IMG/VR virus record: IMGVR_UViG_3300036715_000350
Span: 1-34,960 of that record
Length of the DNA stretch: 34,960 bases
From: a virus
Direction: 5' to 3' (one strand)
Both the position numbers and the translations under genes were made by a program. Each line of letters starts with the position of its first letter. The first letter of the stretch is position 1. Positions 1-34,960 of this stretch are shown one piece after another. The notes under the pieces are model-generated. The model had not been told where the DNA came from. It saw only the letters and a program-made list of their open reading frames with translations, and ran no database searches.

Positions 1-711
1 GATGCTGGTTCGCTTTATTATTACGAAGTAAATTTCCCTATTTTATTTCGTTGGGAATATTGGAAAGCATTACTCGGAGTCAACGCTGCTTTTTACGACA
101 CCTCTTTGCCTAACAACGGATTTAATAATTTATGGTATCGCTACGACGCAGCACCTTTCAACATTAAAGGTTATGTAAGTTTAGATGTGATTAATAACGG
201 CAACCCGTTAACCTTTGAAGATAAAATAACCTTAGACGCGTTTAACTATTCAACTGGTGCGGATTGGATAGTAAAGACTTTAAAGGCTTACGACCTTGAC
301 GATAACGAGCTGACCGATGGAGTAGATTCATTTATTCAAGGCTTTGCAAAGACTAAAATAGTTGCGGTGTTTGAGAACACCTACGCTGTGGATTTGGGCG
401 GTGTGTTTGTGCGCTTTGGTGCTGAGGTGTACGAGAGCGGAGGGGTGAGCGGATTGCACACGATAGATTCACTTTATACCGTACCAACGAATGAATGGTT
501 TGAGAATAACGATAACAGCGGATTGATTGAATTAGTATTGAGCGGAAACGAGATAACGGCAACGGCTTATTTGAATAATAATAATATTCCGAGTAATGGT
601 AAATTGACAATTTACGCGAGGATATACAACGGTAGTCCTTCCGATGGTAAGATAACAGAAGCTGGTATTTTTAAGGTTACAGAATCTGGAATATACAAGC
701 AACTTGAATAA
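1..711 (+). CDS. Large tail-tip/baseplate-like protein, C-terminal part (gene wraps round the window ends)
   Basis: The reading frame is open from base 1 with no start codon and ends with TAA at 709-711. It is the continuation of the frame that runs off the right end from 33297: bases 1-8 equal bases 34953-34960, and merging them keeps the frame, giving one protein of about 788 residues. This part holds about 236 residues, rich in beta-strand-type sequence with many Asn, Thr, Gly and aromatic residues and no catalytic motif I can name. It lies after the tape measure and baseplate genes and just before the tail fibre, so a structural role at the tail tip or in host contact is inferred. The TTG at 106 is internal, not the start. 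Confidence 0.75.
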   Translation, partial: DAGSLYYYEVNFPILFRWEYWKALLGVNAAFYDTSLPNNGFNNLWYRYDAAPFNIKGYVSLDVINNGNPLTFEDKITLDAFNYSTGADWIVKTLKAYDLDDNELTDGVDSFIQGFAKTKIVAVFENTYAVDLGGVFVRFGAEVYESGGVSGLHTIDSLYTVPTNEWFENNDNSGLIELVLSGNEITATAYLNNNNIPSNGKLTIYARIYNGSPSDGKITEAGIFKVTESGIYKQLE

Positions 712-716
712 ATAAA

Positions 717-745
717 ATAGGTAGTTAAAATATAAAGTAAATTTG
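717..745 (+). promoter_or_regulatory. Bacteroidota-type promoter before the tail fibre gene
   Basis: A perfect -7 box TAAATTTG lies at 738-745. Seventeen bases upstream is a weak -33 box (ATAG, 717-720), and the region resembles the promoter at 26401-26429. The box ends only 5 nt before the ATG at 751, so the transcript would be leaderless or nearly so, if this box is used. Confidence 0.45.
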
Positions 746-750
746 TTGGT

Positions 751-2592
751 ATGAGTTTAAAAATTAGTCAATACGCAACCTCTGTATCAGCACTTGCGAG
801 TGGTGATTTAATGGACGTTTCAAAACTTATAAGCACTTCTCCTGACGTGTATTCATCTGACAAATTAAACTACTCTGTACTATTAAGTGAAATCATTGCA
901 GATGGCAGCATATTAACGGGAAGCGGCACTACTAATTTTATAAGTAAATTCAGCTCGTCAGGTACTTTGGCGAATAGTTTACTTCGCGATGATGGCAGTA
1001 ATGTAAGTATTAATAACGTCATTGACGCGTCATACAAATTATATATTAATTCCGATAAATTAGTTGGCTTAGGAGTCGTTAATAATGCCGTAAGTGGTGG
1101 TAATAATTTCGGTATTTCAGGCTCGGCAACAAACGCAAATACGGGCTCAAATATTGGTATGTTTGGAAATGCTTTACTTTCAAGTGCTGGCACGAATTTA
1201 GGAGTGCGAGGCATGGCAGCGAGTGAATCAGTTACTGTGTCAACTTCTATTGTTGCTGCTGGTTCTAATGTTGGGGGCTTTTTTCAAGGCAACGCGTCAA
1301 GTGGTATTGCTTACGGGTTAGTTGCAACTGCCGACGCAACAAGCAACCAAGCATCGGCAACATTTACGGGGGCTTATATTCGCGCTTACAACGCTGGCAC
1401 TAAATACTCTCTGAGGTTAGAAGATGGCTCGGAAGGTACGGGCAAATTCTTAAAAAGTATTACGTCAATAGGTCAAGCAAATTGGGCAGCGTTAGCGATT
1501 AGTGATATTACTGCTTCATTGGGTACTTCCTTGCAAGTGGTTAGGGTTAACGCTGGGGCAACTGCTTTAGAATATGCGACACTTACACCATCAAACTTAG
1601 GCAATGCAAATCTTACAGCAGATGCAGCTATAAGAACTTATACTTTGGCTGGTACAGCGTCAACAGATTATGTAGATTTCTTAAATGGCACACCTACGTC
1701 AGTATTACGAATTAGGGGTGATAAAAAAGTATTATTTGGCACTCAAATAACATTAGATGCAACGGGGGTTAATGCTACGGCTATTCAACAAAATTTGGCT
1801 CTTGCCTCCGATTATGCTCATATAGTTTACAATAACCCTGGAAGCGGAGTTTATTATTTAAGTAAAAACGGTGTAATTGAATCATATTACCCAAGCGGAG
1901 GGAGTTGTATTATCAATTTTAATAGCGCAATAAATTTTTGGTCTAAGTCCGTTGGTGATAATTTCGCTTACTATTCAACAAATTCAGATTCTTTGATGAC
2001 TTTTCAGGTACGGAATGAATCTAAAATAGGCACTCTATCAATCGGTAATGCTTTAGGTGCGACTCAAACGTTTTTAAAAGGGGGGAACGGTTCGTATCAT
2101 TTGAACGATTTAGCCATAGGCGCAACAAGTATTTCAGCTCAATTTGGTGTGAAAGGAACAGGCTCAACTTCTGCTACTACAACGGCATTATTTCAAAATA
2201 GTTCAAGTGTTTCAATTCTTACAATTACAGATGATAAGGTGGCTACATTTGGAGGTCGTGTAATTAGCATAAGCGCACCGATACAACTAAACACAGCAAG
2301 TTCAGCAACACCAACGCCCAACGCTGATGCAGATGGTCAATTTAATTTAACGGCTTTAGCTGCTAATGCTACCTTTGGCGCACCAACAGGAACACCAACG
2401 GGAGGGCAAAAATTAATGATTAGAATCAAAGATAATGGGACAGCGAGAACGTTAGCATATAACGCTATTTATCGTGCTATTGGCATAACATTACCAACAA
2501 CAACGGTAATTAGTAAGACTTTATATATAGCTTGTATATACAACGCTGCGGACACTAAATGGGATGCGATAGCAACAGCGCAAGAGGCTTAA
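751..2592 (+). CDS. Tail fibre / receptor-binding protein candidate
   Basis: A protein of 613 residues. The N-terminus (about 1-55) looks like a fibre attachment region found in Bacteroidota phages. The middle is low-complexity, rich in Gly, Ser, Thr, Ala and Asn, with short repeated phrases of the type 'VRVNAGATALEYATL' that recur in phage fibre shafts. The last 80 or so residues (GQKLMIRIKDNGTARTL and onwards) resemble a compact C-terminal tip domain that I recall from many otherwise unrelated phage fibres. Composition, size and position after the baseplate genes support a fibre. The receptor cannot be read from the sequence. Confidence 0.7.
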   Translation: MSLKISQYATSVSALASGDLMDVSKLISTSPDVYSSDKLNYSVLLSEIIADGSILTGSGTTNFISKFSSSGTLANSLLRDDGSNVSINNVIDASYKLYINSDKLVGLGVVNNAVSGGNNFGISGSATNANTGSNIGMFGNALLSSAGTNLGVRGMAASESVTVSTSIVAAGSNVGGFFQGNASSGIAYGLVATADATSNQASATFTGAYIRAYNAGTKYSLRLEDGSEGTGKFLKSITSIGQANWAALAISDITASLGTSLQVVRVNAGATALEYATLTPSNLGNANLTADAAIRTYTLAGTASTDYVDFLNGTPTSVLRIRGDKKVLFGTQITLDATGVNATAIQQNLALASDYAHIVYNNPGSGVYYLSKNGVIESYYPSGGSCIINFNSAINFWSKSVGDNFAYYSTNSDSLMTFQVRNESKIGTLSIGNALGATQTFLKGGNGSYHLNDLAIGATSISAQFGVKGTGSTSATTTALFQNSSSVSILTITDDKVATFGGRVISISAPIQLNTASSATPTPNADADGQFNLTALAANATFGAPTGTPTGGQKLMIRIKDNGTARTLAYNAIYRAIGITLPTTTVISKTLYIACIYNAADTKWDAIATAQEA

Positions 2593-2595
2593 AAT

Positions 2596-3255
2596 ATGGC
2601 AATAGCTTTTGGAAATATAACCACATCTAATGCAAATCCTAACGGGAATACGCAGACATTGGCGCATACTCAAAATACGGGGTCAGACCGTACTTTATTG
2701 GTGTGTATAACAATGAGCAATTCTGTTAGTTTTAGCGGTGCTACATACGCTGGTATAGCAATGACATTGATTAGTAATAATAACGTGGCTGGTTCATCAC
2801 AAAGAGTAGCAGCGTATTACTTACAAGCACCGGCAACGGGCAGCAATAACATAGTGGTAAGTTTTAGCGGAAGTCAATATAACAACACGAGCATAATGGC
2901 TCAATCATTTACGGGTGCTGGTGCTTTAGATACTTCTGCCTTTACTGATTCAGCAACAACACCAAGTTCGCAATCCTTAACCATAGTCGCTAATTCTGTG
3001 ATTTATGCAACTGGCTTGAGTGCTAATGCTCAAAATACAGATTATAGCATAGGAGGTTCATCGAGAACACCTGCTTTTAACGGACATAATACAAACGTAA
3101 TTGTTGAAGGGGCTTGGTCGGCAACGGGGTTAAGTGGAGGGGCGCAGAACGTTACAACAAGGGCGGATGCTGGCAGCGTAACAAATTACAGAATCGCAAT
3201 AAGAGAGGCTACTAATGGAGTGGCAACGGGCAACATGATGATGATGTTTAATTAA
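2596..3255 (+). CDS. Accessory virion/tail protein, beta-rich, unknown function
   Basis: A protein of 219 residues starting 3 nt after the fibre gene stops, so probably co-transcribed with it. It is very rich in Ser, Thr, Asn, Ala and Gly and almost free of charge, like exposed virion beta-sandwich proteins. Phrases such as 'DRTLLVCITMSN' and 'GIAMTLIS' recall a domain seen in many phage and environmental virion proteins. It ends in an unusual run of Met (GNMMMMFN). A fibre partner or capsid/tail decoration role is inferred; no enzyme motif is visible. Confidence 0.6.
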   Translation: MAIAFGNITTSNANPNGNTQTLAHTQNTGSDRTLLVCITMSNSVSFSGATYAGIAMTLISNNNVAGSSQRVAAYYLQAPATGSNNIVVSFSGSQYNNTSIMAQSFTGAGALDTSAFTDSATTPSSQSLTIVANSVIYATGLSANAQNTDYSIGGSSRTPAFNGHNTNVIVEGAWSATGLSGGAQNVTTRADAGSVTNYRIAIREATNGVATGNMMMMFN

Positions 3256-3271
3256 TTTTAAAATAAGCAAT

Positions 3272-3649
3272 ATGATAACTTTCACTAAAGACAAGACAAT
3301 GACGCTAACCGCAACAAGCGGCTTAGAAATTCCTAACGGCACAATAGTTAAGGGCAAAGTAAAGCCATTCGGCTCACTTAATGGCACTATTAACTATGAT
3401 GTAGATTGGAGTATAAATGATTTTGCGGACCTGATTCAATTCAAAGAATTACCAGCTTCAATGTTTAGTTCTATTCCTTGCTTCAATGAAGATGGCACAG
3501 AGATATACACCTTTCCCGTAGTGATGGATAACCATTCGCCAGTATATTCAACTATTTATATTTCGACTCAAATTTTAATTGCATTTATTGTAAGTGTTGA
3601 GCCTGAATTTAACGGGAAAATTAGTATCATTGAAGTGCCTTTAGTATAA
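3272..3649 (+). CDS. Hypothetical virion-associated protein
   Basis: A 125-residue acidic protein. Its first half ('TLTATSGLEIPNGTIVKGKV') looks like a small beta domain, and no catalytic motif is visible. It lies in the fibre cluster, 16 nt after the previous gene, and so is probably a minor structural or fibre accessory protein. I do not recognise a named family. Confidence 0.55.
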   Translation: MITFTKDKTMTLTATSGLEIPNGTIVKGKVKPFGSLNGTINYDVDWSINDFADLIQFKELPASMFSSIPCFNEDGTEIYTFPVVMDNHSPVYSTIYISTQILIAFIVSVEPEFNGKISIIEVPLV

Positions 3650-3667
3650 CAATTTAAAAAAAACATT

Positions 3668-3835
3668 ATGAAACAAACAGAAAAACAAAATTTAATTGAT
3701 GCGGTGAATTTCATTTACAGCGTTAGCGCAAAAGCACCAGTTGAAAAGGCGGTACATGATAACGCTTTGAGTGCAGCTAAATTATTAGTTGATGAGTTAC
3801 AAAAGATAGAAGTAGAATTAGAAAAAGTAGATTAA
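3668..3835 (+). CDS. Small helical hypothetical protein
   Basis: A short frame of 55 codons from ATG 3668 to TAA 3833. The start follows an A-rich leader (AAAAAAAACATT), the usual start context in this genome, and the stop is 3 nt before the next ATG. The product is helical and charged, with a predicted amphipathic C-terminus (LLVDELQKIEVELEKVD). It fills the only gap between 3649 and 3839, which supports it being real. Function unknown; perhaps a small chaperone or accessory to the neighbouring virion proteins. Confidence 0.6.
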   Translation: MKQTEKQNLIDAVNFIYSVSAKAPVEKAVHDNALSAAKLLVDELQKIEVELEKVD

Positions 3836-3838
3836 ACT

Positions 3839-4768
3839 ATGCCAACGGGAGAATGTATAAAGGCTAATTTTACCATCGTTTCGACTAACCCAGTTGCAAC
3901 CGTGCCGACTATTAGTGGAATTATACCTAATTCCTCCGTTGCTCAATGCTGCTCAAATACTACCTTCTTTGCTTCCACCGCCGACGATGCGGAATTAAAG
4001 AACGATAAGACCTCATTCTTATTTGTGCTTTCTGCTTTAGTTTCTGTGGCTGTATTGACCTTGCAGAAGGGCGATAGTAACGGCGATTTTACTGATGTTG
4101 AAACCTTAAATAATGATGACTTTGGCACGTTCTATTCGCTCTCATTTAATACCGACGAAGACGCGCGAAAATACATAGGGTACTTACTTAATATGCGTGA
4201 TGTTATAATAGCGCATAACAGCGGCTTATATCGCGTGAAATGCAGCATAACAACGGTGTTGGGTAACGCTGCTATTTACTCAAATGAATTTTGCTTGGAG
4301 GAATATTCACCAGCTTTCATTAATGGTACGGTAAGAATTGAAACTTACACTAATGGCATACGCGGCGCTGCTGGTTCACAGACCGATTACATAGATTTTA
4401 ATTCTTTGAATTGGTATAATCAAATTAGGCTTAAAGGAATGTTCGGATTTTCCACAAGCGAATATACGCGCGAAGATGTTGAATTTCGCAACGGGCAAAA
4501 GCAGTGGGTAGTTGACGAGCAAAAGGAAAAGTATATTTTAAAACTAAAGCCTATTGACCAATACACGCGCGGCTTTGTGAAGACTGATATTATTCAAGCA
4601 GACGAAATATTGATGACTGATTATAACAGCCTTAATCCTGATGAATTTATATCAATTTATGTGAAATGTAGTGGAGGCTTTGAGCCGCGTCATAACATTA
4701 AGGAGGCTTTGCCAGTAGATGTAAATTTCGACAGCGCATTTAATAACCAAAGAAAAAAAAGATGCTAA
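3839..4768 (+). CDS. Tail/virion protein, unknown function
   Basis: A 309-residue protein. The N-terminal 40 residues are Cys-containing ('PTGECIKANF', 'SVAQCCSNTTF'), followed by mixed beta sequence and a more charged C-terminal half. 'MPTGECIKANFTIVSTNPVATV' reads like an exposed virion protein rather than an enzyme. It sits between the fibre genes and the lysis genes, starting 3 nt after the small gene before it. I do not recognise a family. A role in fibre assembly or the virion surface is inferred from location only. Confidence 0.55.
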   Translation: MPTGECIKANFTIVSTNPVATVPTISGIIPNSSVAQCCSNTTFFASTADDAELKNDKTSFLFVLSALVSVAVLTLQKGDSNGDFTDVETLNNDDFGTFYSLSFNTDEDARKYIGYLLNMRDVIIAHNSGLYRVKCSITTVLGNAAIYSNEFCLEEYSPAFINGTVRIETYTNGIRGAAGSQTDYIDFNSLNWYNQIRLKGMFGFSTSEYTREDVEFRNGQKQWVVDEQKEKYILKLKPIDQYTRGFVKTDIIQADEILMTDYNSLNPDEFISIYVKCSGGFEPRHNIKEALPVDVNFDSAFNNQRKKRC

Positions 4769-4769
4769 C

Positions 4770-5000
4770 ATGAATCCTCCTACTATTACTATATTGATAA
4801 CTGTCGGGGGAATATTCGTGGCGATAATAGCTTACTTTCTTAACCGCCTAATTCAGCAAGTGGATAAGATAACTGAGAAGGTAAATAGCATCGAAAATTC
4901 GTTGACAAAATTAACCGTTGAACTTTACTCTATTGATAAGAGATTAAGCGCAATGGAGAGAGATATTTACGTTGTCCATCGTAACGGAATAACAAAATGA
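4770..5000 (+). CDS. Small membrane protein with coiled coil (XhlA/holin-accessory type)
   Basis: A protein of 76 residues. An N-terminal transmembrane helix (about 5-24) is followed by a heptad-patterned helix (28-66, 'VDKITEKVNSIENSLTKL') that would lie in the cytoplasm or periplasm. This architecture matches the small XhlA-like proteins that accompany holins in many phages. It starts 2 nt after the previous gene and heads the lysis cluster. Its stop TGA overlaps the ATG of a 14-codon frame (4997). A structural membrane role other than lysis is possible. Confidence 0.6.
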   Translation: MNPPTITILITVGGIFVAIIAYFLNRLIQQVDKITEKVNSIENSLTKLTVELYSIDKRLSAMERDIYVVHRNGITK

Positions 5001-5041
5001 ATATAGCCGAAATGTTTGAAAATTACGAACTTACTTTATGA
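4997..5041 (+). CDS. 14-residue micro-ORF joining two lysis genes
   Basis: ATG 4997 overlaps the stop of the upstream gene as ATGA, and its own TGA (5039-5041) overlaps the ATG of the holin candidate, again as ATGA. It reads MNIAEMFENYELTL. The double overlap is the geometry of translational coupling, so the frame may act as a coupling relay rather than make a working peptide. Chance cannot be excluded for a frame this short. Confidence 0.35.
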   Translation: MNIAEMFENYELTL

Positions 5042-5271
5042 CCATGTGGGAGAAAATAAAGGCTGATGCGAAGGCGCGTTATATTGTTGGCTTCTTAATT
5101 GGAAGTATGTTAGCTGCTGCGTTTATCCTTGCTTTCTTTGTGGAGTATCCTAAGAGTAATGAGGTTTTGATAGCGAAATTAGAAACGGCATTCAGCATAT
5201 CATTCGGCGCTTTTATTCAACACGTAATGAAGACACCTGACAAAGAAAAAATAAATGGAAATGATAAGTAA
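5038..5271 (+). CDS. Holin candidate (small membrane protein)
   Basis: A 77-residue protein with a strong hydrophobic segment at about 15-36 ('YIVGFLIGSMLAAAFILAFF') and a second, weaker one at about 50-64 ('AFSISFGAFIQHVM'). The ends are charged. Size, segments and position directly before an M15 peptidase gene fit a holin that releases the endolysin. The ATG at 5038 overlaps the micro-ORF stop; a second ATG at 5044 is possible. The 3' end overlaps the endolysin start by 17 nt. Holins have little sequence conservation, so the call rests on context. Confidence 0.6.
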   Translation: MTMWEKIKADAKARYIVGFLIGSMLAAAFILAFFVEYPKSNEVLIAKLETAFSISFGAFIQHVMKTPDKEKINGNDK

Positions 5272-5731
5272 CCACATTAACTACTTTGAGGCTACCAATA
5301 GCCCAACGGCTACGGCTAAAGGAATAGTTAACCAGCCAAACGCGGAACAATTAAAGGCAATGCGATTAGTGGCGGTTAAGTGTTTTGAGCCTTTGAGAAT
5401 GTGGGCTAATGTACCACTATCAATCAATTCTTTTTTTCGTGGTGAGGCATTAAACAAGGCTATCGGCGGCGCTGCGAGTAGTCAGCATTGCAAGGGTGAA
5501 GCTATTGATATTGATGGTAAAGGTAAGATTAGCAATGCTAAAATATTTCACTTCCTCAAAGAGAATACAACCTTTGACCAAATGATAAATGAATTTCCCG
5601 TTAACGGTGAACCTTCGTGGGTGCATATAAGCTATTCAGAGAGAGGCAACAGAGGGCAAATACTTACGGCAACTAAGGTAAAAGGTAAAACGGTTTATTC
5701 ACCTTATAAGCTGGGCGATGTTACGTTATAA
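5255..5731 (+). CDS. M15 family peptidase, phage endolysin
   Basis: A 158-residue enzyme of the M15A (D-Ala-D-Ala carboxypeptidase-like) zinc peptidases, expected to cut peptide cross-links in peptidoglycan at lysis. Visible motifs are 'FFRGEALNKAIGGAASSQH' with zinc ligands His78 and Asp85 in SQHCKGEAIDID, and the third ligand His124 in 'SWVHISY'. The length is typical of a single-domain phage endolysin with no separate wall-binding module and no signal peptide, which fits holin-dependent export. It overlaps the holin candidate upstream and the spanin-like gene downstream. Confidence 0.9.
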   Translation: MEMISNHINYFEATNSPTATAKGIVNQPNAEQLKAMRLVAVKCFEPLRMWANVPLSINSFFRGEALNKAIGGAASSQHCKGEAIDIDGKGKISNAKIFHFLKENTTFDQMINEFPVNGEPSWVHISYSERGNRGQILTATKVKGKTVYSPYKLGDVTL

Positions 5732-6368
5732 TTTGCAAACTAAAGACTTGGTTATAATCACTTTATTGGTGGTCTTATCCTTATTTCAATTCAAATCGTG
5801 CAATTACAATAACGAGCTGGCGATAATGGAAAATAACCTATTCGACTATCAAGATTCAATTAAGATATTCAAGGCAAAGAATGGTGATTTAGTTGAGTAT
5901 AACAAGGCGGTTTATTTAAGTTATAACAATTCAAGTGCTGAGGTTAATCAACTAAAAAAAGAATTAGATTTAAAGAGAGTTGATGTATTGGTGAAATACA
6001 AATCTGTATTTAAACACGATACAATTATGCACATATTTAGCGAGAAATTGCCTTGCGATTCATTTACTAAAGTGGTGAGTATTGATAGTGCCTATTTTAA
6101 GATTAATTTAAGCCTTTCTAACGCATCTTTGAGAATAAATAGTATTGAGATACCAAATGAGCAAAGATTTGTAATAGGTGAAAAGAAAAACGGCTTATTC
6201 AAAGCGAATGAGTACAGCGTAGTTGTTACCAATTCAAATCCAAACATTAAAGGCGAAAGCCTGAAAGCGTACACGTTCAAACCTTCGCCCAAGTGGTTTA
6301 ATTCAATCGGCTTTAAGGGCGCTGTCTTCGTTGCTGGTGTTATTGGAGGACTGATTATATCCCATTAA
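5718..6368 (+). CDS. Spanin-like membrane protein, last gene of the lysis cluster
   Basis: A 216-residue protein with an N-terminal membrane anchor (about 10-26, 'DLVIITLLVVLSLFQF') and a Cys at 28. A helical region (28-95) comes next, then a beta-type region, and a hydrophobic end (about 198-214, 'GFKGAVFVAGVIGGLII'). Similar two-ended membrane proteins follow endolysin genes in Bacteroidota phages, where an inner-membrane spanin role is often suspected. It overlaps the endolysin gene by 14 nt and is the last plus-strand gene before the convergent minus-strand block. Disruption of the outer membrane is inferred, not shown. Confidence 0.5.
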   Translation: MLRYNLQTKDLVIITLLVVLSLFQFKSCNYNNELAIMENNLFDYQDSIKIFKAKNGDLVEYNKAVYLSYNNSSAEVNQLKKELDLKRVDVLVKYKSVFKHDTIMHIFSEKLPCDSFTKVVSIDSAYFKINLSLSNASLRINSIEIPNEQRFVIGEKKNGLFKANEYSVVVTNSNPNIKGESLKAYTFKPSPKWFNSIGFKGAVFVAGVIGGLIISH

Positions 6369-6464
6369 CCGAAAGTATTCAATTAGTATTTCCTTTTTGT
6401 CTTGCTCACTAAATTGGCTGCTTTGCATTGCTATTATTATAGCTTCGATTGAATTTAATTCCAT
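6303..6464 (-). CDS. Small hypothetical protein, antisense-overlapping the spanin-like gene
   Basis: Minus-strand frame of 53 codons: ATG at 6464-6462, TGA at 6305-6303. The start is 1 nt after the TAA of the upstream minus-strand gene (TAAAATG), the tight packing expected of a co-transcribed gene. It reads MELNSIEAIIIAMQSSQFSE and so on, a helical acidic peptide. The last 66 nt lie antisense to the 3' end of the spanin-like gene. Function unknown. Confidence 0.5.
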   Translation of the reverse strand: MELNSIEAIIIAMQSSQFSEQDKKEILIEYFRLMGYNQSSNNTSNEDSALKAD

Positions 6465-6465
6465 T

Positions 6466-6726
6466 TTATTTAAGTTTTTCTATTATATTTTGAACGCTCA
6501 GAATTGAATCGTAACCATCGTCAAATTTCACCTCTGATGTTATTTCTTTTATTAACCTTTGCTTAAATTCATTGACCGCCTTATCCTTTTCTTGAGTAGC
6601 GTAAATTTCCATTGCTTCAATTTCCCTTTCATAAGATACTAAATAATAGAATCGCTTTAAATTATCTTTAGTTACATGGCTATGCAAATGATGCCTCAAT
6701 ATCTCTTCTGCTGTTTTATTTTTCAT
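6466..6726 (-). CDS. Hypothetical accessory protein
   Basis: An 86-residue, mostly helical and highly charged protein containing 'YEREIEAMEIYATQEKDK'. Small proteins of this flavour are common in Flavobacterium/Bacteroides phages, with no known function. It follows the 65-residue gene at 6736 with a 9-nt gap in the same direction, so probably the same transcript. No DNA-binding or catalytic motif visible. Confidence 0.6.
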   Translation of the reverse strand: MKNKTAEEILRHHLHSHVTKDNLKRFYYLVSYEREIEAMEIYATQEKDKAVNEFKQRLIKEITSEVKFDDGYDSILSVQNIIEKLK

Positions 6727-6735
6727 ACTATTTTT

Positions 6736-6933
6736 TTAACTTTCTCGTTCCTCAATTTGCCCTTTGCACACCCAAAGAAATTCATTAATTAAATTCTCAT
6801 CACCTTCGCCTTTTTCTTTGTTAATAGCATTGCTATTGGTGGTCATAAGTCTGTAATTATTACCATTGTGTTTGATGTAGCAAAGCCACAAGCCATTTTC
6901 CTTTTGTGTTACTCTTGTTATTTCAGTTGCCAT
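6736..6933 (-). CDS. Small hypothetical protein, first gene after repeat copy A
   Basis: A 65-residue protein, beta-type at the N-terminus ('MATEITRVTQKENGLWLCY'), perhaps a small beta barrel with a helical tail. Its ATG forms the end of the 71-bp repeat at 6931-7001, exactly as the 16-codon frame at 8720-8770 is placed against the second copy. I do not recognise a family. Confidence 0.6.
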   Translation of the reverse strand: MATEITRVTQKENGLWLCYIKHNGNNYRLMTTNSNAINKEKGEGDENLINEFLWVCKGQIEERES

Positions 6934-7001
6934 GTTACTTTGTTTTACTTCGTTTATTTCGGGGGTATACGTATTGCGTATATTGAGATGTTAGCAACAA
7001 T
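6931..7001 (-). repeat. Gene-joint direct repeat, copy A
   Basis: About 70 bp nearly identical to 8768-8837, differing by a handful of substitutions and one inserted base. On the minus strand it starts just downstream of the stop of the 7003 gene (TAG, TAT, then TGTTGCTAACATCTCAATA). It passes through an inverted element (AATACGTATAC) and an AT-rich leader, and ends at the ATG of the next gene. It may carry a promoter or 5' leader, or mark a recombination joint. Confidence 0.8.
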
Positions 7002-7002
7002 A

Positions 7003-7371
7003 CTACAAACCGTACTTCGATTTAAGTTTTTCTAATTGTTCTAACTCAATATTTTTAATTCTTTTATTTTCTTGTATATCTCGCTCATCTTGTCTTTTTT
7101 GGTATTCAATTTCTTCTTTTTCACACGCTTGTTTGTATTCATTTTCAGAAATTAGACCCAAATCAACAAGGGAATAGTCGGTATTATCTTTACTATATTG
7201 ATTTATATTCACTTCATTTTTTGTGTATCCAAATCCTTCTGTAATATCATTAACAACCAATACCGCAAATGTGTTATCTGTAAATTTTAACCATAACTCT
7301 CCGCAATCTAATTTCAAATCAGAGATTGTTTTTCCTTTCAGTTCATTGATATTCTGTATTTCATTTTTCAT
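7003..7371 (-). CDS. Hypothetical protein with charged helical C-terminus
   Basis: A 122-residue protein. The first half looks like a small mixed domain ('GELWLKFTDNTFAVLVVNDI') and the second half is a long charged helix ('EYKQACEKEEIEYQKRQDER') that may be a coiled coil. The whole gene is bracketed by inverted copies of GTTAGCAACA (about 6990-7000 and 7402-7412), so it looks like an inserted unit. Function unknown; no catalytic motif. Confidence 0.6.
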   Translation of the reverse strand: MKNEIQNINELKGKTISDLKLDCGELWLKFTDNTFAVLVVNDITEGFGYTKNEVNINQYSKDNTDYSLVDLGLISENEYKQACEKEEIEYQKRQDERDIQENKRIKNIELEQLEKLKSKYGL

Positions 7372-7407
7372 ATTATATAAATTAATCGTTTATAATCCGT
7401 ACTGTTG

Positions 7408-7740
7408 CTAACAGCACATAAGCAAAAGCCCAAATCCCTCGCTAAAGCCAACGCTATTTGTGCCTTCGCTTATTTGCAAAACGTAGTGGCAATTTAACGA
7501 CCACGTCAATCCACGTTTACGGAAACCACCACGACATTTATGCGGACTTGGTGAATCAAAAGTATTTTGACCACATAAATCACAAGTATATTTTACTTTG
7601 CATTCATTATTTTCGCCCCTAACTTTACATTCACCTCCAATAGTGCATACCTTTCTTATAGCATCAGGTTTATTAAATTGCTTACTTTCGTAGGTATTAA
7701 CAATCTTTTTCGCTTCTAAATAATGTTTTTCTGTTATCAT
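7408..7740 (-). CDS. Cys-rich zinc-ribbon-like small protein
   Basis: A 110-residue protein with eight Cys/His in its central part: Cys32, 38, 47, 53, 56, His67, Cys69 and 84, including 'CDLCGQNTF' and 'HKC'. This pattern would suit a zinc ribbon, perhaps nucleic-acid or protein binding. The final 25 residues, ending in 'GFGLLLMCC', run into the repeat-bearing joint and may be an extension read from non-coding sequence. No family recognised. Confidence 0.5.
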   Translation of the reverse strand: MITEKHYLEAKKIVNTYESKQFNKPDAIRKVCTIGGECKVRGENNECKVKYTCDLCGQNTFDSPSPHKCRGGFRKRGLTWSLNCHYVLQISEGTNSVGFSEGFGLLLMCC

Positions 7741-7845
7741 AATTTTTCGTCTTTAAATCGCAACTAAATAAACCTGCAAAACGTTATGTGCAATAAAATT
7801 TTTAATAATTATTTTTCCCATTGCACTCTAAATTTTTTTCAAAAA
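7741..7845. other. Non-coding joint between two minus-strand genes
   Basis: About 105 bp with no gene, very AT-rich. On the minus strand it holds a 7-bp inverted repeat, GTGCAAT ... ATTGCAC, separated by an A/T-rich loop of about two dozen bases just after the methyltransferase stop. This could end the methyltransferase transcript or belong to a cassette joint. A near-match to the GCACATAA part of the neighbouring joint at 7411-7418 is also present. Confidence 0.35.
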
Positions 7846-8715
7846 TTAAAAAGGTTTATAAAACACCAATACATTTTGATGAACCTTAACTATTTTCTTT
7901 GATGCTTCAAAAATTCTTGGAACTCTAATAGCTGCGCTGCCAATATTATTTTGTAAAATCATTTCGTTATAAAATTTCATACCGCAATCTAAAAATGCCC
8001 TTTTTGTATCTCCTACAAAATCTAAATAATACCCTTTTTTATCTCTCACTTCGCCAACTACAAAAATAGCGTAACATTTAGGCTTTAATTTTTCTATCGA
8101 CAACGCTATAATTGACCTGTATTTTATTTTAAAATCTTCATAATACATATTACTCAAATCTTCTTTTAAGTCGCTATAAACTTCTAAATTTGCGTATGGC
8201 GGGCAACTAAACACTAAATCATATTTAGGCATTAATTCAGTTATAACTTTTTCACTATCTCCACAATACCATTGTGGCTGATTATTTACTTCTAATATAT
8301 TTAAACCTTGCTCTCGATTATTTTCTACTTGCTCACTTCTTAATTCAATACCTGTATAATTAAATCCTAAATAATTTGCTACAATTCCACGAACAGAACC
8401 ACCAGCAAAAGGGTCAAGTATCATTCCATTTTCAGGGCAAAACCAATTATACATTAATTCAGTAAGTGTGGGGTCAAATACTGATATTCCCTTATGGCTT
8501 TCTTTTCCACCTTGCACCTTCGCGCAAGTTGATGAAAATCCTAATAAATTTTTATCCCTTCCAACTTCACTTTGTAATCCTAATGCCATCCACTTTCTTT
8601 TCCTGTTAATCCAATGCCCTGTTGTTGTATTTAAAATACTTACTGGCACTTCTCCGTATTTTTCACGAAGTAGTACATTCTTTATTACATCATTTCCAAA
8701 TAAATCTTTTTCCAT
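7846..8715 (-). CDS. DNA methyltransferase (N6-adenine/N4-cytosine type), orphan
   Basis: A protein of 289 residues from ATG 8715. An in-frame ATG at 8745 would add 10 Lys-rich residues; 8715 is chosen because it lies 4 nt after the stop of a short leader frame. The SAM-binding motif I is 'DPFAGGS' (101-107) and the catalytic motif IV is 'SCPPY' (170-174). Motif I therefore precedes motif IV, unlike the beta-class domain fused to the helicase at 11844. 'TGIELRSEQ' is the acidic strand-2 motif. No restriction enzyme lies beside it, so protection of phage DNA or regulation is inferred. The target site cannot be read. Confidence 0.85.
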   Translation of the reverse strand: MEKDLFGNDVIKNVLLREKYGEVPVSILNTTTGHWINRKRKWMALGLQSEVGRDKNLLGFSSTCAKVQGGKESHKGISVFDPTLTELMYNWFCPENGMILDPFAGGSVRGIVANYLGFNYTGIELRSEQVENNREQGLNILEVNNQPQWYCGDSEKVITELMPKYDLVFSCPPYANLEVYSDLKEDLSNMYYEDFKIKYRSIIALSIEKLKPKCYAIFVVGEVRDKKGYYLDFVGDTKRAFLDCGMKFYNEMILQNNIGSAAIRVPRIFEASKKIVKVHQNVLVFYKPF

Positions 8716-8719
8716 ATTG

Positions 8720-8770
8720 TTACTTTTTTTTTGCTTCATCTTCAATTTGTTTTTTAAGTTCTTTTATCAT
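8720..8770 (-). CDS. Possible 16-residue leader peptide before the methyltransferase
   Basis: A minus-strand frame, MIKELKKQIEDEAKKK, from ATG 8770 (the end of repeat copy B) to TAA at 8720. It ends 4 nt before ATG 8715 of the methyltransferase. The repeat places this ATG where copy A places the start of a real gene, so ribosomes may start here and re-initiate at 8715. A remnant of a lost cassette gene is another reading. Very short, so uncertain. Confidence 0.3.
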   Translation of the reverse strand: MIKELKKQIEDEAKKK

Positions 8771-8837
8771 GTTACTTTGTTTTACTTCGTTTATTTCGGG
8801 ATATACGCATTGCGTATATTGAGATGTTAGTAGCAAT
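8768..8837 (-). repeat. Gene-joint direct repeat, copy B
   Basis: The second copy of the repeat at 6931-7001. Minus-strand order is the same: the stop of the upstream gene (TAC TAA at about 8832-8827), CATCTCAATATACGC, the inverted element, the AT-rich leader and a terminal ATG. Both the shared length and the placement between stop and start are directly visible. Confidence 0.8.
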
Positions 8838-9015
8838 TAATTGAGTGGTTTTGAATCAATGTTTTTAGATACAACCTAATTCTCGTCGGCTTTTCAAGAT
8901 GCTCAAAAAACAAGTCAGCCATCTTCTCAGCAGTTCTCAGCTGCGCCTTTGTTTTGCAGCTCACGATAGTGGCAATGCACTTATCGTAGGCTCTGTTTAA
9001 TTGGTAGTCGTTCAT
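8827..9015 (-). CDS. Small helical hypothetical protein
   Basis: A 62-residue basic, helical protein ('KTKAQLRTAEKMADLFFEHL'). Its ATG overlaps the stop of the gene at 9015-9350 by 1 nt, so the two are probably co-translated. Its last codons and stop lie inside repeat copy B. Function unknown. Confidence 0.6.
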   Translation of the reverse strand: MNDYQLNRAYDKCIATIVSCKTKAQLRTAEKMADLFFEHLEKPTRIRLYLKTLIQNHSINCY

Positions 9016-9350
9016 TATAGTAAAGATTTAATTACGTTTTCGATTACTTTGTATTCGCTTTCGCTGCATTCTATTTTGTCGCCTTTGCTGGTGTAGTAAA
9101 ATGCTTCGATAACCTCTTCTAAGTCGGTTGTGTATTCATCATAACCTTGCTCTTCGTAAGTGTCGGCTACGCTCTCGGTCATTGTTGAACGAATAGTTGC
9201 ATTAATAACTAACTGCATATTTCCGCGTGTCAATTCTACTTCAAAAGAATCGAAGTCATAATCGCCAACAGAATCAAAGTTAAAATTTAATTTTTCAATA
9301 GCGCGAACAATCTCGCGTCTGTTTTCAAGGAATACATTGATGTCGTACAT
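9015..9350 (-). CDS. Hypothetical acidic protein
   Basis: A 111-residue protein taken from ATG 9350 (MYDINVFLENRREIVRAIEK), which comes 1 nt after the TAA of the upstream gene. An upstream in-frame start at 9386 would overlap that gene. It is strongly acidic with Asp/Glu/Tyr clusters ('DTYEEQGYDEYTTDLEEVIE'). Acidity of this kind can point to DNA mimicry, as in some anti-restriction proteins, but nothing more specific supports that here. Confidence 0.6.
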   Translation of the reverse strand: MYDINVFLENRREIVRAIEKLNFNFDSVGDYDFDSFEVELTRGNMQLVINATIRSTMTESVADTYEEQGYDEYTTDLEEVIEAFYYTSKGDKIECSESEYKVIENVIKSLL

Positions 9351-9351
9351 A

Positions 9352-9498
9352 TTATTTGCCTTTAACAAGTGTATAACTAACCTCACCGTTCTTTGTTAAT
9401 ATAGCGCAGTCTTTTATAAAGCCTCTCGCTATTGACACTTTAGAGAAATTAATCTCTCTTACTTCTTTTCCTTCTTGTCTGATTACTGTTGCTTTCAT
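9352..9498 (-). CDS. Small hypothetical early protein
   Basis: A protein of 48 residues from ATG 9498 (MKATVIRQEGKEVREINFSK). The upstream in-frame ATG at 9555 is rejected because the promoter -7 box (9526-9533) lies between the two. It is the first gene of the leftward operon, with a leader of about 20 nt. Short beta-type protein, no known motif. Confidence 0.6.
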   Translation of the reverse strand: MKATVIRQEGKEVREINFSKVSIARGFIKDCAILTKNGEVSYTLVKGK

Positions 9499-9525
9499 AA
9501 TATAAGTATTTGTTTGTTTGTTTAG

Positions 9526-9555
9526 CAAATATAGGAATGTTATTTGGATATTCAA
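9526..9555 (-). promoter_or_regulatory. Leftward early promoter
   Basis: On the minus strand, -33 TTG (9555-9553), a 19-base spacer, then a perfect -7 box TATATTTG (9533-9526). This is the Bacteroidota sigma-ABfr pattern. It drives the minus-strand accessory genes and stands back to back with the rightward promoter at 9617. Confidence 0.7.
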
Positions 9556-9563
9556 TAAAAAAC

Positions 9564-9639
9564 ATTAATAAAGTTTATCAACAATATAATGTTTATAACT
9601 TATTTTATTTATTTTGTTTGTTAATTAATAAAGTTTGTC
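9564..9639 (+). promoter_or_regulatory. Candidate operators: duplicated 16-bp motif
   Basis: ATTAATAAAGTTTATC at 9564-9579 and ATTAATAAAGTTTGTC at 9624-9639 match at 15 of 16 bases and are exactly 60 bp apart, close to whole helical turns. The second copy fills the spacer of the rightward promoter. A third element, AACATTA ... TAATGTT, forms an inverted repeat between them. The arrangement suggests a repressor or activator acting on both promoters. Confidence 0.5.
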
Positions 9640-9647
9640 TATATTTG
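9617..9647 (+). promoter_or_regulatory. Rightward early promoter
   Basis: -33 box TTTG (9617-9620), a 19-base spacer and a perfect -7 box TATATTTG (9640-9647). The first start codon downstream is ATG 9674, giving a leader of about 20 nt. It heads the recombination genes. Confidence 0.75.
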
Positions 9648-9673
9648 CTCTATAACAACTTAAATCAAATTTT

Positions 9674-9829
9674 ATGAAAACAAACATTTGCACAAAAAAA
9701 GAAGCTCTTGCATCAGCAAGGGATTACTTTGGCAGAAAATTATTAAGAGGAGTAGATATTAGTATAATGGGCGGTAATAATCCGTATTGGTTATTTATTT
9801 TTAAAGGTCAATCTTTTGAAATTAGATAA
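9674..9829 (+). CDS. Small hypothetical early protein
   Basis: A frame of 51 codons from ATG 9674 to TAA 9827, first after the rightward early promoter. Helical N-terminus ('KKEALASARDYFGRKLL') and beta-type C-terminus ('NNPYWLFIFKGQSFEIR'). The start context is an A-rich leader (TAAATCAAATTTT). Function unknown; a first-expressed takeover protein is possible by position alone. Confidence 0.65.
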   Translation: MKTNICTKKEALASARDYFGRKLLRGVDISIMGGNNPYWLFIFKGQSFEIR

Positions 9830-9856
9830 TCAATATTTTTAAAAAAAATAAACAAA

Positions 9857-10042
9857 ATGGAAAAAAAAGAACTATTAAAACAAGCAAATTTCGCCCGTTT
9901 GGTGAATCAATCTCCTGTGCGCATCTATTATTTAATTGAAACGCGAAGGCTGCCCGTTACCACTATTGACGGGGTAAACTTTATCGAAGCAAGTGAGGAA
10001 AATATAAACATTGCTAAACGTAAAACAAATGATAAAAAGTAA
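9857..10042 (+). CDS. Small helix-turn-helix protein, excisionase-like fold candidate
   Basis: A 61-residue protein. 'NFARLVNQSPVRIYYLIETR' reads as a helix-turn-helix (or winged-helix, Xis/MerR-like) recognition unit, followed by a short strand 'RLPVTTIDGVNFI' and a basic tail. It is a plausible regulator of the divergent promoters just upstream. No integrase accompanies it, so an excision role is unlikely. The 3' end overlaps the next gene by 14 nt. Confidence 0.6.
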   Translation: MEKKELLKQANFARLVNQSPVRIYYLIETRRLPVTTIDGVNFIEASEENINIAKRKTNDKK

Positions 10043-10229
10043 AATCAATGAAACAATCGACCTAATCGGCGATTTAGATTTCAACATTCGCTGGGTGCAG
10101 CGCAAAATAGCACAAAAGAATTACAGCACCTTTAAGTGTATTCAGCATCAGGAATTAATTCAACAGATGGTGTTAAAACGATTAAAAGAGCGTTACAATA
10201 AAGCAGTCGGTCAATTATTAATTTATTAA
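10029..10229 (+). CDS. Small helical hypothetical protein
   Basis: A 66-residue protein from ATG 10029, which overlaps the stop region of the upstream gene by 14 nt. A TTG at 10011 would lengthen the overlap and is less likely. It is basic and helical, with 'RWVQRKIAQKNYSTFKC'. It precedes the recombination pair by 11 nt. Function unknown. Confidence 0.6.
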   Translation: MIKSKINETIDLIGDLDFNIRWVQRKIAQKNYSTFKCIQHQELIQQMVLKRLKERYNKAVGQLLIY

Positions 10230-10240
10230 AATCAAAAAAT

Positions 10241-10918
10241 ATGGAAAACAAACAAACAACAATCGAAGAAGTTCAGCCAGTAGCAGAAGCAACGGCAGAA
10301 CAACAAGTGGAAGCAACAGAGGAAATTAAATTTTCCGTTATGCAAAACAATCAAACAGACCTTAGCACATTTGGCAACAAAGAAGGATTTGAGCATTCAA
10401 TGAGGGTAGCAAAAGCACTAAGTGTTAGCGACCTTGTGCCAGCTCAATATAAAGGAAATATATCTAACTGCCTTATTGCCTTAGATGTTGCGCGTAGAGT
10501 GGGCGCAAGTGAGTTAATGGTGATGCAGAACTTATACATAGTTCACGGTAAGCCAGCTTGGAGTTCTCAATTTTTAATAGCGACATTAAACGCGTGTAGA
10601 AAGTTTTCACCACTACGTTATGAGGAAGACGATAAGAACGGCGGTAGATGCAGAGGTGTTGCGATTGATTTAAGCACAGGCGAAAGATTAGAAGGTGTGT
10701 GGGTTACTATGGAGATGGCAGCAGCGGAAAAGTGGATTGATAAAGCTGGAAGCAAATGGAAAACAATGCCGCAGTTAATGATGCGCTACCGAGCGGCTGC
10801 ATTCTTTACGCGTCAATTTGCCCCTGAGGTGTCAATGGGAATAATGACAAGCGAGGAAGTGATTGATATTACACCAATTCAAAACCAAAAACCAACGAAC
10901 CAATGGACGCAAGATTAA
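10241..10918 (+). CDS. RecT-like single-strand annealing protein
   Basis: A 225-residue protein. After an acidic N-terminus (1-30), the core 'LVPAQYKGNISNCLIALDVA' and 'VMQNLYIVHGKPAWSSQFLI' followed by 'MPQLMMRYRAAAFFTRQFAP' matches the pattern of RecT-type annealing proteins of Bacteroidota phages. The protein would coat resected single strands and anneal them. It overlaps the YqaJ exonuclease gene by 16 nt, the usual pairing of annealing protein and exonuclease. Family call by recalled pattern, not alignment. Confidence 0.75.
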   Translation: MENKQTTIEEVQPVAEATAEQQVEATEEIKFSVMQNNQTDLSTFGNKEGFEHSMRVAKALSVSDLVPAQYKGNISNCLIALDVARRVGASELMVMQNLYIVHGKPAWSSQFLIATLNACRKFSPLRYEEDDKNGGRCRGVAIDLSTGERLEGVWVTMEMAAAEKWIDKAGSKWKTMPQLMMRYRAAAFFTRQFAPEVSMGIMTSEEVIDITPIQNQKPTNQWTQD

Positions 10919-11547
10919 TCATTGAAGCGGAACAGCGTAGCCCCGAGTGGCACGCTGCCCGTTTAGGTGTTTTCACCTCATCGGAAATTTACAGACTAAT
11001 GACCAAGCCTAAATTGAAAGGTGAAGTGTTAAGCGAGGGCGCTAAGACGTACATCATGGAAAAGGTTGCCGAAAGTTTAACGGGTATTTGTGAAGATGTA
11101 TTTATTACTCAAGCGATGCATTGGGGAGTTGATAACGAACCGCTGGCAAAGAAACATTTAGCACGATTAAACAACTGGACTATCGAAGAAACTACCTTTA
11201 TCAAAGTTGAATCATTGAACTACGGTGGTAGTGGCGATGGTTGGATAAGAGAGATAAATGGCGCCCTGGAGGTTAAATGCTTAAATACCGTAAATCACCT
11301 GAGTGAGATTAGAGATAGCGAAGATTTTAAAAGTAATTTACCTAAGAGATTTTGGCAAGTTCTTTCAGATGCTTATTTGCGTGAGTGTGATGTGGCGGTG
11401 TTGGCTTGGTTTGACCCGAGAATACCCAACGACTTTGGATTATTTACTAAACAATTTAATGTTGAGCAAGAAGACGTTAACGAAATGCTGGAGAAGATTA
11501 AGCTGGCAAATGAATACTTTAAGCAACAAATTGAATATTTTAAATAA
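10903..11547 (+). CDS. YqaJ-type viral recombination exonuclease (lambda Exo-like)
   Basis: A 214-residue nuclease of the PD-(D/E)XK fold. It has the family entry motif 'QRSPEWHAARLG' (11-22), 'MHWGVDNEPLA' with Glu79, 'YGGSGDGWI' with Asp112, and 'LEVKC' with Glu123 and Lys125, which are the expected metal-binding and catalytic residues. It would resect double-stranded ends 5' to 3' and hand the 3' strand to the RecT-like partner encoded immediately upstream. Length is typical for the family. Confidence 0.9.
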   Translation: MDARLIIEAEQRSPEWHAARLGVFTSSEIYRLMTKPKLKGEVLSEGAKTYIMEKVAESLTGICEDVFITQAMHWGVDNEPLAKKHLARLNNWTIEETTFIKVESLNYGGSGDGWIREINGALEVKCLNTVNHLSEIRDSEDFKSNLPKRFWQVLSDAYLRECDVAVLAWFDPRIPNDFGLFTKQFNVEQEDVNEMLEKIKLANEYFKQQIEYFK

Positions 11548-11565
11548 AAACTAAAAACAAGCAAA

Positions 11566-11664
11566 ATGAAAAAAGGGTATTGGTGCAAAAAACGCGAGCT
11601 GGTTTTAACCGCTCATTTGCAGACCGATACCTCTTTGATAGATTTGATTGATGAAATGTTTTAA
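11566..11664 (+). CDS. Very small hypothetical protein
   Basis: A frame of 32 codons from ATG 11566, after the A-rich leader AAAAACAAGCAAA, to TAA 11662. It reads MKKGYWCKKRELVLTAHLQT and so on. It fills the gap between the exonuclease gene and the next promoter. The start context is good; the function is unknown. Confidence 0.45.
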   Translation: MKKGYWCKKRELVLTAHLQTDTSLIDLIDEMF

Positions 11665-11668
11665 TAAG

Positions 11669-11843
11669 TTTGCAAAATCAAAATACTTTGCATACTTTTA
11701 CAAAATCAAATAAACGGCGTTCTTTCCCTCTTAGTTTAATTACAGAACATTTTATAGTTAAGAATGGATACAACTCTATAAAAAAAGTGTGTGCGAGATT
11801 CATGCAGAGGCATTTTATAAACAAACAAAAAACAAACAAAAAA
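11669..11843 (+). promoter_or_regulatory. Promoter and long leader of the helicase-methylase gene
   Basis: -33 TTTG (11669-11672), a 20-base spacer and an imperfect -7 box TACTTTTA (11693-11700); the -33 flank TTTGCAAAATCAAAATA matches the promoter at 16759. About 140 bases of leader follow up to ATG 11844. The frame is open through the leader from a TTG at 11670, but that reading begins inside the promoter and is rejected. I see no strong hairpin in the leader. Confidence 0.5.
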
Positions 11844-14003
11844 ATGGATTATTTAGAGTTCTTAGAAAAAAAACAAAAGAAGCACATCGAAAGTGGCTTT
11901 GAAGTTAATGATAATGATTTAAACAATAACCTATTCCCGTTTCAAAGATTCATAGTTAAGCGCGCTTTGAAAGCTGGCAAGTATGCAATATTTGCCGATT
12001 GTGGTTTAGGTAAAACATTGATGCAATTAACATTTGCAGAGAATGTAGCAAAGCACACTAGTAAGCCTGTATTAATACTTGCACCTTTAGCAGTTAAAGG
12101 TCAAACGCTAAACGAGGCTAAAAGATTTGGAATAGATACTACTAACATAGTAATTCAAAACTATGAGCAACTAGATAATATTGATTCTAATATTTTTGGC
12201 GGTATCGTTTTAGATGAAAGTTCTATCCTTAAAAACTTTGAAGGTGAAACAAAAAAGAATATTATCGATAAGTTTAAAAACACACCTTACAAATTAGCTT
12301 GTACTGCAACACCTTCACCGAACGACCCGATGGAACTTGGAAATCATAGCGAGTTCTTAGATGTTATGGGTAGAAATGAAATGCTCGCAATGTACTTTGT
12401 TCACGATGGCGGAGAAACGGCAAAATGGAGGCTTAAAGGTCATGCGGTTAAAACATTTTATCAATTCATAGGAACGTGGGCGATAATGCTTAACAAGCCA
12501 CAGGATATAGGATTTACTATGGAAGGCTATAACTTGCCTACTCTTAATATTTTAGAGCGTAAAATAGTAACACCTAAACGCGATAACGGTCAGCTATTTA
12601 ATGATGCAATTATTTCAGCTACTAACTTTAATCAAGAGTTGAGGTTAACTAAGATTGAAAGAATGGAAGATGCTATATCATTAGTAAATAATAGCGATGA
12701 AAATTTTATTATCTGGATTAAGCAAAATGAAGAAGGCGAATACTTAAAGAAACTAATACCTGGTGCTGTCGAGGTGAAAGGTTCAGATAGTTCAGAGTAC
12801 AAAGAAAAGATGCTTTTAGGTTTTGCGAATAATGAATTCAGAGTTCTTATAACTAAAACTAAAATAGCCTCATTTGGTATGAACTATCAAAATTGCCGAA
12901 ATCAAATATTTGCTTCTTTAGATTTTAGCTTTGAAGGATTATACCAAGCAATAAGACGTTCTTATAGGTTCGGACAAAAGAATGAAGTTAATATTCATTT
13001 AATTACTACCGACACAATGGCAAACGTAAAACAATCAATAGATAACAAACAAAAACAATTTGAACTTATGCAAGACGAAATGAGCAAAGCGATTAACGCT
13101 AACTTAAACAACGAACTGATGAATATCGGTAATGTTGACACAACAGAAGAAACAAATGAATTCTATCACATTAAACGTGGCGACTGCATCCAATTAATTA
13201 AGGATGTGCCTAGTGAATCGGTAGGGTTAAGTGTATTTTCTCCACCGTTTGCTGAGCTTTACACCTATTCTAGCCATTTAGAGGATATGGGTAATAGTAA
13301 AGACTACAATGAATTTTTGACTCAATTTGGATTCTTGATAAAAGAATTATACAGAGTAATGCAAAGCGGTAGAAATGTTGCAGTTCATTGCATGGATTTA
13401 CCTATTCAAAAAGGGAAAGAAGGCTTCATTGGGTTGCGTGACTTTAGCGGATTACTTTTAAAAGCATTTGGTGAAGCTGGATTTATTTATCATTCACGAA
13501 TTACTATTTGGAAAGATCCAGTTGTAGAAATGCAAAGAACTAAGGCGCTTGGTTTACTTCATAAGCAAGTAAAAAAAGATAGCACTATGAGCCGCGTGGG
13601 TATTCCTGACTATGTTATGGTATTTAGAAAAGATGGTGAAAGAACTAATCCAGTAACAAACACTAATATACCAGTTGATTTGTGGCAAAAAATAGCTTCG
13701 CCAGTGTGGATGGATATTGATTATGGTAATACTTTACAAGGTTATAGAAATGGTCGTGAAGAAAATGATGAAAAGCATATTTGCCCGTTACAATTAGATA
13801 CTATTGAGCGTTTGATATTGCTTTATTCTAACGAAGGTGATACGGTACTTACTCCATTTATGGGTATTGGTAGCGAGGTTTTTCAAGCTGTTAAAATGAA
13901 TAGAAAGGCTATTGGTTTTGAACTTAAAGAAAGCTACTACCAACAAGCTAAAAAGAATGTGCAAAGCGCGGTATTGGAAAAGTCACAATCAACACTATTT
14001 TAA
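11844..14003 (+). CDS. SNF2-like helicase fused to a DNA methyltransferase
   Basis: A 719-residue two-part enzyme. The N-terminal part is a superfamily 2 SNF2-type translocase: Walker A 'ADCGLGKT' (51-58), motif II 'LDESS' (123-127), motif III 'CTATPSP' (153-159) and motif VI 'QAIRRSYRFGQ' (368-378). The C-terminal part is a beta-class N6/N4 methylase: catalytic 'SPPF' (466-469) first, then SAM motif I 'TPFMGIGS' (670-677) and 'GFELKESYY'. The ATG at 11844 is chosen for its A-rich leader. The methylase would modify phage DNA while the motor moves along it; this is inferred. No nuclease domain is visible, so it is not a complete restriction enzyme. Confidence 0.9.
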   Translation: MDYLEFLEKKQKKHIESGFEVNDNDLNNNLFPFQRFIVKRALKAGKYAIFADCGLGKTLMQLTFAENVAKHTSKPVLILAPLAVKGQTLNEAKRFGIDTTNIVIQNYEQLDNIDSNIFGGIVLDESSILKNFEGETKKNIIDKFKNTPYKLACTATPSPNDPMELGNHSEFLDVMGRNEMLAMYFVHDGGETAKWRLKGHAVKTFYQFIGTWAIMLNKPQDIGFTMEGYNLPTLNILERKIVTPKRDNGQLFNDAIISATNFNQELRLTKIERMEDAISLVNNSDENFIIWIKQNEEGEYLKKLIPGAVEVKGSDSSEYKEKMLLGFANNEFRVLITKTKIASFGMNYQNCRNQIFASLDFSFEGLYQAIRRSYRFGQKNEVNIHLITTDTMANVKQSIDNKQKQFELMQDEMSKAINANLNNELMNIGNVDTTEETNEFYHIKRGDCIQLIKDVPSESVGLSVFSPPFAELYTYSSHLEDMGNSKDYNEFLTQFGFLIKELYRVMQSGRNVAVHCMDLPIQKGKEGFIGLRDFSGLLLKAFGEAGFIYHSRITIWKDPVVEMQRTKALGLLHKQVKKDSTMSRVGIPDYVMVFRKDGERTNPVTNTNIPVDLWQKIASPVWMDIDYGNTLQGYRNGREENDEKHICPLQLDTIERLILLYSNEGDTVLTPFMGIGSEVFQAVKMNRKAIGFELKESYYQQAKKNVQSAVLEKSQSTLF

Positions 14004-14004
14004 T

Positions 14005-14280
14005 ATGCAAGAACTTATCAAACGTAACTACGATTCGATTGTGAATCGTGGTTACATAACATCAGGCACGACAGATTTAGAGTTTATTTGTAAAATTGAG
14101 GAGGAAGTAGAAGAGGCAATTTATGAATCATTGCTTCATCGAAAAGGTAAAGAAAACAATCTACGCGAAGAGTTAGCCGATGTTATTTTAACGTGCCTTA
14201 ATTACGCTCATCACTTCGGTATTGACATCGAAAAAGAACTACAAAGAAAGATTGAGAAAAACGAAAAGCGAAAGGATTAA
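14005..14280 (+). CDS. MazG-like nucleotide pyrophosphohydrolase
   Basis: A protein of 91 residues from ATG 14005, 1 nt after the helicase stop. It has the all-alpha MazG pattern: 'IEEEVEEAIYE' (metal-binding Glu cluster), 'LREELADVILTCLNYAHHFG' (ELADV motif) and a final 'IDIEKELQRKIEKNEKR'. Such enzymes hydrolyse NTPs/dNTPs to the monophosphate; phage forms may adjust nucleotide pools or alarmone levels. Substrate not determinable. It is the last gene before the structured leader. Confidence 0.8.
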   Translation: MQELIKRNYDSIVNRGYITSGTTDLEFICKIEEEVEEAIYESLLHRKGKENNLREELADVILTCLNYAHHFGIDIEKELQRKIEKNEKRKD

Positions 14281-14284
14281 TTTG

Positions 14285-14292
14285 TATATTTG
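14285..14292 (+). promoter_or_regulatory. Promoter -7 box before the structured leader
   Basis: A perfect TATATTTG just after the MazG-like gene. No good -33 TTTG stands at the right distance, so it may need an activator. Transcription would begin near 14299, at the foot of the structured leader. Confidence 0.5.
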
Positions 14293-14298
14293 TGCATC

Positions 14299-14416
14299 TC
14301 TTAGCGGCTAAGTACGAAAATCACTAAGATATTTTAAAACAGCTTAATCGGGCAGCAACTATAAAGGACTTCGTACTCCTGTCGCGGTTGCTCCCGAAGC
14401 GGCTTATATTATTAAT
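14299..14416 (+). ncRNA. Structured 5' leader, candidate pseudoknot/switch RNA
   Basis: About 118 non-coding bases before ATG 14417. Stem 1: AGTACGAA (14311-14318) with TTCGTACT (14370-14377), 8 perfect pairs. Stem 2: CGGG(C)AGCAAC (14349-14359) with GTTGCTCCCG (14387-14396), 10 pairs with one bulged C, extended by GCTT (14342-14345) with AAGC (14397-14400). The 5' arm of stem 2 lies inside the loop of stem 1 and its 3' arm lies outside, so the stems interlock. A short hairpin CTTAG-CGG-CTAAG (14300-14312) overlaps the foot of stem 1 by two bases. It is either an H-type pseudoknot or two alternative folds. There is no U-run, so it is not a simple terminator, and I recognise no known riboswitch or ribozyme. 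Confidence 0.6.
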
Positions 14417-15229
14417 ATGGCTAAAGAACTACCTTATTTTAAATTCTTTTGCTCTGAATGGAGTGATGGAGATATTACATTGGAGGATTACGAAACTCAG
14501 GGACTTTTTATAAACATTTGTGCTTACTATTGGAGTAATGAATGTATTTTAGAAATTTCAAAACTTAAAAAGAGATTTAGAAATGATATTGCATTAATTG
14601 ATTTATTAATCAAAAACAATATACTAAAAACAACAGATGAGTTTATTGTAATTAACTTCTTAGATGAGCAGAAAAACGACAGAAAGTTGAAATCGATGAC
14701 TAATAAAGACAACGGAAGTAAAGGAGGTAGACCAAAAACCCAAGCGCAAACCGAAAATAACCCAATCGGTTTTAATTCGCTAACCGAAACGAAAGCGAAT
14801 CAAAAGGCAATAAGAGAAGAGAAGAGAAGAGAAGAGAAGAATTTAAAAAAGGATTTTTCCGATGAAGTAGTTGAATTAGGCAAATACGTTTTCAAAGATG
14901 AATTTTCAGTTAACCGAGCAATCACAACTTACTCGACTTCACTTACAAACCTAAAAGAATCATTTCTAAATTTCTTGATGTCGGAAAAATACCACGAAAA
15001 AGAACTTAACGAACTCGCAATGGATAAAATGAGTAAACACTTTTTCAGATGGCTACTAACACATCAACCCGAAAAGGTGAGTAAAGATTACAATTCACTA
15101 ATGGAAGGAAAGCACGGTGAAGATTACCATGTTTGTATTACTCCAGTTTCAGAAGAAAGAGTACAAGAAATGATTCAAGAAGGTTGGGTACAAACACCAC
15201 AAGGAATGGTATTAAGATTAAAAAAATGA
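14417..15229 (+). CDS. Replication initiator/organizer-like protein (DUF1376/DUF4373-type N-terminus)
   Basis: A 270-residue protein. The N-terminal 100 residues ('PYFKFFCSEWSDGDITLEDY', 'GLFINICAYYW') match the winged-helix start of phage replisome-organizer proteins. A basic linker follows ('NKDNGSKGGRPKT', then IREEKRREEKN) encoded by an AAGAG repeat (14812-14840), and then a C-terminal helical domain. Its stop overlaps the ATG of the DnaB-type helicase (ATGA), the usual initiator/loader and helicase pairing. It would recognise the origin and help load the helicase. The structured leader precedes it. Confidence 0.7.
   Translation: MAKELPYFKFFCSEWSDGDITLEDYETQGLFINICAYYWSNECILEISKLKKRFRNDIALIDLLIKNNILKTTDEFIVINFLDEQKNDRKLKSMTNKDNGSKGGRPKTQAQTENNPIGFNSLTETKANQKAIREEKRREEKNLKKDFSDEVVELGKYVFKDEFSVNRAITTYSTSLTNLKESFLNFLMSEKYHEKELNELAMDKMSKHFFRWLLTHQPEKVSKDYNSLMEGKHGEDYHVCITPVSEERVQEMIQEGWVQTPQGMVLRLKK
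14812..14840 (+). repeat. Pentanucleotide tandem repeat AAGAG inside the replication gene
   Basis: Five full AAGAG units plus a partial sixth, within the linker of the initiator-like protein. The unit is not a multiple of three, so gain or loss of one unit would shift the frame and truncate the protein. Confidence 0.85.
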
Positions 15230-16203
15230 AAGATAATTTTTTTTGTGACCCATCCGAAGCATTAGATGTTTTGGATAATATTCGAGAAGGAAGAGTTAAA
15301 ATGGGTTTAGGTATTGGCGATGAAGTTAGCGACCAGTATTTAAGATACAAGCAAGGTCAATTTGTAATGATTAACGGGGCTGATAATACGGGGAAAACAA
15401 CTTGGATTCTTTGGTACTTCGTTGTTTTAGCTTTGAAGCATAAAATAACCTTTGATATATTTTCAGCTGAAAATTCTATTGCATCATTGAAACGCGATAT
15501 AATGCAATTCATGACTGGAAAAGAACTAAGGAAGTTGAGCGATATTGAATATCGCAGAGCGTTCGATGAAATGAATTTTTACTTTAAATTCATTCGCAAC
15601 GACAAGACTTACACCGTTCAAGAGATATTGAAGATTAGCGCACAAAGCCCTAACAAAGTGTTATTGATTGACCCGTGGAACTCACTAAGAGGCAACGGAG
15701 GAAACAAGCACGAAGAAGATTACGACTCATGCGGCGATATTCGCGTTTTCTGCAATACAACGAAAAAAAGCGTGTATGTTAATGCTCACTTGGTAACGGA
15801 GGCAGCAAGAAAGAAGTTTCCTAAAGACCACGAATACGAAGGTCATCAAATGCCACCATCAAAAAGTGATACAGAGGGCGGTCAAAAGTTTGCTAATCGT
15901 TGCGACGACTTTATAACCATTCACCGCATGACGCAATTTGAAGCGCGTAAGAACTTCACAGAGGTTCACGTAAGAAAGGTTAAGGAAACCATTACTGGTG
16001 GAGGGGTTACTCAATTAGACCGACCGATAATATTTAAGTTTTGGAACTACACTAGGTTTGAAGTCGGAGAACGTAATCCAATAGCAAACGAAACAGGACA
16101 AGGTACACCAGTACAACAAACACTAACAACATTAAACCACGCAAAAAATGAAGGATTTGAAAAAGAAAGCGTTCAAGAAGATGCAGACCATTTCCCGTTC
16201 TAA
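15226..16203 (+). CDS. DnaB/Twinkle-type replicative helicase
   Basis: A 325-residue RecA-fold ATPase: Walker A 'GADNTGKTT' (51-59), 'IFSAENS' after strand 2, Walker B 'VLLIDPW' (145-151) and the sensor-like 'VNAHL' (185-189). It lacks the DnaB N-terminal domain and a primase domain, so it is a helicase core only, as in several small phages. ATG 15226 overlaps the previous stop; an upstream in-frame ATG at 15133 would overlap the neighbour by 97 nt and is rejected. Likely loaded by the protein encoded just before it. No phage DNA polymerase or primase was seen, so host replication enzymes are presumably used. Confidence 0.8.
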   Translation: MKDNFFCDPSEALDVLDNIREGRVKMGLGIGDEVSDQYLRYKQGQFVMINGADNTGKTTWILWYFVVLALKHKITFDIFSAENSIASLKRDIMQFMTGKELRKLSDIEYRRAFDEMNFYFKFIRNDKTYTVQEILKISAQSPNKVLLIDPWNSLRGNGGNKHEEDYDSCGDIRVFCNTTKKSVYVNAHLVTEAARKKFPKDHEYEGHQMPPSKSDTEGGQKFANRCDDFITIHRMTQFEARKNFTEVHVRKVKETITGGGVTQLDRPIIFKFWNYTRFEVGERNPIANETGQGTPVQQTLTTLNHAKNEGFEKESVQEDADHFPF

Positions 16204-16555
16204 CATAGCCGAAGAGCGCGAAACGGATAGCCTAAACGACCTATTTAAAGAGGAGATAATGATAGATTTATCTTTTGATTTAGCACTTTGCAACATCATG
16301 GCAAAAAAATCAACAGGCGCAAAAAGGAATAATTGGGAAAACATGGCTTTACGAATCGAAGGATATAAAACCTACATTGATAAAATCCATTTAAAGGCAA
16401 AAAGAGAGTATCTAATCAACGATATGAAGCCAAGTGGTATAATTACACTACTCGATGAAAATAAACGCTTAAAACGGCTTAATTCAAGTTTATACCAACA
16501 GAATGACAAACTTAAAAGTCAAATTGATAACTATGTGGCTCGATTCGGACTATGA
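16148..16555 (+). CDS. Hypothetical replication-region protein with C-terminal coiled coil
   Basis: A 135-residue protein overlapping the helicase gene by 56 nt. ATG 16181 is an alternative start with a shorter overlap; 16148 is kept for its A-rich leader. The C-terminal 35 residues ('LLDENKRLKRLNSSLYQQND') form a predicted coiled coil. The middle is mixed helical. Possible helicase partner by position only. Confidence 0.55.
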   Translation: MKDLKKKAFKKMQTISRSNIAEERETDSLNDLFKEEIMIDLSFDLALCNIMAKKSTGAKRNNWENMALRIEGYKTYIDKIHLKAKREYLINDMKPSGIITLLDENKRLKRLNSSLYQQNDKLKSQIDNYVARFGL

Positions 16556-16742
16556 AAAAAAAGTGTGGGGGCTGCTTATTTCAATGCAAGCTGGCGAAGA
16601 GTTCAATATCCTTCAGAAGGTTGCACCGCAAAGACGTGATGAATTTATTAAGATAGTAAAATACTACATAGACCACTATTGCAGTGATTTAACGGAGATT
16701 GAATTTAACAACGAATACACGGCAATAAAAAAAAATATTTAA
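16533..16742 (+). CDS. Small hypothetical protein
   Basis: A 69-residue protein from ATG 16533 (MWLDSDYEKKVWGLLISMQA); a start at 16503 would overlap the upstream gene more. It is helical and acidic. It overlaps the previous gene by 23 nt, so it is part of the same transcript. No family recognised. Confidence 0.55.
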   Translation: MWLDSDYEKKVWGLLISMQAGEEFNILQKVAPQRRDEFIKIVKYYIDHYCSDLTEIEFNNEYTAIKKNI

Positions 16743-16758
16743 AATAATGATGAAAAAG

Positions 16759-16789
16759 TTTGCAAATCAAAATAAAAGGGCTATATTTG
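16759..16789 (+). promoter_or_regulatory. Middle/early promoter
   Basis: -33 TTTG (16759-16762), a 19-base spacer and a perfect -7 TATATTTG (16782-16789). The -33 flank TTTGCAAATCAAAATA matches the one at 11669 closely. The leader is about 35 nt, ending in an A-rich stretch before ATG 16832. It drives the small-gene cluster to about 19.9 kb. Confidence 0.8.
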
Positions 16790-16831
16790 TAAACGAGGAA
16801 GCAATAACGCAACCTTAAAAAAACAAACAAA

Positions 16832-17089
16832 ATGAAAACGACAAACGAACAAAGAATGGCAGCGATAAGAGTAATAAATAACATTATTACTTTGAAAACA
16901 AACGTTTTTAACGGTTGTGAGGCTGACAAATTAGAATTTGAAAAAGAGTCTAAAAGACTTGAAGGAATCAAAACGTGGGCAATTAATAATAACCAGTTGC
17001 AAGAGATAAAAAGTTATTTTGCATCAAAGAATTTCGGTGGTCATAACCAATTTGCTGCTGCTGAAATTGCATCTTTTTTTAATGCATAA
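16832..17089 (+). CDS. Small hypothetical protein, first after a strong promoter
   Basis: An 85-residue helical protein ('MAAIRVINNIITLKTNVFNG', ending 'FAAAEIASFFNA'). It stands directly behind a perfect Bacteroidota promoter and an A-rich start region (AAAAAAACAAACAAA), so high expression is likely. Function unknown. Confidence 0.65.
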   Translation: MKTTNEQRMAAIRVINNIITLKTNVFNGCEADKLEFEKESKRLEGIKTWAINNNQLQEIKSYFASKNFGGHNQFAAAEIASFFNA

Positions 17090-17092
17090 ATA

Positions 17093-17257
17093 ATGACTAA
17101 CAAAAAACAACATGGTGGCGCTCGACAAGGCTCGGGCGCTAAGCCAAAATACAACGAGAAAACAACCACCATTGCCTTTCGTGTACCGATTAGCAAGGTT
17201 GATGAGGTTAAAGAAATAATTAAAAAAAAGCAATCACAATGGAAAACAGAAAACTAA
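17093..17257 (+). CDS. Ribbon-helix-helix small DNA-binding protein
   Basis: A frame of 54 codons, ATG 17093 to TAA 17255, 3 nt after the previous stop. It has the N-terminal 'HGGARQGSGAKPKYNEKTTT' and then 'IAFRVPISKVDEVKEIIKK', the strand followed by helix of ribbon-helix-helix proteins, which bind DNA as dimers through the strand. This makes it the clearest transcription regulator in the genome. The 3' end overlaps the next gene by 19 nt. Confidence 0.7.
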   Translation: MTNKKQHGGARQGSGAKPKYNEKTTTIAFRVPISKVDEVKEIIKKKQSQWKTEN

Positions 17258-17511
17258 TCTACGTATACACCTCAACTGGTCATCTGGTGAATAGCACACC
17301 CTTTATTGGCATTGAGAAAGCAGTCGAATTTTTGGTGAATAAAGCCGAAATAGAATTTGACGTAACGGAAGATGACAAAAAAATGTGGCGCATTGGAATT
17401 TTGGAACGATGCAGAACCAACGGGGAGAAATACGCTGGCTATTATTTCCGACCTCGACCTACAACGGTTTTCAAAACAGCGCAGAAATTTAAGATTATAA
17501 AACATTATTAA
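17239..17511 (+). CDS. Hypothetical protein
   Basis: A 90-residue protein overlapping the ribbon-helix-helix gene and ending 1 nt before the C5 methylase gene. 'LIYVYTSTGHLVNSTPFIGI' followed by a helix 'EKAVEFLVNK' and basic 'GYYFRPRPTTVFKTAQKFK' resembles small NUMOD-like DNA-binding modules, but weakly. Function unknown. Confidence 0.55.
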   Translation: MENRKLIYVYTSTGHLVNSTPFIGIEKAVEFLVNKAEIEFDVTEDDKKMWRIGILERCRTNGEKYAGYYFRPRPTTVFKTAQKFKIIKHY

Positions 17512-17512
17512 G

Positions 17513-18142
17513 ATGAAAGTACTGAATTTGTACGCCTGCTTAGGCGGCAACAGATACAAATGGACAGATTGCGAAGTTACAGCAGTTGAACTTGACCCTG
17601 AATTAGCGAGAATGTACCAAGAGCGTTTTCCTAATGATACGGTAATTGTTGCTGATGCTCATCAATATTTGCTTGACCACTACAAAGAATTTGACTTTAT
17701 ATGGAGTTCGCCACCTTGCCCGACACATAGTAAAAGTAGATTTGCAAGACACGAAAGCACAACACCTGAATATCCTGATATGAAATTGTATCAAGAAATT
17801 ATTTTTTTAGATAATTATTTTAAAGGAAAATATTGTGTTGAAAATGTAGTGCCATTTTACGAGCCATTGGTTGTAGGTAAAAAAAGAGGTAGGCATTTGT
17901 ATTGGACAAACTTTAATATACCGAGTGATTTAAACGAAAGAAAAGCATCAATAATGGAAGGTAAAGATGAAGTAAAAAGGTGGTGCGAATTTCACGACTA
18001 TAATTTTTACCAATATAAAGGCAAACAACGAATAGATAAGATTGCAAGAAACCTTGTTGATTACAAAGCTGGAGAAACAATATTTAACGTAGCAATGGGA
18101 ATAATAACTAAAAGTAATTTAAAACAAACTGAACTTTTTTAA
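17513..18142 (+). CDS. DNA (cytosine-5) methyltransferase-like protein, short
   Basis: A 209-residue protein with C5-methylase motifs: SAM motif I 'LNLYACLGGN' (4-13), the acidic strand-2 'AVELDPE', catalytic 'SSPPCPTHS' with Cys69, and 'VENVVPFYE' (motif VI, 109-117). It ends without the long target-recognition region and the late motifs of standard enzymes of over 300 residues, although a late 'DYKAGETIFNVAMG' resembles motif X. It may be a naturally compact phage enzyme or need a partner. Third methylase of the genome. Confidence 0.75.
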   Translation: MKVLNLYACLGGNRYKWTDCEVTAVELDPELARMYQERFPNDTVIVADAHQYLLDHYKEFDFIWSSPPCPTHSKSRFARHESTTPEYPDMKLYQEIIFLDNYFKGKYCVENVVPFYEPLVVGKKRGRHLYWTNFNIPSDLNERKASIMEGKDEVKRWCEFHDYNFYQYKGKQRIDKIARNLVDYKAGETIFNVAMGIITKSNLKQTELF

Positions 18143-18143
18143 C

Positions 18144-18485
18144 ATGAAACCACCCGAAAAAACAACCTACATTTGGCGCAAAATAGGCGACGAGAAATAT
18201 TTATTAATGGTATGCCCTTCAATGTGCGCAGCCGCCCGATACCTGATAGAAGTTGGCGCAAAGACAGAAACGAGCGTAAAGAATATAAGTAATGGGATAT
18301 ACGTGTATATTGACACCGAGATAGCAATTAATAACGAATATCTTTTAACCTCCTTCTTAAAGTGGAAAAGCAAATCAAAAGAGCAAAGCGATAGTATAAT
18401 TGAATCATTTGCTAACCCAAAACCAAAGCATTTGCGATTTACTGGATTTAGTTATAAGTTTGAAGAGAATGAAGCCAGCATTTAA
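18144..18485 (+). CDS. Hypothetical protein
   Basis: A 113-residue protein starting 1 nt after the C5 methylase stops. It contains 'MVCPSMCAAARYLIEVGAKT', a helix with two Cys, and a charged tail. Its C-terminal 'PKHLRFTGFSYKF' is basic and aromatic. No family recognised; probably co-transcribed with the methylase. Confidence 0.55.
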   Translation: MKPPEKTTYIWRKIGDEKYLLMVCPSMCAAARYLIEVGAKTETSVKNISNGIYVYIDTEIAINNEYLLTSFLKWKSKSKEQSDSIIESFANPKPKHLRFTGFSYKFEENEASI

Positions 18486-18762
18486 AATATACAAGTATTA
18501 CAGATGCTGCGAGTTGATGGCAACGCATAAAAGGGTATTCAGAACGTACTACAATCAATCTTGGATTATAACCGACAAGGATATAAAAGACATAAGAAAG
18601 CAAGAAAAAAGGTTTAGTAAGTATGATGATTTCAGACCTTACGTTAAACACTATAAGCCAATAATAAAAAGGGCGTATAATATTTACGGTGGTTTAAAAT
18701 TGAAATATTTAAGTAAATTAGCAGCAAACTTATCAACAGATTTATATGCGCCGTATTGCTAG
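18469..18762 (+). CDS. Hypothetical basic protein
   Basis: A 97-residue protein from ATG 18469 (MKPAFKIYKYYRCCELMATH), overlapping the previous gene by 17 nt. An upstream frame start at 18400 would overlap by 86 nt and is rejected. It is strongly basic and Tyr-rich, and ends 'LYAPYC'. Nucleic-acid binding is possible from its charge. It overlaps the VRR-NUC gene by 17 nt. Confidence 0.55.
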   Translation: MKPAFKIYKYYRCCELMATHKRVFRTYYNQSWIITDKDIKDIRKQEKRFSKYDDFRPYVKHYKPIIKRAYNIYGGLKLKYLSKLAANLSTDLYAPYC

Positions 18763-19069
18763 GACAGACGATAATCAACAATTAATAGTTAAGCAGTTGC
18801 GACAGTTAGGTTGCAGTGTTGCTATTACGTCAATGATTGGGCGAGGTTTTCCCGATTTGGTGGTAGGGCATCAAAACAAAAACTATCTCATAGAACTTAA
18901 AGATGGTGCGAAAACGAAAAGCCGAAAGGAATTAACCGCAGATGAAGTGAATTTCTTTCAATCGTGGAAGGGGCAAGTTAATAAATGCGAAAAGTTAGAT
19001 GAAGTGTGCAAGCTAATAGGGATTAAGATAGATTTTTTTGAATCAGGTGAAATTATACAAATAGGATAA
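18746..19069 (+). CDS. VRR-NUC domain nuclease
   Basis: A 107-residue PD-(D/E)XK nuclease of the VRR-NUC type: 'RGFPDLVVG' with Asp37 and 'YLIELKDG' with Glu50 and Lys52 form the catalytic set, and the Gln11 helix precedes them. Stand-alone VRR-NUC proteins are common in phage replication regions and are linked to cutting branched or junction DNA. It fits the neighbouring recombination and replication genes. Confidence 0.85.
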   Translation: MRRIARTDDNQQLIVKQLRQLGCSVAITSMIGRGFPDLVVGHQNKNYLIELKDGAKTKSRKELTADEVNFFQSWKGQVNKCEKLDEVCKLIGIKIDFFESGEIIQIG

Positions 19070-19070
19070 T

Positions 19071-19247
19071 ATGGATGATTACAGCTTAATGCCTTTTGGC
19101 GCATACAAGGGGAGGGAATTAATAGAAGTGCCAGCAGAATACTTATTGCGCATTTTAAACAGCGGTGAAGCCGTTGGTAAGTTAAAGGAGTACATAACCG
19201 ACGTTAAAGAAATATTAGAAATTGAAGTACAAAGTAAATTGAATTGA
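19071..19247 (+). CDS. DUF3820-like small protein
   Basis: A frame of 58 codons starting 1 nt after the VRR-NUC stop. 'LMPFGAYKGRELIEVPAEYL' is the core of the DUF3820 family (often written MPFGKYKG...VPxxYL). The function of the family is not established. Co-transcription with the nuclease is likely. Confidence 0.75.
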   Translation: MDDYSLMPFGAYKGRELIEVPAEYLLRILNSGEAVGKLKEYITDVKEILEIEVQSKLN

Positions 19248-19281
19248 TTAATTTATTAGATTTGGCAAAACAAATCAATCA

Positions 19282-19581
19282 ATGCGAATAACCGAAAACT
19301 TCAATACTGAGCAACGAATAATAATAGATAGGATTCTTAAGGATATGTGGGCTTCGATGACTGAGGCGAAATGTAAGCAAGAGTATGAATACCTTCAAGC
19401 GAAATTATTCTTATACCAAGTACCGAGAGAAGTTGATTACAGGCAAGTGCTAAAGAGTAGGTTATACGGGAGAATCAAATGGGCTTTGCTAACGTGCAGC
19501 ATAGCGCGACTTAAGAAAATGGAAGCAGAAAAGAAAACAGATGACAGACCTTATTTTAAACAGATAATGACGAAAATATGA
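19282..19581 (+). CDS. Hypothetical helical protein
   Basis: A 99-residue basic helical protein ('TEQRIIIDRILKDMWASMTE', 'EAKCKQEYEYLQAKLF'). A gap of 34 nt before it contains TTTGGCAAAAC but no -7 box at the right place. Its stop overlaps the ATG of the next gene (ATGA). Function unknown. Confidence 0.55.
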   Translation: MRITENFNTEQRIIIDRILKDMWASMTEAKCKQEYEYLQAKLFLYQVPREVDYRQVLKSRLYGRIKWALLTCSIARLKKMEAEKKTDDRPYFKQIMTKI

Positions 19582-19724
19582 ACACAAAATTAAAAGCAAT
19601 CGTAAAAGGAATATTAATAGTTGGAGTGATTGGCTCATTTGCTGCACTTACCTACCTGGCGAGTTTTGGAATAGCTTTTAGCGTTTATTCGCTTGCTGCT
19701 TGTTACTTCATGCTTAACAAATAA
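19578..19724 (+). CDS. Small membrane protein
   Basis: A frame of 48 codons, ATG 19578 overlapping the previous stop, TAA at 19722. Almost all of it is hydrophobic, with one long or two short membrane spans ('GILIVGVIGSFAALTYLASF' and 'FSVYSLAACYFMLN'). The N-terminus carries three Lys, suggesting a cytoplasmic start. Not near the lysis genes; a superinfection-exclusion or membrane-anchor role is only a guess. Confidence 0.55.
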   Translation: MNTKLKAIVKGILIVGVIGSFAALTYLASFGIAFSVYSLAACYFMLNK

Positions 19725-19726
19725 AG

Positions 19727-19870
19727 ATGAGCGCAAAGCAGATAAGAGATTATTACGCTAAGGTAATTCGTGAGGCTTTAAAGGAAGTTGAGAAGAGGCA
19801 AAATAGTGAAAGTGAGATGCTTTGTTATAAGTATAAGAAGTTTAAAAAGAAAAATTCTAAAATAGAATAA
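19727..19870 (+). CDS. Small basic hypothetical protein
   Basis: A frame of 47 codons from ATG 19727, 2 nt after the previous stop, to TAA 19868. Charged helix ending in a Lys run ('YKYKKFKKKNSKIE'). It lies 8 nt before the terminase small subunit gene. Possible DNA- or packaging-associated factor by charge and place; function unknown. Confidence 0.5.
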   Translation: MSAKQIRDYYAKVIREALKEVEKRQNSESEMLCYKYKKFKKKNSKIE

Positions 19871-19878
19871 TATAGAAT

Positions 19879-20178
19879 ATGGCTTTTAAGAAGGGCAAAC
19901 CAAAAACGGGAGGTAGGGAAAAAGGCGTTGAGAATAAAATTACTCAGGACGGCAGGGAAATTTTTAGGCTTATAATGGAGGGGCAAGTACCTAATGTAGA
20001 TGAAGCATTAAACCAAGTTTACCTAGAAAATAAGGAAGCTTATTTAAAGTGCCTTGCTGCGCTAATGCCTTACTTTATGGCTAAAAAAACAGATATAACC
20101 ACCAACGGCAAAGGATTACACGATAAGCCTATTATAATTGACTGGAATGGCGGAAGCGATAAGGATAACACCCTTTAA
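19879..20178 (+). CDS. terS: Terminase small subunit candidate
   Basis: A 99-residue protein with a 'KKGKPKTGGREKGVENK' basic start typical of small terminase proteins in Bacteroidota phages, then a helical DNA-binding/oligomerisation region. It overlaps the large subunit gene by 32 nt. It would recognise the packaging start site, which in headful phages lies in or near this gene. The call depends mainly on context. Confidence 0.65.
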   Translation: MAFKKGKPKTGGREKGVENKITQDGREIFRLIMEGQVPNVDEALNQVYLENKEAYLKCLAALMPYFMAKKTDITTNGKGLHDKPIIIDWNGGSDKDNTL

Positions 20179-21388
20179 TAAACAGATTGAAGCCAAGAGA
20201 GTAGCCGACACCAAGACCTTCACCTTATACGGAGGCGCGATTCGTGGCGGAAAGTCTTATTGGTTGCTACTTTGTTTGCTTTCCAACTGTTTCAAATACG
20301 ATAAAAGCCGTTGGTTAGTGGTGCGCGAATCATTACCTACGCTTCGCAGAACTATCTTAGTAACCTTCCAACGATTATTAGATGAAGGATTTCAAAGGTA
20401 TGTGAAGGAGTTCAACCAGCAGACAATGACCGTAACATTTACCAACGGCTCTCAAATTATATTTTTAGCTGAATCATTCGACACCGATAAAGATTTAAAC
20501 CGATTTAAAGGATTAGAGATTAACGGTGCTGGCTTAGATGAAATAAACGAGCTACAAGAGGCGACATTTAACAAGGTGATTGAGCGTTCTGGAAGCTGGA
20601 CTGGTTCACCTAATTGCCCTATTCAGATACTAGCAACGTGTAACCCATCAGGCGGTTGGGTGAAGAGTAGGATTTACGATAAATGGAAGGATAACGCATT
20701 ACCGCCAACATGGGCGTATATACCAGCAAAGATTAGCGATAATCCACATATTCCAAAAGATTACATTGAATCGTTAAAGGCTAACATGCCACCGCACGAA
20801 TACGATGTATTTGTAAATGGAAATTGGGAGGTGGATTTAAACGGCTCATTATTTAAACGCTCAGACTTTAATTACTTTGATAAAGTGCCCGAAGGTGCGC
20901 CCGATAGCGTACTTGGTTATGTTGACATAGCAGATGAAGGTAGCGACTATTTATGCGCTGTATTTGCCAAGATATACGGCAATCAAATTTATATTACGGA
21001 TGCTATCTTCACACAGGACACAATAGACATAACTTGTCCAATGGTATCGGCTAAGATTAAGGAGTTAAATGTAGACTATACTCGAGTAGAGGGTAACAAT
21101 CAAGGGGGCGGCTTCATTCGATTACTTCGCCAATCGGTAAGAGAAGATAAAGTATTGATGGTTAAGAATACCCAAAATAAGCACACGCGAATCTTAATGA
21201 GTTACCACGTTACAAAGAATAAATTCATATACGTTAAGCCTGAGAATCAAACAGACGAGTATAGGGCAATGATGCAGCAGATATACGAGTATAAGAAAGA
21301 TGGCAAAAGTAAGCACGACGACGCACCCGATTCAATGGCTGGACTTGGTAGGTTCATTGAGGTTATGCTTCCGCATATCTTAGAATAA
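20147..21388 (+). CDS. terL: Terminase large subunit
   Basis: A 413-residue DNA-packaging motor. ATPase part: Walker A 'GGAIRGGKS' (29-37), Walker B 'GLDEINE' (129-135) and coupling motif 'TCNPSGGW' (164-171). Nuclease part (RNase H fold): Asp260 in 'VLGYVDIADEG', Asp285 in 'IYITDAIF' and the 'HDDAPDSMAGL' acidic cluster (390-400). ATG 20147 is preferred over the TTG at 20138. It opens the late gene block. Confidence 0.95.
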   Translation: MAEAIRITPFNKQIEAKRVADTKTFTLYGGAIRGGKSYWLLLCLLSNCFKYDKSRWLVVRESLPTLRRTILVTFQRLLDEGFQRYVKEFNQQTMTVTFTNGSQIIFLAESFDTDKDLNRFKGLEINGAGLDEINELQEATFNKVIERSGSWTGSPNCPIQILATCNPSGGWVKSRIYDKWKDNALPPTWAYIPAKISDNPHIPKDYIESLKANMPPHEYDVFVNGNWEVDLNGSLFKRSDFNYFDKVPEGAPDSVLGYVDIADEGSDYLCAVFAKIYGNQIYITDAIFTQDTIDITCPMVSAKIKELNVDYTRVEGNNQGGGFIRLLRQSVREDKVLMVKNTQNKHTRILMSYHVTKNKFIYVKPENQTDEYRAMMQQIYEYKKDGKSKHDDAPDSMAGLGRFIEVMLPHILE

Positions 21389-21390
21389 AA

Positions 21391-21419
21391 TTTGGCAATT
21401 AATTTAATAGTTAATTTTA
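21391..21419 (+). promoter_or_regulatory. Late promoter before the portal gene (TTTGGCAAT type)
   Basis: -33 TTTG (21391-21394) followed by GCAATTAAT, a 17-base spacer and a near-perfect -7 TAATTTTA (21412-21419). The sequence TTTGGCAATTAAT is identical at 22704 and echoed at 26401. Confidence 0.65.
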
Positions 21420-21432
21420 AAAAAAATTATCT

Positions 21433-22695
21433 ATGAGTTACGTTTCTAATATCGTCGCTAAAATCTTTGGCTTTAATAGTATTAATGGAATGTACACGCA
21501 GTCAATTTACGACCGAAAGAATCCCATTCTTATCGACACCCAAAATAAGCTGGAAATCTATAAAACCATTCCACATTTTCAATCTGTCATTAATATTTTA
21601 GCCGATATGTTTAAAAACATGGAAATAAAATTATACGACAAAAAAACGGGTGAACAAATTGAGAATCACCCTGTGTTGGACCTACTAAAAAAGCCTAACC
21701 CGTTGCGCTCATTTGAAGAATTTTTATATGAGTACTATGTTTTTAAGTCGGTATTTGGCAATGCTTTTATATATCAAATTAAAGGACTACCGAGCGCGTT
21801 ACCTTCCATTATGTGGAACTTACTACCAAGCGATGTTGAGGTTGTGCCTACGGGTAAGCTATACAACCAAAGCACCATTGATGGTATCATTAAGACGTAC
21901 AAGGTATATGACCAATCTACTTATATTAACGTGTCGCCAAGCGATATGATATATAAGAATGAAGGTGTAGGCGGTAATATGATCACTTCAATTAGCAAGG
22001 TAGATGCTTTGCAACTTCCTTTATCAAATATAGTAGGCGCATTAAAGAGTGAGAATGTGTTAATAGTTGAGCGTGGCGCAGAAGGTATATTAAGCAATGA
22101 GAGTAGCGCAGATGGTGGGGCGATACCTTTAGGCAAAGAAGAGCGTGAGAGAATAACGCGTGAAATGGATAGGACTTACGGGATATTCGATGGACAGAAG
22201 CGTAAGATAATAACCAATAGCTCGTTGAAGTGGCAGCCTATGAGTTTTCCAATGAAGGATTTGATGCTATTAGAATGTATTGAATCGGACTTTCAAAGTA
22301 TTTGTGCTGCTTACGGTGCTGATAGGGATTTATTCCCAAGCACGAAGGGGGCAACATTTGAGAATAAGAACAACGGACTAAAGGCAACATATCAAAACAC
22401 TATCCAACCTCAGGCGGATGACTTTATTAATACGTTGAATAATGCGTTAGGGCTATATAAGCAAGGGCTTTATTTAGAGGCTTGTTATGACCACGTGCCA
22501 GTGTTACAAGAGGATAAGCAAATGGAAGAGCAAGCAGAGAAAACAGAAGCTGAAACAAACAGCATAAACATTAATACTATCATTTTATTGAATGGTGCTG
22601 TTACGCGAGGCGAAATAAGCCGCGATGTGGCAATTAACATTCTAAGCGGTGTTATGGAGTGCGATGTTGAAGAATCAAAAATGTACATCAATTAA
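21433..22695 (+). CDS. Portal protein (HK97 family)
   Basis: A 420-residue protein forming the ring through which DNA enters the capsid. It shows HK97-type portal features: 'HFQSVINILADMF', 'HPVLDLLKKPNPL', 'LPSDVEVVPTGKL' and 'DMIYKNEG' in family order, with an acidic C-terminal tail. ATG 21433 follows an A-rich leader. It stands between terminase and protease as in HK97-type genomes. Confidence 0.9.
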   Translation: MSYVSNIVAKIFGFNSINGMYTQSIYDRKNPILIDTQNKLEIYKTIPHFQSVINILADMFKNMEIKLYDKKTGEQIENHPVLDLLKKPNPLRSFEEFLYEYYVFKSVFGNAFIYQIKGLPSALPSIMWNLLPSDVEVVPTGKLYNQSTIDGIIKTYKVYDQSTYINVSPSDMIYKNEGVGGNMITSISKVDALQLPLSNIVGALKSENVLIVERGAEGILSNESSADGGAIPLGKEERERITREMDRTYGIFDGQKRKIITNSSLKWQPMSFPMKDLMLLECIESDFQSICAAYGADRDLFPSTKGATFENKNNGLKATYQNTIQPQADDFINTLNNALGLYKQGLYLEACYDHVPVLQEDKQMEEQAEKTEAETNSININTIILLNGAVTRGEISRDVAINILSGVMECDVEESKMYIN

Positions 22696-22703
22696 AATAA
22701 AAA

Positions 22704-22732
22704 TTTGGCAATTAATAAAGTAGTTATTTTTG
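22704..22732 (+). promoter_or_regulatory. Late promoter before the protease gene (TTTGGCAAT type)
   Basis: -33 TTTG (22704-22707), GCAATTAATAAAGTAGT spacer (17 bases) and a perfect -7 TATTTTTG (22725-22732). The -7 box ends 7 nt before ATG 22740, so the transcript would be almost leaderless. Confidence 0.7.
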
Positions 22733-22739
22733 AAAAGAA

Positions 22740-23606
22740 ATGGAAGAAGCGAAAAAACATATAGTAAGTGAAGCCGAAAAAAAAGCGGCTCATTACTCAG
22801 TTAAGTATGCCGATGCTAATATAATTGATGTTAGCACCTCATCACGAATAGTTACGGGCTTCTTTAATTCTTATAACTTTTTCGACTCAGATAAGGACGT
22901 ATTAATAATGGGCGCGGCTAAGAAGTCAATCGAAGAGCGCGGAGTTAACAGCAATGCGGTGGCTAAAATTAAACACGCATTAAATCACGACTTAACGACA
23001 TTAGTAGGTAAGTTGCAAGTGCTGGAGGAAACGACTAAGAACGGTATTACGGGCATTTACTTTGAATCTAAGATAGCCAACACTACTTTGGGGAATGATA
23101 CTTTGATTAACTACAAAGAGGGCATCTACGACAATCATTCGATAGGTTTCAAATACAACCAGCTTTCGTTAATTGAATCGGAAAAGAATCCCGTTGCTTG
23201 GAATGAGGTAGTAAGTAAATTGATGAATCCTGACGAAGCGGAAAAGTTTGGCTATTTATATATAGTTAAAGAAATTAATCTATTCGAGGGTTCAACCGTT
23301 GCCTTTGGCGCAAATTCATTAACACCTTTCTTAGGTGTTAAAAGTGGCAGTAAGGAGTCAATGACATTAGCATTAGTAAGCAAATTAAACCAGCTTGAAT
23401 ATACCGTTAAAAACGGAATGCAAAGCGAAGATATGTTAAGCACGTTTGAATTGCAAATTAAACAATTCAAGCAGATACTAAAAGAGATTGAAGTAGCAGA
23501 AACCTTTGATAAGTCCACACTTGCAAAAGTGCCGAGCGAAGCAAAATCAAGCGAAACAGTACAAAAATTCGATATAAATTCAATTATTAAAAACTTAAAT
23601 TTCTAA
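22740..23606 (+). CDS. Prohead protease (HK97 type, S78 family)
   Basis: A 288-residue protein. The protease core lies in residues 30-200: 'FFNSYNFFDSDKDVLIMGA', His79/His83 in 'KHALNHD' and Ser134 in 'DNHSIGF', the expected His and Ser catalytic residues. The remainder is a helical C-terminal tail with coiled-coil-like character that could act in scaffolding or capsid binding. It would trim the capsid N-terminal region during maturation. It lies 3 nt before the capsid gene. Confidence 0.9.
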   Translation: MEEAKKHIVSEAEKKAAHYSVKYADANIIDVSTSSRIVTGFFNSYNFFDSDKDVLIMGAAKKSIEERGVNSNAVAKIKHALNHDLTTLVGKLQVLEETTKNGITGIYFESKIANTTLGNDTLINYKEGIYDNHSIGFKYNQLSLIESEKNPVAWNEVVSKLMNPDEAEKFGYLYIVKEINLFEGSTVAFGANSLTPFLGVKSGSKESMTLALVSKLNQLEYTVKNGMQSEDMLSTFELQIKQFKQILKEIEVAETFDKSTLAKVPSEAKSSETVQKFDINSIIKNLNF

Positions 23607-23609
23607 AAA

Positions 23610-24845
23610 ATGGAAGCACAAGACCAAAAAGCGTTAGTTGACGCTATCAACATTGAAGTTGGTAAAAAATTAGATGCTGCAAAGAGCGCATCAAACGATG
23701 AAATCACTTCATTGAAATCTGAATTAGAGGCTGTGAAGGCTGCTAAAGATGAGCTGAAAAGTGAAGTTAACGGTGAAATCGTTAAATTGAAAGCAGCTAA
23801 CGAAGCGGCATTCATTAAGGCTGATTCTTACAAAACATTAGCTGACCAATTTGTTGATGGGTACAAAGCAATCATCAAAGAAAATGGTGCTGAAAAAATG
23901 AAGAAAAAAGGCTTTAGCGCGCAAATTAATGTTAAGGCTGCTGGCACTATGACTACTGCTAACATTGACGCGGTAGGTACTAACAGTATTCCTTACCAAT
24001 TAGCTTCTTTCTCGGCTGGCTTAGTTGCTACTCACAGACGTAGACCTTTCATCATTGACCTTACTAACTTTGGTCGTACGGATAAAATGTACGTGCAATG
24101 GGCTGAAATGGCTAACAATGACCCTGGTACTGCTGGCATGACTTCGGAAGGTGGGGCTAAGACTCAGGAAGATTTTGATGTTAACGAGAAATCGGCTAAA
24201 GTAGAAAAGGTAACGGCATACACTAAAGTTTCTTTGGAAATGTTAGATGACGTTGCTTTCATGGAAGCGGAAATCAGAAATAACCTAATTGAGTTAATCG
24301 CCCTTAAAGCAGATGCTCAAGTATTAGGTGGGAACGGAACAACTCCGAACTTAAACGGTATTACTACTCAGTCAACTACTTATGCTGCTGGTTCATTTGC
24401 TGGCACTTTTGGAACTGCTGCTAATAACTTCGATGTATTGCGTACTGCAATCAATCAAGTTGAGGCTGCTAACTACTTACCTTCTGCAATCGTGTTGCAC
24501 CCAACAGATGCGACTTTCATGGAGTTGACAAAAGATACTACTAATGGTTATGTTGCACCTTCATTATTCTTAGTGAGTAATGGTGTTACTACTTTTGCTG
24601 GTATTCCCGTAATTAAAAATACTGGCGTAACAGCTGGTACTTTCTTATTAGGTGATTTCAACCAAGTGAATGTTAGAATGCGCCAAGATGCTACCATTTC
24701 AATGGGTAACGAAAATGACGACTTTACTAAAAACCTAATCACTATCCTTGCGGAAATGAGATTAGTATGCTACATTCCTTCGAATAGAGTGTTGTCATTG
24801 GTAACGGGTTCATTTTCGACTGCAAAAGCAGCATTAAACGCTTAG
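23610..24845 (+). CDS. Major capsid protein (HK97 fold)
   Basis: A 411-residue protein. Residues 1-100 form a charged coiled-coil 'delta' region ('EITSLKSELEAVKAAKDELK'), probably removed by the protease near residue 105-115. The shell domain follows: 'ANIDAVGTNSIPYQLASFSA', 'FIIDLTNFGRTDKMYVQWAE', 'TKVSLEMLDDVAFMEAEI' and 'ALKADAQVLGGNGTTPNLNG', all in the expected order. The strong terminator after it fits a very abundant product. Confidence 0.95.
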   Translation: MEAQDQKALVDAINIEVGKKLDAAKSASNDEITSLKSELEAVKAAKDELKSEVNGEIVKLKAANEAAFIKADSYKTLADQFVDGYKAIIKENGAEKMKKKGFSAQINVKAAGTMTTANIDAVGTNSIPYQLASFSAGLVATHRRRPFIIDLTNFGRTDKMYVQWAEMANNDPGTAGMTSEGGAKTQEDFDVNEKSAKVEKVTAYTKVSLEMLDDVAFMEAEIRNNLIELIALKADAQVLGGNGTTPNLNGITTQSTTYAAGSFAGTFGTAANNFDVLRTAINQVEAANYLPSAIVLHPTDATFMELTKDTTNGYVAPSLFLVSNGVTTFAGIPVIKNTGVTAGTFLLGDFNQVNVRMRQDATISMGNENDDFTKNLITILAEMRLVCYIPSNRVLSLVTGSFSTAKAALNA

Positions 24846-24851
24846 TTAATC

Positions 24852-24877
24852 GGGTGAGGAATTAAAAAACCTCACCC
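24852..24877 (+). terminator. Hairpin after the capsid gene
   Basis: GGGTGAGG (24852-24859) pairs perfectly with CCTCACCC (24870-24877) around an A-rich loop; a short T run follows. It would end or attenuate transcription after the capsid gene, raising capsid over downstream products. Confidence 0.8.
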
Positions 24878-24892
24878 TTTAATATTTAATTT

Positions 24893-25072
24893 ATGGCAAA
24901 GAAAATAAAAGAAGATGTGATAGTTGAGGTTGTGCAAGTTGCCGAGATTAAAGGCAATGTATCAATCGAAATCATCAAAGATACCCAACACTTAAAGGTT
25001 GGTGAAATCTATAAAGAGAGCGGTGATATTGCAGCTAATTTAATAGCTAAAGGCATCGCGAAGATTATATAA
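24893..25072 (+). CDS. Small capsid-associated protein (head decoration/completion type)
   Basis: A frame of 59 codons from ATG 24893 to TAA 25070. Pattern: beta-type N-terminus, then 'QHLKVGEIYKESGDIAANLI' and 'AKGIAKII'. Small genes with this end pattern lie just after capsid genes in many phages. It sits between two terminators, so its level may be set apart from its neighbours. A minor head protein is inferred. Confidence 0.55.
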   Translation: MAKKIKEDVIVEVVQVAEIKGNVSIEIIKDTQHLKVGEIYKESGDIAANLIAKGIAKII

Positions 25073-25093
25073 GACGTTTGTTTTGCTTGTTGG

Positions 25094-25124
25094 GGGTAGG
25101 AGTGATTACCTACCCTTTTTTTTT
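25094..25124 (+). terminator. Rho-independent terminator
   Basis: GGGTAGG (25094-25100) pairs with CCTACCC (25109-25115), followed by nine T (25116-25124). A textbook hairpin plus T run between the head and neck genes. Confidence 0.9.
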
Positions 25125-25135
25125 AAACTTATTTT

Positions 25136-25699
25136 ATGGCATCAATATTAGTTAAAACAACCGATTTTACAGGGCTTTATGCGATAGCGCAGACAAGCTA
25201 TACAACACCAATAGTTCAGGCTTATATTGATGAGTTTGAAAAGACATTTATAAGAAAATTACTTGGCTTAGAGTTGGGCGATTTGTTTATAGCTACGGTA
25301 GTAAATAACGCGCCCGTTGGTGCAAGATACTTAGCTGTATTCAATCCATTAGCAATTCAAGTTAGCGGCTTAAATTCGGGAGTGTTTTTAAACGGTCAAA
25401 ATTGGGTAACGGGAAGGATATTCGAGAGCAGAGGAATGAAGGAAATACTAAAAGGTATTATTTATTGCCTTTATGTACAAGGTACTCAGTCGCATCATTC
25501 ACAAAGCGGAGTTGCAAAGGCAACAGCAGATGTAAGCATCATAATGAGCGGCGAGAATGCGGCTCGTATGGGAGAAATTAGACACAACGGAATAATAAGT
25601 GATTGGGAGGCGGTGCAATATTATATATCGCAAAATCACGCGACTTATACCGAATACGATGGCTTGGAATTACAACCTAAATACAGCGCGATACTATGA
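25136..25699 (+). CDS. Head-tail connector (adaptor) candidate
   Basis: A 187-residue mostly helical protein. 'YTTPIVQAYIDEFEKTFIRK' and 'LLGLELGDLF' resemble the opening helices of gp6/gp15-type connector proteins of Bacteroidota phages, followed by 'GMKEILKGIIYCLYVQGTQS'. It is the first gene after the capsid group, where the adaptor is normally found. Family match is by pattern, so moderate. It overlaps the next gene by 4 nt. Confidence 0.65.
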   Translation: MASILVKTTDFTGLYAIAQTSYTTPIVQAYIDEFEKTFIRKLLGLELGDLFIATVVNNAPVGARYLAVFNPLAIQVSGLNSGVFLNGQNWVTGRIFESRGMKEILKGIIYCLYVQGTQSHHSQSGVAKATADVSIIMSGENAARMGEIRHNGIISDWEAVQYYISQNHATYTEYDGLELQPKYSAIL

Positions 25700-26394
25700 C
25701 GTATAAGACCGACATAATAGACTATATAGGCGACGTGCTGAATGATGTCGACAAAACAATAACAATACTAAGCACTACCAATCCCTCAGGCGGTGTGTAC
25801 ATTATAACCGTTGACGATGTAAAGTGGATACAACCAAGTATAATTCTGTCAATAGGTGGCAACGATTACACCGTAAGTTCAATATCGGGCTGTGTGATTA
25901 CGCTATCGGGCGCAAGTGCCATCGTGGTAAGTACATTCACTTTACCAACGGTTTACTTTTTTCATGGTACGGTCAAAGAAACAAATATAACACTAACCAA
26001 GAGGCAATTCGATACTGACAAAACACCGTTGGTTTATTTATTGGAAGTATTTAGCGAAAGGTTTAACGAAGATTACGACGAGTTTGAGCGCGTGAGTGAT
26101 TTGCGTTTATTTTTTCTTACTCATGCTGACTTTGAGAATTGGGAAGTAGATGACTTCTATTCTAATTCTATTAAGCCAATGCAACGCCTTACTCAACACT
26201 TTATCGACACATTAAACAAGCAGGTGCGCGTTCAACAAATAAGAGATTATGAATTAACTAATCTCTCTCGTTTTGGTGTGTATGTGAATAATAAAGGTTT
26301 TGAAGCTACACTATTCGAGGATAAATTAAGCGGTGTTGAGCTGCGTATATCGTTGGAATTGCGGAAGCCTACCGATTGTGTTGGCTACTGCTAA
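25696..26394 (+). CDS. Neck / head-closure or tail-completion candidate
   Basis: A 232-residue protein. The N-terminal 90 residues form a beta-type domain ('SGGVYIITVDDVKWIQPSII' and 'GGNDYTVSSISGCVITLSGA'), followed by a helical region with 'LVYLLEVFSERFNEDYDEFE'. It sits between the connector and the tail tube, the place for head-closure and tail-terminator proteins, and starts within the stop of the connector (ATGA-type overlap). I cannot tell which of these roles. Confidence 0.5.
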   Translation: MTYKTDIIDYIGDVLNDVDKTITILSTTNPSGGVYIITVDDVKWIQPSIILSIGGNDYTVSSISGCVITLSGASAIVVSTFTLPTVYFFHGTVKETNITLTKRQFDTDKTPLVYLLEVFSERFNEDYDEFERVSDLRLFFLTHADFENWEVDDFYSNSIKPMQRLTQHFIDTLNKQVRVQQIRDYELTNLSRFGVYVNNKGFEATLFEDKLSGVELRISLELRKPTDCVGYC

Positions 26395-26400
26395 AAAAAA

Positions 26401-26429
26401 TTAGGCAATAAAAATAAAAAGTAAATTTG
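26401..26429 (+). promoter_or_regulatory. Late promoter before the tail tube gene
   Basis: TTAG (26401-26404) followed by GCAATAAAA, a 17-base spacer and a perfect -7 TAAATTTG (26422-26429). It shares the (T)GGCAAT flank with the promoters at 21391 and 22704. Confidence 0.65.
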
Positions 26430-26465
26430 AACTATTAATTAATATAAATTTTAAAATTAGAAATC

Positions 26466-27395
26466 ATGGCAAATTGTTGCAGTCTTACAGTCGCAAATAC
26501 AGGGTTTGGCTGTACCCCCATTATGGAAGTAGTGGAGAAATTTATTGAGGTTTCATACTTTAAAGGAGATGGAACTATCAATGAAATTGATTTGACAGAT
26601 ACGTTCAACTTGGCTTATTTTACCGCGCTGGTGAATGATGCCGACGAAACGCTTCGCTGGTATCCTTTGCCATTCGTGAAGAATATGGTAGATGAGCGCG
26701 CGGATTCTGACTTTGAAAGTTTCGACGATAAAACGAGAATTGAGCGTCAAGTTGGTATTCGTTCAGTTAAGACAATCATTACTACTTTAGGAAATAACGC
26801 TGGTGCGGTATCACCTCAAATGGTTGGTAAGATTAACGATAAGAAATGTAAAGTTTCGGGATTGTTTGGTGTTACTAAATCTAAGCAATTAGTTGGCGAA
26901 ATGATTAACGATGGTTATTTAGCGCCGATTAGAATTGATAACGGCTCTTTAATGGCTATTTTAGTTAAGACTGGCTCAGGTGCAATCACGCAGAAAATTA
27001 ACTTAGGCTTCGACTGGCATATTGATGTGCAAGATGAAAGACTTCGTACTTTGGAAGCAGACGAAATGACGACAGATATTAGCTTGTTAAATGGCTTATT
27101 AGATGTTACTTCTGTATATTCTGCAATCGGTCAAACTTCGTTTAAAGCAACGCTTAAAACTATTTTCGGAACATTCGTTAATCCTTTATTAGTTGAAGGC
27201 TTAGTAGCTGGCGACATGGCATTGTACAACATTACTGATAGCGCAAACGTAACTATCACAAGTGCTGTTGAAGCGCCTGATGGAACGTACACAATTAGTT
27301 ATGCTACTCAAACGGTTGCAGACGTGTTGAGGTTGACCATCACTAAAGATGGTTTTGATTTTACAGCTGTTACAGCTAACACTATCACAATATAA
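26466..27395 (+). CDS. Major tail tube protein
   Basis: A 309-residue protein with an N-terminal Cys-containing start ('ANCCSLTVANTGFGC'), a central tube-type domain, and a C-terminal beta domain of about 70 residues ('NVTITSAVEAPDGTYTISYA') that looks Ig-like and would project from the tail surface. It has its own promoter and a terminator behind it, as expected for an abundant product before the tape measure genes. The family is inferred from position, size and domain plan. Confidence 0.7.
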   Translation: MANCCSLTVANTGFGCTPIMEVVEKFIEVSYFKGDGTINEIDLTDTFNLAYFTALVNDADETLRWYPLPFVKNMVDERADSDFESFDDKTRIERQVGIRSVKTIITTLGNNAGAVSPQMVGKINDKKCKVSGLFGVTKSKQLVGEMINDGYLAPIRIDNGSLMAILVKTGSGAITQKINLGFDWHIDVQDERLRTLEADEMTTDISLLNGLLDVTSVYSAIGQTSFKATLKTIFGTFVNPLLVEGLVAGDMALYNITDSANVTITSAVEAPDGTYTISYATQTVADVLRLTITKDGFDFTAVTANTITI

Positions 27396-27400
27396 TCTAA

Positions 27401-27427
27401 GGGGAGGGCTTAGGCTCTCCCTTTTTT
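27401..27427 (+). terminator. Terminator after the tail tube gene
   Basis: A G-rich arm (GGGGAGGG) and a C-rich arm (CTCTCCC) close a small hairpin, at least 5 pairs (GGGAG with CTCCC), followed by six T. It would limit read-through into the tail assembly genes. Confidence 0.8.
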
Positions 27428-27440
27428 AAACTAAATAAAC

Positions 27441-27710
27441 ATGGCAAAAGAAAACGAATTTTTAAAAGTGGGTGGCATAACGTGGGCGCTTTACGGTGTT
27501 TCATGTTTAACCAAAGATGAATTTGTATCTATGTACAAAGGTAACGCTCATCTTACAGATGGCTTAGATAAGATTTGGGCGACTTTAAAGGCAGAGTGCA
27601 AAGCTAAAGGTATTGTATGGAAGGAAGATGTATTAGATGCAGCGCCTGAGAATACAGATTTAGCCGTACCAAGTGAAAAGAAAAAGAAAAAGAAGATTAT
27701 AGAAGAGTAG
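27441..27710 (+). CDS. Small tail-assembly protein candidate
   Basis: An 89-residue protein with a globular first part ('FLKVGGITWALYGVSCLTKD') and a flexible end holding six consecutive Lys (KKKKKK). It lies right after the tail tube gene, where tail assembly chaperones are usual. I checked the Lys-rich A-run for a programmed -1 frameshift: the next gene is in the same frame and no canonical slippery heptamer is in register, so none is called. Confidence 0.5.
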   Translation: MAKENEFLKVGGITWALYGVSCLTKDEFVSMYKGNAHLTDGLDKIWATLKAECKAKGIVWKEDVLDAAPENTDLAVPSEKKKKKKIIEE

Positions 27711-27713
27711 CAA

Positions 27714-28172
27714 ATGAAAGCCTTAGCTGATTTACTTAAAAGAATAATTGGCATTGAAAAAAAGGCTGATAAATTCTTTGTTGAAATTTTGAAGGATAGC
27801 AACGTACAAGCTCAGATAATTGATTTAAATTTAGAGCAGATGTACGAAGGAGGGATAGATAGCGAAGGGAATAGTTTAGGGCAATACGCACAAATAACGG
27901 TCAGCTATTGGAAGCCTTTAGCAAGGAGTTTAGGCAACGATGGAAGGAAAGACCACATAACGCTAAAAGATACGGGCGAATTTTACAAATCATTTAGAAT
28001 TAAGTTAGAAAATGACGGGTTCAGAATCACAGCCAACGCAATCAAAGAAGATACGGACTTGGCGCAAATTTACCCTAAAGTCATTGGACTTAGCAAAGAG
28101 AGTAAAGCAATGGTTAGCGAACTTATTACACCGTATTTTATTGAAAGCATACGGGCGCAAATACTGGGATAG
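27714..28172 (+). CDS. Tail-completion/virion morphogenesis-like protein
   Basis: A 152-residue protein starting 3 nt after the previous stop. 'HITLKDTGEFYKSFRIKLEN' and the last part 'ELITPYFIESIRAQIL' match the pattern of phage virion-morphogenesis/tail-completion proteins (gpS or HK97 gp10 types). It would help close the tail or join it to the head. The order after the tail tube is slightly unusual for HK97-type phages. Confidence 0.55.
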   Translation: MKALADLLKRIIGIEKKADKFFVEILKDSNVQAQIIDLNLEQMYEGGIDSEGNSLGQYAQITVSYWKPLARSLGNDGRKDHITLKDTGEFYKSFRIKLENDGFRITANAIKEDTDLAQIYPKVIGLSKESKAMVSELITPYFIESIRAQILG

Positions 28173-28182
28173 CATTGAAGAT

Positions 28183-28602
28183 ATGCCGATTTATGATTGG
28201 TTTAAGTGGCACGAGGAAAAGGATAATACATATTTAAGTAAGACGCGCAAAATAGGTTCTTTGGTTAATTACTTTGGCGATAAGATAATGACACAATTTA
28301 TTGAGCGTTTCGGCTTTAGTGAATCGTTTATAAGGACCTTAGAAAAGGAAAAAGAATTAGTGTTATTACAAGCGAGAAGGGCAATTACAGATGATAGGAG
28401 TTTAAACGCGTTCATCAAGATTTGCGAGCTGGAGATTGAGGCATTAAAAAAAGAAACAACAGAGCGTGCCGACTTTTACGAAATTAAAGGAATGTTAGAG
28501 CATGAAATAGGATTTCAAATTAACATAAAAAAAATAAGTGTTGCGGAATATTACACCTATTTTAAAGCACTTAAAAAAATAAGACCTAAGCAAAATGGCT
28601 GA
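28183..28602 (+). CDS. Tail assembly chaperone-like protein
   Basis: A 139-residue protein from ATG 28183 (MPIYDWFKWHEEKDNTYLSK). The frame is open upstream, and 'YGRKYWDSIEDMPIYDWFKW' reads like one conserved stretch, so a TTG at 28141 is an alternative start that would overlap the previous gene. It is helical and charged, immediately before the tape measure gene, which it overlaps by 8 nt; this is the usual place for tail assembly chaperones. Confidence 0.55.
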   Translation: MPIYDWFKWHEEKDNTYLSKTRKIGSLVNYFGDKIMTQFIERFGFSESFIRTLEKEKELVLLQARRAITDDRSLNAFIKICELEIEALKKETTERADFYEIKGMLEHEIGFQINIKKISVAEYYTYFKALKKIRPKQNG

Positions 28603-31225
28603 AAGCGGTAAGATAACAAGGCAAGATATAATCGCGGATGATGCGTTTACAACACCCGTAGCTGAGGCTAAAGAATTATTAAAGGTTATCACCGAAATAT
28701 CCAATGCGCTTAAAACAAAGACTAAGACTACTGCCGATGGCTTTGCTATTGCATCGCCGCAATCTGTTGAAGATGTAAAGAAATTAACAGCGCAAATAGC
28801 TGAACTTCAAAAACAAATTGCAGCCTTAGAATCAGTAACAGAAAAGCAAAAGAAAGCATCAAAGGATTTAACGGCTGCTCAAGCACAAGAGAATTTAGCA
28901 CGTCAAAAGCAACGTCAAGAGGTGACGCAGCAAGTAAAGTTAAATTCAGACCTTACTACCACCTACGAAAAGCAAGTCGTTAGGCTGGCGCAAATCAAAA
29001 AGGAATTAAAGAACATAAGCGCTGAGGGTGGAAAAGCACCTAAGGCATTAACCGATGAATTTAAGAAGTTAGATGGCAGCGTACGAAAGGCGGAGGAATC
29101 GGTAGGTGAACATACGCGAAGTGTTGGAAATTATAAAAGTGCATTGCAAGGCTTGGGCGGTCCGCTCGGTAACGCTGCAAATGGAATAAGCAGTTTAGGA
29201 GGGCAATTAAAATCTTTACTTGCTAACCCTTACGCTTTAGCTATTGCGGCTATTGCTGCGGCTATTTATGGCTTATTCAAGGCTTTCACCTCAACAGATA
29301 GCGGCGCGACTGAGTGGGCGGTTAGAATAGAACAAGCAAGTGCTATATTAGATGTAGTGCGTAAAAGGGCACTATTATTAATTGATGCTATTAGCGCATT
29401 ATTTAGTGGCGAGTTTACAGAGGCAAGCAAAAAGTTTGGCGAGGCGGTTAGCAGTAACGGCGATGACTTTGAACGGGCAACAGATGCAGCGCGAGTGTAC
29501 ACAGAGGCATTAGATAAGTTAGAAGATGCGCAAAGCAATTATGCGGTGGCATCAGCTAAGGCAAATTTAGAAATATCGAAGTCAGAATTTAACGCCGCGG
29601 ATAGAAGTTTCTCAATAGCGCAAAGACGTGATTTTTTAATAAAGGCATTGGAATTATCAAAAGCAGAAGTAACAGCGCAAGAGCAATTTGCTAAAGATAA
29701 ATATAAAATAGAAGTAGATTATTTGGCGGCTAAAAGTGGTTTAACGTCGATGCAAATAATGCAATATGTTGACATGACGGAAGCGCAAAAAGAACAAGCT
29801 TCATTCTCGGTTCAAACAGCAAGGAATCAATATGAAGATGAATTTAAGGCATTGAATGAATTTAGAGCAAACGTAATAAAAGAAGAGGAAAAATATTACA
29901 CAGAAAACAAAAAGAACAATGCAAAGCTGGCTGCCTTTGATGAGCAAATTAAGAAGGAAGCAGAAGATAGAGCAAATAAAGAAGCTGAAATAAAAAAAGC
30001 AGCGGTACAAGCGTATTTAAATTTTCAAAAAGAAAAATTAAACGAGTTAGATAAAATTGAAAAACAAAGGAGAATTGATTTAGACAAAGCCGAACAAGTA
30101 AGATTAAAAGATGATGGTGTGCGAAATCAATTAGACCAAGAGAAAAGACAAGGGTTAATTGATGGTTACAACGAGCAAAGCGAAGCATTGAAAGAAAGCA
30201 ATAAAAAAGATGTTGAGTTAGTAATAACTGGTATAAATATAGAATTTAATGCAAGAGCAAAGAAATTAGAAAAGCAAAAAGATTTTGAGTTAAGCAACAC
30301 GCAGCTAACGGCAAACGAAAAGCTATTAATCGAAGAGAAATTTAAAAACGATGTAGCCAACTTAGAAAGAGAAAAAGCAAAGGAAATAACCGCCGTTAAA
30401 AAGACCGCTTTAGACCAAGAGAAAAAGGATAAAGAAGATGCCTTAGCCAACGAAAGAAAAGTACAACAACAAGTTTTACAAGGCATTGAGCAAGGCACGA
30501 AAAGAAGAAGCGAGATAATTCAAAACGGTTTAAATGCTGAGATTAAAAAGCAAGACGACGCAATACAAAGACAGCAAGAGTTAGCGGCAAAAGGATTAGA
30601 TAATACTTTGGCATACCAAGAGAAAAAGCGTGAGGAATTACAAGTTAAATTAGCGCGTGAAAAAGAAGCCGAGAGAAAGCGTGAAGAGGCTTTACAATTA
30701 GCTGGAGCATTCTTAGGTAGTTATCAAAGTAGATTGGATAGGAAGCAAAGCACGACAGCCGCCTTAGCTGGTGCATTAGCTGACACGTTAATAGCAAAGG
30801 CAATAAGTTCAACAATCGCGGGTGCATTTGCTGGCGGTGTTGAGGACTTTAAAGGCAAAGGAAGCGGAACGAGTGATAGTAATTTAATCGCATTCTCTCA
30901 TGGTGAATCGGTGGTTACGGCAAAGGCAACACAGCAATACAGCGGACTCGTTACTGCGATGAATAAAGGATTGGTTGATGATTATGTGAAGCAAATGATA
31001 TTACCTGACATGGATGCGCCTATGAAGTCGAACGGGAATAGTTTTCAAAGCGCGGCTATTGTGTACACGCTTACAAAAGAGTTGGGAGAATTGAAACAAG
31101 CCATCAAAAACAAGCAAGAGATAAAAGTAAATTGGAATGCGCAAGGTGAACGAGTAGAGGAGATAGTAAAAGATGGAATGAAGACAGTTATTAAGCACGT
31201 TACAACAGGAAAAAGAAGATTATGA
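28595..31225 (+). CDS. Tail tape measure protein
   Basis: An 876-residue protein, the longest in the genome. Long coiled coils (60-180 and about 290-690), a hydrophobic segment at about 212-230 ('YALAIAAIAAAIYGLFKA'), and a Gly/Ala-rich region near 725-760 ('STIAGAFAGGVEDFKGKGSG') are the usual plan of a tape measure. Its length sets tail length, roughly 130 nm by the usual 0.15 nm per residue. It overlaps its neighbours by 8 and 4 nt. Confidence 0.9.
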   Translation: MAESGKITRQDIIADDAFTTPVAEAKELLKVITEISNALKTKTKTTADGFAIASPQSVEDVKKLTAQIAELQKQIAALESVTEKQKKASKDLTAAQAQENLARQKQRQEVTQQVKLNSDLTTTYEKQVVRLAQIKKELKNISAEGGKAPKALTDEFKKLDGSVRKAEESVGEHTRSVGNYKSALQGLGGPLGNAANGISSLGGQLKSLLANPYALAIAAIAAAIYGLFKAFTSTDSGATEWAVRIEQASAILDVVRKRALLLIDAISALFSGEFTEASKKFGEAVSSNGDDFERATDAARVYTEALDKLEDAQSNYAVASAKANLEISKSEFNAADRSFSIAQRRDFLIKALELSKAEVTAQEQFAKDKYKIEVDYLAAKSGLTSMQIMQYVDMTEAQKEQASFSVQTARNQYEDEFKALNEFRANVIKEEEKYYTENKKNNAKLAAFDEQIKKEAEDRANKEAEIKKAAVQAYLNFQKEKLNELDKIEKQRRIDLDKAEQVRLKDDGVRNQLDQEKRQGLIDGYNEQSEALKESNKKDVELVITGINIEFNARAKKLEKQKDFELSNTQLTANEKLLIEEKFKNDVANLEREKAKEITAVKKTALDQEKKDKEDALANERKVQQQVLQGIEQGTKRRSEIIQNGLNAEIKKQDDAIQRQQELAAKGLDNTLAYQEKKREELQVKLAREKEAERKREEALQLAGAFLGSYQSRLDRKQSTTAALAGALADTLIAKAISSTIAGAFAGGVEDFKGKGSGTSDSNLIAFSHGESVVTAKATQQYSGLVTAMNKGLVDDYVKQMILPDMDAPMKSNGNSFQSAAIVYTLTKELGELKQAIKNKQEIKVNWNAQGERVEEIVKDGMKTVIKHVTTGKRRL

Positions 31226-33099
31226 AAACACTATTTTATCTAAATGGTGCGCTCATTGAACCACCAGCAAATCAAAAGGAATTATCCATTCAATTAAACT
31301 TTGATAAAGATGCACCGACTGCACAGGTTTCTATTAATAAATGGCGTTTTGTTCGAGATAACGCTGGAACTATTCAAGATTATATTGATGGGGGTCTACT
31401 CGGCGGCGCTACTATTTACGGCTCTTACGGCGTTACTGCTGGGATATTTGAGGGATTGCCTTTTCGGATTGACCTCAACCATTTGGGAACGGTGCAAACG
31501 ATTTTTGATGGGTATTTAGATTTAAGCGATAATGTTGAGGTGAGCTGCAACGACATAACGGCAAGCGCAAAAGAAACGCATAAAATTGATTGGCTAAATG
31601 AAACTGCGGATAGCGTAGATTTTCAATTTTTATACGATACTAACCCATCTGTATTCAGCAATAAATTCATAAATATACCTTATGTAATTAACACGCTGCC
31701 GAAAGGAAGTGAAGCCTTTTTAGCGACGATAAGCGCCTTTGTGATTGCCATTGAATTATCGAAAGTAGGTGTATTATATTCAGATGCCATTGCTGACATT
31801 ACGGGAGTAGTTAACGCGATTGCTGGAATAATTAAATTGATAGCTGCGATAGTGTACACAATCACGTTAATTGCTTCGCTTATCAAATTAATTTACGACG
31901 CGTTTAACTACATTATACAGCCGATAAAATACCATCAGGGAATGAGAGTTAAAGACCTATTAACAATCGGTTGCTCTCATTTTGGATATACCTTTCAATC
32001 TTCAATATTTAGCGGTGAATTAAAAGACTTGGTTATACTTCCTGAGAAGTATCAAAACCCTGACACAGATGGAATATTAGGATTTCTTAACCCTAACGAA
32101 CCTGAGATGCGCGGATATTATAGAGGCACATTCGGGCAACTGCTTAGAGATTTACGATTGATATTTAACGCGAAGATTATAATTGATAATGGCAAGCTAA
32201 TTTTTGAGCGTAGAGATTACGATTTAAACCCAGCTACTACATACCAACTGCCTGACCTTCGCAACGATTATAACGGCTTTAATACAAGTGATTTTAATAG
32301 TGGCTTTTACGTTAAATTTCAAACGGATATAAATGATAAGAATACGATTGATAGTTATACGGGTACAGCGTATCAAATCACGTTCCAACCAAATATAGTA
32401 GGCAATAAAAATAATTTATTATTTAAAGGATACGAAACGGTAAATATACCTTTTTCGTTAGGCAAAAGAAAAACAGAATTAACCGTACCTGAGCAGATAT
32501 TTGAAGTAATATTTGACACTTTCAGCGCGGCGGTTAATGTGATTATTTATTTAGTTAACGGAGTGATTGAGGGGATTAACGCGGTGATTGAGGCTATTAA
32601 TGATTTCGTAGATTTTTTAGGAAACTTGGGTATTGATATTGCCTTTAACATTGTTGCACCTAAGAAAATTGCTACTGTTAATATAGGCTCGTTAATTACT
32701 GACCGCATAGGAATGTTAATGTTGGAAAATGACTTTGTAGACGTGCCTAAAATTTTTATCATTAACGAGGGGGCGACACCACGAAAGACCGATGTAATTG
32801 AAACATTCAACGCAAAATATGTGTGGGAAAACTACAAATTTATTGATTCTTTTATGCCTATTAGCGGAATACACAATCAGTATATTTTGAAGCAGCACGA
32901 AAAAGTGCCTTTTTGTTTTGACGACTACGAGAAAGTGAAATTGGATAACAGAATAATAACTAATTTTGGAGAGAGCGCAATAGTGGATTCTTTGGAGTGG
33001 GATATATACAATCAGAACGCAAAAATAAAGTACAGAGTGAACACTTTGTATTACAACAATTTTAAAGCAGCAATAACAAATGAAGCAACAGGCAATTAA
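31222..33099 (+). CDS. Distal tail/baseplate protein with internal hydrophobic helices
   Basis: A 625-residue protein overlapping the tape measure stop (ATGA). The N-terminal 130 residues look like a tail-tip beta domain ('STALIEPP'-like start and 'RIDLNHLGTVQTIFDGYLDL'). Two long hydrophobic stretches interrupt it: 163-232 (several spans, e.g. 'AIAGIIKLIAAIVYTITLIA') and 425-477 ('AVNVIIYLVNGVIEGINAVI'). Between and around them is beta-type sequence typical of tail hubs ('VRFRRDYDLNP'-like). A baseplate hub that enters the host membrane is inferred. Confidence 0.6.
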   Translation: MKTLFYLNGALIEPPANQKELSIQLNFDKDAPTAQVSINKWRFVRDNAGTIQDYIDGGLLGGATIYGSYGVTAGIFEGLPFRIDLNHLGTVQTIFDGYLDLSDNVEVSCNDITASAKETHKIDWLNETADSVDFQFLYDTNPSVFSNKFINIPYVINTLPKGSEAFLATISAFVIAIELSKVGVLYSDAIADITGVVNAIAGIIKLIAAIVYTITLIASLIKLIYDAFNYIIQPIKYHQGMRVKDLLTIGCSHFGYTFQSSIFSGELKDLVILPEKYQNPDTDGILGFLNPNEPEMRGYYRGTFGQLLRDLRLIFNAKIIIDNGKLIFERRDYDLNPATTYQLPDLRNDYNGFNTSDFNSGFYVKFQTDINDKNTIDSYTGTAYQITFQPNIVGNKNNLLFKGYETVNIPFSLGKRKTELTVPEQIFEVIFDTFSAAVNVIIYLVNGVIEGINAVIEAINDFVDFLGNLGIDIAFNIVAPKKIATVNIGSLITDRIGMLMLENDFVDVPKIFIINEGATPRKTDVIETFNAKYVWENYKFIDSFMPISGIHNQYILKQHEKVPFCFDDYEKVKLDNRIITNFGESAIVDSLEWDIYNQNAKIKYRVNTLYYNNFKAAITNEATGN

Positions 33100-33316
33100 T
33101 CAAGATGACTTTAAAAAGGCAATGGAGTTAGTGGCTAACATAGCCAACAACGCTGCGCTCTTTAGTTCCTTAGCAGAAAATATGATAAGCAGCCTACCAG
33201 CTGATAAGCAGAAAGAAGCTAAGGAAATTTTGAAAGGAAAAGACGTTAAAAAAGCAATGGATAATTTGAACGGGGCGGTTAACAAGATGCAGAATTATGG
33301 CAATCAAAATAAATAG
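33080..33316 (+). CDS. Small helical protein between the two baseplate genes
   Basis: A 78-residue helical protein ('DDFKKAMELVANIANNAALF', 'KQKEAKEILKGKDVKKAMDN'). It overlaps the previous gene by 20 nt and the next by 20 nt, so it is tightly coupled to both. It could be an assembly chaperone for one of the large tail-tip proteins; no family recognised. Confidence 0.55.
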   Translation: MKQQAINQDDFKKAMELVANIANNAALFSSLAENMISSLPADKQKEAKEILKGKDVKKAMDNLNGAVNKMQNYGNQNK

Positions 33317-34960
33317 TATATCATTCGCGAGTGAGTTACAAGCTGGTTCAACAGATTACTTGTTAGGCAATGTGCTTAATGGAGTAACTGCAACCGTTGA
33401 AATTGCTATTGGTTGGTTTGCCTTTGCTTCGACTTCTGCGAAAATACAATTTGCACCGACAAGCGGATACCCAACCTCAGCAGAGATAATCAAATCAAAC
33501 GCTGCCTTATTTATTGAATTTCAGTTAGGCGATACAATAGTTGTTACTGGTACGGCATCAAATGATGGAACGTACACGATTACCGATGTGCTTAGTGTGT
33601 CCGAGATAAGGGTAAGCACGTCATTAGTGAATGAGTTAAGCACAACGGCTGAGATTGTGGGTACAACACCAATAACGGCTTTGAATTATTTTTATAACTT
33701 AATTGAGAACGCAAACGCGCCTTCTTACGTTAGTCAAATTGATGCAAGCATACAAAAGTATTTCGCCTTTGATTTAGACGCAACAGACACCGCGACAATA
33801 GTAAATTTTGAGGGGATAGGCGCGAAGTCTTGGCAAACGGGCGGCGCTACTATTGTAGGTAACGGAACAGATGCCTACTACCAGTATTTTACTATCGTTC
33901 ACGAATTTTTGGTTATCCCTTATTATGTGGAGGGCGAATTTACGGACCTTCAAAGTTTGATACCACCTTACAATTTTCAAAATACAAATTCACTTAAATA
34001 TATAGCTTCCTTTGAGGGGTTATATTTTAAGACAGACCCAAACAAAAAACAAGTAGGCTCATTCATTGGAGATAATGGGAATGTAGGATGGTTTAATGAA
34101 AATTTTAACACGCAATTAACTAACTATTCTCATACGGCAATAGTTCACAAAACACCTACAAATATAACCGTACCAAGCGTAGAGATTACCGAAAACTTAA
34201 ACACGTTTACATTTGATGTAAGCAACGCAACCGATTCGCCGTTTGTCATTAATACCACACCTTGCGTATTAGGTTTCTCTTTGCTGAGTGATGAGGTTGA
34301 TTACACCGATGCAACGAAGACCGTAGAGGAGAATTTTTACATTAATAGGATTCAAACTTTAGTAACAAATAACGCGACATTTGTAGATGGCTTATACATT
34401 GAAAATGTAAATGTAGAATTTATTAGTTCAAGCGTTATTCGAGTAACGGGAAATTTTAAATTTGATGCTGGCGATGTAACCTTCCTAACCGCGCTAAGTG
34501 GCAAAAGGTATTGCATGACATTCGATGTATTAGATGAAGCGTTGACTATTGCAGTTGCTGATAGGGTAACGCTGTTAATTGATGCCGATGACCTTTATAT
34601 TGACACTTCTAACAATGGGCTTATTGCTTTTGCTACCGACATAGTAACGATGGCAGACCAACCGCAAGATGGTGTGGCAGTTACTGAGGCATTCCCAACA
34701 GATGCGATAGTTATACGCTCTATAATTGCTTACGATTACGAGGCGGACACAACCTTTGAAACAATAACAGCTAAAATAATTGTAGAAAATTCATCGGGTG
34801 ATTCATTTGATTTAGATGTGTTTAGTTTTGATTTAAGTACGCAGCCGAAGGTTAGCGATATTACGCAAATAAACATTGACCAAGCGCGCCCATTTGTACC
34901 GAGTGGAAATAGCTTTATGCAGAACATTATCGTTAAACGTAGGAGTGATTTAGATGCTGG
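33297..34960 (+). CDS. Large tail-tip/baseplate-like protein, N-terminal part (continues at base 1)
   Basis: ATG 33297 opens a frame that is still open at the last base. It starts MAIKINSISFASELQAGSTD and includes beta-type domains such as 'GDTIVVTGTASNDGTYTITD'. The track of complete frames misses it because it has no stop in the window. With the 8-bp terminal overlap it joins the frame at 1-711 to make about 788 residues. It follows the baseplate gene and precedes the fibre gene, so a tail-tip role is inferred. No enzyme motif visible. Confidence 0.75.
   Translation, partial: MAIKINSISFASELQAGSTDYLLGNVLNGVTATVEIAIGWFAFASTSAKIQFAPTSGYPTSAEIIKSNAALFIEFQLGDTIVVTGTASNDGTYTITDVLSVSEIRVSTSLVNELSTTAEIVGTTPITALNYFYNLIENANAPSYVSQIDASIQKYFAFDLDATDTATIVNFEGIGAKSWQTGGATIVGNGTDAYYQYFTIVHEFLVIPYYVEGEFTDLQSLIPPYNFQNTNSLKYIASFEGLYFKTDPNKKQVGSFIGDNGNVGWFNENFNTQLTNYSHTAIVHKTPTNITVPSVEITENLNTFTFDVSNATDSPFVINTTPCVLGFSLLSDEVDYTDATKTVEENFYINRIQTLVTNNATFVDGLYIENVNVEFISSSVIRVTGNFKFDAGDVTFLTALSGKRYCMTFDVLDEALTIAVADRVTLLIDADDLYIDTSNNGLIAFATDIVTMADQPQDGVAVTEAFPTDAIVIRSIIAYDYEADTTFETITAKIIVENSSGDSFDLDVFSFDLSTQPKVSDITQINIDQARPFVPSGNSFMQNIIVKRRSDLDA

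Follow-up and report, generated by a model that had tools for sequence, protein, structure and literature searches.

Kissing-hairpin leader RNAs upstream of replication initiator and homing endonuclease genes in phages of Flavobacteriia

The non-coding leader of a probable replication initiator gene in the virus record IMGVR_UViG_3300036715_000350 (IMG/VR; 34,960 bases, hereafter the window) forms, with near certainty, a kissing-hairpin complex in which two hairpins grip each other by a loop-loop helix. It is best assigned to a large family of such leaders that phages of Flavobacteriia carry. The leader is located between a MazG-like gene that ends at 14280 and the ATG of the next gene at 14417. 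The box at its 5' end, which we take to be a Bacteroidota -7 box of the TAnnTTTG type, was correctly reported as perfect in the original prediction. Hairpin A starts 6 nt 3' of this box, near the presumed transcript start. The parts of the leader and the two genes that follow are listed in Table 1.

Table 1 Features of the leader and the downstream genes in the window
Feature	Position	Strand	Basis or details
Promoter -7 box, TATATTTG	14285..14292	+	Sequence
Hairpin A, TCTTAG (14299-14304) / CTAAGA (14324-14329), loop holds 1a	14299..14329	+	Predicted fold, homologues
Kissing arm 1a, AGTACGAA	14311..14318	+	8/8 complementary to 1b
Kissing arm 1b, TTCGTACT, apical loop of hairpin B	14370..14377	+	8/8 complementary to 1a
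Hairpin B	14341..14404	+	Fold energy -25.7 kcal/mol; two-sided changes in relatives
Hairpin B outer helix, AGCT/GGCT	14341-14344/14401-14404	+	
Hairpin B helix, CGGG/CCCG	14349-14352/14393-14396	+	
Hairpin B helix, AGCAAC/GTTGCT	14354-14359/14387-14392	+	
Hairpin B inner helix, AGG/CCT, flanks 1b	14365-14367/14378-14380	+	
Gene adjoining the leader, probable replication initiator / primosomal protein, 270 aa	14417..15229	+	PHROG matches
Primase/helicase-type gene	15229-16203		phrog_18375 DNA primase/helicase, 1.4e-32

The minimum-energy fold of the leader consists of hairpins A and B (z = -2.4). Both long pairings of the original prediction are found where it had placed them, namely that of 1a with 1b and that of CGGG-c-AGCAAC (14349-14359) with GTTGCTCCCG (14387-14396), the latter with 10 pairs and one bulge. 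Its GCTT/AAGC extension of the second stem is better read as the outer AGCT/GGCT helix. Two elements were missed, hairpin A, which encloses 1a, and the AGG/CCT helix. The interleaved order of the arms (1a, 2a, 1b, 2b) is real. Since the loop of hairpin A holds 1a and that of hairpin B holds 1b, it amounts to a loop-loop contact that is compatible with both hairpins, and the earlier idea of mutually exclusive stems acting as a switch falls away. A classical H-type pseudoknot is likewise not the best description, as 1a is found inside the loop of this third helix in the window family and in most relatives; exceptions are L104, L107 and L081, which have no clear hairpin A. Two hairpins, complementary loops and compensatory changes are all observed.

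Taken alone, the window leader is suggestive and not conclusive, because 8 of 1000 dinucleotide shuffles of its sequence yield a set of hairpin A, kiss and hairpin B that is equally good. The pairing had been called unlikely by chance, which holds only moderately for the single copy, and the decisive support is comparative. Similarly, the GC content does exceed that of the whole window (41% vs 37%), an unremarkable difference at the 81st percentile of 124-nt windows. The general scanner for kissing elements is noisy for single weak elements, as these shuffles of the window leader show; the conclusions therefore rest on homologues and on a blind motif test. The only further copy of the 1a/1b pair in the window is a chance 8-mer at 27043, with no convincing second element, and no DNA similarity of the locus to sequenced phages was found. 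In agreement with the original prediction, which recognised no riboswitch, ribozyme or tRNA, no Rfam 15 family matches the window at the gathering threshold, and a relaxed scan of the leader gave chance-level matches only. A coding origin of the leader was considered and rejected: the upstream open frame has 49 codons in L033 and 23 in the window, and the peptides differ.

Relatives of the downstream protein were taken from IMG/VR and genome contigs. MAFFT put the arms of diverse members out of register, so that pairs were counted in close sets only. The window family comprises four aligned sequences: the window leader, the nearly identical RNA of L034, which precedes a different gene, and the diverged relatives L033 and L035. 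Here, 93.4% of the cells are paired (33-52% with a slid partner), and two-sided changes are seen in 8 of 31 pairs. Seven of these pairs belong to hairpin B and one to the kiss, which is paired in 100% of its cells; L033 and L035 lack one further kissing pair, which both arms have lost together. L034 and L033 retain hairpin A, and L035 has it with one mismatch (95.8% of cells paired). The compensatory changes in both stems that the original prediction had named as its check were thus found.

Two further sets show the same fold. In the eight leaders of the L044 family, 6 of 31 pairs are changed on both sides and the kissing cells are again 100% paired. Stem B is nearly constant in this family (two-sided changes in 1 of 16 pairs), and changes are concentrated in the kiss, with 5 of 7 pairs compared to 1 of 19 in stem B plus the inner helix (Fisher p = 0.002). 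G.U pairs are present in stem B on the sense strand, which fits an RNA. The set from phages morran, hattifnatt, snusmum and FCV-1 has 99.1% of all cells and 100% of the kissing cells paired, with two-sided changes in 12 of 28 pairs, five of them among the 8 kissing pairs. The excess of kissing-pair change in the L044 set is absent from this set and from the window set. Missing in two of three sets, it does not prove that the kiss is hypervariable in general.

In more distant relatives, the arrangement is kept with unrelated letters; it adjoins the initiator gene or is separated from it by a small ORF. Across the family, the 1a-1b helix mostly spans 7-9 bp and an A/T-rich linker separates the hairpins. 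Whole-locus scans gave 22 plus-strand sites with a score of at least 62, compared with 0 after shuffling of the loci. The 8 sites on the minus strand for the most part mirror these elements. Cellulophaga phage Nekkels_1 (L116, 3344-3480) has two possible kisses, ATTGGAA/TTCCAAT and GTCTAAC/GTTAGAC, that may be a double contact.

For the blind test, viral contigs were searched with the hairpin B internal-loop motif of one subtype, AGUAGAG-(1b)-CUCGAA, a query that ignores the kiss. At least 128 distinct matches were found; among the matches listed, 70 have a flanking helix B and 58 do not. An upstream complement of the own loop with a score of at least 16 is present in 69 of the 70 listed elements with helix B, compared with 9.7% for swapped loops and 4 of the 58 listed matches without helix B; many of these contigs are interrelated and the counts are not fully independent events. 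The loops themselves run freely, with at least 31 different 1a sequences and at least 27 distinct 7-bp kissing pairs in the motif subtype, with three to five pair types per position, among the matches listed. Recurrent letters are restricted to the AGUA/GAA internal loop of this one subtype. In a curated set of 50 elements, own loops match at a score of at least 16 in 47, and swapped loops in 10%. As the curated set was partly picked for the kiss, the blind test weighs more.

The reading as a structured leader RNA behind a promoter box is upheld by the fold and by the position of the box across the family. TAnnTTTG is found directly 5' of 38 of the 50 curated elements. Among the motif-found matches listed, it lies at most 60 nt 5' of 1a in 58 of 70 elements, compared with 4.8% of random stretches. 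Hairpin A of the relatives starts at a median of 5 nt after the box. At the other end, a run of at least four T residues follows hairpin B in 60 of the 70 motif-found elements and in none of the 58 matches without helix B (both among the matches listed), as well as in 34 of 49 curated elements compared with a background of 7.5%. Members with a T-run have the layout of an attenuator, with a terminator-like hairpin and T-run between promoter and ORF. The T-run is missing in the window copy, L033, L035, L100 and L107, so termination cannot be the universal function.

The next ORF is located on the same strand, at a median of 12 nt past hairpin B in the motif-found elements listed. Replication initiators and freestanding homing endonucleases are its typical products. 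Among the 47 next ORFs of the motif-found matches listed, NUMOD4 and HNH_3 were each matched 14 times and NUMOD3 five times; further matches are to AP2, HNH, endonuclease VII and GIY-YIG models, and much of the remainder belongs to DUF6291, replisome organizer, primosomal and replication initiation families. Other next genes, read by eye, are Dam methylase-like, RNase H-like or small ORFs of unassigned function. In the window, the product of the adjoining gene matches phrog_29280 (unknown; 1.8e-24) and, weakly, the primosomal protein family phrog_9327 (3.4e-5), with no match in Pfam, and is by these similarities a probable replication initiator. The original prediction of a leader to an initiator gene is supported for the window, where the gene is a probable initiator, but the leader is not specific to that initiator, given the different next gene in L034 and the homing endonucleases elsewhere.

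A few genomes carry second copies. Their loops differ in the cases seen, and several precede endonuclease-like genes. In seven loci (L210, L231, L240, L206, L227, L239, L245), the homing endonuclease seems to form a unit with its promoter and kissing leader, inserted amid genes for recombination and replication. A short stretch similar to AGTTTATAGGTATCTTAAAACCTTTATTATTATGG is found just 3' of the element in L035 (around 3745-3780), L039, L057, L077, L099, L117 and L119, whose leaders differ. It forms a small AGGT/ACCT hairpin immediately 5' of the start codon and is possibly a separate translational control site.

The element is present in the Flavobacterium phages morran9-1, hattifnatt9-1, filifjonk9-1, snusmum6-1, mumin6-1, FCV-1 and elemoF, in the Cellulophaga phages phi19:1 and Nekkels_1, and in Olleya phage Harreka_1. 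The records of these ten isolates contain no RNA annotation at the element. Among 295 genomes of the host class, 31 matched the motif, and none of the checked loci has helix B and the kiss. Host-chromosome copies were rejected on this basis, and the element looks phage-specific because the host-class genomes gave only chance matches among the loci checked.

The reading we favour, held with as much doubt as conviction, is that of a cis-acting 5' leader that would gate the next gene via attenuation, start-site access or both. Fold, strand, promoter position, T-run and kinds of next gene come from sequence comparison; from these we infer attenuation and a read-through set by the kiss. The transcript would open with hairpin A presenting 1a in its loop, followed by the A/T-rich linker and by hairpin B, whose apical loop 1b would pair with 1a. 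A few nucleotides separate hairpin B from the start codon, and with the T-run of most relatives the hairpin looks like an intrinsic terminator directly before the ORF. RNA polymerase would have to pass this kissing-locked terminator, and the ribosome would have to load beside hairpin B at a crowded start codon. During transcription, the kiss can form while the 3' arm of hairpin B is still missing, and it could therefore determine how frequently the terminator is completed in time. The leader would most likely limit or time the next gene, typically one for a DNA-acting protein whose dose matters, such as a replication initiator or homing endonuclease. The window family lacks the T-run, and there the leader would act on access to the start site or on the stability of the mRNA; for the window copy and the other relatives without a T-run, such access or a protection of the mRNA is the more natural interpretation.

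In a rather unlikely alternative, the kissing complex is a stabiliser or translation element at the very 5' end that protects the mRNA from decay or positions the ribosome at a start codon, and the T-run is merely part of an A/T-rich start region. Hairpin A at the presumed 5' end, the short distance between hairpin B and the ORF and the existence of members without a T-run, including the window copy, are all consistent with it. The excess of T-runs over both controls, among the listed motif-found matches and in the curated set, goes beyond what start-region composition alone would give. It is improbable that the terminated leader of about 100 nt is a trans-acting small RNA that pairs with leaders carrying the same loops and would thereby exert copy control, exclude related phages or insulate elements from each other. 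Such a role would suit the strong loop-pair change in the L044 family and the different loops of two elements within one genome in the cases seen. However, the other two families lack this excess, random element pairs share 1a only 5% of the time, so that differing loops within a genome mean little, and every loop meets its own cis partner first. Moreover, mumin-type carriers are described as virulent, with lytic replication only according to Nilsson et al. (PMC7077304), and lysogenic immunity does not fit them. A related and equally doubtful idea is a self-recognition code, in which terminated RNAs would regulate only leaders with the same loops and the kiss would be a hypervariable barcode for initiators and endonucleases. 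If so, phages and freestanding homing endonucleases would compete or stay insulated via their loop pairs.

The original prediction had also suggested the sensing of a metabolite, protein or temperature. A structured leader directly before a gene would be expected of a riboswitch or thermosensor, but we consider this very unlikely: loop letters are not conserved, no candidate ligand-binding nucleotides are conserved while loops and stems vary freely as long as they pair (at least 27 distinct kissing pairs in one subtype, see above), and the next genes share no common metabolic pathway. Hardly any weight is given to a DNA-level element without an RNA role, such as an origin or protein-binding inverted repeats. 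The frequent location at the head of replication genes agrees with it, whereas the fixed order of promoter, T-run and next ORF on one strand, the tolerance of G.U pairs on the sense strand and the homing endonucleases behind many copies argue for an RNA.

Several known systems resemble parts of this leader. Intrinsic-terminator attenuators share the hairpin and T-run between promoter and first ORF that most members have. Here, in contrast, the loop of a 5' hairpin pairs with that of the terminator; neither a rival antiterminator stem nor a sensor can be made out, and the window copy has no T-run. The P4 CI RNA and the P1/P7 C4 antisense RNA are derived from phage leader regions with complementary segments before replication or antirepressor genes, as is the case here. 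Unlike in those systems, the partners are two hairpin loops within one RNA, with no third segment in the window, and several carriers are phages described as virulent; the P4 CI and P1 C4 family models have no Rfam match in the window or its relatives. Loop-loop pairing in a replication initiator leader is known from repZ of plasmid ColIb-P9, where a pseudoknot is formed. In the present case no antisense RNA was identified, endonucleases also follow the leader and the hosts are unrelated. In the T4 I-TevI mRNA, a single hairpin over the ribosome site restrains expression of the homing endonuclease. That RNA structure likewise stands at the start of such a gene, whereas the leader has two kissing hairpins 5' of the start codon. 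The phi29 packaging RNA also combines complementary loops with little sequence conservation; it differs from the family in the latter's mRNA-leader position, terminator-like end and intramolecular loop pairing of 7-9 bp, and the phi29-type model has no Rfam match in the window or its relatives.

In one subtype, hairpin B carries AGUA 5' and GAA 3' of a 3-bp helix, which resembles the sarcin-ricin or bulged-G motif in letters and orientation. This internal loop is found below the kissing loop in L044, L048, L049, L067, L094 and L184 as well as in the motif-found set. It leads to a kissing loop and not to a tetraloop, and the window copy is without it. Kissing hairpins, terminator leaders and the AGUA/GAA loop are of known kinds, and their combination, the target genes and the free-running loops appear to be new. 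A literature search for kissing leaders, phage leader RNAs and endonuclease leaders, with subscription journals mostly outside its coverage, returned no description. Neither kissing loops nor endonucleases are mentioned in the main text of the 2010 structured-RNA catalogue (PMC2864571).

The leaders would constitute an uncatalogued and widespread RNA family of Flavobacteriia phages in which the fold is conserved and the sequence is not, which would account for sequence-led searches having missed it. One control module would be linked to two unrelated kinds of genes, replication initiators and mobile homing endonucleases, and would offer a concrete handle on the timing of DNA replication in phages of a little-studied host group. 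Cultured carriers, namely the Flavobacterium phages morran, hattifnatt, mumin and FCV-1, Cellulophaga phi19:1 and Olleya Harreka, allow direct tests.

Two observations concern the surrounding loci. Upstream of the leader, one plus-strand ORF of the window (11850-14003) matches Helicase_C, SNF2-related and ResIII models and a C-terminal N6_N4 DNA methylase, and corresponds to a helicase-methyltransferase fusion. Rfam scans of ten related loci gave a single match, outside the element, and relaxed scans of two elements stayed far below threshold. This match is the DUF805b RNA (RF02914; 52.1 bits, E 6.3e-12) on the plus strand of Flavobacterium phage morran9-1 (L119, 2300-2334), just 5' of a ParB-like gene.
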